Assembly (NCBI RefSeq): GCF_002100115.1
Contig: NZ_ANBM01000008.1
Coordinates: forward strand, 1-64,000
From: Anaerovibrio sp. JC8
GTDB lineage: Bacteria; Bacillota; Negativicutes; Selenomonadales; Selenomonadaceae
Direction: 5' to 3'
Length of the DNA stretch: 64,000 nt
Of the stretch, positions 1-64,000 are shown piece after piece (positions within the stretch are counted from its first letter, which is position 1; each line of letters opens with the position of its first letter). A program made the translations under genes and the position numbers. The notes under the pieces are model-generated. The model ran no database searches. It was not told the origin of the DNA and saw nothing but the letters and a program-made list of their open reading frames with translations.

Positions 1-87
1 CGAAGTCACTGTAATGTCAAGCACTTTTTGATATTTTCTTTTTGCTGCCCGCTGCTTGGCTATCCAAAGCACTGTCAGCGACAACAT
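1..87 (-). CDS. Start of an unidentified protein, truncated by the window edge
   Basis: An open frame begins with ATG at 87 and runs off the left edge (29 codons seen). The N-terminus is hydrophobic (MLSLTVLWIA) and then basic (KQRAAKRKYQK), as in a membrane-anchored protein. The frame stays open upstream to the cobC stop, so a CTG or other start a few codons earlier is possible. It directly follows cobC and may be the last gene of the cobalamin operon. Too little is visible to name it, and the start is a guess because no clear ribosome binding site is present. Confidence 0.35.
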   Translation of the reverse strand, partial: MLSLTVLWIAKQRAAKRKYQKVLDITVTS

Positions 88-117
88 CGATAATATTACT
101 ATTTTCAGAGCATCTTG

Positions 118-768
118 TCAACTCTTTTTTACCCAATTATTAATATTTGGGTTAAATTTGCTGCCGGTTAGGTGTACTGTAGAGTTCATCAATTCCACTG
201 TCATTCCCTCATTGTAAGCAGTGACAATGCTTACGGCCGTGTTATCCTGACGGATACGCCACATATTTTTCAATGGCATCCCCAGAGCATGGCAAAGAAG
301 GGTTCTTATAACACCGCCATGAGCCACTATAACTATAGTTTTATCCGGATTTTCCTTTATAAGAGACTCCATTTTCGCCGCTGCCCGTTGCTGAACCTGG
401 ACAAAGCCCTCCCCCTCCGGACAGATTAATTCATCGGGACGGGTAAATAAAAGGTCGTGCTCCTTGGGCCAGGATGCGTGAATTTCATCATAGGTCAGTC
501 CTTCCCATTTGCCAAAGCTAATCTCACAAAACTCCTGGCAGGATGTAACTGGTAAATTTAATGGTGCAGCAATGGCCTCCGCTGTTTCCATGGCACGAAC
601 CAGCGGGCTGGAAAAAACAGCATCCACACCTTCCACCGGAAAGCTTTCTCCCAGCAGCTTTGCCTGCTCCTTGCCCACCTCGCTTAAATCAATATCAGCC
701 TGCCCCTGGTATTTTCCCAGCTTATTCCATACTGTCTGGCCGTGTCGCACCAAAACAATCTTTGTCAT
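118..768 (-). CDS. cobC: Histidine phosphatase, probable alpha-ribazole-5'-phosphate phosphatase CobC
   Basis: A 216-residue protein of the phosphoglycerate mutase-like family. The phosphohistidine motif RHG is at residues 8-10, a glutamate-rich segment (EISFGKWEG) lies near 83, and the second catalytic histidine is in VAHGG near 150. In cobalamin synthesis this enzyme removes the 5'-phosphate from alpha-ribazole phosphate or adenosylcobalamin phosphate. Sequence alone cannot separate CobC from other small phosphatases of the family, so the assignment rests on its place as last recognised gene of the operon, 12 bases after cobD. Length is normal for the family. Confidence 0.85.
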   Translation of the reverse strand: MTKIVLVRHGQTVWNKLGKYQGQADIDLSEVGKEQAKLLGESFPVEGVDAVFSSPLVRAMETAEAIAAPLNLPVTSCQEFCEISFGKWEGLTYDEIHASWPKEHDLLFTRPDELICPEGEGFVQVQQRAAAKMESLIKENPDKTIVIVAHGGVIRTLLCHALGMPLKNMWRIRQDNTAVSIVTAYNEGMTVELMNSTVHLTGSKFNPNINNWVKKS

Positions 769-780
769 AGACTCACCATT

Positions 781-1857
781 TTACCTTTCTGCCAACAGGC
801 TTTTTATAGCTTCCACCAGCTTTTGGTTTTCTTCCATCAGCCGAACCGCAACCCGCACATGATATTGGTCCATCCCCGGATAATTGCAGCAATCCCTCAC
901 CAGTATCCCCTTTTCCCGCATGGCCTGCACAAATTCGCTGCTGGTCATGCCACAGGCTTCTACGCTGAGCAGAATAAAGTTCACCGATGGAGCATATACC
1001 TTCAGCCCATCAATAGCCGACAATGCATTATATAGATAATTTATACATCCCGTAATAATCTGCCGGGAGTCCATCTGATAGGTTTTATCCTTCAAGGCCG
1101 CCACGCCTGCCATCTGGGCCAGCAGATTCACATTCCACGGGTCCTTGGACAGCTCCATTTTCTGCACCAGCTCCGCATTTGCCACCCCAAAGCCCAAACG
1201 CAGCCCCGGAACAGCAAAGAATTTGGTCATGGAACGGAGCACCAGCAGATTAGGATAATCCTTTATCATATCCAATACAGTATATTCCTTGTCCGTGGCA
1301 AGAAAATCCAAAAAGGATTCATCCACCATAATATCCGTGCCTGCTTCCTTCGCCTTGGAAAGGATTTTCAGCAAATCTCTACGTAAAATCAATTCTCCCG
1401 TTGGATTATTGGGATTGCCCAAAATTACTGCGTCCACATCAGGCAATCGCTCCAGCAGCCGGGCCTTGTCCAGAACGAAGCCCTGCTCCTTATCCATATA
1501 GAGCATTTCTATCTGGCAGCCGGCCGCCTTGGCTCCCCGTTCATATTCACTGAAGGATGGTACCGGGATTAGCACCCTGCGGGGCTGACGGGTATGAAAA
1601 TAAATGTACATCAGCTCCACTGCACCATTACCCAAAATGATGTTATCCGGTTCTACGCCATAATGCACTGAAATAGCCTGCTTCAATAACGTACCCGTTG
1701 GATCAGGGTAGTGAACCAGGCTCTCCATGTTATCTATTATTGAGTTTTTAATACTGTCTGATAATCCCAGTGGATTAATATTAGCGCTGAAGTCCAGCCA
1801 TTCATCATTGCGGACCCCAGCGCTATACACATTACCACCATGTTCAAAAGGCTTCAT
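781..1857 (-). CDS. cobD: L-threonine-O-3-phosphate decarboxylase CobD
   Basis: A 358-residue fold-type I PLP enzyme closely related to histidinol-phosphate aminotransferase. It decarboxylates threonine phosphate to (R)-1-aminopropan-2-ol phosphate, the linker joined to cobyric acid by CbiB. The N-terminal HGGNVYSAG segment is typical of CobD. GNPNNPTG (147-154) and the PLP lysine in SMTKFF (K212) are present. The adjacent threonine kinase gene would supply its substrate, which supports CobD over HisC. No truncation is seen. Confidence 0.93.
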   Translation of the reverse strand: MKPFEHGGNVYSAGVRNDEWLDFSANINPLGLSDSIKNSIIDNMESLVHYPDPTGTLLKQAISVHYGVEPDNIILGNGAVELMYIYFHTRQPRRVLIPVPSFSEYERGAKAAGCQIEMLYMDKEQGFVLDKARLLERLPDVDAVILGNPNNPTGELILRRDLLKILSKAKEAGTDIMVDESFLDFLATDKEYTVLDMIKDYPNLLVLRSMTKFFAVPGLRLGFGVANAELVQKMELSKDPWNVNLLAQMAGVAALKDKTYQMDSRQIITGCINYLYNALSAIDGLKVYAPSVNFILLSVEACGMTSSEFVQAMREKGILVRDCCNYPGMDQYHVRVAVRLMEENQKLVEAIKSLLAER

Positions 1858-1878
1858 GCTTTAAAAAACACCCTTAAA

Positions 1879-2742
1879 TCATCTCTGTCTGATAATACAG
1901 CCGCCTGAAATCAGACGCTCTGTTTCAAAATATTCCATGTGCGGGAACTTTGCCTCAATCTCCTTGGAAATGTCCAAAACCTTGCGCATGGACTCGTCAG
2001 GCTTAAAGAGAATCCCCATCATGGTGCCGCTATGGGCCACATTGACTCCAAGAGCCCCCTTGCACTTGGCAAATTCAATAATCTCCTCCAGCTGTGGCTT
2101 TTCCACCACCTTCTGGTTGGCACGGGCACTCAGTGTAGCCACCCGGGCAATATTTTCCGGTGAAAAGTCCTTGCTGAGAGAATCCACTGCATCCAGCAAT
2201 TCAGCCGGGCTGTTTTCATTACCATGATTTTCTGAATAATCCGAGTGGAACTCAACGGTATTGATTTCCCCACCAGTATCAAACATGGCAATTATCATCT
2301 TTGGAACCGGTTCATAGGACTCAATGAGCTTGCCAGTCATGTAATCCATCTGCACTACACCTGGATAGAACACGCCATCAGTTGGCTCAATCCCGGCGGC
2401 CAGTGTTGCAACCTCCTCTGGATCCAGCTCATCATCAATAGCCGTAGCCACTGCCTGAATTACCGCCACAATATCTGCGGTGCTGGCGGCCATCCCCTTG
2501 CCGGTAGGAAGCTGTGATTCCAGGGCCAGGCCCAATGGAAAATCCGTGAACCCCATGTATCCCACCGTGTTTTTCAGCGCTGCACGAGCTTTCTTCCCCA
2601 GACCCGTTTTTGCAGAGGTTCTTTCTGTTACTAATGCTCTAGAATATAGACCTATTGGGCAGGTAACCATAAATGGCTGACCATCTCTCCAACCCTGGGC
2701 AATCTCGCCGCAGGACCCAGGCACTAATACTTCTAACAACAT
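1879..2742 (-). CDS. pduX: GHMP-family L-threonine kinase (PduX-like)
   Basis: A 287-residue GHMP kinase. It opens with the VPGSCGEIAQG segment typical of the PduX group and has the GHMP phosphate loop PTGKGMAASTAD at 79-90. PduX phosphorylates L-threonine with ATP to L-threonine O-3-phosphate for the cobalamin linker. It lies directly upstream of cobD in transcription order, so linker precursor synthesis is complete within two neighbouring genes. A strong ribosome binding site (AGGGGGAG) precedes the ATG at 2742. The substrate is inferred from family and context. Confidence 0.87.
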   Translation of the reverse strand: MLLEVLVPGSCGEIAQGWRDGQPFMVTCPIGLYSRALVTERTSAKTGLGKKARAALKNTVGYMGFTDFPLGLALESQLPTGKGMAASTADIVAVIQAVATAIDDELDPEEVATLAAGIEPTDGVFYPGVVQMDYMTGKLIESYEPVPKMIIAMFDTGGEINTVEFHSDYSENHGNENSPAELLDAVDSLSKDFSPENIARVATLSARANQKVVEKPQLEEIIEFAKCKGALGVNVAHSGTMMGILFKPDESMRKVLDISKEIEAKFPHMEYFETERLISGGCIIRQR

Positions 2743-2757
2743 ATATATCTCCCCCTC

Positions 2758-3516
2758 TTAAAAAGGTATTTTACATGTGAATGCAATTAAAACCAGCAAC
2801 TCGCACAGGGTGCATACAGCACCATAAACGTCACCGGTGACTCCCCCTAATTTTTTAGTCACATAATTGCAGAAACATGCTGTAAACAAAAGTGATACCA
2901 GGACTGCTATCAGTGCCTTTACTCCCCATGGCAGCACCAATGCCAGTCCATATATGAAAACAAGTATAAAGGTTTTCTTACTACTATATTCGCTAAAGGC
3001 CTTTCCCATTCCTTCTTTTCTTGCATAAGGATATAGAGATATGGCCATTACCATCATCATTCTGGAAATAATCGGCATAACGAACATGGCTGCCGGCAAA
3101 TCCACCTCCGGCACATCTGCCAGGGCAGAATACTGAAACATCACCAGCAGAACGAAGGCCACAACGCCAAAGGCACCTACCCGGCTGTCCTTCATTATTT
3201 CCAGCATGCGTTCTCTCTCCCGGCCGGAAAAGATGCCATCCACTGTATCCATAAAGCCATCACAGTGGATACCACCAGTAAGAATAATGGGCAATGCCAC
3301 CATGACAGCCAGCAGCAGATGATGGGGCAAAACCACTCCCACCTGTGGAAGCAGATATGTGGCCCCCCAGGCCACCAGTCCGTATATAGCTCCCAACACT
3401 GCTCCAACCAATGGAAAGTAACGGACGCTTTTGCCAAAATCCTCTTCGGTCCAAACGGTCTGCGTCACTACTTGAATTCGGGTCAAAAACTGCAGCCCGA
3501 TTAAAAATTGCTGCAT
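2758..3516 (-). CDS. cobS: Adenosylcobinamide-GDP ribazoletransferase CobS
   Basis: A 252-residue integral membrane protein with several hydrophobic segments. It carries the metal- and substrate-binding block HCDGFMDTVDG near 84-94, followed by the CobS-typical KDSRVGAFG stretch. It joins alpha-ribazole (phosphate) to AdoCbi-GDP to give AdoCbl (phosphate), at the cytoplasmic membrane. The ATG abuts the cbiB stop codon, implying coupled translation. The nucleotide activator CobT is not encoded in the window. Confidence 0.93.
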   Translation of the reverse strand: MQQFLIGLQFLTRIQVVTQTVWTEEDFGKSVRYFPLVGAVLGAIYGLVAWGATYLLPQVGVVLPHHLLLAVMVALPIILTGGIHCDGFMDTVDGIFSGRERERMLEIMKDSRVGAFGVVAFVLLVMFQYSALADVPEVDLPAAMFVMPIISRMMMVMAISLYPYARKEGMGKAFSEYSSKKTFILVFIYGLALVLPWGVKALIAVLVSLLFTACFCNYVTKKLGGVTGDVYGAVCTLCELLVLIAFTCKIPF

Positions 3517-4476
3517 TTACAGCACTCCCATACTACAAATCACAAAAATTATATGACAAATTATCAAAAATAAAATTGTATCCGTATACATCATACGAAT
3601 TGTCTTCATAATGTGTTCAAGGTCAATCTCCTCAATGGGGTCACCCATATATTCCCGGAAATGCACCTTGCCAAAATATGAATTATAGCCACCCAGCCTT
3701 ATATGCAGGGCTCCGGCCACTGTTGCCTCAGCCCAGCCACCATTGGGACTTGGATGCTTGGCCGCATCTCTACGTAAAATCTTCCAGGCCTTTTTGCCGT
3801 CAAATCCCAGTATAAAGGCAGAAGCCACAAACAAGATACCAGTAATTCTGGCAGGAATATATCCCAAAATGTCATCCGCCCTGGCCGCCACCCGGCCAAA
3901 ATACAGATATCTGTCGTTCTTGTAGCCTACCATGGAGTCCATGGTATTAACTGCACGATACAGAAAAGCCAGCGGCACGCCGCCCAAGGCAAAGTAAAAC
4001 AGGGGGGCAATAATGCCATCCACGGTATTTTCCGCTATGGTTTCAATGGTTGCCCGGGAAACCTCACCAGGAGTCAGCTCCTCCGTGTCACGGCCTACTA
4101 TCCAGCCCACCTTATATCTGGCCTGTTCCAGATCCTCGGCCTGCAGATAGCCATAAAGCTCCTTGCCGGCCGCTGCCAGACTTTTGGGTGAAATGGTAAA
4201 GCTAAGAAAAAAAGCTTCTATAATGGTTACAACGTAAGTATTATCTATTTTTTCTACTAAATTCATTATACCATTTACCACTGCAAAGGTGAATAGTAAA
4301 ACCAAAACAACCAGAAAGCCGCCCAGTATTAATTTTTTTCTGTCACTGTCCTCTTTACCATAGAGCATTCCTTCAATGCCGGCTATGAGGTTGCCAATAA
4401 GCACCACGGGATGCAGCTTGCTCCTTGGATCTCCCACCACAGCGTCAATAAAGAAGGCCAATATTCCTGTTATCAT
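3517..4476 (-). CDS. cbiB: Adenosylcobinamide-phosphate synthase CbiB
   Basis: A 319-residue polytopic membrane protein of the CbiB/CobD family (not the decarboxylase also called CobD). It attaches aminopropanol phosphate to cobyric acid. Family features seen are GDPRSKLHPVVLIG near residues 15-28, RDTEELTPGEVSRATIET near 129-146, ENTVDGIIAPLFY, and HPSPNGGWAEATVAGAL near 241-257. Its start overlaps the cbiP stop by one base, so the two are probably translationally coupled. Length matches the family. Confidence 0.94.
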   Translation of the reverse strand: MITGILAFFIDAVVGDPRSKLHPVVLIGNLIAGIEGMLYGKEDSDRKKLILGGFLVVLVLLFTFAVVNGIMNLVEKIDNTYVVTIIEAFFLSFTISPKSLAAAGKELYGYLQAEDLEQARYKVGWIVGRDTEELTPGEVSRATIETIAENTVDGIIAPLFYFALGGVPLAFLYRAVNTMDSMVGYKNDRYLYFGRVAARADDILGYIPARITGILFVASAFILGFDGKKAWKILRRDAAKHPSPNGGWAEATVAGALHIRLGGYNSYFGKVHFREYMGDPIEEIDLEHIMKTIRMMYTDTILFLIICHIIFVICSMGVL

Positions 4477-6005
4477 TAATCCTGCTCACCCATAATTTCT
4501 CTCAGCTTGTCCATATCCAAATGCTGTTCCACAATATCCGCCAGCCGTTCATAGCTCTGCTGCTTTTCTGCCATGACATTTCTGGTATTGGCCAAAGGCT
4601 CAAGGCCCTTGGTGAGACGAACTGCATTTAAAATACTTCTTCGGAATTCATCGTTATCAAATACACCATGAATATAGGTGCCAAATACATTCTCCTGGGC
4701 ACAGGCCGTGCCCTCCACAGTATCACAGGCCTTACGGCTCCGCTCCTTGATGACAAACGGATGGCTGTCTGCTTCTCGGGTAAAATCAGTCTGACCCATG
4801 TGAATCTCATAGCCCAGCAAATCCCTTGCACTGATGGACTGCTTCATAAACTTCAAGCCGTTGCAGTCCGCCTTCACCTGGCTGGTAAGCTTCTTTTCCG
4901 CAAACAATGTAGTCATGCCCAGAAGGCCAAGACCCTCGACCTCATCATTGTCCGACTCCGTATGATGTGGGTCCATAATCCTTTCGCCCAGCATCTGATA
5001 CCCGCCACAAATACCAATAACCGCCTTGCCAGCCGCTGCATGCTTCTTAATCAGCCCGCCAATGCCGGATTTCTCAAGATAAAGCATATCCTCGGTGGTA
5101 TTTTTACTGCCGGGCAGTATCACTATATCAGGAGTGCCAAAATCTGCTGCATTCTGCACATAGTAAAGGGACACATCCCCCTCGCCGGAAAGGGCATCAA
5201 AATCCGTAAAATTGGAAATCTTTGGTGTCTGGATAACGGCAATTTTTATATCCCCGTCCACAGGAGCTGCCTGCTTATCCTGAAGGGACACGGAATCCTC
5301 GTCATCAATGCCCATCCTTTCAATATGAGGCACCACCCCCAGCACCGGTTTGCCGGTCTTTTCCTCCAAAAACTCTATGGCTGGAGTCAGAAGGGTAACA
5401 TCACCACGGAATTTATTAATAACCAGGCCTTTTACCAAAGCTCTTTCTTCCTCGTCCAAAAGCTCCAGTGTGCCTACAAGGGAAGCCAATGCACCGCCCC
5501 GATCAATGTCCGCAATAAGGAGAACAGGAGCATTCAAATACTTGGCCACCCGCATATTCACGATATCATTGGCCTTTAAGTTAATCTCCGCCGGACTGCC
5601 GGCACCTTCAATAACAATGGTATCAAAATCCCGGTCCAACCGTCCCAGGGCTTCCTTTACCGCCCCAAAGGCTTTCAGTGAATAGCCCTGATGATACTCC
5701 CGGGCGGACATATTGCCCACCGGCTTGCCCATAATCACCACCTGGGAGCAGGAATTGCCCGTAGGCTTTAAGAGAACCGGGTTCATGTCCACCATAGGCT
5801 CCAAACCGGCAGCCTCCGCCTGGGCCACCTGGGCCCGGCCCATTTCGTCCCCATCCCGGGTAACATAAGAATTAAGGGCCATATTCTGGGCCTTGAAAGG
5901 CACTACCATCTGGCCCTGTCTATAGAAAATACGGCAAAGAGCCGTGGTCAGTATACTCTTCCCCACATGGGATGAGGTCCCCATGCACATAATCTTTTTT
6001 GCCAT
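4476..6005 (-). CDS. cbiP: Cobyric acid synthase CbiP (glutamine-hydrolysing)
   Basis: A 509-residue two-domain enzyme that amidates carboxylates b, d, e and g of adenosylcobyrinic acid a,c-diamide. The N-terminal dethiobiotin-synthetase-like ATP domain begins MCMGTSSHVGKS. The C-terminal class I glutamine amidotransferase domain has the nucleophile in GICGGYQMLG near 335 and the histidine in GTYIHGVFDN near 445. It overlaps cobU by one base (TGATGG junction) and cbiB by one base. Full length, no missing catalytic elements. Confidence 0.95.
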   Translation of the reverse strand: MAKKIMCMGTSSHVGKSILTTALCRIFYRQGQMVVPFKAQNMALNSYVTRDGDEMGRAQVAQAEAAGLEPMVDMNPVLLKPTGNSCSQVVIMGKPVGNMSAREYHQGYSLKAFGAVKEALGRLDRDFDTIVIEGAGSPAEINLKANDIVNMRVAKYLNAPVLLIADIDRGGALASLVGTLELLDEEERALVKGLVINKFRGDVTLLTPAIEFLEEKTGKPVLGVVPHIERMGIDDEDSVSLQDKQAAPVDGDIKIAVIQTPKISNFTDFDALSGEGDVSLYYVQNAADFGTPDIVILPGSKNTTEDMLYLEKSGIGGLIKKHAAAGKAVIGICGGYQMLGERIMDPHHTESDNDEVEGLGLLGMTTLFAEKKLTSQVKADCNGLKFMKQSISARDLLGYEIHMGQTDFTREADSHPFVIKERSRKACDTVEGTACAQENVFGTYIHGVFDNDEFRRSILNAVRLTKGLEPLANTRNVMAEKQQSYERLADIVEQHLDMDKLREIMGEQD

Positions 6006-6562
6006 CAGATTTTTTCCTCCAGCTTCTTGATATCCACCGGTATTCCGGACACCACAAGATAGACCTTTTCTGCCGCCTCGGCCAGCATCTGGTTGGCCAG
6101 CCCCGCCAAATCACGGTATTCACGGGCCAAACGGTTATTGGGCACAATGCCGGAGCCCACCTCGTTGGTCACCATTACAACCGTGGCATCGGAGTTCAAA
6201 ATAGAATCTATCAGCTGCTGCAACGCTTTGGTTACATGCTGGTAATTTCCGTCAAAATCGTCCAGATCCGCCAGTGTACTCATTACATTGCTGATGTATA
6301 TGGTAACGCAGTCAAAGAGAAACATATCGTAATTCTTCCCCTGCTCCTCAAGGACCTTGTATGCATCAAAAGGAGCCTCAAAGGTTTTCCATTCCGCCGG
6401 GCGCCGCTCCTGATGGAGCTTGACCCGATATTCCATTTCTTCGTCACAAACCTGGGAGGTGGCAATATAGCCTATATTCCTGCCATGCTTGGCCACAAAC
6501 CGCTCCGCAAAGGAGCTTTTGCCGCTGCGGGCACCCCCGGTTACCAAGATTATCTTCCCCAT
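6005..6562 (-). CDS. cobU: Adenosylcobinamide kinase / adenosylcobinamide-phosphate guanylyltransferase CobU
   Basis: A 185-residue bifunctional enzyme that phosphorylates AdoCbi and transfers GMP to it. The P-loop GGARSGKSS is at residues 9-17. The guanylylated histidine corresponds to H50 in KLHQERRPAEW, aligned by memory with Salmonella CobU His46. VTNEVGSGIVPNNRLAR and VYLVVSGIPV are family signatures. It sits between cbiA and cbiP in a tightly packed operon (2-base gap to cbiA). Confidence 0.95.
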   Translation of the reverse strand: MGKIILVTGGARSGKSSFAERFVAKHGRNIGYIATSQVCDEEMEYRVKLHQERRPAEWKTFEAPFDAYKVLEEQGKNYDMFLFDCVTIYISNVMSTLADLDDFDGNYQHVTKALQQLIDSILNSDATVVMVTNEVGSGIVPNNRLAREYRDLAGLANQMLAEAAEKVYLVVSGIPVDIKKLEEKI

Positions 6563-6564
6563 TA

Positions 6565-7953
6565 CTATTCCTTACTTATCTTCAAATTATATTCACGGCA
6601 CCTTGCCACAAAGCTGGCCACCGCCTCAGGACATCCGGCAAAATGCAAATGCAGGTAAGACCCCAGCACATTGCCCTTGCTGTATCCGCCCAAATACTGG
6701 GCCCCATTACGGGAACGGGTAAATAAAAAGGCCCGCTGGGCATCCGTTTTGCCCCCATCTTCATCCTCCGTGGAAAAATGGAATTCGTGGCCTTTAATAA
6801 CCGTGCCCTGTTTGCCAAGAATACTGTCCCCCTGCAGCTGGGCTGATACATAGCCCACCATCTGCAGCTTCTTATTCATCTTCACCCGACATGGCAAAAT
6901 ATCGCACATTGGAAATACCTTGCCATCAAAGTCCTCCATGGCTTTGCTGAGGAACATAAAACCGCCGCACTCAGCATAAACAGGCATTCCTTTGGCCGCT
7001 GCCTCCCTTATGTCTGCTATCAGCTCCTTATTGTTGCTGAGCTGCTCCGCAAACATTTCCGGAAAGCCGCCACCGAAAATAAGGCCATCCACCTGAGGCA
7101 GACTGCTATCATTCAAAGGGCTGAACTCCACTATCTCCGCCCCCTTTTCCTCTAAAATCCGAATGCTTTCGGGATAATAAAAGGAAAAGGCTTCGTCCCG
7201 GGCGATACCAATACGCACCCTTGAAAGGTCCCCATCATCTGCTTGATGCTCCGGAACCTGCATTGGTGGTGCCTGGCGGCCAATATTGATAACAGCCTCC
7301 ACATCAATTTGTGATGCCATGGCCTCACCCATGCGGTCAATGATTTCCTGCTCCTGATTTTCCTCCACCGGCAGCAGCCCCAAATGACGCTCCGGCATAA
7401 TCAGCTCATCGTTGCGACGAACCGCGCCCAATACGGGTATGTCCAATTGCTCCAGGGCCTCACGAATAATCCTTTCATGATTATCAGACCCCAGACGGTT
7501 GAGAATTACTCCCGCCAGCTTTACATCCTTGTCATACATCTTAAAGCCAAGGGCCAACGCCGCCGCGGAAGCCCCCATGGATTTGCAGTCAATAACCAGA
7601 ACCACCGGAGCTTCCAGCAGCCTGGCTATCTCCGCCGTGGAGCTTATGCCCTTGCTGCCGCCGTCATAAAGGCCCATAACCCCTTCAATAACAGCCAGCT
7701 CCGACCGGGCCGCCGACAAGGCAAAGACCTCCTTCATGGTTTCCTTGGGCATAAGCCAAGAATCCAGATTATGGGATGGCTGACCGCTGGCCAGCCGATG
7801 ATAGCCCGGATCTATATAGTCGGGACCAACCTTGTAGGGCTGGACCTTCAGTCCCTTTTGCTTCAGTGCCGCCAAAAGGCCCGTAACTATAGTCGTCTTC
7901 CCGGAACCGCTTTTGGTGGCCGCAATTACAACTCTTGGAATGTTACATTCCAT
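6565..7953 (-). CDS. cbiA: Cobyrinic acid a,c-diamide synthase CbiA
   Basis: A 462-residue glutamine-dependent amidase for carboxylates a and c of cobyrinic acid. The N-terminal ATP-binding domain has ATKSGSGKTT at 12-21 and the substrate stretch VGPDYIDPGYH. The C-terminal triad-type amidotransferase domain has its cysteine in YAECGGFMFLS near 325 and histidine in YLHLHFAG near the end. It is homologous to CbiP but has the CbiA order and length. The ribosome binding site AAGGGGCG precedes the ATG. Second gene of the cbiC unit. Confidence 0.95.
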   Translation of the reverse strand: MECNIPRVVIAATKSGSGKTTIVTGLLAALKQKGLKVQPYKVGPDYIDPGYHRLASGQPSHNLDSWLMPKETMKEVFALSAARSELAVIEGVMGLYDGGSKGISSTAEIARLLEAPVVLVIDCKSMGASAAALALGFKMYDKDVKLAGVILNRLGSDNHERIIREALEQLDIPVLGAVRRNDELIMPERHLGLLPVEENQEQEIIDRMGEAMASQIDVEAVINIGRQAPPMQVPEHQADDGDLSRVRIGIARDEAFSFYYPESIRILEEKGAEIVEFSPLNDSSLPQVDGLIFGGGFPEMFAEQLSNNKELIADIREAAAKGMPVYAECGGFMFLSKAMEDFDGKVFPMCDILPCRVKMNKKLQMVGYVSAQLQGDSILGKQGTVIKGHEFHFSTEDEDGGKTDAQRAFLFTRSRNGAQYLGGYSKGNVLGSYLHLHFAGCPEAVASFVARCREYNLKISKE

Positions 7954-7971
7954 CTATAACGCCCCTTACAT

Positions 7972-8607
7972 TCAAACCCGCTCATTATCAATAATATACA
8001 TAATGGCATTAATAACGGAAGCCGCAATAGGGCTGCCCCCCTTGGTTCCCTCTACGGTTACATAAGGAACAAGGGTATTCTTGGCCAAGGCCTCCTTAGA
8101 ATCAGCCGCCCCAACAAAGCCCACGGGGATACCCACAATCAGGGCCGGGCGCAGGCCTTCCTCCTCTACCATGCGCAGTACCTCAAACAATGCTGTTGGC
8201 GCATTTCCCACAGCGATAATAGAGCCCTCCAGATCCTTGCCAAAGCTCTGCATGGCCGCCATGGACCGGGTAATTCCCTTCTCCTTGGCTATCCTGGCAA
8301 TCTCCGAATCCGCCACCCGACAGAACACCTCACCACCAAAGGTGGCCAGCTTCCGCTTGTTTATGCCGGTGCGGACCATTTCCACATCTGTATAAATATT
8401 GCATCCGGACAAAATAGCCTTTTTGCCGGACTCAATGGCATTTGGATGCAGCCTGATTATTGGTGCATACTCCACATCCCCCGCCGCATGAATCATGCGG
8501 GAATAAACCTTGGTTTCCTCCTCGTTAAGATTCAGCCCGGCCAAATGGGGTGCAATGATTTCCATGCTCTTATTTTCTATTTCCATAGGTTTCTTAATAA
8601 AATCCAT
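7972..8607 (-). CDS. cbiC: Cobalt-precorrin-8 methylmutase CbiC
   Basis: A 211-residue enzyme that moves the C11 methyl to C12, making cobyrinic acid. The catalytic histidine is H40 in SRMIHAAGD, and VGIPVGFVGAADSKEAL and GTKGGSPIAASVINA are family blocks. It is the first gene of its own transcription unit. A terminator ends the preceding cbiJ unit, and a 204-bp gap with a promoter (about 8660-8700) precedes the ATG. The ribosome binding site is AGGAGG. Confidence 0.95.
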   Translation of the reverse strand: MDFIKKPMEIENKSMEIIAPHLAGLNLNEEETKVYSRMIHAAGDVEYAPIIRLHPNAIESGKKAILSGCNIYTDVEMVRTGINKRKLATFGGEVFCRVADSEIARIAKEKGITRSMAAMQSFGKDLEGSIIAVGNAPTALFEVLRMVEEEGLRPALIVGIPVGFVGAADSKEALAKNTLVPYVTVEGTKGGSPIAASVINAIMYIIDNERV

Positions 8608-8811
8608 TCCAAAACCTCCTATAAGCTAATCATTAATGCCTCTAAGTTATACTGAAATACATAGGTTAATTATATCGCAGTTATTCAAAAAATCCAAGGA
8701 ACACCGCCATTCTCGGTACTTTCCTTTTAAAAAATCCCAAAACAATGAAGAACAACTCCTGAACCATGAGTAAAACCACTAAAATAGGGACTGCAATGCA
8801 GTCCCTTATTT
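8608..8811 (-). promoter_or_regulatory. cbiC promoter region with the shared cob core block
   Basis: On the minus strand a -10 TATAAT (plus positions 8669-8674) has TTGGAT 17 bases upstream (about 8692-8697) as a fair -35. The plus-strand block at 8669-8689 matches the block before cbiD (14474-14494) at 19 of 21 positions. An AAGGAA/TTCCTT inverted repeat flanks the -35 side. No cobalamin riboswitch (B12 box or multi-stem leader) is recognisable; the leader would be about 55 bases. Confidence 0.7.
8781..8806 (-). terminator. Terminator after cbiJ
   Basis: A 9-bp perfect stem AGGGACTGC/GCAGTCCCT with a 3-base loop is followed on the minus strand by ATTTTAG. It lies 6 bases past the cbiJ stop. 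It separates the cbiD-J unit from the cbiC-cobC unit. Confidence 0.85.
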
Positions 8812-9579
8812 TTATTTCTTCAATTGTGCTTCCAGGAAATCCAAAACCCCATCAAAGCTGTCTGTTACATTGCTGTACTGGATTTTTGGCCGGTCGATGA
8901 TGACCAGTGGCAGACCCAGCTCCTTTACGGCGTCGAACTTGGTATCTGCTCCACCCAGACTGCCGCTGTTTTTGGTTACCACCACATCAGCGTTGTACTT
9001 AATAAACAGTTCCTTGTTCAGTTCCTTGGAAAACGGCCCCTGCATGGCAATGATGTTATCAGGGGTAAAACCCAGCTCCCGGGCTTCCTTTACCACCCCG
9101 GACTCCGGCAGTATGCGGCATACTATGCGGGCATCACCCAGAGCCTCGGACTTGGCAAATATAGGCAGACTGCGGCTGCCGGTGGTCAAAAACACATTTT
9201 TGCCCAGCTCCCCGGCCTTCACGGCTGCTTCCTCGTAGCCATTAACGTAATACGCCTTATCATAGTCCAGGTGACTCATAGCCCGCTCATAGCGAATATA
9301 AGGCACCCCAGCCTGCTCACAGGCCTTCATGGCATTGGTGGAAATATTGGCAGCATAAGGATGGCTGGCATCCACGAAGCATTTTACGTCATTTTCACGG
9401 AAATACTCCACAAAACCAGCCTCATCCAGAGGCCTGTCATTAACCTTAATTCCCTTATAGGACTGCAAAAGCTCCTGACCATACTGGCTCACCACGGAGG
9501 CCACTACCTCATAGCCTCTGGACAGGATATATCCCGCCAGCTCCCGGCCATCCTGGGTCCCTGCCGCAACAAAAATCAT
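8812..9579 (-). CDS. cbiJ: Cobalt-precorrin-6A reductase CbiJ
   Basis: A 255-residue CobK/CbiJ-type reductase. It begins MIFVAAGTQDGRELAGYL-like, a dinucleotide-binding variant usual in this family. FVDASHPYAANISTNA near 70-85, RYERA and VVTKNSGSLGGADTKFDAV near 205-223 are CbiJ signatures. It reduces cobalt-precorrin-6A to 6B with NADH. Its start overlaps the cbiH stop by 4 bases. It is the last gene of the first unit. Confidence 0.93.
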   Translation of the reverse strand: MIFVAAGTQDGRELAGYILSRGYEVVASVVSQYGQELLQSYKGIKVNDRPLDEAGFVEYFRENDVKCFVDASHPYAANISTNAMKACEQAGVPYIRYERAMSHLDYDKAYYVNGYEEAAVKAGELGKNVFLTTGSRSLPIFAKSEALGDARIVCRILPESGVVKEARELGFTPDNIIAMQGPFSKELNKELFIKYNADVVVTKNSGSLGGADTKFDAVKELGLPLVIIDRPKIQYSNVTDSFDGVLDFLEAQLKK

Positions 9580-10316
9580 ACCTTATAACCTCTTGGCGTT
9601 ACCATGTAACCGTCCTTTACATAAGTGTGACTGTTACCAATGATGACAATGGAGAACATGCCGATTTCTTCCTCAGTGAAATGGGCCAGATCAGAAATCA
9701 CACAATCCTCCTGCTCACGGCTGGCACTGGTTACAATACCAACCGGGGTCTTTGGATCACGGCACTTCAGGAGAATCTCTTGAACCACATCAATATAATC
9801 AGGACGGGCCTTGCTCTTTGGATTATAAAGGGCAATAACAAAATCCCCTTCTCCTGCCAGCTTAACCCGCTTTTGGATTAAATCCCAAGGGGTCATCCAG
9901 TCGCTGAGGCTGATTACGGCAAAATCATGCATCAGAGGGGCACCCAAAATGGAGGCTGCTGCATTTACTGCAGAAACTCCGGCAATGGTGCCACCATATT
10001 CCGGACGCTTGTCCTCCGGGCACTGAAGCACCAGCTCCAATACCAGGCCGGCCATGCCATATACCCCGGCATCACCACTGGATACCACAATGGTATCCTT
10101 GCCGGAAGCCGCAGACTCCACTGCCATCTTGCAGCGGTCCACCTCCTGCATCATGCCGGTGCCGATTACTTCCTTGCCCTCCAGCATTGGCTTGATCAAA
10201 TCAATATATGTGGTGTAACCAGCTACTACCTCAGCTGCCTCTATGGCCTTTCTGGCTCTTGGAGTCATATCATCCATACTGCCAGGACCAATTCCGATTA
10301 CTGTTATTTTTCCCAT
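9576..10316 (-). CDS. cbiH: Cobalt-factor III (precorrin-3B) C17-methyltransferase CbiH
   Basis: A 246-residue tetrapyrrole methylase. It has the SAM-site motif GIGPGSMDDMT at 8-18, VSSGDAGVYGMAG near 99-111 and the family end block IIGNSHTYVKDGYMVTPRGY. CbiH methylates C17 with ring contraction. It has no fused reductase domain and is of standard length. Its start overlaps the cbiG stop by 13 bases. Confidence 0.93.
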   Translation of the reverse strand: MGKITVIGIGPGSMDDMTPRARKAIEAAEVVAGYTTYIDLIKPMLEGKEVIGTGMMQEVDRCKMAVESAASGKDTIVVSSGDAGVYGMAGLVLELVLQCPEDKRPEYGGTIAGVSAVNAAASILGAPLMHDFAVISLSDWMTPWDLIQKRVKLAGEGDFVIALYNPKSKARPDYIDVVQEILLKCRDPKTPVGIVTSASREQEDCVISDLAHFTEEEIGMFSIVIIGNSHTYVKDGYMVTPRGYKV

Positions 10317-11374
10317 ATTAACGCCACCGTCACTTTCTCATACTTAGTTTTCAAAAGGGCCTCTACTCCGTGGTTGACACAGCAAAATGCCGCCGCTTCG
10401 GCCACATTTCCCACGCCAATGGCCTTCCTCACAAATTCCGACTCTGCCAAATTGTAGTATTCTATCTGTTCCTTCAGCTTGCTGTTATCCCAAAAAGTAA
10501 TTTTCTTGTTCAATTCCTTGGCAATATCCAAAAGCCCCTTCTCATCAGCCTTGAAGGTAGTGCTGGCCAGCTCGTCTATACGGTCTATGCTCCACCCGAT
10601 TCTCTTGCAAGATTCCTCCAGGGCTCCGCGGATTAAATCCGCCCCCACACCCCTGCGACAGCCAACGCCGGCTATCAGGCGTCTTGGTCTAAGGTACAGC
10701 ACCCACTCATTAACAGGATATTGCTCTGCGGAAACAATTACCTTGTATTTCCCGCTTTCAACAGCTCTTTTGGTAATTTCCCCGTCGTTACATACCGTAA
10801 CCTCAATGCCATTTTCCTTCATCTTTTCCAGATACTCATCAAGACACGGTATATTTTCATCTATCAGATATTCCGGCTGCACTTCACCAAGCACTGCATT
10901 ATTGAGGTGAAGGATATTCTTCTTTGGATATGGCACCAGTCCCAGGCGTGACGCCAGCAGGTCCGGGGCCAGCTTGTTGTTCACATCTGTTGCCGTGGTA
11001 ATAACAGGATTGCTGTGTAGAATTTCAGCCAACTCCAAGGTGAGCTCATTTGCCCCGCCCATGTGTCCGGATAGCAGGCTAATAATATTCTTGGCCTGTT
11101 CATCCATTACCACCACAGCCGGGTCTGTCAGCTTGCTGTTCAAAAACGGCGCAATGGTACGCACCACTATGCCTGCAGCCATAATAAAAATCAACGCCCC
11201 ATATCTGGAAAATTCTTCCTTTACGGCATCTGACAACCGGCTGTAGGAAATAGCCTCAGACTGTTCCCCTAAACCTTCATGGACGTAAATATCCACAGAA
11301 TCCTTTATATTTTTCTTAATGCGCCCGGCAACATTCAATCCGTTTTCCGATGAAGTAAAGATGGCATATCTCAT
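10304..11374 (-). CDS. cbiG: Cobalt-precorrin-5A hydrolase CbiG
   Basis: A 356-residue protein that opens the delta-lactone of cobalt-precorrin-5A with loss of acetaldehyde. The N-terminal half contains MAAGIVVRTIAPFLNSK and LLSGHMGGANELT; the C-terminal half has GVGCRRGV (about 236-243) and the STTFKADEKGL block. These are both CbiG domains in the normal order. It overlaps cbiF by 4 bases (ATGA junction) and cbiH by 13. Confidence 0.94.
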   Translation of the reverse strand: MRYAIFTSSENGLNVAGRIKKNIKDSVDIYVHEGLGEQSEAISYSRLSDAVKEEFSRYGALIFIMAAGIVVRTIAPFLNSKLTDPAVVVMDEQAKNIISLLSGHMGGANELTLELAEILHSNPVITTATDVNNKLAPDLLASRLGLVPYPKKNILHLNNAVLGEVQPEYLIDENIPCLDEYLEKMKENGIEVTVCNDGEITKRAVESGKYKVIVSAEQYPVNEWVLYLRPRRLIAGVGCRRGVGADLIRGALEESCKRIGWSIDRIDELASTTFKADEKGLLDIAKELNKKITFWDNSKLKEQIEYYNLAESEFVRKAIGVGNVAEAAAFCCVNHGVEALLKTKYEKVTVALIWEK

Positions 11375-12132
11375 ACGCTCGCTTCCCTAAATCCGTGACT
11401 GAACTCAGGGGCATAAAGCCTTGAGAGCTCATAATCACTGCCCAAAACATGACTTACAACTATCATGGAGGTGCGGTCCACACCCTTGCCCTCGATTTCC
11501 TTGCAAATGGTCTCCAAGGTGCCACGGAAAATTCGCTGCTCAGGCCAGCTGGCTCTCTGAACAATAGCAATAGGTGTATTCGGCTCATAGCCGCCCTCAA
11601 TAAGCTCCTTAACGACATCCTCAAGCATGGAAATACTCAGGAAGATACACATGGTAGCCTTGTGAGCTGCCAGAGAGCGCAACTTCTCCCGATCCGGCAC
11701 TGGAGTCCGTCCCTCATTACGGGTAATAATAACCGTCTGGGTTACCCCTGGCAATGTATATTCCTGCTTCAAGGCAGCCGCCGTGGCCAAAAAGCTGCTG
11801 ACGCCAGGAATAACCTGGAATTCAATGCCCTTCTTACTAAGGGCATCCATCTGCTCCTGAATGGCACCATAAATGGCCGGGTCACCAGTATGGAGACGTA
11901 CCACCTTCTTGTCAGCGGCCACAGATTTTTCAATAACCTCCAGCACCTCAGGCAGGGACATGGATGCGGAATTATGAATCTCACATCCCTCTTTTGCATA
12001 TCCCAACAATGCCTCCGGAACCAGAGAACCGGCGTAAATAATTACATCGGCCTCCTCCAGTAAACGTCTTCCCTTTACAGTAATCAGCTCCGGGTCCCCA
12101 GGACCTGCTCCAACAATGCTAACAATTGCCAT
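11371..12132 (-). CDS. cbiF: Cobalt-precorrin-4 C11-methyltransferase CbiF
   Basis: A 253-residue tetrapyrrole methylase with GAGPGDPELITVKGRRLL at 8-25, LHTGDPAIYGAIQEQ near 100-114 and PGVSSFLATAAAL. These are typical of CbiF/CobM. It methylates C11 of cobalt-precorrin-4. Its start at 12132 overlaps the cbiT stop by one base. Function is secure from motif and context. Confidence 0.95.
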   Translation of the reverse strand: MAIVSIVGAGPGDPELITVKGRRLLEEADVIIYAGSLVPEALLGYAKEGCEIHNSASMSLPEVLEVIEKSVAADKKVVRLHTGDPAIYGAIQEQMDALSKKGIEFQVIPGVSSFLATAAALKQEYTLPGVTQTVIITRNEGRTPVPDREKLRSLAAHKATMCIFLSISMLEDVVKELIEGGYEPNTPIAIVQRASWPEQRIFRGTLETICKEIEGKGVDRTSMIVVSHVLGSDYELSRLYAPEFSHGFREASV

Positions 12133-12716
12133 TATTTACCTCCCTGCTTTACGCACGTAACTATATAAATCGGATTATTGGCCTTGGCCATGTCATAAGG
12201 ACCCACCTGCTCCAGCAGATTCACCTGCACCTGAATGGCCTCATAGGAATAATCCTCACGTTTCCTCATATATTCCAGACACTTGGCAATGGTCTGTATT
12301 GTAATACAGTTTATAACTATTCTGCCCCCATTGACCAGTTTCTTGTCTATCTCGTCAAGGATGATGGGCAAATTCTTCCCGCTGCCGCCAATAATAGCAG
12401 CATCCAGCTGTGGCAGCTCATCCATCCCCTCAGGAGCATAAGCCTCAATAACCTTCAGATTGTATACGCCAAACTTTTCAGCATTCTTCTTAATAAGCTC
12501 TATGCCCTCGGGGTTGCGTTCAATGGCATACACCATACCGTCCTTGGCTTGGATGGCCGCTTCAATGGAAATGGAGCCGGTACCGGCCCCCACATCACAT
12601 ATTACGCTGTCCGGCTTAATACCAGCCTTGGCAACAGTCAGTACCCTGATTTCCTGCTTGGTCATGGGCACCTTGCCCCGAATAAATTCCTCATCTGGAA
12701 TTCCCAATGGAATCAT
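12132..12716 (-). CDS. cbiT: Cobalt-precorrin-6B C15-methyltransferase (decarboxylating) CbiT
   Basis: A 194-residue class I SAM methyltransferase. The SAM motif DVGAGTGSIS lies at 41-50, preceded by the CbiT-typical start IPDEEFIRGKVPMTKQEIR. It methylates C15 and decarboxylates the ring C acetate. Here CbiT and CbiE are separate proteins rather than the CbiET/CobL fusion found in many bacteria. The ATG overlaps the cbiE stop by 4 bases. Confidence 0.94.
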   Translation of the reverse strand: MIPLGIPDEEFIRGKVPMTKQEIRVLTVAKAGIKPDSVICDVGAGTGSISIEAAIQAKDGMVYAIERNPEGIELIKKNAEKFGVYNLKVIEAYAPEGMDELPQLDAAIIGGSGKNLPIILDEIDKKLVNGGRIVINCITIQTIAKCLEYMRKREDYSYEAIQVQVNLLEQVGPYDMAKANNPIYIVTCVKQGGK

Positions 12717-13348
12717 TTTGCTTTCACCACCAATACACAGCTTAAAAACGTCTTTTTCAAGTCTTCTGCTTCGCCCAATGTAGTTTTTATAATCAATTCA
12801 TCCTCATAGGAAAGGCGGCTGCAAATCCCCAGCATGGTATCTGCCGGCCATCCCAGTGACAACAGTAATGCCGGAATGGTCTTGGAATTGTTTTTCCCGT
12901 CTGTCAGGAAGCCAATAGTCCGGCCAGGCTTATAACGGAGTTTTTCCTTTGCCACCGTGCGTCCGTGCATACTCATTAATTCCGCATTATGCCAAGGCAG
13001 GCCCAGCTTGCAAAAAGCCACCTGCATGGCACTCAAGCCGGGAATTACCTCTATCTGGCTGTCCTCAAAGCTGCGCTTTACTGCATCCAGCAGAGAATAA
13101 TATCCAGGGTCGCCGGAAACCATTACCACCACATCGTGGTATTGCAGCTCACGGGCAATAAAATCCATTACTGATGAGATATCAGCCCGAATGACACACT
13201 GTTTCTGCCCCTTTTCCTGGCCGTACTGCTCTATGGCCCTGCTGCCACCTACCAGCACCTTGGCTTCAGTAATAGTCTTAAGGGCTGCCGGTATCATATA
13301 ATCTGCACTTCCGGGGCCAATGCCCACAACAATTATCTTATGTTCCAT
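12713..13348 (-). CDS. cbiE: Cobalt-precorrin-7 C5-methyltransferase CbiE
   Basis: A 211-residue tetrapyrrole methylase with GIGPGSADYMIPAAL at 9-23, VVMVSGDPGYYSLLDAV near 86-102 and EVIPGLSAMQVAFCKLG, all CbiE signatures. It methylates C5. Its start overlaps the cbiD stop by 16 bases, and it overlaps cbiT by 4, consistent with translational coupling through the unit. Confidence 0.94.
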   Translation of the reverse strand: MEHKIIVVGIGPGSADYMIPAALKTITEAKVLVGGSRAIEQYGQEKGQKQCVIRADISSVMDFIARELQYHDVVVMVSGDPGYYSLLDAVKRSFEDSQIEVIPGLSAMQVAFCKLGLPWHNAELMSMHGRTVAKEKLRYKPGRTIGFLTDGKNNSKTIPALLLSLGWPADTMLGICSRLSYEDELIIKTTLGEAEDLKKTFLSCVLVVKAK

Positions 13349-14433
13349 CCAAAATCTCCGCCAATCTTTTTTGCCATATCATCCATGCCCAACAGCTTGC
13401 CCTTCAAGGTAACCATAACGGTGCCCACCTGCATTTTTTCAAATACATAACGCTGGGCCCTCAGGCTTGCTCTGGCCGCAATGGTATCGTAAACAGCTTC
13501 CAGCTTGTAGCGTTCAATAACCGGCAATGCTTCCTCCGTAGTTACAGCAGACAGAATTTCCTGAACCCCCTCCGGAGGCATTCCTGCCGCCGCGCTATAG
13601 GCTGCCATGGTTTCCATGCGCCCGTCTCCCATACGGTTATGGGTATGAAATACCCCGGCCGCCACCTTGGCCAGCTTGCCAATATGCCCAAAGAGCAGAA
13701 CCCGCTCCACTCCCATATCAGCCGCTTTTTCCAGCATATGACCAATAAAGTTGCTGGTTTGGGCCATGGCCTCCACAGGAAGTCCCCACTCACCGGCAAT
13801 ACGCTCGCCGATTTTCCCCGGCACAAAAATCTGGGTTTTGTAGCCGGCCGCCAGTGCTACGCTTATCTGGGGCACCAGAGAATCCTTAAAGGCCTCCTCC
13901 GACATAGGCCGCAGAACCCCTGTGGTTCCAATGATGGATATACCACCCACTACTCCCAGAACTGAGTTAAGGGTTTTCTTGGCCAGCTCCTCGCCTCCCG
14001 GCACATCCACTCTGACCTGACAGCCCGGAATGGTGCCGAAAACCTCCTGCAGTGACTGGCGAATAAGCTGCCTTGGCCCCGGATTAATGGAAGGCTCTCC
14101 CGGCGGCACTGCCAAGCCCGGCTTGGTAATGGTGCCTACCCCTTCCCCGGCCACCAGCTCAATCCCTTCGTGGGACTTATCCATGGTGAGGGTGGTCAAA
14201 ATGGACACGCCATTGGTAATATCCGGGTCATCCCCGGAATCCTTGACGATTTCCACCCGAATGCCATCCCCAACAGGCTCAACAGCCTTAACTGGTATAT
14301 GCAGTTTTGTTCCATCAAGGGCGTTTATTTCCACATAATCCGCACTGCTGCCCTGCATAAACAGAGCCGCCGCCTTCACCCCGGCCGCCACACAGGCCCC
14401 GGTGGTATACCCGCCCCTAAGCTCCTTGGCCAT
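13333..14433 (-). CDS. cbiD: Cobalt-precorrin-5B C1-methyltransferase CbiD
   Basis: A 366-residue protein opening LRGGYTTGACVAAGVKAA, the CbiD hallmark, with PPGEPSINPGPR near 123-134 and a GGxxIxGTTGVLRPMS-type block near 196. It methylates C1 on the anaerobic route and is not related to the other methylases here. It is the first gene of the cbiD-J unit. The ribosome binding site AAGGAG lies before ATG at 14433, and the predicted leader is only about 34 bases. Confidence 0.95.
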   Translation of the reverse strand: MAKELRGGYTTGACVAAGVKAAALFMQGSSADYVEINALDGTKLHIPVKAVEPVGDGIRVEIVKDSGDDPDITNGVSILTTLTMDKSHEGIELVAGEGVGTITKPGLAVPPGEPSINPGPRQLIRQSLQEVFGTIPGCQVRVDVPGGEELAKKTLNSVLGVVGGISIIGTTGVLRPMSEEAFKDSLVPQISVALAAGYKTQIFVPGKIGERIAGEWGLPVEAMAQTSNFIGHMLEKAADMGVERVLLFGHIGKLAKVAAGVFHTHNRMGDGRMETMAAYSAAAGMPPEGVQEILSAVTTEEALPVIERYKLEAVYDTIAARASLRAQRYVFEKMQVGTVMVTLKGKLLGMDDMAKKIGGDFGWNIR

Positions 14434-14473
14434 TTTTTCTCCTTAATAACACGATAACTTACAGTTATATTTT

Positions 14474-14534
14474 ATTATAACGCAATTATTCAAATTTTCC
14501 CATTTAATATGGGAAAATATACCTCTTAGCGTTT
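14474..14534 (-). promoter_or_regulatory. cbiD promoter with dispersed hairpin element (copy 1)
   Basis: Plus strand: ATTATAACGC (14474-14483), a hairpin (arms ATTTTCCCAT/ATGGGAAAAT, about 14494-14518), then TTAGCGTTTT (14527-14535). The outer AACGC/GCGTT arms are inverted. Read on the minus strand, the conserved block becomes GCGTTATAAT, placing a perfect -10 about 40 bases before the cbiD start; the -35 (TGGGAA) is poor. The same arrangement recurs at 20947 and 63726. Confidence 0.7.
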
Positions 14535-14595
14535 TGCCAATGCCACTAGCTTCGCGTCGCGACGAGTTGTAACGAGTCATAACGCAATACGGTGC

Positions 14596-14623
14596 AAAGA
14601 AAAAGGACTGCTTTCGCAGTCCT
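14596..14623 (-). terminator. Terminator after ftsY
   Basis: Stem AGGACTGC/GCAGTCCT with a GAAA tetraloop is followed on the minus strand by TTTTCTTT. It lies about 80 bases downstream of the ftsY stop and upstream of the cbiD promoter, so smc-ftsY and the cobalamin operon are separate units. Confidence 0.85.
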
Positions 14624-14703
14624 GACGTAAAAACTAAAATTATCATAGTGCCAGTCTAAATTATGAAGTTAGACAATCAATGGCCAACATATTACCACTT
14701 ATA

Positions 14704-15621
14704 TTATTTCCCTTCAAACAATGCCTTGGCGAAGTCCTCGGCCACGAACGGACGAAGGTCGTCTACGCCCTCGCCGACACCAATCCATTTTACTGGCATG
14801 GACAGCTCTGCCTTGATGCCGATTACCACGCCGCCCTTGGCGGTGCCATCCAGCTTGGTGAGAACCACGCCGGAAATTGGTGCAGCCTCAGTAAAGAGCT
14901 TGGCCTGGCTGATGGCATTCTGGCCGGTGGTGGCATCCAGCACCAGCAGGGTCTCATGAGGTGCATCAGGAATCTCCCGCTGAATAACCCGATTGATTTT
15001 CTTCAGCTCCTCCATAAGGTTGGACTTGGTCTGCAGACGGCCGGCAGTATCAATGAGGAGCACATCCACATTTCTGGCCACTGCGGCCTTTACTGCATCA
15101 AAGGCCACCGCTGCCGGGTCGGAGTTTTCCTCATGGCGGATGACCTTGGCATCAGTACGCTGACCCCAGATCTCCAGCTGGTCGATAGCCGCTGCCCTAA
15201 AGGTATCGGCCGCTGCCAGCATAACACTCTTGCCCTGCTGCTTATAATAATTACTGAGCTTGCCAATAGTGGTAGTCTTGCCTACACCATTGACGCCGAT
15301 TACCAGAATAACCGTCGGACCGCTCTGGGCCATGCGGGTCTCATCAGAATCCTTGGTCAAAAGCTCGGAGATTTTTCCGGCCAAGAATGGCTTCAAATCC
15401 TCCGGAGTGTTGATTTCCTTCTTCTTGATGCCCTTGCGGACTTCTCCCATGAGATGCTCAGTGGTATTGACACCCACATCTGCCATGATAAGGATTTCCT
15501 CCAGATCATCCAGCAAATCATCATCAATATCTGCATAGCCGATAACCAGCTTTTCAATCTTCTCCGTAATAGTTTCCCGGGTCTTGGTCAGGCCCTTCTT
15601 TAATTTATCAAAAAATCCCAT
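14704..15621 (-). CDS. ftsY: Signal recognition particle receptor FtsY
   Basis: A 305-residue SRP-family GTPase that docks SRP-ribosome complexes at the membrane. It has a short N-terminal helical region, a four-helix N domain, then the G domain: [10 protein letters not shown] (109-118), [21 protein letters not shown] and [10 protein letters not shown] near 257. The long acidic A domain of enterobacterial FtsY is absent, as is usual in Firmicutes. It follows smc by 18 bases, the common Firmicute smc-ftsY pair. Confidence 0.96.
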
Positions 15622-15639
15622 TTCAAACCTCCAAAGATG

Positions 15640-18600
15640 TTAATTATCTATCATAGACTCTGCTTCCTTCAGCTTCACGGACAGAATCTTGGACACACCG
15701 GCATCCTCCACAGTTACGCCATACATGGAATCAGCTGACTCCATGGTACCCTTACGGTGGGTCACCACAATAAACTGGGTATTGTCGGCGTATTCCTCCA
15801 GGAAGCTGCCGAAGCGGCCGATATTGGCCTCATCCAGTGGTGCATCCACCTCGTCCAGCAGTGAGAACGGTGCCGGGCGATACCGCAGGAAGGAGAACAG
15901 CAGGGCTACTACCGTCAAGGCACGTTCACCGCCGGACAGTACCGCCAGATTCTGCTGCTTCTTGTCCGGAATCTGGACCACAATATCCACGCCGGATTCC
16001 AGCACATTGTCCTTATCTATAAGAATAATCCTGGCCTCACCACCGCCAAAGAGCCGCACGAAAATGTCCTTGAAGAACAGATTAATGCTGTTAAAGGCCT
16101 CCTTGAACTGCTTGGTCATGGTGGCATCCATTTCGCCGATTATCTTCAGCAAATCCGCCTTGGCGGCATTCAAGTCCTCTGCATTGCCGGACAGGAAGCT
16201 GTGACGTTCCAGCAGCTCCCGATACTCCGTCGGAGCATTTGGATTTACTGCCCCCAGGGACTCAATTTCCCGCTCCAGCCGTTTCAGCTCCCGCTTCAGG
16301 GCCGTCGGCTCCATTTCCGGTACCATTTCTGCTGCCCGCTCCGGCACAATACCGTATTCAGACAGCATCCGATCCTGCAGCTGCTCCAAGTCATACTCTG
16401 TATGGGAAGCATTCAGCTCCAGCTGGTGCAGCTCGTCCTGAATAGCATTGAGCCGCTGCTGGGCTGCCTTGGTTTCCTTTTCATTTTTCTGGCTTTCCAC
16501 CAGCTTGTCCATGCGGCGCTGGTGAACTTCCTTGTATTCTGTCTGCACAGTGGCATAATCCGCCTGCAAATGCTGGGTACGGGTGATCAGGCCACCGATC
16601 TTATTCTGGCTTTCCTCCAGCTCATTGTCCAGACGGCGGATTTCCTGCTCATTCTGGCTGATGGTTTCCTCGTTGCGGGTCAATTCCCGCTGACGGAGCA
16701 GGGATTTTTCCTTCATGCGCAGGATACTCTGTTCCAGCACGGTCTTGTCATGCTCCAGCTGGTTGGTGAATACGGACAAATCCTCCGCATCCTGATCCAT
16801 GTCCCCGTAATCCTCAATAACCTCCTGAAGCTGGTTCTTCAGGGACTGGTTATTATCATCCAGCTGACGGGTCTGATTTCTCAGTTCATTCACCTGCTCC
16901 TGAATGGCGGTGAAGTTCGCCTGGGCATTGGCCAGATTCTGCTCCAGTAACGTGAAATCACTGCGGGCACTGTCCAGCTTTTCCTTAAGAGCCGCCTCGT
17001 TAAGCTGCTGCTCCTGCTCCTGCATTTCCAGAGCGTGCAGATCGTTGCGAAGCTGAACCAGCTCCGCCTGTTTATCTTCCAGCTGCTGTTTTAAGTCAGC
17101 GGTCCTTTGCTTTAATTCCTCAAAATGCTGCCGGTCAGCGGTCAGCTTGTCCCGCAGCTGCTTGATTTCATCCTGACGATTGAGGAAGCTGCTTTCCCTA
17201 TGCTGATGGCTGCCACCAGTCATGGCACCACCCGGGCTGAGGAGCTCACCCTCCAAGGTCACGATACGAAGCCGCTGGCCCATCTTGCGGTTAAGGCCAA
17301 TGGCGTTATCCATGGTATCAACCACCAAAGTACGGCCCAGCAAAAATTCCATTACCCTGCTGTAATCCGCATCAGTGGTCACAATATCATTGGCCCAGCC
17401 AATAACACCGGCAGCATCAGATGACAGGCTTTCCCGGTTGCCCCTCGGAGTAATGGAGGACAATGGAAGGAAAGTAACCCGTCCCAAGCGGTCCCGCTTC
17501 AAATACTCAATGGCCGCCTTGGCGGTATCCGTATCCCGGGTAACAATATTCTGCAAACTGCCCCCCAGAGCAGTTTCAATGGCCGTAACATACTTGCCCG
17601 GCACATCCATAAGCTCCGCCACGGTACCGCACACCTGCTGACGCCATGGTGCATTGCTCTTAAGCACCGCCTTTACGGCCTTGCCAAAGCCCTCATAGGA
17701 GTGCTGCAGATTTTCCATAATCTGCAGACGGCTGGCCATTTTCTGCAAGGTACCATCCAGCTGGTTCTTTTCCCTGTTAAGGTCGCCCAAGGTCTGGGTA
17801 TCAGCGTTGATTTGCTGTTCATCAGCTTCCATGGAAGCCTGCTTATTCCTCTTATCTTGAGCAGTTCCTTCCATGACAGCAGCCAGCTGGGTCAACTCCT
17901 GTTCCATGCCGGCAATGTCTCCCCGCAGGGCATCCAGCTGTGCCTGTTGATCTCCCCGGTTCTGGCTGTCATTTTCCAAGTCACGCTCCAGCACCAACAG
18001 CTGGCTGTGCTTGGCGTTGTATTCCTCGGTGCCATCCTGTACCTGTTTTTCCAGTCTGGCCCGTTCCTCACGTTTATTCTGTAAAGCAGCCCGCAGCTCC
18101 TTGGCCTGCTCACGGCACTTTTTGATTTTTTCGGTGGCTTCTGTCAAAGCATTCTGGGACTCGTCCCCGCTTTTTTGCGCCGCCTCAATATCCTGCTGCG
18201 CTTCCTGGGCTGCTGCCTTTAATTCCTTCAGCTGCTGGCTCAGCATCTGTCGGGCACCCTTGCCTTGACGGCGACGCTCCTCCAGCACCTTGATGTCACT
18301 CTCTGCCGCCTCCAGCTGGCTGTGGAGCTCATTTCGCTTCTGGGAAATGGTTTCCTGCTCCTTTTCCAGCTCCAATACAGCCTTGTCAAACTGCTCCTTG
18401 CGGTTTTCGGACAGCTGCAGCGCAGTTCTGGCCGCAATTTCCTGGTCCTTCTTGGCAGTAATGGCCGCAGAATGCTTGGCCATCTTTTTGTTCAAATCCA
18501 GATAATTGAGATAAATACCTGCCAGATTGAACTTTTTCAGCTCCTCCTGCAGGCCGTTGTACTTCTCGGTCTTTTCTGCACTGAGCTTCAACGGCTCCAG

Positions 18601-19200
18601 CTGGTTCTCTATCTCGCCAATAATATCCTGCACACGGAGCAGATTGGCCTCGGTGTCCTCCAGCTTCCGCATGGACTCCCGCTTGCGGTTACGGTATTTG
18701 GTAATTCCAGCCGCTTCTTCAAAAAACAGCCGGCGCTCCTCCGGCCGGGCATTCAGCACATCATCTATCTTATTCTGACTGATAATGCCCATGCTATCAT
18801 GGCCAATACCCGTATCGGCAAAGAGATTGGTTATATCCTTCAGGCGGCAACGGGCCTTGTTAATATAAAACTCACTGTCCCCGTTGCGGAACAACCGTCT
18901 TGTGATAGTAACCTCCTGAAAATCCACCGGCAGGGTACCATCATTGTCAAATACCAAGGAAACCTCAGCCACACCCATGGCCCGACGGGCCGCACTGCCG
19001 TTGAAGATAATATCCTCAGCCTTGGTACCGCGGATATTGCGGACATTCTGCTCACCCAGCACCCATTTTATGGCATCGGAAATATTGCTCTTGCCACTGC
19101 CGTTAGGACCAACAATGGCGGTTATTCCCTTATCAAAATCAACTTCTATTTTATCGGCAAAGGATTTGAATCCATAAGCCTCCAGCCTTTTTAACTGCAA
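15640..19200 (-). CDS. smc: Chromosome segregation ATPase Smc
   Basis: An 1186-residue SMC protein for chromosome organisation with ScpA/ScpB. The Walker A GPNGSGKSN is at 31-39. Long coiled coil spans about 170-500 and 670-1010, separated by a hinge near 510-650 (VTAIETALGGSLQNIV). The C-terminal head has LSGGERAL and the Walker B FSLLDEVDAPLDEAN. The start is TTG at 19200 with GGCTGGTG seven bases upstream; no ATG fits the conserved N-terminus (QLKRLEAYGFKSFAD). Confidence 0.96.
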   Translation of the reverse strand: MQLKRLEAYGFKSFADKIEVDFDKGITAIVGPNGSGKSNISDAIKWVLGEQNVRNIRGTKAEDIIFNGSAARRAMGVAEVSLVFDNDGTLPVDFQEVTITRRLFRNGDSEFYINKARCRLKDITNLFADTGIGHDSMGIISQNKIDDVLNARPEERRLFFEEAAGITKYRNRKRESMRKLEDTEANLLRVQDIIGEIENQLEPLKLSAEKTEKYNGLQEELKKFNLAGIYLNYLDLNKKMAKHSAAITAKKDQEIAARTALQLSENRKEQFDKAVLELEKEQETISQKRNELHSQLEAAESDIKVLEERRRQGKGARQMLSQQLKELKAAAQEAQQDIEAAQKSGDESQNALTEATEKIKKCREQAKELRAALQNKREERARLEKQVQDGTEEYNAKHSQLLVLERDLENDSQNRGDQQAQLDALRGDIAGMEQELTQLAAVMEGTAQDKRNKQASMEADEQQINADTQTLGDLNREKNQLDGTLQKMASRLQIMENLQHSYEGFGKAVKAVLKSNAPWRQQVCGTVAELMDVPGKYVTAIETALGGSLQNIVTRDTDTAKAAIEYLKRDRLGRVTFLPLSSITPRGNRESLSSDAAGVIGWANDIVTTDADYSRVMEFLLGRTLVVDTMDNAIGLNRKMGQRLRIVTLEGELLSPGGAMTGGSHQHRESSFLNRQDEIKQLRDKLTADRQHFEELKQRTADLKQQLEDKQAELVQLRNDLHALEMQEQEQQLNEAALKEKLDSARSDFTLLEQNLANAQANFTAIQEQVNELRNQTRQLDDNNQSLKNQLQEVIEDYGDMDQDAEDLSVFTNQLEHDKTVLEQSILRMKEKSLLRQRELTRNEETISQNEQEIRRLDNELEESQNKIGGLITRTQHLQADYATVQTEYKEVHQRRMDKLVESQKNEKETKAAQQRLNAIQDELHQLELNASHTEYDLEQLQDRMLSEYGIVPERAAEMVPEMEPTALKRELKRLEREIESLGAVNPNAPTEYRELLERHSFLSGNAEDLNAAKADLLKIIGEMDATMTKQFKEAFNSINLFFKDIFVRLFGGGEARIILIDKDNVLESGVDIVVQIPDKKQQNLAVLSGGERALTVVALLFSFLRYRPAPFSLLDEVDAPLDEANIGRFGSFLEEYADNTQFIVVTHRKGTMESADSMYGVTVEDAGVSKILSVKLKEAESMIDN

Positions 19201-19287
19201 TAAAATACACCAGCCTAATCATTTTTTCTCAAGATATAATTCTATCACAATTCACCTGCTAATGCGAATTTGAAGACGGTTTTCCAC

Positions 19288-19321
19288 ATAAAAAAGCTGG
19301 TGTACAAAAGCACACCAGCTT
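19288..19321 (-). terminator. Terminator after mmdB
   Basis: A perfect 10-bp stem AAGCTGGTGT/ACACCAGCTT with an 8-base loop runs on the minus strand into a T-rich tail. It lies 16 bases after the mmdB stop. Confidence 0.88.
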
Positions 19322-19337
19322 GCAGGAATATACGATT

Positions 19338-20471
19338 TTATTTAGCCAACATAGCCATCATGGTACCTGCAGCAACTGCAGTACCGATTACGCCGGCTAC
19401 GTTAGGGCCCATTGCATGCATCAGCAGGAAGTTGGAAGGGTTTGCCTTCTGGCCTACCATCTGAGATACACGGGCTGCCATTGGAACTGCGGATACACCA
19501 GCGGAACCAATGAGCGGATTAATCTTGCCACCGGAGAGACGGCACATAACCTTACCAAGCAGTACACCGGCAGCAGTACCACCAGCGAATGCCAGGAGAC
19601 CAAGGAGGATAATCTCAATAGTCTGTACAGTCAGGAAGTGCTCGGCACTCATAGTCATACCAGTACCGGTTGCCAGGAAGATGGTAACGATGTTGCACAG
19701 TGCATTCTGGGAAGTATCAGACAGACGGTCAGTTACGCCAGACTCACGGAACAGATTACCAAGCATCAGCATGCTGATAAGAGCGGCTACAGGTGGAAGC
19801 AGCAAAGAAATGATAATAGCAGCAGATACTGGGAATACCAGTCTCTCAAACTTAGTAACATTGCGGAGCTGTTCCATCTTGATAGCTCTCTCTTCCTTGG
19901 AAGTCATCAGCTTCATAATAGGAGGCTGAATGAGAGGTACCAGAGACATATAAGAATAAGCTGCTACGGCGATTGCACCAAGAAGGTTTGGAGCCATCTT
20001 GGATGCCATGTAAATAGCAGTAGGGCCATCAGCACCACCGATAATACCGATAGCGGAAGCCTCCTGGGCGGTGAAGCCCAAGGCCATTGCACCAGCCAGG
20101 GAAATAAATACACCAAACTGGGCAGCTGCACCCAAGAACAGGGTGTTAGGGTTTGCAAGCAGCGGTCCAAAGTCCGTCATGGCACCTACACCAAGGAAAA
20201 TCAGTGGAGGGAAAATCTCAAACTGAATACCATAGTTAATCATCTTCATAACACCCGGTTCTTCGAGGAAACCAGTGCATGGGAAGTTGGCCATGATACA
20301 ACCAAAAGCAATCGGAGCCAAAAGAAGCGGCTCAAATTCTTTACCGATGGCCATGTACAGAAGCAACAGGCCAACGAGAATCATAATAAAATTACCAAAG
20401 GTAAAGGAAGCAAAACCGCTGTCCAGCCATACTGACTGAATAGATGTTAAAAATGCGCTTAATATATCCAT
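19338..20471 (-). CDS. mmdB: Na+-translocating decarboxylase beta subunit (methylmalonyl-CoA or glutaconyl-CoA type)
   Basis: A 377-residue very hydrophobic protein of the OadB/MmdB/GcdB family, the membrane subunit that decarboxylates carboxybiotin and pumps Na+. The conserved [11 protein letters not shown] block near 167-177 carries the essential aspartate, and GNLLRE-like and [12 protein letters not shown] segments are present. It follows the delta subunit by 20 bases. The alpha (carboxyltransferase) and gamma (biotin carrier) genes are not adjacent, so the acyl-CoA substrate cannot be read here. Resemblance of its neighbour to Veillonella MmdD favours methylmalonyl-CoA. Confidence 0.88.
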
Positions 20472-20491
20472 ACTCTAATGACTTCTCCTTA

Positions 20492-20839
20492 TCATCTCAT
20501 CTTTAAGCTGGTAAGACCTTCATGACGAGCTGCGCCGCCCCACTGAGGACGATCAGCCACCCTGATAGCCTTAACACGAGAAAAGCCCACGCCCATAGTC
20601 GCCAAAGCTGCCGCAATAGCTGCTACGGTCTCATCTGCAATCCCCTTCTCCACAACAGGAGCAGGTGCCGCAGTCTTAGGAGCTGGGGCTGCCTTCGGAG
20701 CTGCCTTTGGAGCTGCTGCTGCTTTTGCAGTCGGATCAATCTTGTGGATCAATCTGATGTAAAGGCTTAACACAAACAGCACCGCGAATACGATTGTCAT
20801 GTTGATAAGCATAATGACAATAGGATTCTGAGTTTCCAT
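20492..20839 (-). CDS. mmdD: Decarboxylase delta/gamma-type small membrane subunit (MmdD/OadG family)
   Basis: A 115-residue protein with one N-terminal membrane span (about 8-30, IVIMLINMTIVFAVLFVLSLYI). An Ala/Pro/Lys linker follows (38-62), then a small C-terminal domain (about 67-115: AIAAALATMGVGFSRVKAIRV). This matches the plan and length of Veillonella MmdD, which stabilises the enzyme complex at the membrane. Ribosome binding site GGCGGTG precedes the ATG. It is first in the mmdD-mmdB unit and preceded by a copy of the dispersed hairpin promoter element. Confidence 0.85.
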   Translation of the reverse strand: METQNPIVIMLINMTIVFAVLFVLSLYIRLIHKIDPTAKAAAAPKAAPKAAPAPKTAAPAPVVEKGIADETVAAIAAALATMGVGFSRVKAIRVADRPQWGGAARHEGLTSLKMR

Positions 20840-20946
20840 AAATACACCGCCTTATAAAAAATTTAAAACTGTCACCGCCTCAATTTGAATAAAAATTATT
20901 CAGGGTGAAGCAGTGCCCCCCTTTTAACACATTTGATACACTGCTT

Positions 20947-21008
20947 ATTATAACGCACTTGCCCAATTTTTTCCATTTCTAAATGGAAAAATATTCATTT
21001 TAGTGTTT
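20947..21008 (-). promoter_or_regulatory. mmdD promoter region with dispersed hairpin element (copy 2)
   Basis: Plus strand: ATTATAACGC (20947-20956), a hairpin with arms TTTTTCCATTT/AAATGGAAAAA, then TTTTAGTGTTTT ending near 21009. On the minus strand this gives GCGTTATAAT with a consensus -10 about 110 bases before mmdD. The inner stem differs in sequence from copy 1 but still pairs fully. Confidence 0.65.
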
Positions 21009-21009
21009 T

Positions 21010-21039
21010 AACGGGACAAAAAACAGCTTTTGTCCCGTT
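21010..21039. repeat. Perfect 12-bp hairpin next to element copy 2
   Basis: Arms AACGGGACAAAA and TTTTGTCCCGTT pair perfectly around a 6-base loop. It lies 50 bases beyond the cbiK stop and touches the dispersed element. No T-run follows on either strand, so it is not a classical terminator, although it could stop or stabilise the cbiK message. A comparable hairpin flanks copy 3 at 63786-63818. Confidence 0.6.
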
Positions 21040-21089
21040 ATAACAGACTTTTATTAACCATTTTGGCATAATTTTATAACTTAATGGAA

Positions 21090-21869
21090 TTACAGGGCAT
21101 TTTTGATGCGTTTTATGTAGATGGAACGGTACAGATTGTTCTCACCCAAGCCCTTGGTGGAAAACCGCACCTCGATGCCTGCCGCGCTTACCACGTTTTT
21201 CCAGGAATCAGGCTCATCCCCCGCCATATCCTTGGTAGCGTGGTCGCCGCCGGTCAGCAGCATAGGCCGCATAAATACTTTTTTAACGCCCTTGGATTTA
21301 AGGCGTTCCAATACATCATCCAGATTTGGATGGTCCTCCGCCTCCAGGACACCGATATGCACCGGCAAATGCTTTTTGTCAGCATACTGCTGTACCCACT
21401 CATAAACAGGGTTGTGACGCTGTGGTGAACCGTGACCCATAAGGAGCAGCTCCTCACCCGGCTCCAAGGAATCCAGATAAAAGAGTATATCGGCAATTCC
21501 TTCATAATCCTCCGGGCCCTTCCCAGCCAAAGCCGGCTCTGCCACATGGACCTCCGTAAACTTGTCCTTTACCTCTTCCACCACTTTGACGACCTTGTTG
21601 TCAAACTCCTGACCCGGTGTCAAATGAGTAGGCGCCACCACAACCTTCTCGTAGCCGGCCTCCTCAAGGTCTCCCAGAACCTCCTCCAGAGTCTCATAAT
21701 TTGTCCCCTGGGCCGCCAGCTTTTTAATCAAAAAACGGCTGGTCCAGGCCTCAAAGACATCATAATCCGGAAAAGCTTCACGGATATCCGCAATAAGGGT
21801 ATCGATACACTTCTTTTTTACGTTCTTATCCCCTACCCCAAAGGTAGTTACAACAATTGCCTTTTTCAT
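21090..21869 (-). CDS. cbiK: Sirohydrochlorin cobaltochelatase CbiK
   Basis: A 259-residue class II chelatase that inserts Co2+ into sirohydrochlorin, the first committed step of anaerobic cobalamin synthesis. Active-site features are LLMGHGSPQRHNP near 142-154 and GGDHATKDMAGDEPDSWK near 206-223. No signal peptide is present, so it is a cytoplasmic form. It is 7 kb from the cbi operon and its ATG overlaps the glmM stop by one base, so it appears to be expressed with the cdaA-glmM operon. Confidence 0.93.
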   Translation of the reverse strand: MKKAIVVTTFGVGDKNVKKKCIDTLIADIREAFPDYDVFEAWTSRFLIKKLAAQGTNYETLEEVLGDLEEAGYEKVVVAPTHLTPGQEFDNKVVKVVEEVKDKFTEVHVAEPALAGKGPEDYEGIADILFYLDSLEPGEELLLMGHGSPQRHNPVYEWVQQYADKKHLPVHIGVLEAEDHPNLDDVLERLKSKGVKKVFMRPMLLTGGDHATKDMAGDEPDSWKNVVSAAGIEVRFSTKGLGENNLYRSIYIKRIKNAL

Positions 21870-23227
21870 TATCTTGCTCCCTGCTCTGCAACGACAACAT
21901 CAGCGATTTCATGACAGATAACATCCAGCTGGGCCTGATCCGGGCCCTCAGCCATTACACGGATAAGTGGCTCAGTACCGGAAGGACGAACGAGAATACG
22001 GCCCTCGGAGCCCAGCTTTTCCTCGCCGACCTTGATAGCCGCCTTAATATTGGCGTTTTCCTCCCAGCCCTCCTTGGTCTTTACAGCAACATTAACCAGA
22101 AGCTGCGGATAGCTTACCATCATTTCATTGAGCTCAGAGGCCTTCTTGCCGCTGCGCTTAATGGCAGACAATACCTGGATAGCCGTTACAGGGCCATCAC
22201 CGGTGGTATTGTAATCAGTGAAAATAATATGGCCGGACTGCTCGCCACCCAGCTTGTAGCCATTGGCCAGCATATTTTCCAGTACATAGCGGTCACCAAC
22301 CTTGGTGATTTCCGCACGACCACCCAGCTCCTTGACAGCCTTGTGGAAGCCGATATTGGCCATTACAGTAGTTACAACAGTGTTGTGGGTAAGGGTGCCT
22401 GCTGCCATCATTTCCTTGGCACACATTACCAGAATGTGGTCACCGTCAATAATGTTGCCCTTTTCATCCACACAGAGGCAACGGTCGGCATCACCATCAT
22501 GGGCAATACCAAAATCAGCCCCCAGGCCGACTACAGCATTCTGCAGGCGGTCCATGTGGGTGGAACCGCAGTTATCATTGATATTGCGGCCATTTGGTGC
22601 ATTGTTCAGCACGATAACATCAGCACCCAGGCTGTTCAATACCATTGGCATTACCTCATAGGCTGCACCATTGGAGCAATCCAGCACAATCTTCATGCCG
22701 TCAAAACGCTCCTTGCAGGTGGACAGAATGAAGTCCTTGTATTCGTTGATATAGTTATGGCGGTAATCAATATAGCCCATCTTGGCCCCGGTGGAACGTG
22801 GGAAGTCATCGTTGCCCGCCTCAATCTTTCTTACGATTGCCTCCAGCTCATCCTCCACGGAATCCGGCAGCTTGTAGCCATTGCCGCCAAAGAACTTGAT
22901 GCCGTTATCATGGAATGGGTTGTGGGATGCGGAAATCACGATACCGCAGTTGGCATTCTTTTTCTTGGTAAGGTATGCAATAGCCGGAGTAGGGATAACA
23001 CCCACAATAATTGCCCGGCCACCGGCGGAACAAATACCGGCACAAAGGGCCGCCTCAAACATCTGACCAGAAATACGGGTATCGCGGCCAATGAGAATCT
23101 TTGGCATAGCCTCAGAATTTTCACCAAAATACAGAGTTGCCGCTCTGCCCAGACGATATGCCAGCTCCGGAGTCAATTCAACATTTGCCTCTCCACGCAC
23201 ACCATCAGTACCAAATAATCTAGCCAT
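21869..23227 (-). CDS. glmM: Phosphoglucosamine mutase GlmM
   Basis: A 452-residue alpha-D-phosphohexomutase converting glucosamine-6-phosphate to glucosamine-1-phosphate for UDP-GlcNAc and peptidoglycan. The N-terminus MARLFGTDGVRGEAN, the phosphoserine loop ISASHNPFHDNGIKFFG (S101), the metal loop HDGDADRC near 240 and the C-terminal RPSGTEPLIRVMAEG are all present. It sits downstream of cdaA and cdaR, a Firmicute linkage in which CdaR and GlmM modulate the c-di-AMP cyclase. Confidence 0.96.
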   Translation of the reverse strand: MARLFGTDGVRGEANVELTPELAYRLGRAATLYFGENSEAMPKILIGRDTRISGQMFEAALCAGICSAGGRAIIVGVIPTPAIAYLTKKKNANCGIVISASHNPFHDNGIKFFGGNGYKLPDSVEDELEAIVRKIEAGNDDFPRSTGAKMGYIDYRHNYINEYKDFILSTCKERFDGMKIVLDCSNGAAYEVMPMVLNSLGADVIVLNNAPNGRNINDNCGSTHMDRLQNAVVGLGADFGIAHDGDADRCLCVDEKGNIIDGDHILVMCAKEMMAAGTLTHNTVVTTVMANIGFHKAVKELGGRAEITKVGDRYVLENMLANGYKLGGEQSGHIIFTDYNTTGDGPVTAIQVLSAIKRSGKKASELNEMMVSYPQLLVNVAVKTKEGWEENANIKAAIKVGEEKLGSEGRILVRPSGTEPLIRVMAEGPDQAQLDVICHEIADVVVAEQGAR

Positions 23228-23261
23228 AAATCAATAACCTCCATAATGAGTAATTTCAAAT

Positions 23262-24881
23262 TCACATTCTCTTAGTATGAGCCTTTTTATCCAAAAAAGC
23301 AAGTGCCGCATTCATTCCATCCAGGGCCGCACTCATAATGCCCCCGGCATAGCCTGCTCCTTCGCCGATAGGGTAGAAGCCGGCCACGCTCTCGGACTCA
23401 AAGGACTCCTTATTGCGAATAATCCGGCATGGGGCCGAGGAACGGGATTCAATGCCGGTCATCACTGCTCCCGGGTCATCGAAGCCGGCAATTTTCCGTC
23501 CAAAATATGGCAGGGCATCCGTAAGCATGCCACTGACAAAATCCGGCAGGCACTCATGCAAATCCACTGCCTTGAACCCCGGCTGATAGGACGGACGGAT
23601 GAGAAAATCAGTGGAGCCGGATTTTCCTCCAAGGAAGTCCCCTACTGTCTGAACCGGTGCATAATACTCGCCACCGCCGGCCTTAAAGGCTGCCCTTTCC
23701 CATTTCCGCTGGAACTCGATGCCCCCCAGCACATGGTCTGCAAAATCCTTGGTATTGACCGTTACCAGCAAGGCGGAATTGGCTACCCCGGAATCCCGCT
23801 TATAATTGCTCATGCCATTGGTTACTACGCCGCCCTCCTCTGAGGTTGCGGCCACCACCTGGCCCCCGGGACACATACAGAAGGAATAGGCACCCCGGCC
23901 CTTTTCCTTATCATTGTATGTAACGGCATAATCCGCCACAGGCAGGCGCTCATGGCCCGTGTCCTCCCCGTACTGATTGCGGTCAATCAGCTCCTGGGGA
24001 TGCTCGATGCGGACTCCCACGGCAAAGGGCTTGGCCTCCATGCTGAGACCGCTTTCATACAGCATTTTATAAGTATCCCGGGCAGAATGACCAATGCCGA
24101 AAAAGGCCGCCCCGGTGTTTATACGTTCACTGTCATTGACAATAACAGCCTTTAAGGAGCCGTCGCTGTTCTTCTCGATACCGGTAACCTGGCTTTCAAA
24201 CAGCACCCTGCCCCCCAGACGGATAACCTCCAGCCGGATATTTTTAACCACTGTCCGCAGCATATCCGTACCGATATGAGGCTTGTGGAGATACTTGATA
24301 TCCTCAGGGGCTCCGGCTGCAACAAAGTCATCCAGCACGGCGGTTATCAGCGGGTCATTGACACGGGTGGTCAGCTTGCCATCAGAAAAGGTTCCCGCTC
24401 CCCCTTCACCAAACTGAACATTGGACTGGGTACACAATGCGCCTCCCGCCCAGAAGCTTTGAATATCCTCATGGCGACGGTCCACATCCCGTCCCCGCTC
24501 CACCACTATAGGGTTATAGCCGGCCCGGGCCAGGGTCAGGGCCGCAAACATTCCAGCAGGGCCAAAGCCCACGATAACAGGTGGCTGGTCCGTGCCCTCC
24601 GGGGCAGGATATTGCTTTGGCTTCACCTTGTCCGGGGCCCAGTCAACATTCCTGTCCTTCCGAAAGCGGTTAATAATCTTTTTTTCGTTGCCCGTTACAG
24701 CAACATCCAGAATATATACAAATTTTATTTTGGCACCCTTGTAGCGTCTGGCATCTATGGCTTTACGCACAATTACCACCTCACTGACAGAGTGAGGTGG
24801 TAATTCCAATCGTTTTTCAGCCAGAACAGTAAGCGGTGTCGTATCGTCAAAGGAAACATTGAAATTCTGAATCCTGATCAC
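23262..24881 (-). CDS. FAD-dependent oxidoreductase of the YhiN/HI0933-related dehydrogenase group
   Basis: A 539-residue flavoprotein. A small N-terminal domain (1-95) precedes a Rossmann FAD motif GFGPAGMFAALTLARAGYNP near 103-122 with VVERG after it. FGEGGAGTFSDGKLTTRV near 158 and the C-terminal FYPIGEGAGYAGGIMSAALDGMNAA near 506 are conserved in this widespread group, whose substrate is not established. It is inserted between cdaR and glmM, genes that are otherwise usually adjacent. Confidence 0.8.
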   Translation of the reverse strand: MIRIQNFNVSFDDTTPLTVLAEKRLELPPHSVSEVVIVRKAIDARRYKGAKIKFVYILDVAVTGNEKKIINRFRKDRNVDWAPDKVKPKQYPAPEGTDQPPVIVGFGPAGMFAALTLARAGYNPIVVERGRDVDRRHEDIQSFWAGGALCTQSNVQFGEGGAGTFSDGKLTTRVNDPLITAVLDDFVAAGAPEDIKYLHKPHIGTDMLRTVVKNIRLEVIRLGGRVLFESQVTGIEKNSDGSLKAVIVNDSERINTGAAFFGIGHSARDTYKMLYESGLSMEAKPFAVGVRIEHPQELIDRNQYGEDTGHERLPVADYAVTYNDKEKGRGAYSFCMCPGGQVVAATSEEGGVVTNGMSNYKRDSGVANSALLVTVNTKDFADHVLGGIEFQRKWERAAFKAGGGEYYAPVQTVGDFLGGKSGSTDFLIRPSYQPGFKAVDLHECLPDFVSGMLTDALPYFGRKIAGFDDPGAVMTGIESRSSAPCRIIRNKESFESESVAGFYPIGEGAGYAGGIMSAALDGMNAALAFLDKKAHTKRM

Positions 24882-24910
24882 AGCAGCTTACCTCTCTTAT
24901 TGCATAATCC

Positions 24911-25843
24911 TTAATTTACTTTTTTAAAAAATATCTTTACAGTTACTTTCCTGCTTGGAGATATTATACCATCTGGCAGGACAAGATTCACGTCTTTTAC
25001 AATATCTTCGGTGGCCCCACTGACATCTATGGTTTCAGTGGCAATATCGTTGATTTTTTCCAGCAGCTCAGTCTTGCCGGTGATTTCCACCTTGTCCGGC
25101 TGGGTCGTGGTATCGCCCACTATCAGCTTATACCCCGGTTTCCCGCTGTAAACCGGCTTTATTGGTACCAGCTTCTTATCGACGCCGCTCATTATCTTGA
25201 CCGTAACCGTCATTTCCGAGAAATCCAGTGATACAGATTCCACCATATTGCCCGCCGAGTCAACCGGAGTCAATTTAACCTTGTTGGCAAAATCGGCCGT
25301 ATTGTTGGCCAGATTGATATATCCCACTATCCGGTTCACCCGGTCCACACTGCTTCTTGTGCCCGATACCCTGACATGGCCCTTTGCCGGCGTAACCTTC
25401 TCCAATGCACTGTGGGCCCCGGTATTTCCGGTCACCTGAATATCTACAGGCACCACCTTGTCTATGATGGCCTCCATGGTAACCTCTATGACATCAGAGG
25501 AAACGTCTACTACCTCAAAGCCTTGAGGGACCACTGTCCGCACCTTTACATTATTGGTACCGTCAACAGCCTCTGACAAATCAACATAGGCCTTAAAATC
25601 CTCTGCCTTGGCGGAAGTAAAGGAAGCCCTTGGGGCCCTCACCTCAATGTTTACCTCGTGGGTACTGAGGGTTACCTTGTGGTTGGCAGGCTCATTAACG
25701 ATGCCCACTGGCACGGTAAAGGTGGAATTAACCGCCGGATTCTGCTCATTCATTACGAAAAACCACAAAACCACTGCCCCCAATATGGCCAGTATCTTGG
25801 CAGGAAGATTACGCCTGAATAAATTTTGAATTCTATTCATCAT
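24911..25843 (-). CDS. cdaR: YbbR-domain protein CdaR, regulator of diadenylate cyclase
   Basis: A 310-residue protein with one N-terminal membrane span (about 14-32, ILAILGAVVLWFFVMNE) followed by an extracytoplasmic region of about 275 residues. That region holds repeated YbbR domains (for example VNIEVRAPRASF, VRVSGTRSSVDRV, VEITGKTELLEKI). CdaR binds and tunes the membrane cyclase CdaA. Its start overlaps the cdaA stop by 11 bases, implying coupled synthesis. Confidence 0.92.
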   Translation of the reverse strand: MMNRIQNLFRRNLPAKILAILGAVVLWFFVMNEQNPAVNSTFTVPVGIVNEPANHKVTLSTHEVNIEVRAPRASFTSAKAEDFKAYVDLSEAVDGTNNVKVRTVVPQGFEVVDVSSDVIEVTMEAIIDKVVPVDIQVTGNTGAHSALEKVTPAKGHVRVSGTRSSVDRVNRIVGYINLANNTADFANKVKLTPVDSAGNMVESVSLDFSEMTVTVKIMSGVDKKLVPIKPVYSGKPGYKLIVGDTTTQPDKVEITGKTELLEKINDIATETIDVSGATEDIVKDVNLVLPDGIISPSRKVTVKIFFKKVN

Positions 25844-26684
25844 CTTTCTTCCTCCAATTTGCGATAATATCCTTAAACTTCATGCTTGGCTTTTCCTTCA
25901 CAAACAACGGACGAATCCGCTGTCTCAGGCTGTCATGGGTCATATAGCGCTCAATACGGCCATTTTCCGCCACAGAAACCACACCGGTTTCCTCACTGAC
26001 AATGATGATAACCGCGTCGCACTGCTCTGACAGGCCAATAGCCGCCCTGTGACGGGTTCCCAGCTCACTGCTGAGGGAGCGGTTCTCCGTAAGGGGCAGA
26101 TAACAGCCGGCAGCCACCAGCCGCTTGCCGCGGATAACCGCCGCACCATCATGGAGAGGCGTGTTTGGAATAAATACATTCATAAGGAACTCAGTAGTTA
26201 TGAGACCCTCAATTTTGATTCCCGTATCAATTATTTCATTGATACCTACATTTTTTTCGATAACCAGCAGGGCACCAATTTTCTTATCAGCCATATTGAA
26301 TACGGCCTTGTCAATTTCATTTGTCAGAGAATTGGCTTCCTCCACATCAAGATACTGATCCAACCCCAGGAAGCGCCCCTGCCCCAGACGTTCAAGGGCC
26401 CGGCGCAGCTCCGGCTGAAATACGATCGGCAACGCCACAAACAGCAGGGTTACAGTTTTCTGCAGCAGCCAGGAAATAACATGGAGCTCCAGGAAGCTGG
26501 CCACAAGAGTAACAACCATCAGCACAATAAGGCCCTTCACCAAGGTGATGGCCCGTGTATCCTGCAGCATCTCGTAAACCTTATACAGGATTACGGCTAC
26601 AATCAATATATCGATTACATCCCAAAACCCCACAGTTCTAAGCAGCCCGTGTATCTGGGACGGAATTGGCAAATTAAACGGCAT
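25833..26684 (-). CDS. cdaA: Membrane diadenylate cyclase CdaA
   Basis: A 283-residue enzyme making c-di-AMP from two ATP. It has three N-terminal membrane helices (about 22-40, 48-66, 72-90) and a DAC domain with the catalytic DGA (179-181) and RHR (211-213) motifs. It is the first gene of a cdaA-cdaR-oxidoreductase-glmM-cbiK operon. c-di-AMP controls osmolyte and cell-wall balance in Firmicutes. The 237 bases upstream are AT-rich, with no confident promoter. Confidence 0.95.
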   Translation of the reverse strand: MPFNLPIPSQIHGLLRTVGFWDVIDILIVAVILYKVYEMLQDTRAITLVKGLIVLMVVTLVASFLELHVISWLLQKTVTLLFVALPIVFQPELRRALERLGQGRFLGLDQYLDVEEANSLTNEIDKAVFNMADKKIGALLVIEKNVGINEIIDTGIKIEGLITTEFLMNVFIPNTPLHDGAAVIRGKRLVAAGCYLPLTENRSLSSELGTRHRAAIGLSEQCDAVIIIVSEETGVVSVAENGRIERYMTHDSLRQRIRPLFVKEKPSMKFKDIIANWRKKDDE

Positions 26685-26869
26685 ATCAAAATCTCCTTGT
26701 AGTTCCTACACACAACTATATATATTTTTTATTCTATCATCAGTAAAAAAAATCCTGCTATGAATTTTAAGAAAACTATTAATAAATTGTACTATTATTC
26801 TCAAAAATTCGTTACTTTGCAACTATATTAATTATAATAGCAGTTTTTTATGAAAACAAGGTGATTACA

Positions 26870-26907
26870 GGTAAATAAAAGGCGTTCCTCCAAAAGAGAA
26901 ACGCCTT
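26870..26907 (-). terminator. Terminator after ilvE
   Basis: Stem AAGGCGTT/AACGCCTT (26879-26886 and 26900-26907) with a 13-base loop is followed on the minus strand by TTATTTAC. It begins 14 bases after the ilvE stop. Confidence 0.78.
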
Positions 26908-26921
26908 CGTTGCTTTTGCTG

Positions 26922-28001
26922 TTAATACTGACCAGCCACATCGATGAAGCCGAAGGTATCCTCCACCTCACCGGTATGAAGCCCGTCGATATAATCATAC
27001 ATCTTCTGGGCAAACGGACCGATTTTGCCGTCATTGAACACCATTTTGGTATCAGCATTGTCATAGCCCAGCTCGCCGACAGGAGAAATAACTGCCGCAG
27101 TACCGGAGCCAAATACCTCCTCCAGCTTGCCGTCCTTGTAAGCCTTCAGCAGCTCATCAGTGGAAATCTTGCGCTCCTCCACCTCATAGCCCCAAGCCTT
27201 GGCCACCTGCAGCACGGTGCGTCTGGTGATACCGTCCAGAATTGTTCCATCCAGCTCAGGAGTAACAATCTTATTGTCAATCTTGAAGAGAATGTTCATG
27301 GAACCAACTTCGCCGATATACTTGCGCTCTACGCCATCCAGCCACAGGGTCTGGTCATAGCCCTTCTCATGGGCAACCAGTCCAGCATGAAGGGAAGCAG
27401 CGTAGTTGGCAGGAGTCTTGGCAGCACCCAGGCCACCGCGAACAGCTCTTACATAGGTATCCTCCACCATAATCTTAACCGGAGCAAAGCCATGAGCGTA
27501 ATAGGCTGCTACTGGAGACAGGATAATCATGAGCTTGTAGCACTTGCTGACGCTAACCCCCAGATATGGGTCATTGGCGAAAATAAATGGGCGGATGTAA
27601 AGGCTCTGGCCAGGGCCATCAGGAATCCACTCCTTTTCAAGGTCAATAAGCTGCATGAGTGCATCATAAACCAGCTTCTCATCCACCTGAGGAATATCCA
27701 AAATCTTGGCAGATTTATTCAGTCTTGCAATATGGTCCTTGGCACGGAATACGACTGCCTTGTTGCCCTTATAGCGGTATGCCTTGCAGCCCTCGAAAAT
27801 AGCCTGGCCATAATGGAGAGTAGTGTTGGCCGGGCTTACCTTAATATCCTCATAAGGGACAATACGTGGATCATACCAGCCTTTTCCTTCCTCGTAATCC
27901 ATTACAAACATGTAATCTGTAAAGTGAGTACCAAAGCCGATTTTTGTTACATCAGGCTTGGCCTTTAAAGTATCCGCTTTCACAAAACGAACGTCTGCCA
28001 T
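26922..28001 (-). CDS. ilvE: Branched-chain amino acid aminotransferase IlvE
   Basis: A 359-residue fold-type IV PLP transaminase for leucine, isoleucine and valine. The PLP lysine is in GAAKTPANYAASL near 193, and RPFIFANDPYLGVSVS, EVGSMNILF and EVFGSGTAAVISPVG are family blocks. The frame extends 12 codons further upstream, but AGGAGATG six bases before ATG at 28001 and the usual N-terminus (MADVRFVKAD) favour the shorter start. It is monocistronic, with its own promoter and terminator. Confidence 0.94.
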   Translation of the reverse strand: MADVRFVKADTLKAKPDVTKIGFGTHFTDYMFVMDYEEGKGWYDPRIVPYEDIKVSPANTTLHYGQAIFEGCKAYRYKGNKAVVFRAKDHIARLNKSAKILDIPQVDEKLVYDALMQLIDLEKEWIPDGPGQSLYIRPFIFANDPYLGVSVSKCYKLMIILSPVAAYYAHGFAPVKIMVEDTYVRAVRGGLGAAKTPANYAASLHAGLVAHEKGYDQTLWLDGVERKYIGEVGSMNILFKIDNKIVTPELDGTILDGITRRTVLQVAKAWGYEVEERKISTDELLKAYKDGKLEEVFGSGTAAVISPVGELGYDNADTKMVFNDGKIGPFAQKMYDYIDGLHTGEVEDTFGFIDVAGQY

Positions 28002-28063
28002 AAATATACATCTCCTAACTTTTTGTACGTGAACCACGCACTTGTGTAAACATATAATAAAAA

Positions 28064-28092
28064 ATTATATTCTTTTAACTGTAATAAATCAA
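28064..28092 (-). promoter_or_regulatory. ilvE promoter
   Basis: On the minus strand TTGATT (plus 28087-28092) and TATAAT (plus 28064-28069) are separated by exactly 17 bases, near-consensus for the housekeeping sigma factor, about 60 bases before the ilvE start. No leader peptide or T-box was recognised in the short leader. Confidence 0.75.
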
Positions 28093-28147
28093 GCATTTTT
28101 AGTATAAAAGATGTGTTTTTTGTAAACTCCTGTCTACAGATAGGCAA

Positions 28148-29026
28148 CTACGATTCTGCCAGCTCCAGCAGTACCGGACCGATTTTGCCAATCATGTCCG
28201 TGGCGATAAGGCCATTGCCGTTATCGGCATAGGACAAATCACCGGCCCGTCCATGGACATATACCCCCGCCAGAGGTGCCCCACCTTTCCTGGTCTGTAC
28301 ATATAAACCGGCAATGGTTCCCGCCAAAACGTCACCGCTGCCGGCTGTAGCCATCCCCGGATTTCCCACGGTTGTTGCATAAGCCCGTCCATCAGGATAA
28401 ACCACAATAGTCTCCTCACTCTTGGCCACAAATATGGCATGATAGCCCATGGCGGCCCTGCGGATTATATCCAGATAATTTGCCTGTAACTGGTTTACGG
28501 ACAAATTTAACAGTCCTGCCAGCTCACCCACATGGGGAGTCAGAATCGGTGCCTTTTTACATTCCTTCAGGCGCAGGCCCTGCCCCCGAAAGGCATACAG
28601 GGCATCGGCATCAATAACAAGCTGGGTTTCTGTCTGACGGACAAATTCCCGCACCAGCTTTATGGTGCTTTCATGGCGGCCCAGCCCCGGTCCGATGAGC
28701 GCCACATCGTACTCCTCCGCCTTGTCCAGCAAGGTATCCAATGCACCCATACCTATACAGCCTGTATCGGCCTCTTCCACGGGAATGGTCATAACCTCCG
28801 TCAGCTTAATTTCAAAGATATCGTTCAGACTCTTGGCACAGGCCAGGCTAACGATACCGGCCCCGGCCCGCATGGCAGCCTGGGAGGCCATGACAGCCGC
28901 CCCAGTCAGGCCTGTGGAACCGGCAATTACCAAAACCCGGCCGCAGGTCCCCTTATGGCATTCCTTGGGGCGGGGCATTAAAATTTCCTTTACCAAAGCC
29001 TTATCAATAGGGATTAACTCCTTCAT
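28148..29026 (-). CDS. nnrD: ADP-dependent (S)-NAD(P)H-hydrate dehydratase (YjeF C-terminal type)
   Basis: A 292-residue ribokinase-fold protein that repairs hydrated NAD(P)H. Motifs seen are GRVLVIAGSTGLTGAAVMA near 28-46, ALIGPGLGR near 108, VIDADALYAF near 137, TPHVGELAGLL, and GNPGMATAGSGDVLAGTIAG near 226-245. It is a stand-alone dehydratase; the epimerase (NnrE) domain found fused in many bacteria is absent. It follows acpS by 21 bases, a frequent pairing. Confidence 0.92.
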   Translation of the reverse strand: MKELIPIDKALVKEILMPRPKECHKGTCGRVLVIAGSTGLTGAAVMASQAAMRAGAGIVSLACAKSLNDIFEIKLTEVMTIPVEEADTGCIGMGALDTLLDKAEEYDVALIGPGLGRHESTIKLVREFVRQTETQLVIDADALYAFRGQGLRLKECKKAPILTPHVGELAGLLNLSVNQLQANYLDIIRRAAMGYHAIFVAKSEETIVVYPDGRAYATTVGNPGMATAGSGDVLAGTIAGLYVQTRKGGAPLAGVYVHGRAGDLSYADNGNGLIATDMIGKIGPVLLELAES

Positions 29027-29047
29027 AAAAATCGCCTCTTATTCGCC

Positions 29048-29419
29048 TTATCCCTCTAAAACACATTGGGCCACTGCACTGTTTTTTGAATGGCTGATGC
29101 TAATCCAGATATTTTTTACGCCCTTTTTTTCGGCATATTCCCCGAACCAGCCTGTCAGCTTTACCTTGGGACAGCCCAAATCATCATTATATATATTAAT
29201 ATCCACCAGCTCTCCCCCACGAAGTCCGGTGCCAAAGGCCTTTAATATAGCCTCCTTGGCCGCAAAGCGTCCCGCAAAGGATTGAACACTGCTTTTCCCC
29301 CGGGCCTGGCAGTATTCTATTTCCCCCGGACTGTAAACCCGCTTTATAAAGGCGTCACTGGAAATGGCCTTTTTCACCCTATCCAGCTCTATAATATCCA
29401 CACCAATGCCTATAATCAT
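29048..29419 (-). CDS. acpS: Holo-[acyl-carrier-protein] synthase AcpS
   Basis: A 123-residue phosphopantetheinyl transferase for acyl carrier protein. It has IGIGVDIIELDRVKKA at 2-17 and RFAAKEAILKAFGTGLRGG near 52-70, the magnesium and CoA site. The frame is open upstream into the motB terminator, but GGGAGAAAT before ATG at 29419 and homology set the start here. The motB terminator lies just upstream, so acpS-nnrD probably has its own promoter in or after that hairpin, or depends on read-through. Confidence 0.93.
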   Translation of the reverse strand: MIIGIGVDIIELDRVKKAISSDAFIKRVYSPGEIEYCQARGKSSVQSFAGRFAAKEAILKAFGTGLRGGELVDINIYNDDLGCPKVKLTGWFGEYAEKKGVKNIWISISHSKNSAVAQCVLEG

Positions 29420-29454
29420 ACTATTTCTCCCTAAAACGCAATAAAAAAACCTAG

Positions 29455-29483
29455 CAAAAAAGGGCTCCCTCAGAGCCCTTTTA
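29455..29483 (-). terminator. Terminator after motB
   Basis: Stem AAAAGGGCTC/GGAGCCCTTTT with a short loop, followed by T on the minus strand, begins 4 bases past the motB stop and 36 bases before the acpS start. Confidence 0.88.
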
Positions 29484-29486
29484 CTT

Positions 29487-30257
29487 TTAACGAATTGACT
29501 GCATTGCCGATCTGTCAAGGTGAACTGCACGTTCAATGAGCACTTCAACCCGACGGTTTTGGGTGCGCCCCTCTTCAGTAACATTATCAGCTATCGGCCT
29601 GTACTGGCTGCAGCCCAATGCACTGAACCGGGCCGGATTCATGCGGGAATCCTGGGCCAGAATGTACTTCATAAAATTCAGGGCACGGGCAGAGCTGAGC
29701 TCCCAGTTGGAAGGGAACTGAGCAGTGTTGATAGGAACATCATCCGTATGTCCGGAAATCAGAATACGCTGAGGGATAGGTGCTATCAATGCTGCAATGG
29801 CAGGACCAATGCGCTGTACCCCCGGAACCAGGTCAGCTGATCCGGATGGGAACAGAGCCTTCTCCTTGATTCTTATCATAAGCCCATCCTCTGTAAGGGT
29901 GGTGCTTAAATCTTCCTGTAATTCGTTTTGATCAATATACTGGTCCAGACTTCTCTTGACAGCCTCCAGCTGATTATTCTCCGCCAGATATGCCTCAGCA
30001 CCGCCATCCTCATCGGACAGATAATCACGGGAGCTGGTGGATGACGGGCCGGCGCCCTGGAAGAAGGACGGACCGCCCAGATTAAAGGCCGAGCTGAAGG
30101 CCTGAGCCATCTGAGTCAGCTTGGTTTCATCAGTCTGGGAAATTGCGAACAAGCAGATAAACAAGGCCAGGAGCAGTGTCATCAGGTCAGAATAAGGCAG
30201 AAGCCACGCCTCGGATGCTTCTTCTTCATGAGGCTTTGGTCTTTTTTTCTTCGCCAT
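29487..30257 (-). CDS. motB: Flagellar motor stator protein MotB
   Basis: A 256-residue protein. One N-terminal membrane helix (about 19-41) carries the proton/sodium-binding aspartate in LPYSDLMTLLLAL. A variable linker follows, then an OmpA/MotB peptidoglycan-binding domain (about 120-250: LISGHTDDVPIN, WELSSARALNFMKY). It follows motA by 3 bases. No flagellar genes are in the window, so whether the pair drives a flagellum or another OmpA-type stator is inferred from similarity only. Confidence 0.92.
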   Translation of the reverse strand: MAKKKRPKPHEEEASEAWLLPYSDLMTLLLALFICLFAISQTDETKLTQMAQAFSSAFNLGGPSFFQGAGPSSTSSRDYLSDEDGGAEAYLAENNQLEAVKRSLDQYIDQNELQEDLSTTLTEDGLMIRIKEKALFPSGSADLVPGVQRIGPAIAALIAPIPQRILISGHTDDVPINTAQFPSNWELSSARALNFMKYILAQDSRMNPARFSALGCSQYRPIADNVTEEGRTQNRRVEVLIERAVHLDRSAMQSIR

Positions 30258-30260
30258 GAA

Positions 30261-31052
30261 CTATTCCTCCTTCTTCAAGCCTTCACGAGCCGTCTGAGGA
30301 ATAAATACCATCAGTTTAGCTTCTATTGCTGTAGGAGAGTCACCTGCCTGCAAGGACAATATACCCTCGATAATCATACGTTTCTGATTAATTTCCTGCT
30401 CAGACAAAATCTTCAGCTTATTACAGAATGGGAGCCACAATACGTAACCGGTGAATATACCAAGTATTGTAGCAACGAATGCCGCCGCGATGGAATGACC
30501 CAGCTTATCGATATCGTTCAGGTTACCAAGTGCTGCAATCAGACCTACTACGGCACCAAGTACGCCCAGTGTCGGTGCGTAGGTACCGGCCTGTGAAAAC
30601 ATGGAACGGTTCTCTGTATGACGGGCCTGCATAATTGACAGCTCCGCATCAAGTACATCACTTACGAATTCCGGCTCCATACCATCGATAACCATACCAA
30701 GGCCAGTGCGGAAGAATGGGTCCTCAATCTCCTGAACCTTACTTTCCAGGGCCAGAATACCTTCACGACGGGCCAACTGGGACAACTCAATAAACAGCTG
30801 CAGGAGCTCGCTGGAAGATTGCAGATTATTTTTCTTAAAGGTCATGCCTATCAGCTTCGGGAATCTAACCACCTGATCCATACGGAAGCCGATAAAAATA
30901 CATGACGCCGTACCACCTATGATGATAAGGAATGCCGCAGGGTTATTCAACGCCGAAATAGGAGCACCCTTAATTACCATACCTACGAATACGGATATAA
31001 GACCCATAACCAAGCCAACTATTGTAGCTAATTCCAAAATAATTCCCCCCAT
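30261..31052 (-). CDS. motA: Flagellar motor stator protein MotA
   Basis: A 263-residue MotA/TolQ/ExbB-family protein with four predicted membrane helices (about 6-24, 36-54, 151-170, 185-205). FSQAGTYAPTLGVLGAVVGLI is the signature near helix three. It forms the ion channel of the stator with MotB. It is divergent from a LysR-type regulator across a 353-bp gap. No convincing sigma-28 promoter was found upstream. Confidence 0.94.
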   Translation of the reverse strand: MGGIILELATIVGLVMGLISVFVGMVIKGAPISALNNPAAFLIIIGGTASCIFIGFRMDQVVRFPKLIGMTFKKNNLQSSSELLQLFIELSQLARREGILALESKVQEIEDPFFRTGLGMVIDGMEPEFVSDVLDAELSIMQARHTENRSMFSQAGTYAPTLGVLGAVVGLIAALGNLNDIDKLGHSIAAAFVATILGIFTGYVLWLPFCNKLKILSEQEINQKRMIIEGILSLQAGDSPTAIEAKLMVFIPQTAREGLKKEE

Positions 31053-31405
31053 TCAACCCATTACATGCTGCTAACTGGACAAACATATATAGATTGCATT
31101 TTTCCGTTTCTATCCCTACATAATACGTATAAGAGAAAACAAATATACTTTACAATGTGTATATTCAATAAAAGTAAAAAAAATCCTACCTCTACCGATA
31201 AATATATATTCATTATACACCAAATTTTCCAAAAAACCAAAAAACTAAATGCCTAAATATTGGTAAATATTACAGAATAATAAATATTCCTTATACTAAT
31301 ATAAGAAGTATTTAATATTTGCAAAATATATGATATAATAATCAGCGGATAATTTTGATTTATCGCACAGAAATATCCTTATGTATTATATCGGAGTGAT
31401 TACTA
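31053..31405. other. Intergenic region between divergent motA and lysR genes
   Basis: A 353-bp, strongly AT-rich spacer containing the start regions of both genes. On the plus strand TATAAT (about 31335-31340) lies some 65 bases before the LysR start, without a good -35. It holds no credible ORF, RNA gene or long repeat. LysR regulators often bind such divergent spacers, so it may hold operator sites, but none could be pinned by eye. Confidence 0.5.
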
Positions 31406-32287
31406 ATGGAATTAAGACAATTGGAATATTTTCAGATGGCCAGCCGGTTAAAAAATATAACCAGGGCTGCGGAGCGCCTGAATGTATCCCAGCCAAACAT
31501 TACCGTAGCCATCAAGAAGCTTGAAGCGGAGCTGGGCATACAGCTCTTTGACCGGAGCCAGAAGCAGCTTTCACTCACTCCTGAGGGCACTATTTTTCTC
31601 AACCGCATTGAGCTGGCCCTGAGAAACATTCAGGATGCCGTACTGGAGGTAAACGACTACAAGCAGCTGCAGAAGGGCACCATCAAGATTGGTATTCCTT
31701 CCATGATCGGCGCTTACCTTTTCCCAAGAATTTTCTCCAGCTTCCAGCACCTCTACCCTCATCTTGACATTTATCTTTATGAGGAAGGCTCCATGACCAT
31801 CCGCGAACAGCTGGAACGGGACGAGCTTGATTTTGGCATCGTTATCCTGTCAGATGCTTCCTCCAGCCTTCAGCTGCTGCCTATGGCCCGAAACCAGATC
31901 GTGGCCTGCGTGCCTGAGGACCATCCCCTGGCCAGCAAGAAATCAATTAACATTAACGACATTAGTGAGGCGGATCTCATAATGCTGAAGGAAGGCTCCT
32001 TCCTGCGTTACATGGTATTGAACAAGCTGAAAATGGCAAATATATCCCCTAACATTGTACTGGAGTCCAACCAGATAGAAACCATCAAGGGTCTGGTCAG
32101 CAGCAATGTGGGCATTTCCTTCCTGCTGGACTTCATTGTTAAGGGTTCACCGGGCATCAAGATTCTGCCTTTCGAGGATCCAATATATGTAGATTTGGGT
32201 CTGGCCTGGAAGAAGGAACGCTATATATCAAAGGCAGCCCAATCCTTCATTGATTTCTGCAAAAATACCCTTAATGAGCATCATTAA
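31406..32287 (+). CDS. LysR-type transcriptional regulator
   Basis: A 293-residue regulator. An N-terminal winged helix-turn-helix (1-60: MELRQLEYFQMASRLKNITRAAERLNVSQ region) precedes a periplasmic-binding-protein-like effector domain (about 90-290). Ligand and targets cannot be read from sequence. The divergent motAB operon is a candidate target by the usual LysR arrangement. Ribosome binding site CGGAG precedes the ATG. It is one of few plus-strand genes here. Confidence 0.9.
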   Translation: MELRQLEYFQMASRLKNITRAAERLNVSQPNITVAIKKLEAELGIQLFDRSQKQLSLTPEGTIFLNRIELALRNIQDAVLEVNDYKQLQKGTIKIGIPSMIGAYLFPRIFSSFQHLYPHLDIYLYEEGSMTIREQLERDELDFGIVILSDASSSLQLLPMARNQIVACVPEDHPLASKKSININDISEADLIMLKEGSFLRYMVLNKLKMANISPNIVLESNQIETIKGLVSSNVGISFLLDFIVKGSPGIKILPFEDPIYVDLGLAWKKERYISKAAQSFIDFCKNTLNEHH

Positions 32288-32327
32288 GCAGCACTACTCT
32301 GTTACATATCACTCAAGCATAACAAAA

Positions 32328-32370
32328 GGCTTTGACTATGCGGCAACGCACAATCAAAGCCTTTTTTATT
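32328..32370. terminator. Bidirectional terminator between lysR and the DUF815 gene
   Basis: A perfect 10-bp stem AAGGCTTTGA/TCAAAGCCTT surrounds an 18-base loop, with TTTTTTATTT on the plus side and TTGTTAT on the minus side. It serves the convergent ends of the LysR gene and the DUF815 ATPase. Confidence 0.85.
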
Positions 32371-32383
32371 TGGTTTTTAAATG

Positions 32384-33622
32384 CTATTTCATCTGTCCCA
32401 AGTAATGGGTCACAAACTGGCGGGCACTTCGGCCGCTTCTGCCGGAATGCTCCAGATTCCATCTATGCCCCAAAATTCTTAATTCCTCACGTTCCAGATG
32501 AATTCCCTCCTGACCAAGGAAGTGGTCGATTATATCCAGATATTCATCCTGGGTTGGCTCCAGATATGTAATAATCAGCCCGAAACGGTCTGACAGAGAT
32601 ATGGTTTCATTTATACTGTCATTTCTGAACAGCTCGTCCTGACCATCTGCCCTGTCCCTCCATGTCTCACGGATGAGATGACGGCGGTTGGAGGTGGCAT
32701 AAATCAGCACATTTTCCGGACAGGATTCAACACCGCCCTCAATGGCAGATTTTAAATACTTGTAATCGCTGTCGGATTCCTCAAAGGACAGATCATCAAA
32801 AAAGATAATGAACCGCTTGCTGGCGTACTGACGCAGGGTAGCCATGATTTTCGGCAGCTCGTTCAGCTGGGTCTTCTGCATCTGGAGAAGCCGCAGCCCC
32901 TGGCTGTAATATGTCTTGGCCAAAGCCTTCACCCCGGAGGATTTGCCGGTGCCCCTGGCTCCCACCAGCAGCACATTGTTGGCCGGCTTCTTATTAATGA
33001 AGGCCACCGTATTATTGATAAGCTGCTCCTTCTGGCGCTTGTAGGCAATAATATCCTCAAAATCCATGGCCTCAAAATGGCGGATACCCTGCAGCTTCTG
33101 GTGCTTGCTGTCCCAGGCAAAGGCCTGATGGGAAGCAATTTCCCCATAGCCATACTTTTGGTAAAAGGCCAAAAAGGCCTCCGCCACTTTTTCCGGAGTT
33201 TTGCAGCCCACAAGCTGCTTCTCGAGAAAGCCGGTAGCCTCCAAGGTATATGGAATAGATGGAATATAATCATCCAGAATACTTATGTTGACAATGCTGC
33301 TGGCCCGGTTGAACAGCAGGGGCATCAGCTTGGTCACATCATGCACAAAGGCCTTTTTCAGGCTTTCCCCCACGGACCCCTTGGAGGCCTCGGCCATCTT
33401 GGCCGCCAGACAGCCCTCCTGGCTGAGCAGGTGAAGGAACAAGGCCCGTATAAGATTACCGCTCCAGCCCTCATTTTCCGCCTTTTCCACCAGATGGCCG
33501 GCAAAGGCATGGCTGAGGGCCAAATTTTTAGGCTCCCGGCTGGCCGCCATCAGCTCCTGCACCAGCTTGTCCTTTAAAATACTGCGGCACACCAGCATAT
33601 TTTCAAGATCAATAGAAATCAT
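32384..33622 (-). CDS. DUF815-family AAA-type ATPase
   Basis: A 412-residue protein. A helical N-terminal region (1-190) precedes an AAA-type ATPase domain with Walker A VGARGTGKSS near 219-228, Walker B FIIFFDDLSFEE near 271-282 and a sensor region YATSNRRHLI near 309. The family is widespread in Firmicutes and Proteobacteria and has no firmly established function. It is last in an aroC-aroK-DUF815 run, 30 bases from aroK. Confidence 0.85.
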   Translation of the reverse strand: MISIDLENMLVCRSILKDKLVQELMAASREPKNLALSHAFAGHLVEKAENEGWSGNLIRALFLHLLSQEGCLAAKMAEASKGSVGESLKKAFVHDVTKLMPLLFNRASSIVNISILDDYIPSIPYTLEATGFLEKQLVGCKTPEKVAEAFLAFYQKYGYGEIASHQAFAWDSKHQKLQGIRHFEAMDFEDIIAYKRQKEQLINNTVAFINKKPANNVLLVGARGTGKSSGVKALAKTYYSQGLRLLQMQKTQLNELPKIMATLRQYASKRFIIFFDDLSFEESDSDYKYLKSAIEGGVESCPENVLIYATSNRRHLIRETWRDRADGQDELFRNDSINETISLSDRFGLIITYLEPTQDEYLDIIDHFLGQEGIHLEREELRILGHRWNLEHSGRSGRSARQFVTHYLGQMK

Positions 33623-33652
33623 GCCATTGTCTCCTTGTTATCGTAAATCATC

Positions 33653-34165
33653 TTAGCGCCGTTTCATATAAGCAATAATATCCTTGGACACCTGCAAAGG
33701 TGATAAACCCGTGGTATCCAGGGTATAATCCGCCTGGGCGTACATGGGCTGACGCTCTGCCAGCAAGTCAATTATCCCCTGCCGCCTGTCCTCCATGGCA
33801 TCCAAAAGAGGTCTTGTACCTCTGGCCGAGGTGCGCTCCAAAATAGAATCCACACTGGCGGACAGACATACTATTTTACCGGTGCGCTTTAAAATCGCCA
33901 CATTTTCAGGATCCTTGACTGTACCGCCACCAGTGGCAATTACCACACTTTTTCTGGCGGATACCTCCCGGCACATTTCCTTTTCCTTTTCACGGAAATA
34001 CGCCTCACCATGCTTCTCAAACATCTCAGGAATGGTCATGCGATATTTTTTCTCAATGGCCTTGTCCATGTCGATAAACTTGAATCCCAGCATATTGGCC
34101 AGCATACGGCCGGTGCTGGACTTGCCTACTCCCATAAAGCCAATCAGCACAACATTTTTTATCAT
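33653..34165 (-). CDS. aroK: Shikimate kinase AroK
   Basis: A 170-residue kinase making shikimate-3-phosphate. The P-loop GFMGVGKSSTGRML is at 9-22, FIDMDKAIEKKYRMTIPEMF follows (substrate aspartate), and the GGGTV block lies near 79-83. Its start overlaps the aroC stop by 4 bases. AroK and AroC are two steps of the chorismate pathway; chorismate is also the substrate of MqnA encoded at 56167. Confidence 0.95.
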   Translation of the reverse strand: MIKNVVLIGFMGVGKSSTGRMLANMLGFKFIDMDKAIEKKYRMTIPEMFEKHGEAYFREKEKEMCREVSARKSVVIATGGGTVKDPENVAILKRTGKIVCLSASVDSILERTSARGTRPLLDAMEDRRQGIIDLLAERQPMYAQADYTLDTTGLSPLQVSKDIIAYMKRR

Positions 34166-35319
34166 AAGCCACCCTGAACCCTGTCCCTGTAATTATTCAA
34201 TGCACTTAACAAATCCACCATGGCATCCCCGCCGAATTTGTCCAGTACAGCTTCAGCAATAACAATAGCTGTCATTGCCTCGCCCACCACCGATGCAGCG
34301 GAAACAGCACAGCAGTCACTGCGTTCCTTGCAGGCAGCAACCTCCGTTTTTGAGCCAATATCTACGGAATTAAGTGGCTGCATCAGGGTTGGAATCGGCT
34401 TCATGCAGGCCTTGATACAAATTTCCTCACCATTTGTCATGCCGCCCTCAAGGCCACCGGCCCTATTGGTCTTTCTGTATACCTTGTTGTCCTTGTCCAG
34501 GAACATTTCATCGTGAATCTGGCTTCCCGGCAGCTCACCGCACTGGAACCCGGCTCCGATTTCCACGCCCTTGATTGCCTGAATGGCCATCATGGCCCAG
34601 GCCAGCTTGCCATCAAGACGCTTGTCCCACTGGATGTGGCTTCCCAAACCAAGAGGTGCCCCACGGACAATGACCTCGAAAACGCCTCCCAGGGTATCCC
34701 CGGCCTTCATGGCCTCCTGAATCTTCAGCTTCATTCTTTCCTCGGCCTCAGAGTCATAGCAATTAAGCTCAGAATCACCGCTGCCGATTTTGCTTCTGTC
34801 AATATTTGCTTCATCGACGGAAACACCGCCTATTTTGGTTACGTGGGATACCACCTCAATGCCGCAGGCCTTCAAGAACTCCTTGCACAGACCGCCTACA
34901 GCCACCCGGGCTGCCGTCTCTCTGGCACTGGCCCGCTCCAAAATATCCCTGGCATCGTTTCTGTCATATTTAAGTACACCAGTCAAATCCGCATGACCCG
35001 GACGGACTGCTGTAACCTTGTCACCAAACTCAGGACCAAATACAGACATGCGGTCGGTCCAGTTCTGCCAGTCCCGGTTCACCACCCGCAGGGTAACAGG
35101 ATCCCCCATGGTCTCCCCGAAGCGTACACCGGAAACCACATCCGCCTTGTCCGTTTCAATTTTCATACGGCCCCCCCGGCCATAGCCCTGCTGACGGCGG
35201 GCCAAATCCCGGTTGATTTTCTCAATATCTATCTTCAGTCCTGCGGGAATCCCCTCCACAATAGCCGTAAGACACTGGCCATGTGATTCACCGGAGGTCA
35301 AAAATCTGAAATTGCTCAT
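34162..35319 (-). CDS. aroC: Chorismate synthase AroC
   Basis: A 385-residue FMN-dependent enzyme converting EPSP to chorismate. The N-terminus MSNFRFLTSGESHGQ is family-typical; RRQQGYGRGGRM near 42-53, RASARETAARVAVG near 128 and GGLEGGMTNGE are conserved. A start four codons upstream exists, but GGGGTG before ATG at 35319 and the family N-terminus favour this one. It lies 85 bases after the pilO stop and may be transcribed with the pilus operon. Confidence 0.95.
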   Translation of the reverse strand: MSNFRFLTSGESHGQCLTAIVEGIPAGLKIDIEKINRDLARRQQGYGRGGRMKIETDKADVVSGVRFGETMGDPVTLRVVNRDWQNWTDRMSVFGPEFGDKVTAVRPGHADLTGVLKYDRNDARDILERASARETAARVAVGGLCKEFLKACGIEVVSHVTKIGGVSVDEANIDRSKIGSGDSELNCYDSEAEERMKLKIQEAMKAGDTLGGVFEVIVRGAPLGLGSHIQWDKRLDGKLAWAMMAIQAIKGVEIGAGFQCGELPGSQIHDEMFLDKDNKVYRKTNRAGGLEGGMTNGEEICIKACMKPIPTLMQPLNSVDIGSKTEVAACKERSDCCAVSAASVVGEAMTAIVIAEAVLDKFGGDAMVDLLSALNNYRDRVQGGL

Positions 35320-35403
35320 AAAACACCCCATAACCTTTATTCTTTGAAAAACATGTACTTTTTAATTCTATGATAAGTGTTTACATAAAGCAAGATTTTA
35401 TCC

Positions 35404-35982
35404 CTATTTTTCACCTATTAAGTAAAATATTGAGATATTAATATGACACTCAAGTCCTTGTGGCGAGTATTTTATGCTGATGGAATTGGTTTTGTTGAAG
35501 CGTGTCCCCTGCTGCAGGGCCTGCAAAAAATCCATAATGGAGAAATATTCCCCACGCACTCCCAGCTCAATATCCCGCTCCCCGTACTTGTCGTGGCTGA
35601 TTTTCTTTCCCGGCTTTAACAGTATTAATTCCAAACGGCTTGCTTCTGCCTGAGTCTGCAGCTCGCCAACAACACCGGCAATGGACTCATCACCCGGCAG
35701 CAGCCCCTCCATGCGGTTGTATTCCCTGGACAGATTGGCCAGATACACCTCCATATCGCCATGGATCCCCTGAAAGGAATTGATTTCATCCACCTGCCTG
35801 CCCAATTTTTCCAAGTCACCCTGTTCCTTCTCAATCTCCATTGCCGTACGGGGAAACAGGACAAAAATATTAAACAGCAGAAGCAAGATACTAAGGGCAA
35901 ATATCGCTCCGCAAATATAAACCTTTACCGGCAGTCCTTTATAGCTGTCCCCTGCAAACAAATTCCACATCGCCTTTTTCAC
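35404..35982 (-). CDS. pilO: PilO-like pilus assembly protein
   Basis: A 192-residue bitopic membrane protein. A short cytoplasmic N-terminus and membrane helix (about 22-44) are followed by coiled coil (about 48-90) and a small C-terminal domain (100-190), the PilO/GspM plan. It would form the inner-membrane alignment complex with the PilN-like half of its neighbour. The GTG start at 35982 overlaps the preceding gene by 44 bases; ATG at 35970 is an alternative. Identification rests on architecture and context more than sequence. Confidence 0.72.
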   Translation of the reverse strand: MKKAMWNLFAGDSYKGLPVKVYICGAIFALSILLLLFNIFVLFPRTAMEIEKEQGDLEKLGRQVDEINSFQGIHGDMEVYLANLSREYNRMEGLLPGDESIAGVVGELQTQAEASRLELILLKPGKKISHDKYGERDIELGVRGEYFSIMDFLQALQQGTRFNKTNSISIKYSPQGLECHINISIFYLIGEK

Positions 35983-37024
35983 CCTGCTGAGTTTTCTCTA
36001 TGGATATTTCCCCACCAAATCCATTTATGTATTTAACCAGCTCTCCCACATTACCTGCCCTGCCCTTCAGCATAATCTGCTTATCCGCCTCAACCCTTGC
36101 CTCCGTGAGGGTTACTCCCCCGCCGGCTGCACTGGATAATTTAACCATAAAGGCATATCCGGAAAGGCCTGTTCCCTTATCTCTTACAGAAGCCAGTATC
36201 CGGGCTCTGCTCCTGATTTCCCCCGTCATGTCCTCAGCATCCTTTTTCATATCCCTCACACTCTCCAGCAAGGCCAGCTGCTGCTTATATTCGTGGATTT
36301 TCCCGTCAATTTCCTGGCATTTTAAAAAGCCGCCTATGCCAATGCTCAAGGACACAAAAACATTTACCAGCAAAAGCAATGCGCCTATTCTAAGCCAGTT
36401 CCATCGATAAAATAAATCAGGCACTCTTTCAAAACAGCAGCCCCGCCGCCTTATATAGCTGGAGGCAGTATACAGCAGTGCCATATATTCCCCCTGAAGC
36501 TGCCCCGTGACAGGCGTCCTCCACTCCACCTCCGGCATTTCTCCATCTGAAATATCAATAGTATCCTCGGGATATTCCACAGCCATTACCCCGGAGATGG
36601 TGAGCTCCCCCCTATAAGCCTCCACCAAATCCCCATAATCACCCAGTGGCAGCTTCTTCAGGGTCAGCACTCCGTCATGGTATTTATGGGCCCACTGGCA
36701 TTCCTCCCCTGAATATTCCATCTCCAGCATAACGGACTGCTCCGCTTCCCTGTCTGTAAGCCCCGGCAGCTCCCGGGTCTGCATTATCAGTCTGTCATCC
36801 CCTATGCAAAATATGACCTCATTACTGCCCTCACTGCGGCTCAGAAGCCTGCCAACCAGCCTGTCATGAATTGCCCTTTCCTCTCCCTCCAGAGCTTCTG
36901 CCCATAGCACGGAAACAGTACCGCCCCCATGCCATCTCAGCCCCATCATATAAGCGGCATTCCCCTGAAACAAAACAGCTGCCATATCCCTATAACTATT
37001 CCGAAATACATCCCTCAGAGCCAA
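35939..37024 (-). CDS. PilM-PilN-like pilus assembly fusion protein
   Basis: A 361-residue protein. The N-terminal part (1-195) is soluble and resembles the actin-like PilM/GspL cytoplasmic region in reduced form (VIFCIGDDRLIMQTREL, ELTISGVMAVEYPED). A membrane helix follows (about 209-230, IGALLLLVNVFVSLSIGIGGFL), then coiled coil and a PilN-like periplasmic domain (VKLSSAAGGGVTLTEARVE). PilM and PilN are usually separate; GspL has this fused plan. No complete actin-type phosphate motifs are seen. Assignment is by architecture and context. Confidence 0.65.
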   Translation of the reverse strand: MALRDVFRNSYRDMAAVLFQGNAAYMMGLRWHGGGTVSVLWAEALEGEERAIHDRLVGRLLSRSEGSNEVIFCIGDDRLIMQTRELPGLTDREAEQSVMLEMEYSGEECQWAHKYHDGVLTLKKLPLGDYGDLVEAYRGELTISGVMAVEYPEDTIDISDGEMPEVEWRTPVTGQLQGEYMALLYTASSYIRRRGCCFERVPDLFYRWNWLRIGALLLLVNVFVSLSIGIGGFLKCQEIDGKIHEYKQQLALLESVRDMKKDAEDMTGEIRSRARILASVRDKGTGLSGYAFMVKLSSAAGGGVTLTEARVEADKQIMLKGRAGNVGELVKYINGFGGEISIEKTQQGEKGDVEFVCRGQL

Positions 37025-37447
37025 TTAAAACATTCCCTTTAAAACAAATTTTTCTTCAGCCTCATCAAAGGCCTGAAAGCAGCCTGCCTGTGCCCTGTCC
37101 CTTCCCTTTTCTGCCACTGCCCATATTATTACATAGCCCTTCCTTTCACCCACAAAGACCTCACAGCGGCCCCTGTCATCCGCCAGCACATTTCCGTAAG
37201 GCCGCAGGGGTCTATGTTCATTGACGATGGCGGTCATCAGCCCACTGTCCGACCTCAGTCGTTCATACTCCTGCCGAAGTGCCTCCTCCGCCATCAGCCC
37301 GAGGCTTCTATGAGCTATGATTTTATCCACCAGCCTGTGCTCCATACTGTTGTAGCTTTCCATTGCCGCCACCAGAACAGAGGCGGTGAACACCAAAATA
37401 ACAGCCATTACGGAAATACTGCCCCTGTCATTCCCCGTCACCAACAT
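37025..37447 (-). CDS. PilX-like pilus-associated membrane protein
   Basis: A 140-residue protein of the pilus operon. A glycine precedes a hydrophobic helix (GSISVMAVILVFTASVLVAAM, about 9-29), then a helical, charged domain. The pattern resembles PilX-type minor pilins, which lack the usual FTLIE start. The ATG at 37447 has GGAGAG eight bases upstream; ATG at 37453 is also possible. It overlaps the preceding prepilin gene by 20 bases. No family match is recognised with certainty. Confidence 0.6.
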   Translation of the reverse strand: MLVTGNDRGSISVMAVILVFTASVLVAAMESYNSMEHRLVDKIIAHRSLGLMAEEALRQEYERLRSDSGLMTAIVNEHRPLRPYGNVLADDRGRCEVFVGERKGYVIIWAVAEKGRDRAQAGCFQAFDEAEEKFVLKGMF

Positions 37448-37949
37448 CCCCATATCTCTCCTTCATCCAGATAAACCGGCTATACATACTGCTTTCAACT
37501 GTGCTTATCCTGCCTGTAGCCTTATTTTCCAGGGTAAGCCTCATAATCACCTTATGGGGCAGGGGCTGTTCAAAAACAATGTCCCTGATATTTATGTATC
37601 GCCTGCTGTCGTCACTGGAAACGGGCTGGCCATTCAGCAGGAATACCCCTTTATTATTGCCCGGCGAGATATAAAACTGGAGCCTGTCATTGTTCCCTTG
37701 TGTCAGGCCTTCGTATTTGACCCATAGGGTATGGCTGTTGCTGATGCTGAGATTATCGGCACGTCTAACCCGTTGACGGACAATATCCGTTATGGTCCTG
37801 ACCTCCTCAATATATGCCCACTGGCTGGCAGTCTTAATGTAATTCTGGCTGATTACCCCATAGGCCGCCACCAGTGCCGTCATCAGCATAAGGCATAATG
37901 GCATGCACACCAGAATTTCCGGCAGGGTAAAGCCCCTGTCATCTGTCAT
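37428..37949 (-). CDS. Type IV prepilin-like protein with class III leader (GFTLPE)
   Basis: A 173-residue protein. The prepilin motif DRG|FTLPEILVCMPLCLMLM gives a six-residue leader, with glutamate at mature position 5. The rest is a globular domain (VRTITDIVRQRVRRADNLSI). It resembles PilW/GspJ-type minor pilins. The ATG at 37949 overlaps the end of the upstream gene (ATGACAGATGA), and the longer frame to 38036 would add an implausible leader. Confidence 0.75.
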   Translation of the reverse strand: MTDDRGFTLPEILVCMPLCLMLMTALVAAYGVISQNYIKTASQWAYIEEVRTITDIVRQRVRRADNLSISNSHTLWVKYEGLTQGNNDRLQFYISPGNNKGVFLLNGQPVSSDDSRRYINIRDIVFEQPLPHKVIMRLTLENKATGRISTVESSMYSRFIWMKERYGDVGDGE

Positions 37950-38199
37950 TTTCCATTTCCATCCTGTCCATATATTCCTGCATAATCTCCTCTGCCATAA
38001 ACCGCTGCTCCAATCTGACAGCATCCTCGTGTACAAGAAAGCTGTATCTGACCATCCCCAACAGGGCTAACAGCAGCAGGGACAGCAGCAAAATATCCAT
38101 CATTACGAAGCCCTCATCCATATCACTGATAAGCTCCCCAAAATTAATGTGATTATTCTTACTCAACCCGTATCCGCCCCACTCTGTCCACCACCACAT
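37939..38199 (-). CDS. Small pilin-like membrane protein
   Basis: An 86-residue protein with the block DEG|FVMMDILLLSLLLLALLGMVRYSF, a pilin-like helix in which mature residue 5 is aspartate instead of glutamate. A short charged helix follows (VRLEQRFMAEEIMQEYMDRM), so it is hardly more than a pilin stalk. The start is uncertain: ATG at 38199 overlaps the upstream gene by 41 bases, TTG at 38166 overlaps its stop, and ATG at 38121 would leave a 4-residue leader. It resembles short GspI/PilV-type minor pilins. Confidence 0.6.
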   Translation of the reverse strand: MWWWTEWGGYGLSKNNHINFGELISDMDEGFVMMDILLLSLLLLALLGMVRYSFLVHEDAVRLEQRFMAEEIMQEYMDRMEMENDR

Positions 38200-38599
38200 T
38201 GCGACTCTTATCCTTTAAGGTCAGGATGTAGGTACAGGTGGTGGCTTCACCGGATTTATAAAAAAATGTTTCCGCCCTGTTGCAGGTGATATGAAAATCC
38301 CGGGGTAATTCCCAGGACTCCTTGACTTTACTGTTAACGTGATAGTAATAGCCCTGTCCGCCTGATTTTATATTAAATCCGGGCATAGAAGCGCAATCCT
38401 TACGCCCATCCACAGTAAAAGTATCCATCTCCCCGGATACCTCCTTCACATATTGCAGACGCTTTGCCAAAAGACCCGCTTCATAGTCCAGCCTAAATCT
38501 GTCTGTATATTTCAATGAAGGTATGGCTATACCCACAGCCAAGGCAATTACGGCAGCGGCCAAAAGCACCTCTATAAGGCTGTTCCCACTGTCTGCCAA
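38159..38599 (-). CDS. Minor prepilin with asparagine at mature position 1
   Basis: A 146-residue protein starting LADSG|NSLIEVLLAAAVIALAVGIAIPSLKY, a prepilin helix with Glu5 but Asn instead of Phe/Met at +1. The C-terminal domain is GspH-like in length. The frame opens from GTG at 38707, which would overlap pilD by 136 bases, so TTG at 38599 is chosen. That TTG is formed by the last bases of a T8 tract and has only a weak ribosome binding site. Confidence 0.6.
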   Translation of the reverse strand: MADSGNSLIEVLLAAAVIALAVGIAIPSLKYTDRFRLDYEAGLLAKRLQYVKEVSGEMDTFTVDGRKDCASMPGFNIKSGGQGYYYHVNSKVKESWELPRDFHITCNRAETFFYKSGEATTCTYILTLKDKSRNVVVDRVGRIRVE

Positions 38600-39195
38600 A
38601 AAAAACTCATATAAATGTCTGCAATGCTTTCCCCGTAAAGCAGTCCCACTGAGCTTCCCAAAGCCAAAAAGGGACCAAAGGGCAGAGCCCTTCCTCTTGC
38701 CTTCCACAAGCCTTCCACTCCTTCAGCTGTCACCATCTTTAACAGATAACCTATGGCGTATACGCCTCCCAAAGCAAAGGAGATATAAAGGGCTGCCACA
38801 GAGGCCCGGGGCCCCAGCCATATACCGACAGCCAGCCCCAGCTTCACATCCCCCAGCCCCAGCTTTCCCCCTGAAAGGCAGCGTATGAGATAAAGAATGC
38901 CCCCAAAGGTCATTGCCCCCATAAGGGAATCCACCATATTATGTCTGGCTACTGCACAAACTATTATCCCCAGCAAACCCAATAAGAACACCAGCCCGTT
39001 AAACAGCCGTTTGTAATGATAATCCAAGACGCTCAGGGGAATTATGCCAATATTGAACAAGGGGAGAAGCCACCTGGGGCCCATGACTTTATCCTCCAAC
39101 AGTGAGCTGCACAAGAAAAGCTCCACCCACGTTACTGCCAGATATAGCACCATAATTTCCCAAGCGTGTTTTTTTAGTAAATCCAAAATCTCCAT
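38572..39195 (-). CDS. pilD: Prepilin peptidase PilD (A24 family, without cysteine-rich methylase domain)
   Basis: A 207-residue polytopic membrane aspartyl protease. The two catalytic aspartates lie in PLSVLDYHYKRL near 57 and LGLGDVKLGL near 114 (GxGD motif). The N-terminal cytoplasmic segment with two CxxC pairs found in classical PilD is missing, so N-methylation activity cannot be assumed. The ATG overlaps the pilin stop (TGATG); a GTG one codon earlier is the alternative. Confidence 0.85.
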   Translation of the reverse strand: MEILDLLKKHAWEIMVLYLAVTWVELFLCSSLLEDKVMGPRWLLPLFNIGIIPLSVLDYHYKRLFNGLVFLLGLLGIIVCAVARHNMVDSLMGAMTFGGILYLIRCLSGGKLGLGDVKLGLAVGIWLGPRASVAALYISFALGGVYAIGYLLKMVTAEGVEGLWKARGRALPFGPFLALGSSVGLLYGESIADIYMSFFWQTVGTAL

Positions 39196-39605
39196 CACTC
39201 TGTCCCACCAGCCAGCCTGTCCTGACGGCCAAACTCAGCCAGTCTGTGACCGTCACACAAGGCCTCATTTTCCTCACTGTCTATGGTATATTCCCCCTCC
39301 GACAACTCCCCGACCTCTCCATTTCTCAGCATATATTTTCCCTTGGGGGGACGAAGCTCCGAGGCATTTTTCACATAATCCCCCAAATCGCTGACCTCAC
39401 CGGGATACGACCCATTATCCGTGTAGTACATCATAATGGCCCCGTCCAGTGCCTGCAGATCAGCCTGTATTCTGGCCGTATTGGCCATGGCAATGGCATT
39501 GTTGTACTTGGGCACTGCCACTGCCATAATGATGCCCACTATGGAGATATAAATTATCAGCTCCAGCATAGAAAAGCCCGAATCATCCCTTATTTTTCCC
39601 ATCAT
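39195..39605 (-). CDS. pilA: Type IV pilin, probable major subunit
   Basis: A 136-residue prepilin with leader MMGKIRDDSG and mature N-terminus FSMLELIIYISIVGIIMAVAVPKY (Glu5 present). A pseudopilin-like domain follows (ARIQADLQALDGAIMMYYTDNGSYPGE), typical of GspG/ComGC/PilA proteins, with an acidic tail. It lies between pilC and pilD. Ribosome binding site GGAGAGG precedes ATG. Length is near GspG, so a pseudopilus role is possible. Confidence 0.85.
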   Translation of the reverse strand: MMGKIRDDSGFSMLELIIYISIVGIIMAVAVPKYNNAIAMANTARIQADLQALDGAIMMYYTDNGSYPGEVSDLGDYVKNASELRPPKGKYMLRNGEVGELSEGEYTIDSEENEALCDGHRLAEFGRQDRLAGGTE

Positions 39606-39615
39606 AAACCTCTCC

Positions 39616-40803
39616 TTAAATATACCCTGTCATCAGCTCCAGCATTGGCCATACCACGCTGATGACTATAAAACCTATGACCATCCCCAACAAAGACACA
39701 ATTACGGGCTCCGCCATGGTTTCAATTACCCTTACCCTGTTCTCAGTTGCCTCCGTGCAATATTCACCGGCGTGCCTCAGCATGGCCGTAAGCTCCCCGG
39801 AGGTCTCCCCGGCCGCCACCATACTTCGCACTGTCACAGGATATAGCCCATCTGCCATACAGCTTTGAAGGCTGTTTCCCCGGGCCAGGCTGCTGGCCAT
39901 CTGCTGAAAGCTGTATCTCAGATAGCCGTTGCTGCACAGGGCAGCACAATTGGCCATGGCCTTGTCTATGACGATTCCGCTGTCCAGCAGCATGGACAGG
40001 GTACCAAGCAACACACTCATGTCCTTCATCAACCACAACCTGCCCAAAAACGGAAAGGACAACAGCCCCTTATCCAGCCACCGGGCCACCCATGGCCTGC
40101 TGCGGGCAAGGGTCACCCCCAGAGCCAGCAGCACAATAACAGCCAAAACCAATCCTGCCGCCCCAGATGACAAATGGGAAACTGTCATGAGAAAGCGTGT
40201 GGGCCAGGGCAGCTCAAGGGATAAGTCCACAAATATATCCAGAACCACCGGCAGGACTACCGTAACAATAAATATCAGGGAGCACACGCTCAAAAATATT
40301 AGGAACAGGGGATAAGCCATGGCCATTTTAAGGTTCTGCTGAAGCTTTTCCCTTCGTTCAAAATGACTGGCCAAAGAGCTGAATACCCATTCCAGATTGC
40401 CTCCATATTCCCCCGCCTCCACCATGGCTATTTCCTGGGAGCTGAACAGCCGTCCACAGGCTGACATGGCACCGGCCAGGGATACGCCGCCGGCAAGCTT
40501 TTCCTTTAGCCTGCCGCCACCGGCATTTTCCTCCTCCATCAGCCCCACCACCTCATCAATAGGAATCCCCGCCCTCATAAGCAGGGCCCCCTTACGATAA
40601 AAATGGCTTTTCCTGATTTTATGCTCCTTCCCCGACCCCCGTATTTTTCCCATAAGCCGCGGCCTTTTTTTCTCACTGAGCCCCAGAATAACTACACTCT
40701 GCTTTTTCAGCTCTCCATAGGCCGCCTCTCTGCTCTCTGCCTGAATTATCCCCACAGACCGTTTCCCTGTATTGTCTATCACCGAATATTCAAATATTTT
40801 CAT
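39616..40803 (-). CDS. pilC: Inner-membrane platform protein PilC/GspF
   Basis: A 395-residue protein with the two-repeat T2SS-F layout. A short N-terminal region has the FEYSVIDNTGKRSVGIIQAESREAA type start; cytoplasmic domains lie near 65-165 and 265-370. Membrane helices lie near 165-190, 215-235 and 370-393 (ending WPMLELMTGYI). It is the rotor platform for PilB/PilT. It overlaps pilT by 4 bases. Confidence 0.93.
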   Translation of the reverse strand: MKIFEYSVIDNTGKRSVGIIQAESREAAYGELKKQSVVILGLSEKKRPRLMGKIRGSGKEHKIRKSHFYRKGALLMRAGIPIDEVVGLMEEENAGGGRLKEKLAGGVSLAGAMSACGRLFSSQEIAMVEAGEYGGNLEWVFSSLASHFERREKLQQNLKMAMAYPLFLIFLSVCSLIFIVTVVLPVVLDIFVDLSLELPWPTRFLMTVSHLSSGAAGLVLAVIVLLALGVTLARSRPWVARWLDKGLLSFPFLGRLWLMKDMSVLLGTLSMLLDSGIVIDKAMANCAALCSNGYLRYSFQQMASSLARGNSLQSCMADGLYPVTVRSMVAAGETSGELTAMLRHAGEYCTEATENRVRVIETMAEPVIVSLLGMVIGFIVISVVWPMLELMTGYI

Positions 40804-41828
40804 ATAGCCCTGTCCATAGCCCGGAGCTGCTCACCCCTGAGTCTTTCAACGGCCATTTCCATGGTCTGCATCCCCTGATCACCCCCTGACTGCATGACAG
40901 ACTGAAGCTGCTCATATTTGCCCCTGCGGATAATATTGGCCGCCGCGTTATTGCCATGCAATACCTCCACTCCGCAATACTGACGTCCCCTCTGGCCCGC
41001 AAACAGCTTTTGGGCACATATCCCCCTTAAGGACGAGGCCAGCATGCTCCTTGCCAAATTCTGCCTCTCCTCGTAAAACATGCTGATAAAGCGCTCCACA
41101 GTTTCCACCACACCACCAGTGTGCATGGTGGCAATGACGAAATGCCCGGAGGCCGCGGCACTCAAAGCAGCCTCACAGGACTCCCCATCACGCAGCTCCG
41201 CAATCATAATCACATTGGGATTCTCCCGCATGGCACTTATAATCCCCCCGGGATACCCCAGAAAATCCCTTCCCAGCTCCTGCTGGCTGAAAAGACATCT
41301 GCCCTGGGGAAACACAAACTCCACCGGGTCCTCCAGAGTAAGAATGTGATAATCCTTCCTTGTACTCATTTCTGCCAAAAAGGAGGCCACAGTAGTGGTC
41401 TTGCCGGCGCCAGTAGCCCCTGTTATCAGCAGCAGTCCATCCTCATAATCCATAAACTGCTCAACAGCCCCGGCCTGCCCCAGCCGCTCCAGCGGGGGAA
41501 TTTCCTTTGGCAGCACACGAAAGGCAAAGGCCGTCCTTCCCCTTTGACGATAAATATGCACCCGATAACGCCATTCGGAAAGCTCCCATGTAAAATCAGC
41601 CTCCTTTCTTTTCAGAAAATCCTCCTGATGCTCACGGCGGGTAATCCTTGTAAAAACTGACCAGATATCATCCCTGGTAATCTCATAATCCCCCAGCCTG
41701 AACATCAGCCCTGCCCGGCGGCAAAACACTGGCGCCCCCTCGGTTATAAACACATCGGATATTCCCTCCTGGGACGAACTGATCAGTATCCTTTCAAATT
41801 CCTTTTCAAAAGCTCCCATTTTATCCAC
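40800..41828 (-). CDS. pilT: Pilus retraction ATPase PilT
   Basis: A 342-residue secretion ATPase. Walker A GATGAGKTTT is near 137-146, with an aspartate box (LTLEDPVEFVF), Walker B (VIMIAELRDGES) and histidine box (VIATMHTGG). The AIRNLIRE retraction motif of classical PilT is not evident, and DRAI ends the protein. Placement right after pilB is typical. Its presence suggests a retractile system rather than a pure secretion pseudopilus. Confidence 0.88.
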   Translation of the reverse strand: MDKMGAFEKEFERILISSSQEGISDVFITEGAPVFCRRAGLMFRLGDYEITRDDIWSVFTRITRREHQEDFLKRKEADFTWELSEWRYRVHIYRQRGRTAFAFRVLPKEIPPLERLGQAGAVEQFMDYEDGLLLITGATGAGKTTTVASFLAEMSTRKDYHILTLEDPVEFVFPQGRCLFSQQELGRDFLGYPGGIISAMRENPNVIMIAELRDGESCEAALSAAASGHFVIATMHTGGVVETVERFISMFYEERQNLARSMLASSLRGICAQKLFAGQRGRQYCGVEVLHGNNAAANIIRRGKYEQLQSVMQSGGDQGMQTMEMAVERLRGEQLRAMDRAI

Positions 41829-41830
41829 CC

Positions 41831-43102
41831 CTATTCACTGCAAACCCGCATAACCTCTTCTATTTCCACCAGTCCAGCCTTGGCCTTCTCTACGCCGTCA
41901 AGCCACATGGACCTCATATTGGTCTCCCTTATAGCTTCCTCCAACTCCCCTATGGTGGGGCGGTTGCTGATGCATTGCTGAAGCCGGTTATCAATAACAA
42001 GGATTTCCTGTATTGCCACTCTCCCCATAACGCCACGCCTCCTGCATTTATCGCAGCCCCGGCGGTGATAAAGCCATAATCCCGGCTCATAGGCATCTCC
42101 CAGGGTTTTGGCCATGCTGCTTTTTTCCAGTACCTCATAAGCCTCACAGCAATGAGGACACAGCCTGGGAACCAGCCGCTGGGCCACAATCCCCTTTAGG
42201 GCCGTACCCAGCAGGAAGGGCTTTATCCCCATATCCAAAAGGCGAAAGATAACCCTGGCCGCACTGGAGGTATGGATTGTGGCAAATACCAGATGACCTG
42301 CCAGAGAGCTCTTTACCAGCATATTTGCCACCTCGTCACTGCGGACCTCACCGATGGCCAAAATATCATAATCCTGCCTTAACACCGCCTTTAAGGCCTC
42401 CTCAAAATCCAGCCTGATTTTGGGATTAACCTGCACCTGATTTATTCCCGCTATCTGATATTCCACCGGGTCCTCAATGGTGACAATGTTCTTTTTGCTG
42501 TCATTCAAATAATGAAGTGCCCCGTACAGTGTCGTGGTTTTTCCGGAATTTACGGGCCCGGCCACAATAACAGCACCGCTTGCCTCATGACAAAGCCCAA
42601 AAAATTTCTCCTTGTTTTCCATGAGCAAATACAGACTGTCAATATCCATAAAGCCCCCAGCCCGGTTCAGCAGCCGAAGCACTGCCTTTTCCCCGTTGAT
42701 AAGGGGCACAACGGACACCCGCACATCAATTTCCTGACCATTAAAGTCATAGGAAAAGCGTCCATCCTGGGGCAGGCGGTTCTCTGCAATATTCAGCTGG
42801 CACATTATCTTTATGCGAGAAATAACATTGCCGTAAAGCTCCATGGGAATCTCCTCATAAAGAGTTTCCAGCCTGCCATCTATCCTGTAGCGAAGCCGCC
42901 CCACCGTCCTTCCCGGCTCCACATGAATATCAGAGGCGTTTTGCTCCAGGGCATCCTGAATAACGTGGTTCACCACCTCCACCACCGGTGATCGGTCATT
43001 GACTGTTTTCACAGGAATGGCTATGGGGCTCCCATAGGAAGTGTTGCTTCGTCGGGCAATATCAAATAATTCCTTTAATCCTTTCTTATTTTTCGTTCTC
43101 AT
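41831..43102 (-). CDS. pilB: Pilus assembly ATPase PilB/GspE
   Basis: A 423-residue ATPase that powers pilus extension. It has an N2-like domain (DALEQNASDIHVEP), Walker A GPVNSGKTTT near 182-191, an aspartate box (IEDPVEYQ), Walker B (DILAIGEVRSDE) and a zinc-binding tetracysteine (RLCPHCCEAY, RGCDKCRRRG). It is about 130 residues shorter than typical PilB because the N1 domain is missing, as in ComGA-like proteins. First gene of the pilus operon. Confidence 0.92.
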   Translation of the reverse strand: MRTKNKKGLKELFDIARRSNTSYGSPIAIPVKTVNDRSPVVEVVNHVIQDALEQNASDIHVEPGRTVGRLRYRIDGRLETLYEEIPMELYGNVISRIKIMCQLNIAENRLPQDGRFSYDFNGQEIDVRVSVVPLINGEKAVLRLLNRAGGFMDIDSLYLLMENKEKFFGLCHEASGAVIVAGPVNSGKTTTLYGALHYLNDSKKNIVTIEDPVEYQIAGINQVQVNPKIRLDFEEALKAVLRQDYDILAIGEVRSDEVANMLVKSSLAGHLVFATIHTSSAARVIFRLLDMGIKPFLLGTALKGIVAQRLVPRLCPHCCEAYEVLEKSSMAKTLGDAYEPGLWLYHRRGCDKCRRRGVMGRVAIQEILVIDNRLQQCISNRPTIGELEEAIRETNMRSMWLDGVEKAKAGLVEIEEVMRVCSE

Positions 43103-43149
43103 TTTTGTTTCCTTTTGTTTGTTAAATATAGCACCTATCTTTATTAACT

Positions 43150-43177
43150 ATTTTATCATTACTCAAAATATTTTCAA
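43150..43177 (-). promoter_or_regulatory. Promoter of the pilus operon
   Basis: On the minus strand TTGAAA (plus 43172-43177) and TAAAAT (plus 43150-43155) are 16 bases apart, about 50 bases before pilB. It is the only plausible promoter seen for the closely spaced genes down to pilO and perhaps aroC-aroK. Confidence 0.6.
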
Positions 43178-43216
43178 TATATTTTATTAAATTTTATGAT
43201 ATTTTTCGGTAAAATA

Positions 43217-43256
43217 AAAAGACTACAGTAAAAATAAGCACTTACTGTAGTCTTTT
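43217..43256 (-). terminator. Terminator after addA
   Basis: A perfect 15-bp stem (AAAAGACTACAGTAA/TTACTGTAGTCTTTT) with a 10-base loop is followed by TATTTT on the minus strand, 16 bases beyond the addA stop. Confidence 0.9.
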
Positions 43257-43271
43257 CAAAACATTTAATTG

Positions 43272-46200
43272 TTACATGGATATCAAACTGCTGTCATGAA
43301 GCATGTAGAGATATCTTTCTCCTACCTTTATGCCCAAGATGGCTTCTGCAGCAGACGTATAAAGCTGCAGCTGCAGGGCGTACCGCTTTTTCACTGCCTC
43401 CGGCTCCGTATTGCTGTCCGTCTTGTAGTCCAGCAACACATAATTGCCATCATTCTCCTTAAAAAGCACATCGATAACGCCCTGGCTGAAAATGTATTCT
43501 CCCTCCGTGTTGTCATAGTATTCCCCGGCATCCAGCATCCGGCTGAATGGAAGCTCACGCCAAAGCTCCGAGGCATTTTTCAGCCGCCGGCCAATATCGG
43601 TTTTAAAGAAGGATTCAACGGCCTTCACATTAATGTAGCCAGCCTGCTCCTCAGTCATGATTTCATTGGCCACCATGCCTGCCAGCTGCTTTTTCACATC
43701 ATCAGAATCAAGACTGTCGTTCAAATCCAGGTGCTGCATTACGGAGTGCATAAGGGTACCATATTCATTGCCCTTCAGCCCTGCCTTGCCCTCAGCCTCC
43801 TGAATAAATCTCGGACGGGTGAAGATGTACTCACGATGCTGAGCCGCCAGCTGCTGGCTGTCTCCCATGGAATTTTCCTTCACCGCCTCCTCTGCAAAGC
43901 GACGCTTTAATTCAGACACGGTCAGCTTTGCCGGAACCTCCCGGGTGCCTCTGTAATCGTAATCCAGCTGCAGCTGGGCGGACAACGCTTCAGCAGCTGC
44001 TGTCACCGGCATTTCCTTTCCTGCCCGCACCGCCTGAATCAGCTCATTGTCCACGTCCTTAATTTCATTGACACCAGTAATATCATTGGCATTTACCACA
44101 GTGACCTTCCATTGGGATTCCTGCCCCATGGCATCGGGGATAGCTGCCCGATTTTTGGTGGTGCCGGAATAGTCCACCAGAGGCAAGCCATCAGGATGAT
44201 GGGCCACTGCCCTGGCTACCCAGTCTGCATAGGAATCTACTGACAGCAAGGTGTGAACAGGCAACACCCTGTCCGTGGCATCAATATACTGGCACCACTT
44301 GGCAGCTCTGTTGGCCATGCCCTTGCTGCGTCCTACCATAATCAGCTTTTCTCTGGCACGGGTCATGGCTACATAGAGCACCCGAAGCTCCTCTGCCTGA
44401 AGCTCCCGCTTCCCCTTGACCCTTACCGCCTGCCGGGCGAAGGTATCATATTTGGTCATATATTCAGGGTCCACATATCTGATACCCATGCCCAATTCCT
44501 TGTGAATCAGCACATTATTGTTTAAATCCATGTCATTAAATGACTTGCACATATCCGCAATGACCACCACCGGGAACTCAAGTCCCTTGCTCTTATGTAT
44601 GGTCATTACCCGCACAACATCTTCCCCCTCACCCAGGGTTCTGGCCATGGAAAGGTCGGTTTCCATATCAGTCATGCGCTGGATAAACCGCAGAAAGCGG
44701 AACAGCCCCTGATAATCCGTGTTCTGGAACTCCTGGGCCCGGGTTATCAGCATACGAAGGTTGGCCTGACGAAGGATACCGCCCTTAAGGCTCCCCACAT
44801 AATCATAATAGCCCGTATCACGGAAAATCTGCCATATAAGCTCCGGAACACTGATCTGTCTTGCCATTTGCCGCCAGACACTGAGCTGGTTTAAAAAGGC
44901 ATCCACCTTTTCCTTAATATCAGCCTCAAGCTGGGATTCAGGAGTATTGGCCGCCAGCAGGGCAGTATACATATCCTCCCCCTTGGCGGAGGACTTCAGC
45001 TTGGCCAATTCAGTGGCACTTAGCCCCACTATTGGTGAAAACAGTACTGCTGCCAGATGAATATCCTGCTGGGCATTATCTATCACCGACAGCAAAGAAT
45101 GCATGGTCTGAATCTCCGTAGTCTGGAAGAAGCCACCGCTGGTATTGGCATAAACCGGGATGTCATTCTGCTGAAGAATCTCCTGCAGGACATCCGCCTT
45201 ATTTTGGGTGGCTCTGAGAAGTATTACCATATCCCGCCAGGTTACCGGCCGATAGCCGTTATTTTCCCGGCAATCCTTATCAAAGACCATCTTGCCGCTG
45301 GCCTTTATCTCCTTCAGACGGGTGGCAATATATTGAGCCTCCAGCTCAAAGCCCTCCAGCTCCTCCCCTTCATCATCCGGATTTTCCAAGGATTCCAGAG
45401 GCTTTTTCTCATCCTCATCCTCCTTCTCGGCATCCAAATCTATCAGTGCCAACTCCACATTTTCCCCGAAAACTTCACCATGCTCCGGCTCCTTATAACC
45501 GTAAGGCTCTCCTTCGTTCAGCATGGCCCGTTCATCATATTCAATCTCATTGGGATTGGGAGTCATCACCTGGGCAAATACATAATTTATGGCAGAGAGA
45601 ATCTCCCGCCGGCTGCGGAAATTCCGCCCCAGAGTAATAAGCTCCCCGTCGTTGTTGTCCGCCTTTTCGTAGGAATGGTATTTTTTCAGGAAGAGCCCCG
45701 GCTCCGAAGAACGGAAGCCGTAAATACTCTGCTTTACATCGCCAACGGTGAAGGTGTTGGCATTGCCGTCACCGGAAATCAGCCGCACGATAAATTCCTG
45801 AACCTCATTGGTATCCTGATACTCGTCCACCATAATCTCCTGATAACGGCGGCGAAGCTCCAGGGCAATATCCGACGGCTTCAGTTCACCCGGAGACGCC
45901 TCAGGAGAATTTAAAATTTCCAGGGCAAAGTGCTCCACATCACTGAAGTCTGCAATATTTTTCTCCCTTTTGGCCTTGCTGTAGGCCACAGCAAAATCCT
46001 TTACTATTTGCACAATGCAGGCAACATCCTTGGCCGACTCCCGCAGCTCCTCCAGCAGCACAGCCTCATCATCCTGGACCAGAGCATTAATCTGGCCCAA
46101 AATATCCTTCAAATTGCCGGCTACTTCAACAAAGGCCTCCTTGACCTCCGGCTCCATGTCCTTTAAATTCCCCGGTGTACGAGGTATTTTCATCAAAGAC

Positions 46201-47072
46201 ATGGCCGCAAACATTTGGTGCCAGCCATGTCCCATGGCGTTTTCCAAGCCTGTAACCACCAAATCGTAGGCGTCAACTATTTCCTCAAATTTGCCCCGCA
46301 CCTTTGGTGCTTCAAAATTTGTCACAATGGATTTCAGTTCCGCCAACCAGGCCTTGGCCGGTGCCAAACGACAGCTTATCTCGCTGTCCATTATCGGCCA
46401 CCATTTGGTCTCCTCAATAGAGGAAATCTCCTTCCCATTCGGCAGATAGTCTTCCGCCAGCCGGTTCAGCCACAAATCCGGAAAAGGCTGATTTTGGGAT
46501 TTTTCATAAAGATTAAGCACTATATCATAAAGGGCACCATCCCCCCGATCAGTGCCATACTTGGCAGCAAAGCCCTCCAGCACCTCATCCCCCGCCATGT
46601 ATCTGGCCTCAAACAGCTCCTCCAGCACATCCTGCTGGAGAATTATCAGCTCATTATCATCAGCAATACGGAATTTAGGGTCGATATCAATAGCATTAAA
46701 ATTATTCTTCACCACCGTCTGACAGAAGGAATCAATGGTGGAGATAGAAGCGCCGGACAACATGATAAGCTGACGGTCCAGCCGGCGTACCATTTTTTTA
46801 TCCGCCTCTTTCTTGTCCATCTCCTGGGCAATGGCTTCCTGCAGACGCTTCTTGATACGCTGCTTCATTTCATCCGCTGCCGCCTTGGTAAAGGTAACCA
46901 CCAGCAGCCGGTCCACATCCCAGGCATTGGCATCCTGCTCCGGGTCCCGCAGAAGGTGGGACACCACCCGCTCAACCAGCACCGCTGTCTTGCCGGAGCC
47001 GGCCGCCGCCGATACCAGAATATTTTTTTCATCATTGCTTATAGCCAGTTTTTGTTCCTTGGACCACTCCAC
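43272..47072 (-). CDS. addA: ATP-dependent helicase/nuclease subunit A (AddA)
   Basis: A 1266-residue UvrD-type helicase with a RecB-family nuclease domain. Walker A SAAAGSGKTAVLVER is at 21-35. Helicase motifs MVDEYQDTNEVQ, NFRSR, MTIHKSKGLEFPVV and LYVAMTRAREKL are present, with the nuclease motif VIDVLFK...LLDYKTDS near 1200. With AddB it processes double-strand ends for RecA and responds to a Chi sequence. It follows addB by 2 bases, the normal order. Confidence 0.96.
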   Translation of the reverse strand: MEWSKEQKLAISNDEKNILVSAAAGSGKTAVLVERVVSHLLRDPEQDANAWDVDRLLVVTFTKAAADEMKQRIKKRLQEAIAQEMDKKEADKKMVRRLDRQLIMLSGASISTIDSFCQTVVKNNFNAIDIDPKFRIADDNELIILQQDVLEELFEARYMAGDEVLEGFAAKYGTDRGDGALYDIVLNLYEKSQNQPFPDLWLNRLAEDYLPNGKEISSIEETKWWPIMDSEISCRLAPAKAWLAELKSIVTNFEAPKVRGKFEEIVDAYDLVVTGLENAMGHGWHQMFAAMSLMKIPRTPGNLKDMEPEVKEAFVEVAGNLKDILGQINALVQDDEAVLLEELRESAKDVACIVQIVKDFAVAYSKAKREKNIADFSDVEHFALEILNSPEASPGELKPSDIALELRRRYQEIMVDEYQDTNEVQEFIVRLISGDGNANTFTVGDVKQSIYGFRSSEPGLFLKKYHSYEKADNNDGELITLGRNFRSRREILSAINYVFAQVMTPNPNEIEYDERAMLNEGEPYGYKEPEHGEVFGENVELALIDLDAEKEDEDEKKPLESLENPDDEGEELEGFELEAQYIATRLKEIKASGKMVFDKDCRENNGYRPVTWRDMVILLRATQNKADVLQEILQQNDIPVYANTSGGFFQTTEIQTMHSLLSVIDNAQQDIHLAAVLFSPIVGLSATELAKLKSSAKGEDMYTALLAANTPESQLEADIKEKVDAFLNQLSVWRQMARQISVPELIWQIFRDTGYYDYVGSLKGGILRQANLRMLITRAQEFQNTDYQGLFRFLRFIQRMTDMETDLSMARTLGEGEDVVRVMTIHKSKGLEFPVVVIADMCKSFNDMDLNNNVLIHKELGMGIRYVDPEYMTKYDTFARQAVRVKGKRELQAEELRVLYVAMTRAREKLIMVGRSKGMANRAAKWCQYIDATDRVLPVHTLLSVDSYADWVARAVAHHPDGLPLVDYSGTTKNRAAIPDAMGQESQWKVTVVNANDITGVNEIKDVDNELIQAVRAGKEMPVTAAAEALSAQLQLDYDYRGTREVPAKLTVSELKRRFAEEAVKENSMGDSQQLAAQHREYIFTRPRFIQEAEGKAGLKGNEYGTLMHSVMQHLDLNDSLDSDDVKKQLAGMVANEIMTEEQAGYINVKAVESFFKTDIGRRLKNASELWRELPFSRMLDAGEYYDNTEGEYIFSQGVIDVLFKENDGNYVLLDYKTDSNTEPEAVKKRYALQLQLYTSAAEAILGIKVGERYLYMLHDSSLISM

Positions 47073-47074
47073 GC

Positions 47075-50000
47075 CTATTCCTCCTTTCCATCAGACTTAT
47101 TTTCACTTTGGGCCTGAATTTCTCCCTTGACCTTGTTTGTTATAGCTTCCATTATTTCCCCATCACTGCCGCTGATTCGGCGATAATCATAACCCTCCAG
47201 ACGGGCATCAAAGCCACAAAGAGGATGATATTTGCAATACTTGCACGGTGTTTGACTGTCCTTCCTCACCGGTTGGATATCTATCCGTCCATCCATGATT
47301 TGTTCGCCTGTTTCCTGCAAAATCAGCTCAATATATCCCATGAGCACCGCAAAGTCTTCCTGGCTCTTTAACATTTTAAGGCTTGGTAAGCTGAAGCTGA
47401 GATCCTTTTTGTAGGATATCTTCAGAAAACGGCTCTTATTGTCGGTATACAGGGTATTATCAATCTGCTCGGCAATATCCTTGTCCAATAGCACCCACCC
47501 CGGCATTTTTAATTCCTCATCCAGAGCTGCACGAATAAATTCCGGGTCATGGCTGTGATTTTTCATGGTAAGCACAGGCCGCTTCAGGAAGAAATACAGC
47601 ATACCCGCCGGCATCATCGGGGTGTCCTGCCCCCTTTTCATCAGCTCATTGGCCACCAGCAGGTAGGTGAGAAGCTGCAATTTCAGTCCATAATAGACAT
47701 CCACAAGATTAATGGCCGCATAGCCTGTCTTGTAATCCATAATCATGAAGTGGCTCCCCTGCTCGTTCACATCTATGCGGTCGATTTGCCCCACCAGCTC
47801 AAGGCGGTTATTTTCGTGAAGCTTATACACCAGCTCCAGGGTATCCTCCGGCCCATGATTCCCCCCAAAGGAACGTTCAAACAGCTGAGGATGAAATTTG
47901 CTTACATGGTCAAACTCAGCCAGACGCTTCAGGGCAAATTTGGCTGTAGACTCCAGCCGTCTGAGCTGTGCTTCCATCTGCTTTGAGTTGTAAAGCACGC
48001 CATTATTAAGGCGTGGAGCCAGCCTGTGAAGAATTTCATGGCAGAGAGCATCCCGCTCTGCCGGGGCAATATCCCCCCAGCGGCGTCCTTCCTTATTTAG
48101 GCGTTCCCCATACTCCTTCAAAACAGCATGAAGCAGGGTTCCCAGCTCCGGACTACTGAAGCGGCTGATTTTCCGCTCCTTCAGATTGAGCCCGTATTGG
48201 GCAAAGAACTGGAATGGGCAATTGTTATATCTCTCAAATTTGGTAACAGAGCCCCTGAGAACTCCCCTGGCCGCATAAAGCTCCTTGGCAATATCCCTTG
48301 GCAGCTTATCAAGGCGTGGATTCATAAAGAGACCCCGGCGGATCAGCCCCACCATTCCCTTTACATCCTCATCCTCCAGCAGATAGTTATATACTCTCTG
48401 CCACAATTCAGAAAGCTCCCCCGCATCCCGAAGCTCCCTAAGGGCAATGGCCAGAGAGGACAGGGTCTGCCGTTTGTTGGCCAGCATTTTCAGCTGGTCA
48501 TCCTCAGAAAATTTACTAATCCAGTCCAATGGTATAGTCTTAATGCTGTTTTCCGGCAGCAGGGACTTTATTTTGGTAACGATTTCCGACCCGGTCATGG
48601 CATCACCGGCAGGTGAGGACAAGGAGTAGGATACCCACATATATTCCCGTGCCTGAGTAAAGGCCTTGTAAATGAGATAGTTTTCATTAAAGCTGGCCTC
48701 TTCCCCCGAAACAGACAGCTCTATCACATTGTTCCGGTTAATATGCATGCGGTCAGCATCGGAAAGAACCGTATTCTCCACGGATTTTCCCGGCATGATG
48801 CCCACATTGGCTCCCAAAATATACACTGCCTTGATATTATCCAGTGCATTCTGGTCAAAGGAAGCAATATTGACATAATCCAGCCCCGGGGGAACCAGAG
48901 CCATTTCCAAAGAAGAAAGCCCCTCCTCCAAAAGCTGGCGAAGCTCCTTGATGCTCATTTTGGTATCGCCACTGACCTCCACCAGCTGGTCCAGCATTTC
49001 CATTATGTCATTCCAGACCTGCTGATGCTCCCTTGCCACATCCAGTGCACCACTTTGCTCCGCCTGGTCAGACCACTCCTGCAAAATCTTCGGAACCTCA
49101 ATATCCGTCATAAACTGATATATGGCCTGTATCATGGCCCTAGTATCAGCCGCAGCCTTAAGGGCATCCTGAAGCCTGCCCAAGGGCTCTGCCACCTGAC
49201 GCCGCAGCTGGTCCGCAGTGGCAGCTCTCAGCATTTGCTTACTGTCCGCCTGCTCATTTTCCTCATCAATGGAATAACGTGAGAAATACTCCCAAGGCTC
49301 CTGCCGCCGCCATACCTTTTTGCCCTTCAAATTAAATTCCAGGCAATAATTTTCCAGCAAATCTGTCTGCTGGGCCGTAAGGCGGAAAAACCCTGTTTTT
49401 ATGCAGCAAAACATATCGTCATAGGACCAGCCCTCAGTAATGGCAATAGCTGAGCGAATAAGCTCCGCCACCGGATGATTGGCACATTGACGCTTTTTGT
49501 CACTAAAAAATGGGATTTCATAGTCCTTGAATACGAAATTGAGAATATCCCCATAGGAGTCCTCATCCCGGATAAGAATACCGATATCCCGCCACTTATA
49601 GCCCTTTTCCTTGACCAGCCGAATAATATCAGCCGCTGCAGCCTCTACCTCCAGACGGCAGGTGGCCGCCTCCACCAAGGATATGTCCGCTGCCCCAGCC
49701 ACCGGCTCCATTCTACGCTTGTCAAAGCCGGCCTCAAGGGCCTTAAGCACAGGATTAGCAAACCGCTTTGTCTCGGCAAAATGCCGGTATTCCACGGAAA
49801 TATTCAGTCTCTGGGCAAGCTGCAAAAGGCGGTTGCGGCTGATATAGGCACGGTTAAACAGGCCTGAGGCCTCCTGATTGGCCCACTGCCCCTGTGGTGA
49901 AGCCATATCATCCATATTGAAGGTCACATGTACATTGGCTCCATAGGTGAATAAGCCCTCCAGCACCTTAAGCTCCAGAGGATTAAAAAACAAAAAGCCG

Positions 50001-50608
50001 TCCAGCCATATTTCAGCCCCTGCCACCATCTTTGACATAGGCAGCCGCTCCGCCAGAATGCTCATTATATCCTTGCCGTCGTTATATCGGCCTGCCATGG
50101 CATCATTATAGTCGCCATATAGCATTGCCAAATCAGACAGCTTGTTGGCCAGCCGGGAATCATCAATGCTGTCACCGGCCTCCTGCAACAGCTCAGGAGA
50201 AATACCATAGCCCTTCAGTTCATTGATAATGCTGCTGAGCACATTGGCAAAGCCCCGCTGACGGGATGCCCTGCCAAAAACCTTCAGCTGGCTGTAGCGT
50301 TTATCCAAAATGCTTTTCAAAAGGAGCTGCCGCCCCATATCCGTAATGCCCTGCTCCAGGGCACCGCCGGTTTCCTGCAGCACATGGTAGGCAAACCGCT
50401 TAAAGCCATAGATCTGGCACCGCATATAGCCCCTGCCCTGCTTTTCCATCATGGCTGCCAGCTGACGCTCCACCTTATATGTCATGTGTTCCGGCAGCAG
50501 CAGAATAATGGCAGGCCCCAATGGTCTTGCCATAAGCTCCTTGTATATCTGCCCGAGAACATAGGCCGTCTTGCCGCTGCCGGCCCTGCCTGTAATAATT
50601 TCCAGCAT
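47075..50608 (-). CDS. addB: ATP-dependent nuclease subunit B (AddB)
   Basis: An 1177-residue partner of AddA. N-terminal Walker A GRAGSGKTAYV is at 7-17, and the central region is a degenerate helicase. The C-terminal nuclease domain has MIMDYKTGYAA. The iron-sulfur staple cysteines are visible: one in NNCPFQFFAQYGL near 810 and three in TPCKYCKYHPLCGFD near 1125. It is first in the addB-addA operon, with a strong promoter. Confidence 0.95.
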   Translation of the reverse strand: MLEIITGRAGSGKTAYVLGQIYKELMARPLGPAIILLLPEHMTYKVERQLAAMMEKQGRGYMRCQIYGFKRFAYHVLQETGGALEQGITDMGRQLLLKSILDKRYSQLKVFGRASRQRGFANVLSSIINELKGYGISPELLQEAGDSIDDSRLANKLSDLAMLYGDYNDAMAGRYNDGKDIMSILAERLPMSKMVAGAEIWLDGFLFFNPLELKVLEGLFTYGANVHVTFNMDDMASPQGQWANQEASGLFNRAYISRNRLLQLAQRLNISVEYRHFAETKRFANPVLKALEAGFDKRRMEPVAGAADISLVEAATCRLEVEAAAADIIRLVKEKGYKWRDIGILIRDEDSYGDILNFVFKDYEIPFFSDKKRQCANHPVAELIRSAIAITEGWSYDDMFCCIKTGFFRLTAQQTDLLENYCLEFNLKGKKVWRRQEPWEYFSRYSIDEENEQADSKQMLRAATADQLRRQVAEPLGRLQDALKAAADTRAMIQAIYQFMTDIEVPKILQEWSDQAEQSGALDVAREHQQVWNDIMEMLDQLVEVSGDTKMSIKELRQLLEEGLSSLEMALVPPGLDYVNIASFDQNALDNIKAVYILGANVGIMPGKSVENTVLSDADRMHINRNNVIELSVSGEEASFNENYLIYKAFTQAREYMWVSYSLSSPAGDAMTGSEIVTKIKSLLPENSIKTIPLDWISKFSEDDQLKMLANKRQTLSSLAIALRELRDAGELSELWQRVYNYLLEDEDVKGMVGLIRRGLFMNPRLDKLPRDIAKELYAARGVLRGSVTKFERYNNCPFQFFAQYGLNLKERKISRFSSPELGTLLHAVLKEYGERLNKEGRRWGDIAPAERDALCHEILHRLAPRLNNGVLYNSKQMEAQLRRLESTAKFALKRLAEFDHVSKFHPQLFERSFGGNHGPEDTLELVYKLHENNRLELVGQIDRIDVNEQGSHFMIMDYKTGYAAINLVDVYYGLKLQLLTYLLVANELMKRGQDTPMMPAGMLYFFLKRPVLTMKNHSHDPEFIRAALDEELKMPGWVLLDKDIAEQIDNTLYTDNKSRFLKISYKKDLSFSLPSLKMLKSQEDFAVLMGYIELILQETGEQIMDGRIDIQPVRKDSQTPCKYCKYHPLCGFDARLEGYDYRRISGSDGEIMEAITNKVKGEIQAQSENKSDGKEE

Positions 50609-50649
50609 ATTGCGCTGCCCCCCTGTTTTAAGTGATTATCATATATCAT

Positions 50650-50678
50650 ATTATAGCTGTCCAACACAGCTCAGTAAA
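50650..50678 (-). promoter_or_regulatory. addB promoter
   Basis: Minus-strand TTTACT (plus 50673-50678), a 17-base spacer and TATAAT (plus 50650-50655) lie about 40 bases before the addB ATG. Confidence 0.75.
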
Positions 50679-50688
50679 ATTTAGCCGT

Positions 50689-50716
50689 CAAAAAAAAGGG
50701 CCAGCAACTGGCCCTC
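50689..50716 (-). terminator. Terminator after the PaaK-like gene
   Basis: Stem AGGGCCAG/CTGGCCCT with a 3-base loop is followed by TTTTTTT on the minus strand. It lies just upstream of the addB promoter. Confidence 0.9.
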
Positions 50717-50729
50717 ATTTCTGTTTTTT

Positions 50730-51725
50730 TTAATTTGAAGCATTGCCCTCATACTCAGTCGGCTCTGCCACCCGCATCATTGTGCGCCCACATACACATT
50801 CATCATCTATCCGCAGTACCGCATGACCGGTACGCAAGCGGAAAATCGGCATAGCCTCGTTGGCGAGGGATGTGAGCACCAGCTCACCTACCCGGTGTGG
50901 CTCCGTAATAACCTGATTACTGCCAAATTCCACAATCTCCGGATAGAAATAATCCTCCTGAATGTGGAAGCCCTTGTCCTCCGGACACTGATACATGATG
51001 CCGGCACATCCGAAGCCAGGTGAATTGTAAACCGTGTTGGTCCTTACATTCATTCGACGCTCCAGATAGGCCCGCATAGGATTATGCAGGGTCTCCTCCA
51101 AACATACTATGGACGGAAGATAAAGGTCCTGGGCATTCTCACCATCAGCCTGCAGCTTTACAATGAACTGGGTCACCAGACGGAAATCACTAATCAGCAC
51201 ATCCACATGGCATCTTGTCATGAGCTCCACAATATTGTCCATATTGCTGCCCATAAGCATAACTGAAGCACCGATACCCTCAAGGGCATACTGTACATCC
51301 ATCAGGCGGCTGTCCGAAGCCTCACCCAGAAGGCCTACCACCGTAGTATCATTGATACCATAGGCTATAAGCACCCTGGTCATCATTTCCATCTGACGGG
51401 CCACATCGCCGCTGGTGTACATCTTAATAAAGGTTTCCGCATCACCCTGTCTTGATATGCGCAGGACACCGCTCATAGGCAGTGTAAGCAGATCAAAAAC
51501 CGATACTTCCTTCAGCACACTTCGCTCCGTAAAAGGCAGCTTCTGGATATCCTCCAGGGTCTGTATGTCCTGGGGACTCACTCCCGCCTCCTCAAAGGCC
51601 CGCTGATAATAGGCACTTTTCTCATGAGCCCATTTCACACGCTTCTTCAGGGCTTCCAGCTGATAATCCTCCAGCTGGAAACGGTCCATAGTCTCTATCT
51701 TTGGATTGGCAATCATTGTAATCAC
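50730..51725 (-). CDS. Degenerate, C-terminally short PaaK-like (phenylacetate-CoA ligase family) protein
   Basis: A 331-residue protein that follows the PaaK fold from its N-terminus (LEALKKRVKWAHEKSAYYQRAFEEAG; KLPFTERSVL) to GELVLTSLANEAMPIFRLRTGH and ECVCGRTMMRV near 309-318, then stops. PaaK enzymes run about 100 residues further into the mobile lid with the catalytic lysine. The SSGTTGKPT ATP loop is replaced around 91-101 by unrelated residues, and YGLSE is replaced by NSPGFG. It is unlikely to adenylate a substrate. The GTG start has GGGAG upstream. Its role is unknown. Confidence 0.75.
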   Translation of the reverse strand: MITMIANPKIETMDRFQLEDYQLEALKKRVKWAHEKSAYYQRAFEEAGVSPQDIQTLEDIQKLPFTERSVLKEVSVFDLLTLPMSGVLRISRQGDAETFIKMYTSGDVARQMEMMTRVLIAYGINDTTVVGLLGEASDSRLMDVQYALEGIGASVMLMGSNMDNIVELMTRCHVDVLISDFRLVTQFIVKLQADGENAQDLYLPSIVCLEETLHNPMRAYLERRMNVRTNTVYNSPGFGCAGIMYQCPEDKGFHIQEDYFYPEIVEFGSNQVITEPHRVGELVLTSLANEAMPIFRLRTGHAVLRIDDECVCGRTMMRVAEPTEYEGNASN

Positions 51726-51750
51726 ATTTCTCCCGTGTTAACTTACAACA

Positions 51751-52536
51751 TCAGGCAAGAGGCTTCTGATAGAAGAATGGCTGGAAGCTGGTATAACCCA
51801 ACTTACGGAAATTCAAAATAGCCTCAGTAGCACCGACAAACAAAATTCCACCCGGCTTCAAGGCCTTGAAGAAGTTGGCATACAGCTGATCCTTTGCTTC
51901 CTCGGTGAAATAAATAACCACGTTACGGCAGAGAATAAGGTCAAAGCCGGATTCAAAATTATCCTTAAGAAGATTATGGCGCTTGAACTCAATGCAATCT
52001 TTAATCTCCTGGGAAACCAGATACTTATCCCCATCCTGAGTGAAATACTTTCTCTTGCGCTCCGGATCAATGGCCTTCAGCTCATTGTCAGTATACTCAC
52101 CTTTTCTGGCCTTGCCCAAAATCTCAATATCAAGGTCAGTTGCCAAAATACGATGACGCATATTCGGAGTCAGTGTCTTCATAATCATGGCCAAGGAATA
52201 AGGCTCAGCACCGATAGAACAGCCGGCACTCCAAATGTTCAGCTTACTGCTGCGCTTCAGGAGGTCAGGAATAACATCTGTCTCCAGCTTGGCAAACTTG
52301 TCAGGAGTACGGAAGAACTCAGACACGTTGATAGTCAGATACTCGATAAATGCTGCAAACTCATCATGGTCCTGAACAACCTTGTCAAAGTACCCGGAAT
52401 AGGTATCATAACCATTTCGCTTTGCCAGGTTCATGATACGGCGCTGCATCTGCGGTGCCTTGTACAAATCCAGGTCTATTTCAGTCTTTGCCTTTAACTT
52501 TCTTTTAAATTCAGTCCAATCCTGTTCTGCTGTCAT
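51751..52536 (-). CDS. cheR: CheR-type protein-glutamate O-methyltransferase
   Basis: A 261-residue chemoreceptor methyltransferase. A helical N-terminal domain (1-75: KAPQMQRRIMNLAKRNGYDTYSGYF) precedes a SAM domain with NVSEFFRTPDKF near 88 and WSAGCSIGAEPYSLAM near 119-134, where the usual GxEEPYS is GAEPYS. LILCRNVVIYFTEEAKDQ near 206 is typical. It is not in a chemotaxis operon. With motAB 20 kb away it suggests a motile or formerly motile cell. Confidence 0.9.
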   Translation of the reverse strand: MTAEQDWTEFKRKLKAKTEIDLDLYKAPQMQRRIMNLAKRNGYDTYSGYFDKVVQDHDEFAAFIEYLTINVSEFFRTPDKFAKLETDVIPDLLKRSSKLNIWSAGCSIGAEPYSLAMIMKTLTPNMRHRILATDLDIEILGKARKGEYTDNELKAIDPERKRKYFTQDGDKYLVSQEIKDCIEFKRHNLLKDNFESGFDLILCRNVVIYFTEEAKDQLYANFFKALKPGGILFVGATEAILNFRKLGYTSFQPFFYQKPLA

Positions 52537-52624
52537 AAGCTATCCCTCCAAACGGTTCTACGTATTCACTAATTCTTATTCCACTAAAAAATCAAAAATC
52601 CTTTATTTTTTTTGAAATAAGTTA

Positions 52625-53881
52625 TTATCCTTCAACATAATGGCTAAAGCTTCCTATAACCAGCTGAGGAAATTCCTCCTTCAGCTCCTTGAGGAACCTT
52701 CTGGTGCCCACAAATTTTGTTTTCTGCTCCGGCATTATCTCCAAAAAGGCATCCGGATCAATATTAAGGTTCCGCACCTGTATCATCTGCACCGGCAGCT
52801 CCCTAAAGAAGTCCTTCCAAGCCGCCAGCTCCTCCTCCCGGTCGTTAAAGCCAGGGAAATACAGCATATTGAGGGACACATATATGCCATGGTCCAGGGC
52901 ATATCGAATGGAAGCCTTCACATCCTCCAGCTTGTAGTTGCTGCGGTAATAGGCATCGTAGCTCTCCGGAATGGCGCTGATAATGCTGACCCGCATGGTA
53001 TCGAGGCCCGCATCCACAATGCTCTTGATGCCCTCAGTATAACCGGCATTTGTATTAATATTAATCTGGCCCTTGTCTGTCTTGGAACGAATTATCTTAA
53101 TGCCGGCTGAAATATTCTTGGCCGCCAGTGACGGCTCTCCTTCACAGCCCTGTCCAAAGCTGATGATGCCCTCCGGGGCACTTTCCAGATGATAAATGCC
53201 CAGCTCCGCAATCTGCTCCGGGGTCGGGCGGAACTTTATCCGGCTCTGGGGTGACGGACAGCATTCTGCCGGCTGCAGGGAAATACAGCCAAAGCAGTTG
53301 GCGTTGCACACAGGGGAGGTAGGAATACCACACTCCCAACGGCGATAGAAAATATTTTCCGCCGTGCAGCAATGCCACTCCAGGGAGCAGTTGGCCAAGT
53401 GGTCAATGAGAGGATTATCCGGCAGGTCCTTCTTCACCTGTTTTACAAGACGCTTCAGATTCTTTGTATTATAATGCTCCGGGTCCCACTTATGATTTTC
53501 GTCGGTATAAATGGCCGCCCCGTAGAGCTGGTCCTTATAAACGCACACTGCAGTGTAACCATACAAAGGCAGGCGGCTGGCATCCTCCTCCAGCTGGAAG
53601 GCCGGCATCATGGTCCGGGTGTAGCCCGCCGGCAAAATGGCTGATACCGCATTTCCGGTCAGGGCCAGCACTTCCCCCTCCTGAGTCATGCCTATGGCCT
53701 GGCGTTCCGGCAGGAACATTAGGTCAGCACTCTCCGGCAGAGGAATCAGATCCTCCGGAGTCAGAGGGCGAATTTCATCCCCCTCACGGCCCATAGCAAG
53801 AATGCCCGGTGCATCAAAGATTTCCCCGTTTTCATCGGCGTACAGCGCAATTATCTGATCGGTATTTTTATTCTTTCCCAT
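52625..53881 (-). CDS. Radical SAM protein of unknown function
   Basis: A 418-residue protein. An N-terminal region of about 190 residues without recognised motifs precedes a radical SAM domain with the cluster motif PVCNANCFGC (CxxxCxxC) near 193-202. GQGCEGEP near 241 takes the place of the GGEP SAM motif, and a TIM-barrel-like region (VDAGLDTMRVSI, LNMLYFPGFNDREEE) follows. No SPASM cysteines are seen. Its start overlaps the pth stop by 14 bases. Substrate unknown. Confidence 0.82.
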   Translation of the reverse strand: MGKNKNTDQIIALYADENGEIFDAPGILAMGREGDEIRPLTPEDLIPLPESADLMFLPERQAIGMTQEGEVLALTGNAVSAILPAGYTRTMMPAFQLEEDASRLPLYGYTAVCVYKDQLYGAAIYTDENHKWDPEHYNTKNLKRLVKQVKKDLPDNPLIDHLANCSLEWHCCTAENIFYRRWECGIPTSPVCNANCFGCISLQPAECCPSPQSRIKFRPTPEQIAELGIYHLESAPEGIISFGQGCEGEPSLAAKNISAGIKIIRSKTDKGQININTNAGYTEGIKSIVDAGLDTMRVSIISAIPESYDAYYRSNYKLEDVKASIRYALDHGIYVSLNMLYFPGFNDREEELAAWKDFFRELPVQMIQVRNLNIDPDAFLEIMPEQKTKFVGTRRFLKELKEEFPQLVIGSFSHYVEG

Positions 53882-54545
53882 CTGCGGCCACCTTTTCTGC
53901 TACCTCATTATTATCTGTTGTATCTGCAGAAGCAGCTCCTTCATTGGACTGCTCCTTCCAATTCTTCTTTGGCTTCTTCTGTTTCTTCGGGTTGTATTTG
54001 TTCATGGCATTATCAATATCTTCATTTACCATACACTCAATGGCCGGAATAAGATACTGAATGGCCTCCTGAATCTTTGGCACTTCCTCCTCGGGGAAAT
54101 TGGCCAGTACATGGTTTACCACGGTCCAGCCCGGCAATGGACGTCCTATGCCAATACGGACCCGTCCAAAGTTTTCATCCCCCATATGGGCAAGGATGGA
54201 TTTAATGCCATTATGGCCGCCGTCACCGCCCTTTTTGCGGATGCGGATGGTGCCCGCCGGAATGTCCATATCATCATGGCAGACGATTAAATCCTCCGGC
54301 TCCAGCTTGTACCACCGCATAAGGGGGCCAATACATTCACCGCTGTTATTCATATAGGTCTGGGGCTTGACCAGCAGCACCTTTTCTGCACCGATACGGG
54401 CCTCTGCCACCAGTCCCTTTTCCTTTTCCTTCCAGCCATCAGCTCCCAGCTTCTCAGCCAGGGCATCCACCATCATCCAGCCCACATTATGGCGGTTTCT
54501 GGCATATTCTGCACCTGGATTACCCAATCCGGCGATTATTTTCAT
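53868..54545 (-). CDS. pth: Peptidyl-tRNA hydrolase Pth with charged C-terminal tail
   Basis: A 225-residue enzyme recycling peptidyl-tRNA. GLGNPGAEYARNRHNVGWMMVD is at 5-26 with the catalytic histidine in RHNVG. VCHDDMDIPAGTIRIRKKGGDGGHNGIKSI near 90-119 is conserved. The family is usually about 190 residues; here a tail from about 183 on (KKQKKPKKNWKE, then acidic/Ala-rich) is extra. AAGGAG before ATG at 54545 rejects the 8-codon upstream extension. Confidence 0.95.
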   Translation of the reverse strand: MKIIAGLGNPGAEYARNRHNVGWMMVDALAEKLGADGWKEKEKGLVAEARIGAEKVLLVKPQTYMNNSGECIGPLMRWYKLEPEDLIVCHDDMDIPAGTIRIRKKGGDGGHNGIKSILAHMGDENFGRVRIGIGRPLPGWTVVNHVLANFPEEEVPKIQEAIQYLIPAIECMVNEDIDNAMNKYNPKKQKKPKKNWKEQSNEGAASADTTDNNEVAEKVAADGKE

Positions 54546-54628
54546 GAACAAAATCTCCTTGTGTGACAATCTATTTTACGCAAATATATGTAGATTATAC
54601 ATTATTACGGCTGTTTTGGCTATTTTCC

Positions 54629-54647
54629 TTGACCACTGGCGTATAAT
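54629..54647 (+). promoter_or_regulatory. Probable lgt promoter region
   Basis: TTGACC, then ACTGGCG, then TATAATATAAT lie about 35 bases before the lgt start. TATAAT is a perfect -10, but TTGACC is only 7 bases upstream of it, too close for a classical -35. The wording resembles the TTGAA..A.TGCG.TATAAT block seen on the minus strand at 8669, 14474 and 63726. Confidence 0.5.
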
Positions 54648-54678
54648 ATAATTAGTCTGAATTTATTTGGAGGATAAT

Positions 54679-55467
54679 ATGCATCAGTATTTGTTTTATA
54701 TAGGTGATTTCCCCGTGCGGGCCTACGGGCTTGTACTCAGTCTCAGCATCATTCTGGCCACTGGAGTAGGATACTTTCTGGCCAGGCAGGACGGCCGCTA
54801 TCACAGCCATGTGGTGGATCTGGGCATTTACTGCGGTTTAAGCGGTCTTTTGGGTGCCCGCCTCTGGGATGTATTTTTTTTCGACTGGGAATATTACAGC
54901 CAGCATCTTACGGAAATATTGAACGTATGGCAGGGCGGCATGGCCATTCAGGGGGGCATTGTGCTGGGAGTTACCACCGGCATATTGTATTGCCGCCGTC
55001 ACAACATAGATATTCTGGCCATGATGGACATTGCCGCACCGGCTATTGTCTTCGGTCAGGGCCTGGGACGCTGTGCCAATTTGCTGAACGGTGATGCCTT
55101 TGGGGCACCAACGGGGGGAGACTTTGGTATTCTCTATCCGGCCACTACCCTTGCCCATCACACTTATGGCAATCAGCCCCTATGGCCGGCAGAAATCTGG
55201 GAGGGACAGCTGGACTTCGTAATTTTTGCCCTGCTCCTGCTGTTCCGTGCCTTTCCTCACGCAAAGGGACAGGCCTTCTCCCTTTACGTTATGCTTTACT
55301 GTCTGGTAAGATTTGGCCTGGAATTTCTCCGGGGGGACTATGCAAATCCGGTGCTGTGGGCCTTTACCTCCGCCCAGATGACCAGTATTGTAGGCTTTAC
55401 CATTGCCCTTATCTGTTTTCTTGCATTGCATGTCAAGGGAAAAAGGGACACCGAAAATAAGGCTTAA
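54679..55467 (+). CDS. lgt: Prolipoprotein diacylglyceryl transferase Lgt
   Basis: A 262-residue membrane enzyme that adds diacylglycerol to the lipobox cysteine of prelipoproteins. About seven membrane helices are predicted. The signature GQGLGRCANLLNGDAFG near 114-130 has NGD where NGE is usual, and WQGGMAIQGGIVLG near 85-98 replaces the common HGGMRxRGG wording. GGAGG before ATG at 54679 decides the start over an upstream TTG. Confidence 0.94.
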   Translation: MHQYLFYIGDFPVRAYGLVLSLSIILATGVGYFLARQDGRYHSHVVDLGIYCGLSGLLGARLWDVFFFDWEYYSQHLTEILNVWQGGMAIQGGIVLGVTTGILYCRRHNIDILAMMDIAAPAIVFGQGLGRCANLLNGDAFGAPTGGDFGILYPATTLAHHTYGNQPLWPAEIWEGQLDFVIFALLLLFRAFPHAKGQAFSLYVMLYCLVRFGLEFLRGDYANPVLWAFTSAQMTSIVGFTIALICFLALHVKGKRDTENKA

Positions 55468-55491
55468 ACTATAACTATTCTTTACAATTTC

Positions 55492-55520
55492 TTTACTATA
55501 AAAGTCAACTATTGTATAAT
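55492..55520 (+). promoter_or_regulatory. Promoter of the AdoMet-decarboxylase-like gene
   Basis: TTTACT (55492-55497), a 17-base spacer and TATAAT (55515-55520) lie 37 bases before the chosen TTG start, indicating expression independent of lgt. Confidence 0.72.
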
Positions 55521-55556
55521 TATGTAGATAAATATGTTTCGAAAGGGGTATTTTAC

Positions 55557-56024
55557 TTGAGTATAATCGCCCGTCACCTTACAGTTGACATGTACAAGTG
55601 CAAAAATTCCTGCTTTGATGATGTGCAGGCCTTACAGGCTACATTAAAAACCCTGCTGATGGAAAGCAATCTTGATATTCTGTCCTCCAGCAGCCAGATT
55701 ATGTCAGATGACCATATTGCCATTGTTCTGCTTTTTGACGAGGGCCATATTACGGTTCACGCCTTCCCGGACCTCCAGTATGTTTCCGCAGATGCCTTTA
55801 TCTGTGAGGAGGATGCTGCTCCTGAGGAAATTTTCAGCTCCATCAGAAAGCTGTTTAAGCCGGAAAAGACCAAGACCACTATCCTGAAGCGTGGTGACTT
55901 TGGCACCAATACAGATATGAAGCCAAAGACCAAGACCAAGGTTGCGCCTCTCCGCCGTATTCATAACACCGGCAGCAAGGTCATCAACATGCTGAAGAAC
56001 AAGGACAGCAATAAAGACGATTAA
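55557..56024 (+). CDS. S-adenosylmethionine decarboxylase homologue lacking the pyruvoyl serine
   Basis: A 155-residue protein collinear with bacterial class 1b AdoMet decarboxylase (SpeH/SpeD). ARHLTVDMYKC is at 5-15, then DEGHITVHAFPD (61-72) and SADAFICEED (77-86). Compared from memory with the Thermotoga enzyme, Glu62, His68 and Cys83 are kept, but the self-cleaving Ser63 is Gly63 (codon GGC at 55743). Without it no pyruvoyl cofactor can form. A basic C-terminal tail (about 113-155) is extra. The TTG start has AAAGGGG eight bases upstream. No spermidine synthase is nearby. Role unknown; possibly a pseudoenzyme. Confidence 0.82.
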   Translation: MSIIARHLTVDMYKCKNSCFDDVQALQATLKTLLMESNLDILSSSSQIMSDDHIAIVLLFDEGHITVHAFPDLQYVSADAFICEEDAAPEEIFSSIRKLFKPEKTKTTILKRGDFGTNTDMKPKTKTKVAPLRRIHNTGSKVINMLKNKDSNKDD

Positions 56025-56030
56025 TTGATA

Positions 56031-56058
56031 AAAACTCCTGATTCTCAGGAGTTTTTTT
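56031..56058 (+). terminator. Terminator after the AdoMet-decarboxylase-like gene
   Basis: Stem AAAACTCCTGA/TCAGGAGTTTT with a 3-base loop is followed by TTT on the plus strand. Being nearly symmetric it may also act on the minus strand. Confidence 0.88.
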
Positions 56059-56166
56059 GTGCCCTTTTTCATGTATACATTAAAACATAAGACAAATCAC
56101 TAAACAAAATTGTCTTTTGAAGGTATAATAGTCTTTGTCATGTACTCTGTATCATAGGAGGTATTT

Positions 56167-57009
56167 ATGGAGAAACCACGTCTGGGACATATTCACTTTC
56201 TGAATGTCCTGCCTATAACCTACAGCCTGACCCAGTGTGGCTACGGTGAAGGCATCGACATCAAGGGCGGTGTCCCATCTGTTATGAATAACGACCTTAT
56301 AAACAACAGGCTGGATGCCAGTGAGGTATCCTCCATTGTTTATGCCAAAAACTTTGATAATCTTCTTATCCTGCCGGATCTGTGTGTCCGGGCTGACGGT
56401 CCTGTACGCAGCATTATTCTGGTATCCAAAAAGCCTATTGAGGATATTAACCAGGACAGAATCGCACTGACTGCCCAATCAGCCACTTCCCACGCTCTGG
56501 TAAAGATTGTACTCAATAAATCCTATGATGCCGCCCCGGAATACTGTGTGCGCCATCTCTCCCCGGACAAGCCGGTGCCTGATGACTGCACCGCAGCTCT
56601 CTTTATAGGTGACGATGCCCTAGACGTGTATCACCATAAGGACAAGGCAAGGTTCCATTATTACGATATGGGTGTTGAATGGAAAAAGCTCACAGGCCGC
56701 TGCATGGTATATGCCGTGTGGGCAGTACACAAGGATTTTGCCAAGGACCACCCGGAGGCCCTCCAGCTCCTCTATGACCGTCTGTACAAGGGGCTCCGTC
56801 ACGGCTACGCCCATAAGATTGACGCCATCAATTCAATTTTGGAGGACAAGCCATTTTCCTTCCAGCAGCTGGATGAATATCTGGAGGTCATCAAGTGGAA
56901 TCTCACGGAGGAATATCTGGACAATCTCATGGTATTCTACAAATATGCCCATGAGCTGGGCCTTATCCCCCGCCTGCCAAAGCTGAAGCTGGCAGAGGTA
57001 GAACGATAA
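56167..57009 (+). CDS. mqnA: Chorismate dehydratase MqnA (futalosine menaquinone pathway)
   Basis: A 280-residue periplasmic-binding-protein-fold enzyme that dehydrates chorismate to 3-[(1-carboxyvinyl)oxy]benzoate. The N-terminus RLGHIHFLNVLPITYSL, GVPSVMNNDLINNRLDASEVSSI near 35-57, and FIGDDALDVYHH near 155 are family-typical. GGAGG precedes the ATG. Other mqn genes are not in the window, so the rest of the pathway must lie elsewhere or be absent. Confidence 0.92.
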   Translation: MEKPRLGHIHFLNVLPITYSLTQCGYGEGIDIKGGVPSVMNNDLINNRLDASEVSSIVYAKNFDNLLILPDLCVRADGPVRSIILVSKKPIEDINQDRIALTAQSATSHALVKIVLNKSYDAAPEYCVRHLSPDKPVPDDCTAALFIGDDALDVYHHKDKARFHYYDMGVEWKKLTGRCMVYAVWAVHKDFAKDHPEALQLLYDRLYKGLRHGYAHKIDAINSILEDKPFSFQQLDEYLEVIKWNLTEEYLDNLMVFYKYAHELGLIPRLPKLKLAEVER

Positions 57010-57034
57010 TAAGCATAATAAATCTTTACAGCAA

Positions 57035-57060
57035 AAAGGACAGCCCGCGGGCTGTCCTTT
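57035..57060. terminator. Bidirectional terminator between mqnA and the secreted-protein gene
   Basis: A 26-base perfect palindrome (arms AAAGGACAGCCCG/CGGGCTGTCCTTT) with T-rich flanks on the plus side, between two convergent genes. Confidence 0.85.
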
Positions 57061-57099
57061 CTTATTTCCTATTGGCAGGGCCAAGTCCCCATTGCCTTG

Positions 57100-57846
57100 T
57101 TAATTCACGTAGTTAAGCTGCAGCATTACAGCCTGAGGATAGTATTTAAAGTTCATGGACTGTCCATACCCCATATCTACAATATCCCCCGGAGCCGGTG
57201 TAAAGGACCAGCCATAAATGGCGGAGTATTTATAAAGTGGGGAATCAGCATTCAATACGCTTATATCAAATGCAGAGGAAGCACCCTTTAGCAGAATAAG
57301 GCGGTCAGCGGTAAAGGTAACAGGATCAAAGGTTACTACCAGACCGATATTCGGATAATACCAGCTTTCATCACTGACACCACACAAAGCCTTGGTAGCG
57401 GATGCATCCAGCAGCTGGGCCGCACCATACCTGTTTTCCACCTCAGGCTCTGTCATATCAAGGTGAAGACCACCCACAGATTCCACATATTGTGGATCAC
57501 CGGTGTAAGGAACCAGCGTCACATAATTGCCCAATTTTATGGATTTCTTTCCAGCAGTGGTATCCCAAAATACGTTGACATAATTTACACCCATCTTGCC
57601 AATAACGGTTATGGTGGCACTGCCGTTTAAATTGTCCCCTACCAAATTATTTACCTCAGACACCCGGATGCCATTCATAATATTGTCATCCCCAAAAACA
57701 ACCTTACGATGTCCATCCTGGTCACACCAGACGCCCTTGACAGCTGCGTAAAACCTGTTCATCGGGGCCATGGGATTTTGGGCAAAGGCCATTGAACAGC
57801 TGAGCAGCACTGCTAAAGACAACAATATTGACACAAATCTTCTCAT
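57100..57846 (-). CDS. Secreted protein of unknown function
   Basis: A 248-residue protein with a clear signal peptide (1-22, RRFVSILLSLAVLLSCSMAFA, cleavage after AFA; the cysteine at 17 is not in a lipobox context). No family is recognised with certainty. The stretch LHLDMTEPEVENRYG near 127-141, followed by SWYYPNIGLVVTFD near 160-173, recalls the BamE/SmpA-like repeat (short helix, then a strand pair), seen in many small envelope proteins. Two cysteines (about 41 and 155) could pair. It is monocistronic, bounded by terminators. Confidence 0.7.
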   Translation of the reverse strand: MRRFVSILLSLAVLLSCSMAFAQNPMAPMNRFYAAVKGVWCDQDGHRKVVFGDDNIMNGIRVSEVNNLVGDNLNGSATITVIGKMGVNYVNVFWDTTAGKKSIKLGNYVTLVPYTGDPQYVESVGGLHLDMTEPEVENRYGAAQLLDASATKALCGVSDESWYYPNIGLVVTFDPVTFTADRLILLKGASSAFDISVLNADSPLYKYSAIYGWSFTPAPGDIVDMGYGQSMNFKYYPQAVMLQLNYVN

Positions 57847-57937
57847 AAAAGGACCTCCTTATAACATTTTTTACTGCCTCATTTTCATAAATGCATGTAT
57901 TTTACTTCGATATAAGCAGCCCTTTTTCCTGCCGAAA

Positions 57938-57975
57938 TAAAAAAACATAAGCCGGATTGTCTAATCCAGCTTATG
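57938..57975 (-). terminator. Terminator after the RND pump operon
   Basis: Stem CATAAGC-x-GGATT/AATCC-x-GCTTATG with one mismatch and a 4-base loop, followed by TTTTTTTATTT on the minus strand. It lies 30 bases beyond the RND gene stop. Confidence 0.9.
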
Positions 57976-58004
57976 GAAACACTGCATTCGTGGGTGTATT
58001 AATA

Positions 58005-61000
58005 TTATTCGGCCAACGGGACCCTCTTTGCTTTACGGCTGGTAATAAAGGCATACACCACCGGCACCACAATAAGGGTCAATATAGTTGAGGTAATAAT
58101 ACCACCGATAACCACATAAGCCATGGGACTGCGCATTTCAGCACCCGGGCCCAGCCCCAGGGCTATTGGCAGCATACCGAATATCATGGCCATGCTGGTC
58201 ATCAAAATTGGCCGCAGACGGGTCTTGCCAGCCATTACCAGTGCCTCATTGCAGGCTACGCCTTGAGCCATCTGCTGCTTGGCAAAATCAATAAGAAGAA
58301 TAGCGTTTTTGGTAACCAGGCCCATGAGCATCATAATACCGATAAAGGAAATCAGGCTCAGCTCACTGCCGGTAACAAATAGGGCCACCAATGCACCAAT
58401 AACTGCCAAAGGCAGAGAAAACATAATGGCAAAAGGCTCCAAATAGCTTTCGAACTGGGCAGCCATAATCATAAATATAAAGGCCACAGCCAGAAGAATA
58501 GCTGTCCGGAAGCTGCTGAAGGATTCATCCATATCAGCAGTTGCTCCTGCCCCGCCCAGGGATACCCCTGCCGGCAGTTCGGTTACAATTGGGCTGTTAT
58601 AAATTTCATCATTGACATCACCCAAGGACGAACCATTGATATTGGCAGAGAGACGAATTTCCTTCATACGGTCATAGCGCCTAATATCACTGGCAGTGGT
58701 GGTGTAATCCCACTTGGCCACCTGGGACAGGGGCACCAGCATATTGCGGTCTCCCACCATTTTTTCGCTGGGAACAAATATCTTATGGAGCATATCCGTC
58801 CGACTGCGGCTGGCATCATTAAGCTGCAGCCGAATATCCACCCGGTCATCACCATCACTGAATTTTCCTATAACCTTGCCCTCCAGCATGGTCTGAATGG
58901 TGCTGCCCACCTTTTCTGTGGATACTCCCAGATCACCGGCCTGTGCTTCCCGCATGGTCAGATTCAGATTTGGCAGACCGGCATTATAGGTAGAGCTTAC
59001 ATCCATAAGCTCCGGCTTTTCCTCCATATATTTTTGGATTTTCTCCGCTGCCTTGGCCATATCCTCCATATTTTCACCAGTTATGGACACGGCCACCGGC
59101 TTTTCATAATCCTCGATAAAATCTGCCTTAACCCCCGGAATTTTATTCCAACGGCTGCGGACCTCGGCAATTACATCCTTCTGGCTGCGGCTGCGCTCCT
59201 TTTTCGGCTTCAGCTTAATAAAATAATTCTGCTGATGGTTGGAGCTGCTGACATAGATATGGGCAATTTCAGGGATATCCTGTATCGCCGCCGTAAGCTG
59301 GCGGGTCTGCTCATCTACGGCCTGGGGGCTGTCGCTGCCGGCACTTTGCACCGTGGCCGTAAACTGGGCCTGATCAGTTGATGGCATAAAGGTAGAACCC
59401 AAAAATGGAATCAACAGCAAGCTCAATAACAAAACTCCCCCTGCCGCCGCCAAAGTACGTTTCTTGTATTTTGCCAGCACCCTGGCGAGAAACTCACCAT
59501 AGACGTTGGTCATGCGGGCAAACCATATCTGCCAGCCCCGCCACCTGGTACGGATAAGAGCAGGCATTTTCGCCTCACCTACCGGCAGATAATGGGCTGC
59601 CATCATAGGCGTCAGCGTAAAGGAAACAAACAGGGATACCAGCATGGCGAAGGCAATGGACAATCCAAATTCCTTTACGTATTCGCCAGTCATGCCGGAC
59701 ATTATCCCCACCGGAACAAAAACTGCCACCACAGTAAAGGTGGTAGCCATAACCGCCAGGCTGATTTCCTTGGTGCCCTCTGCCGCTGCGGTCAGGGGAT
59801 CCTTGCCCATACGACGGTGACGGATAATATTCTCAATGACCACTATGGCATCATCTATCAACAAGCCTACTGACAGGGACAGGCCCAACAGCGACATGGT
59901 ATTTATGGAAAATCCCGCCAGCTTCATAAAGAAAAAGGTGGACACTATGGACACCGGGATAGCCAGAGCGGAAATAAGGGTGCTTTGCCAGTCTCCCAAA
60001 AACCACAAAACGATAATAACCGCAAAGATACCACCCACCAGCAAATCAAACCATACCTCATGGATAGAGTCGGAAATACGGGCTGCATCATCCCGCACCA
60101 GATTTATCTTCATCCCCTTGGGAATCTGGTCCTGAATGGCTTCCATTTCCTTTTTGACGGCAGTGGCCACCTGAACGGCATTGGCCCCGGACTGCTTGCC
60201 GATTTCAATACCCAGGGCCTGCTCGCCGTCATAACGGGCAGTGGTATCTGCCTCCTTTATATAATCCTTTACAATACCCACCTGGTGAAAATATATGGGA
60301 ACATTATTTCTTTTTCCCAGCACCACCTGATTAAACTCATTAATATTGGTAAAATTGCCGGCGGTACGGACTGACAGCTCCTGCTGGTCCGTTTTAATCT
60401 TGCCGGCTGGAATATCATTATTGGCCTGGGTCAGCCTGTTGTTTATATCGCTGATGGACAAGCCAAACATGTTCAACTTGTCCTGATCCAGCAGCAGCTT
60501 TATTTCCCGCTTTTCCTCACCCGTAACAGTGAATTTGCCCACGCCATTAATTTTCTGGAGGCGAGGCTTCAGCACATCCTCAATAAAGATACTGGCTTCC
60601 CGCCGACTGACGCCTTCATCCATGGTAATGGCATAGGAAACCACTGCCGCCGCATTTTCATCATAGCGTGAAATAACAGGCTCCTTGACTCCAGTGGGCA
60701 GCTCCTCACGGACGGCTCCCACCTTGTCCCGAATCTCCTGAGTCGCCGTGGCTGCATCAACACCTATATTAAATTCCACATTTATCTCGGCACTGCCGGC
60801 CCGGGATACGGAGGTAATATGCTTCACTCCACGGGCCTCGCCAATGGCCTCCTCAATTCTTTTGGTAACCTGGGCATCCACCTGCTCCGGCTGGGCTCCG
60901 TCATAGGTTACTGACACATTGACAAAGGGAGTATTAGTCTCAGGATTTTCATTGATACTCATCTGAAAATAACCTACGATTCCCAATATAACCAATGCAA

Positions 61001-61055
61001 CCAGCGTAACAGTAGCAAATACGGGACGCTTTATGCTGATTTCCGACAGATTCAT
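58005..61055 (-). CDS. RND multidrug efflux transporter (AcrB/MexB type)
   Basis: A 1016-residue inner-membrane proton antiporter with the HAE1 plan: 12 membrane helices in two halves and two large periplasmic loops. The N-terminus is typical (MNLSEISIKRPVFATVTLVALVILG type), and the proton-relay aspartates lie in LSVGLLIDDAIVVIEN near 400. Its start overlaps the membrane-fusion gene by 4 bases. An outer-membrane TolC partner is not in the window. Substrate range unknown. Confidence 0.94.
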   Translation of the reverse strand: MNLSEISIKRPVFATVTLVALVILGIVGYFQMSINENPETNTPFVNVSVTYDGAQPEQVDAQVTKRIEEAIGEARGVKHITSVSRAGSAEINVEFNIGVDAATATQEIRDKVGAVREELPTGVKEPVISRYDENAAAVVSYAITMDEGVSRREASIFIEDVLKPRLQKINGVGKFTVTGEEKREIKLLLDQDKLNMFGLSISDINNRLTQANNDIPAGKIKTDQQELSVRTAGNFTNINEFNQVVLGKRNNVPIYFHQVGIVKDYIKEADTTARYDGEQALGIEIGKQSGANAVQVATAVKKEMEAIQDQIPKGMKINLVRDDAARISDSIHEVWFDLLVGGIFAVIIVLWFLGDWQSTLISALAIPVSIVSTFFFMKLAGFSINTMSLLGLSLSVGLLIDDAIVVIENIIRHRRMGKDPLTAAAEGTKEISLAVMATTFTVVAVFVPVGIMSGMTGEYVKEFGLSIAFAMLVSLFVSFTLTPMMAAHYLPVGEAKMPALIRTRWRGWQIWFARMTNVYGEFLARVLAKYKKRTLAAAGGVLLLSLLLIPFLGSTFMPSTDQAQFTATVQSAGSDSPQAVDEQTRQLTAAIQDIPEIAHIYVSSSNHQQNYFIKLKPKKERSRSQKDVIAEVRSRWNKIPGVKADFIEDYEKPVAVSITGENMEDMAKAAEKIQKYMEEKPELMDVSSTYNAGLPNLNLTMREAQAGDLGVSTEKVGSTIQTMLEGKVIGKFSDGDDRVDIRLQLNDASRSRTDMLHKIFVPSEKMVGDRNMLVPLSQVAKWDYTTTASDIRRYDRMKEIRLSANINGSSLGDVNDEIYNSPIVTELPAGVSLGGAGATADMDESFSSFRTAILLAVAFIFMIMAAQFESYLEPFAIMFSLPLAVIGALVALFVTGSELSLISFIGIMMLMGLVTKNAILLIDFAKQQMAQGVACNEALVMAGKTRLRPILMTSMAMIFGMLPIALGLGPGAEMRSPMAYVVIGGIITSTILTLIVVPVVYAFITSRKAKRVPLAE

Positions 61056-62152
61056 TCATCCACCTCATTTATAGTCAGGGTATCCCCATCCTTCACCTTA
61101 TCCAAAGCATTGGTTAATATCCGGGTCTCCCCCTGTACACCGCTTACAATTTCAATATAATCACCAATAATAGCACCGGTTTCCACCCGTACCCGCTTGG
61201 CTTTGCCCTTCTCCACGGTGAATACATACTGGATTCCCTTCTTACCAAGTACCGCCTGCCGTGGCACCGCCAAGGTTTTGGATGGTTGACCAGTAATCAG
61301 ACCGACCTCCACAAACATACCCGGCTTCAGCTTATTGTCTGTGTTGTTCATCTTCACCTTCACCCGGAACATGCGGTTTTCGTTGCCTGCCACAGGATTT
61401 ACTACTGTAATAAGGCCCTTGAATATCTGGTCTGGATAAGTATCCACCTTCACATCAAGAGGAACCTCCCGGTTTAACACTCCCATGTATTTCTGCTCCA
61501 CATTAATTACTGCGTACACTTCCCCCATCTGCTCCACAGTCATCAGCTGTGTTCCTGCGGAAACAAACTGACCCGCAGTTACATTTTTATTGGCCACCAC
61601 CCCATCAACGGGGCTTACCACAGAAGCATCATTGACCTGCTTTTGGGCACTGTTGACCTGGGCCTGGGCTGAGGCCATATCCGCCTGAGCTGAAAGCAGG
61701 TTGGTTCTGGCACTCTCCAGCTGCTGTATGGATATTGCCCCGATGCTGCCCAGCTTCTCAGTGCGGGCATAATCGGCATTGGCCTTATCATACTTGGCCT
61801 GAGCCTGTCTTAAGCTGTTTTGGGCAACCTGCAGGCTATTATTAAGCTCCTCCATATCAATGGTAAACAGCACCTGCCCCTTATGAACATATTCACCATC
61901 CTCTACCAGCACATTGGTTACCTTGCCATTAAACCGGCTGCTGATAATATTGGAGGTCAATCCCTCAATACTGCCCGGCACCGGTACCAGAGATGGCTTG
62001 TCCATGAGCTTTGCCTTGGTAACAGACACCGCCAGTGAATCCTGCATTCCCGGATTATCCTCTGCCGATATAAACCTGGATGCCCCCAGGGCCACCACCA
62101 TAACCAGCAATATTATCAAGTATATTTTTTTCCTTAAAAAAGTCTTAATCAT
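61052..62152 (-). CDS. RND efflux membrane-fusion (periplasmic adaptor) protein
   Basis: A 366-residue HlyD/AcrA-family adaptor. An N-terminal membrane anchor (about 9-29), split lipoyl motif (FNGKVTNVLVEDGEYVHKGQVLFTID near 77), long alpha-hairpin coiled coil (about 108-180), second lipoyl half (SPVDGVVANKNVTAGQ), then beta-barrel domains. The lipoprotein cysteine found in AcrA is missing; a membrane anchor is used instead. First gene of the pump operon, behind a TetR operator. Confidence 0.93.
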   Translation of the reverse strand: MIKTFLRKKIYLIILLVMVVALGASRFISAEDNPGMQDSLAVSVTKAKLMDKPSLVPVPGSIEGLTSNIISSRFNGKVTNVLVEDGEYVHKGQVLFTIDMEELNNSLQVAQNSLRQAQAKYDKANADYARTEKLGSIGAISIQQLESARTNLLSAQADMASAQAQVNSAQKQVNDASVVSPVDGVVANKNVTAGQFVSAGTQLMTVEQMGEVYAVINVEQKYMGVLNREVPLDVKVDTYPDQIFKGLITVVNPVAGNENRMFRVKVKMNNTDNKLKPGMFVEVGLITGQPSKTLAVPRQAVLGKKGIQYVFTVEKGKAKRVRVETGAIIGDYIEIVSGVQGETRILTNALDKVKDGDTLTINEVDE

Positions 62153-62174
62153 GTCCTGTCCCTTCGTCCTAATT

Positions 62175-62190
62175 ACTGACTACGGTCAGT
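62175..62190. promoter_or_regulatory. TetR operator before the efflux operon
   Basis: An inverted repeat ACTGAC-N4-GTCAGT, 23 bases upstream of the adaptor start. The same arms and spacing occur at 62885-62900 before the tetR gene, so this is very likely the regulator's binding site. Confidence 0.85.
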
Positions 62191-62239
62191 AGTGTCGCAA
62201 AAAAGAAAGTGCATCTAAAATGCACCTATCCTTTAATAA

Positions 62240-62869
62240 TCATGGCATAGAAAGCCGTAAAAGCCCTGGTTTGATGCCCAGCAATGTATTCAGCTGGCTG
62301 GAAACAATTTTATAGCGTATATCCATTTCCTTATCAGAAATATCATCTGAAGTCATATTCTCAGGCACCTGCCACAGATAATCTGCCAAAGACCATAAAA
62401 ACCTCAGCCGTTCCGGTATTTCCTCAGCAGAAAAGTGCAGGGAGCCTTCTTCAATTCCCAAGGAAAACATAGCCTGAAGCACTGGCTCCAGATCCTCCAC
62501 CAGCATTTTTTCCCACATATATTCAAAGTATTTGTAGTCTGATGGTGTTTCTATCTGGTCCAGCATACATTCCACCGGCAGCTCCTGATTTATGGCATCA
62601 AGAAACAGCTGCAGCTGCTCCAGGGCTGTCTTGCCGTCACATTTTTCCCGCAATGCCGCCACAAAGTCATTGGCGAACTTTTGCAGGATACTTTCCATTA
62701 CAGTTTCCTTGGTGGAAAAATGATAAAAATAGGTACTTTTGGCAATGCCAATTTCCCTGCAGATACTGCTTACATCAGTTTTATCATAACCCTTGGAGGC
62801 AAACATTTTAAAGGCAGCTTCCATTATTTCCTGCCGCCGCTCCTCCGGGGATTTTCTAATTCTTGTCAT
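62240..62869 (-). CDS. TetR-family transcriptional regulator of the efflux operon
   Basis: A 209-residue repressor with a TetR helix-turn-helix (about 8-55: ERRQEIMEAAFKMFASKGYDKT, then AKSTYFYHFSTKE) and a ligand-binding C-terminal domain. ATG at 62869 has AAGGAG nine bases upstream, whereas the in-frame ATG three codons earlier abuts the ribosome binding site. It lies directly upstream of the pump genes on the same strand. Operators before both imply autoregulation. Confidence 0.92.
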   Translation of the reverse strand: MTRIRKSPEERRQEIMEAAFKMFASKGYDKTDVSSICREIGIAKSTYFYHFSTKETVMESILQKFANDFVAALREKCDGKTALEQLQLFLDAINQELPVECMLDQIETPSDYKYFEYMWEKMLVEDLEPVLQAMFSLGIEEGSLHFSAEEIPERLRFLWSLADYLWQVPENMTSDDISDKEMDIRYKIVSSQLNTLLGIKPGLLRLSMP

Positions 62870-62884
62870 CTGGTTCATCTCCTT

Positions 62885-62932
62885 ACTGACTTAGGTCAGT
62901 AATAATATAGACTAACCAAAAATCTTTGTCAA
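62885..62932 (-). promoter_or_regulatory. tetR promoter with overlapping operator
   Basis: Minus-strand TTGACA (plus 62927-62932), a 17-base spacer and TATATT (plus 62904-62909). The operator ACTGAC-N4-GTCAGT (62885-62900) covers the expected transcription start, well placed for repression. Confidence 0.85.
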
Positions 62933-62961
62933 CATATTTCTCCAAAAATCAGATATCTTTT

Positions 62962-63348
62962 CTATTTCCCATTAAATACAGGGGGACGCTTTTCCGCAAA
63001 GGCCTGTATTCCCTCCCGGAATGTCCTGTTTTTTAGTTGCCAATCAATATGCAAATACCGATTTTTCAGCTCATTATCCTCACCCAGCAACAAATTCCTC
63101 AGGAAATTTTCCAAATAAACAGGTGTTTCATGTATGCCATTTTGCAGATTGCTGTAGTTGGCCCGGACCAAAGCATTACGAAAATACCAAGAATTATCTG
63201 CAAACAAGTCATTAGTGGCATTAAAGCCTAAACTCCGCAGATATTTTATAAGAAATACTGCTGTTGTTCTGGTATTTCCTTCACCAAACACGTGGATTTG
63301 CCATAGCTGAGCGATAAATTTGGCTAGATAAAGCTCTTCCTCGCTATC
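62962..63348 (-). pseudogene. C-terminal remnant of a Fic-family protein
   Basis: The open frame (128 codons) begins directly after an in-frame TAG and reads SEEELYLAKFIAQLW, then IHVFGEGNTRTTAVF (the Fic active-site HxFx[D/E]GNxRT motif), then a normal Fic C-terminal region (FADNSWYFRNALVRANYSNL, ENFLRNLLLGE). A complete protein of this subgroup needs roughly 200 further residues before the motif, which are missing. There is no ATG or good start codon, and the upstream gene's end overlaps the break. It looks like the scar of a 5' deletion. Confidence 0.75.
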
Positions 63349-63643
63349 CTATAATCTGCACCTTGGAAACACCAAAGGCTTCCTTCAGGGCTGGGATACA
63401 GTCACGCTCCAAAAAGGACCGTTCCAGTATGCCACCGCTGACAATGAGAAGGGTATCTCCCCGTTTATTGAAGGTTTGGATTTTTTTGAAGGCACGATTA
63501 AAAATGTCTTCAGGAATGAGATCCTTTAATTTGTCTACACCATCAGCCATTTCCGGCTTTTCCTTTTTTATGCGCACATCAAAAGGATCTGCTGCCTCTG
63601 AACTAAGATGAACATTTCCGGCCATGTGGTTCTTGTTAAGCAT
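63344..63643 (-). CDS. Small protein with a DnaA N-terminal-like domain (tentative)
   Basis: A 99-residue protein. After a polar N-terminus, the segment about 42-99 (LIPEDIFNRAFKKIQTF, GDTLLIVSGGILERSFLERDCIPALKEAFG, VSKVQIIG) follows the helix-strand-helix-strand pattern of the DnaA domain I fold, where a similar 'TLTITAPNEFARDWLESRYL' line occurs. That likeness is by eye only. AAAGGA precedes ATG at 63643; an ATG three codons upstream is too close to it. The 3' end overlaps the Fic remnant, so it may itself be truncated. Confidence 0.5.
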   Translation of the reverse strand: MLNKNHMAGNVHLSSEAADPFDVRIKKEKPEMADGVDKLKDLIPEDIFNRAFKKIQTFNKRGDTLLIVSGGILERSFLERDCIPALKEAFGVSKVQIIG

Positions 63644-63725
63644 ATTATCCATTCCTTTCCATATTGTACTTATACTTCGCCCTCATCCATTATACCAAGT
63701 TTACACTTCCAATAGCGAGAGTATT

Positions 63726-63784
63726 ATTATAACGCCATTGTTCAAATTTTTCTTTTTTAGAAGAAAAATCTTCCAATTAGCGTT
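63726..63784 (-). promoter_or_regulatory. Dispersed hairpin element with -10 box (copy 3)
   Basis: Plus strand: ATTATAACGC (63726-63735), hairpin arms ATTTTTCTT/AAGAAAAAT, then TTAGCGTTT (63776-63784). The first 21 bases match copy 1 at 19 positions. On the minus strand the block supplies a TATAAT about 80 bases before the DnaA-N-like gene. Confidence 0.65.
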
Positions 63785-63785
63785 T

Positions 63786-63818
63786 CAACGAGCTGGGAGA
63801 TATGCTCACCAGCTGTTG
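63786..63818. repeat. Hairpin beside element copy 3
   Basis: Arms CAACGAGCTGG and CCAGCTGTTG pair with one bulged base around a 12-base loop. No T-tract follows on the minus strand, so it is not a clear terminator for the acetyltransferase gene. It occupies the same place as the 21010-21039 hairpin beside copy 2. Confidence 0.5.
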
Positions 63819-63856
63819 TAGTTTGTTTCCCCCCACCTAAAACATCTTAAAGCTCG

Positions 63857-64000
63857 TTATATACCCACACGGTCTTCGTCAGTAATCTTCCTGATTACTC
63901 TGCAGGGATTTCCCACTGCCAGGGAATTAGCTGGAATATCCTTGGTGACAACACTGCCGCCACCGATTACTGCTCCCCTGCCTATTCTTACCCCCGGCAT
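63857..64000 (-). CDS. Hexapeptide-repeat acetyltransferase, C-terminal end (truncated by window edge)
   Basis: The last 47 codons of a left-handed beta-helix acyltransferase: [20 protein letters not shown], then [22 protein letters not shown] and a short tail. This is the usual C-terminal turn of the LacA/Maa (galactoside/maltose O-acetyltransferase) group. The frame remains open to the window edge, so the rest lies beyond it. The acceptor sugar cannot be told. Confidence 0.85.

Follow-up and report, generated by a model that had tools for sequence, protein, structure and literature searches.

A tailed AdoMet decarboxylase homologue of the Negativicutes with a conserved C-terminal addition and a variable pyruvoyl site

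AdoMet decarboxylase (AdoMetDC), the spermidine-making enzyme, converts an internal serine, Ser63, into its pyruvoyl cofactor. The window, by which is meant the whole 64,000-nucleotide stretch of Anaerovibrio sp. JC8 DNA analyzed here, contains a gene for an AdoMetDC-like protein with glycine at this position and an additional C-terminal tail (Table 1). Its score of 76.1 bits against TIGR03330 barely exceeds the cut-off of 75.65, so automatic annotation would call the product an AdoMet decarboxylase. The locus raises the question of whether the protein is such an enzyme and, if not, which part of it is maintained. The open-access papers, the scope of our literature search, yielded nothing on the group of tailed proteins to which it belongs.

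Table 1. Features of the gene and of the protein it encodes, in window coordinates
Feature	Position	Strand	Basis
Sigma-70-like promoter, TTTACT-17-TATAAT	55492..55520	+	match to consensus alone
Likely ribosome-binding site, CGAAAGGGG (GAAAGGGG stretch directly 5' of the start)	55540..55548	+	by-eye reading
Gene for tailed AdoMetDC-like protein, 155 aa, TTG start, TAA stop	55557..56024	+	ORF translation
AdoMetDC-fold domain, residues 4-107	55566..55877	+	PF02675, AlphaFold, Foldseek
E62-G63-H64 (E-S-H in AdoMetDC); GGC codon at 55743-55745	55740..55748	+	alignment; Gly in 80/80 contigs
Neck R112-G-D-F-G-x3-D-M-K-P-K, residues 112-124	55890..55928	+	best-conserved stretch in the Negativicutes
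Tail beta-strand, residues 124-129	55926..55943	+	AlphaFold, two distant members
Basic amphipathic C-terminal helix, residues 131-151	55947..56009	+	AlphaFold; hydrophobic moment
Intrinsic terminator hairpin, stem entering T tract	~56030..56056	+	fold -14.3 kcal/mol, z -4.66

A sequence-only reading of the locus had credited the gene with a near-consensus promoter, a ribosome-binding site and a terminator of its own. Direct reading of the DNA 5' of the start codon showed a likely candidate for the second of these, and the folding energy of the hairpin downstream of the stop codon bore out the third; a simple terminator scan did not pick up this hairpin, probably because its stem extends into the T tract. 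The promoter sequence is indeed present, but four promoter-like sites were seen where 2.1 were expected, so that taken alone it is weak evidence. No Rfam elements were found near the gene.

Over residues 4–115 the window protein aligns with the AdoMetDC of T. maritima without a gap, so that residue numbering is common to both, and the collinearity with the bacterial enzyme that had been claimed holds. The PF02675 profile matches residues 7–113 (E 7.7e-23). The AlphaFold model has a pLDDT of 88 overall and mostly above 90 in the domain, with a value of 92 for the model of a distant member of the Negativicutes group. In Foldseek searches the best match of the window model was the T. maritima enzyme (1tlu, TMt 0.84), and the matches also took in the S63A non-processing mutant of that enzyme; comparison with a viral structure library returned AdoMetDC-like phage proteins and weak matches, and nothing else. 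In these models the protein retains the alpha/beta AdoMetDC fold. By fold and family profile it belongs with the class 1b enzymes (SpeD of B. subtilis and T. maritima; PF02675, TIGR03330; 1tlu, 1tmi), whose 113-residue domain is collinear with its own. TIGR03330, an NCBIfam 'equivalog', matched all 58 Negativicutes members scanned.

The active site differs from that of class 1b SpeD. Glu62, His64 and the processing and catalytic residues His68 and Cys83 are the same in the window protein and the T. maritima enzyme, whereas Ser63 is replaced by glycine, as the earlier reading had stated. Ser55, Phe49 and Trp70 are also changed, to Ala, Met and Phe, respectively; their roles we assume from the T. 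maritima and human enzymes, that of Phe49 and Trp70 presumably being contact with the adenine. Further differences from class 1b SpeD are the added strand and basic amphipathic helix and a gene that is not linked to speE. Judged from its sequence, the window protein, which is without the serine needed for the pyruvoyl cofactor, cannot be an AdoMetDC enzyme, and the same holds for many of its relatives, so that a protein routinely labelled as a polyamine enzyme must have another job.

The glycine is no peculiarity of this strain. It is present in all 80 homologous contigs retrieved, nearly all from Selenomonadaceae or genera of that family, and among relatives in Anaerovibrio, the nearest named relatives at about 95% protein identity, codon 63 is variously GGC, GGA, GGG and GGT. 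Between the window gene and these relatives dN is 0.02–0.13 in the domain and 0–0.06 in the tail, with a domain dS of about 0.7 or more, giving dN/dS of about 0.03–0.1. These values show strong purifying selection on the gene and a glycine held by selection in the Anaerovibrio lineage, in agreement with the proposal that the gene is maintained.

Across the Negativicutes as a whole the picture at this position is different, so that the question of whether Gly63 is conserved is answered with yes for the Selenomonadaceae read and with no for the class. Among 93 proteins from about 34 families, site 63 is glycine in 56% and serine in 31%, followed by Ala, Cys, Thr and others, the residues seen in place of serine being G, A, C, T, F and V. 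Many families carry E-S-H together with Cys83; other loci have E-S-H with Cys83 exchanged for F, R, S or N (L119, L122, L144, L196 and L175). Gly63 occurs with a retained Cys83 in families f1, f2, f5, f6 and f17, Ala63 with Phe83 in f4, and Cys, Thr or Phe at 63 with Phe83 in f25; these family states are quoted from the first class alignment, a second alignment having displaced the motif in part of the distant families. In a tree of 96 rows, built with the site columns excluded, the families came out as clades; the 35 groups required 34 changes, as few as there can be, a sign of vertical inheritance. On this tree Ser/non-Ser at site 63 changed at least 11 times and Cys83 at least 12 times, counts that are approximate given the few columns, some long branches and 30 open forks. 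Since site 63 varies across the class while the tail is kept, the tail, and not the glycine, is the class-wide conserved feature.

The earlier description of a basic tail of about 40 residues is accurate: from R112 the tail of the window protein has about 44 residues, 11 of them K/R and 5 D/E. R112 and P123 are invariant across the 93 proteins, and G113, D114, D120 and F115 are present in 90% or more. Identity between families is 56% over residues 104–127, 32% over the domain and 26% over the loop before the site (residues 46–64), the lowest conservation among the parts measured. By this comparison the best-conserved part of the protein is its C-terminal addition, consisting of the neck, a predicted beta-strand and a predicted basic amphipathic helix of 20–33 residues. 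Both AlphaFold models place the strand ahead of a long helix, which in the distant member spans residues 131–163. The window helix has a hydrophobic moment of 0.60, exceeding shuffles of its own tail, and a net charge of +4; across the class the hydrophobic moment of the best 18-residue tail segment has a median of 0.55, its net charge is about +5, and in 88% of members amphipathicity reaches p under 0.1 against shuffles of the member's own tail. A search of the tail against solved structures gave no credible sequence match, only a short-stretch match to a repeat protein and one chance match.

The combination of SpeD domain, neck and basic helix in a single copy defines a tailed group of SpeD-like proteins in the Negativicutes, to which the window protein belongs. 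PF02675 matches were found in 148 of 151 genomes of the window's family. Run on 300 Negativicutes genomes, a 54-position profile restricted to the tail matched 283 of them, including 223 of the 227 good ones, and covered 92 of the 97 genera, with rarely more than one match per genome. The genomes with no match are mostly incomplete; two (G164 and G242) look like true losses, and in G164 no SpeD-like protein of any kind was found. A wider tail profile, applied to 398 genomes of the phylum, about 380 of them outside the class, found class members only, barring three weak matches. The latter (5e-5 to 1e-3) were rejected as chance: two contained in-frame stops, and the third spanned 24 of 52 positions. 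Together, tree and profile counts show vertical inheritance of the tailed protein, one copy to a genome, in almost all of the Negativicutes sampled.

We hold with high confidence that the tailed protein is not an AdoMet decarboxylase and that the tail is what is selected. It is probable, at a distinctly lower level of confidence, that the protein descends from class 1b AdoMetDC as a non-enzymatic form specific to the class, with a scaffold or binding role exercised through the tail, the conserved job, we infer, needing no catalysis. Of the three functions first suggested, a non-catalytic AdoMet/polyamine sensor, a partner activating another decarboxylase and something new, the last ranks best. 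In the mechanism that we propose, the AdoMetDC fold would act as a scaffold, a dimer if the class 1b pattern holds, and would offer the basic helices to a negatively charged partner, which could be the cytoplasmic membrane on its inner side or the surface of an RNA or a ribosome; a ligand in the old pocket (H64, H68, D11, Y13, C15 and D79 being kept) might modulate tail function. Spermidine synthesis would fall to other genes of the genome, namely those for the E. coli-type SpeD and SpeE and those of CASDH/CASDC type. Binding of the tail to an anionic surface is put forward tentatively, with somewhat less than an even chance, and it may be that the helix does no more than pack against the domain or the dimer mate. 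A more far-reaching version is rather unlikely: here the protein would define the class and carry a cell function found in Negativicutes alone, for example as a membrane-tethered, polyamine-responsive factor connected with the polyamine-modified wall and outer-membrane anchoring typical of the class, or as a polyamine-responsive regulator binding ribosomes or RNA. The many families with a full E-S-H and Cys83 imply that in some members self-processing and enzyme activity may persist. The class-wide function could include a catalytic step that is dispensable, and the retention of H64 and H68 at 97% could reflect retained chemistry.

The alternative that survives best, doubtful yet deserving of consideration, is a ligand sensor, in which AdoMet, its decarboxylated form or a polyamine would still bind in the dead site and the tail would signal to RNA, DNA or protein. 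Pocket residues H64, H68, D11, Y13, C15, Y70 and D79 are present at about 90% or more among the 93 proteins despite the repeated loss of S63 and C83, and the polyamine biology of the Negativicutes is unusual, their peptidoglycan being polyamine-modified (PMC10628300). However, the retained pocket residues may be structural alone, F49 is found in just 29% of members and W70 is exchanged for Tyr or Phe, a change that counts against AdoMet binding insofar as the two presumably contact the adenine.

A prozyme-like activator, which would join the genome's E. coli-type SpeD in a heterodimer and activate it, is improbable. The trypanosome AdoMetDC prozyme (5tvm), a dead paralogue that activates a live enzyme (PMC5201418), provides the precedent of a maintained homologue without a pyruvoyl site. 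The window genome does encode both proteins, which answers affirmatively the question of whether a serine-bearing copy exists: its second PF02675 protein is a 266-aa, E. coli-type SpeD with D-K-S-H (C5:208433-209230), the first gene of a run that continues with a PLP-dependent Orn/Lys/Arg decarboxylase (PF01276), SpeE, an arginase-family protein and saccharopine-dehydrogenase-like (CASDH-type) and PLP-dependent (CASDC-type) genes. These separate SpeD/SpeE and CASDH/CASDC-type genes indicate that spermidine synthesis is served apart from the tailed protein. Against activation, the tailed protein is the sole SpeD in 15 of 80 sampled genomes, ten of which also lack a speE match; completeness is about 95–100% for at least 13 of the 15, and three (G104, G214 and G218) consist of one contig each. 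A search of the 15 with the E. coli-type SpeD of the window genome found none, while the controls (G021 and G153) were positive, and in none of the speE operons read was the tailed gene present. The near-complete genomes make a prozyme-like role unlikely, and as a general function it was rejected on this co-occurrence. The trypanosome prozyme is, moreover, a class 2, two-domain protein dependent on a live partner, whereas the tailed protein has a single domain with a tail and is kept where there is no other SpeD.

Several observations on polyamine genes stand beside these counts. Both spermidine routes, SpeD/SpeE and CASDH/CASDC-type, lie in one run in the window genome (G000 contig 5, L163:2606-9231). 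In three other loci (L157 of G104, L158 of G009 and L161 of G164) speE adjoins CASDH/CASDC-type genes, and no serine-bearing SpeD was found. Three Negativicutes genomes (loci L165, L166 and L168) have a canonical short class 1b SpeD, with E-S-H and T-W-P and no tail, besides the tailed protein.

A decarboxylase still catalytic and shifted in substrate toward arginine or ornithine is very improbable for the window protein. Neofunctionalized SpeD proteins of this kind are known: SpeDA and SpeDC are pyruvoyl-dependent arginine and ornithine decarboxylases derived from SpeD (PMC10407285), and, as with the tailed protein, these SpeD relatives occur alongside a second SpeD or where SpeE is missing. 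They are enzymes that keep the serine, as many Negativicutes members with E-S-H and Cys83 also do, but the serine is missing from the window protein and from all Selenomonadaceae members read, and the polyamine operon of the window genome has a PLP-dependent decarboxylase, the PF01276 protein adjoining speE, whereas genomes of the SpeDA/SpeDC kind would be expected to lack canonical PLP arginine/ornithine decarboxylases. Glycine, Negativicutes, Selenomonas and Veillonella go unmentioned in the main text of the same paper. The paper does describe a SpeD–SpeDC fusion of Victivallis vadensis with a defunct C-terminal SpeDC domain (PMC10407285), likewise a unit of SpeD fold, from a bacterium, in which processing has been lost; that domain is part of a fusion in one lineage, whereas the tailed protein stands alone and is class-wide.

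Catalysis by the fold without a pyruvoyl group, for example SAM-lyase-like chemistry, has an equally slight chance: the pocket histidines are retained and Foldseek matched the window model weakly to a phage SAM lyase (6zm9, E 1.4e-4), but with a TM-score of merely 0.36–0.42 and an rmsd of 7.9, and the loop of residues 46–64 is poorly conserved between families. A recent mutation, a pseudogene or a sequencing error is ruled out for practical purposes by the uniform glycine, its four synonymous codons, the low dN/dS and the near-zero dN of the tail.

A near-universal single-copy protein fits the model of a core polyamine enzyme, yet many members are without the defining residue, and the finding corrects spermidine-pathway predictions in the Negativicutes. 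Here a self-processing site has been lost again and again within one orthologous family, in a clear series provided by nature, and the family points to a function specific to this class of diderm Firmicutes, in which the polyamine-linked envelope is still an open field of research.

Gene neighborhood did not yield a function: no universal neighbor of the tailed gene was found across the class loci compared, and an operon-based function was rejected, the shared context looking like inherited synteny. In many Selenomonadaceae loci lgt lies immediately upstream on the same strand, an arrangement frequent there only, other families differing. In five loci from other families (L142, L143, L145, L154 and L155) the tailed gene lies a few kb from the end of an rRNA operon. 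Genes of the ctsR-mcsA-mcsB-clpC type are near it in some of the rRNA-adjacent families and in others, and in several families outside the Selenomonadaceae in which it lies by the rRNA operon a nitronate-monooxygenase-like or flavodiiron-type gene is found nearby.
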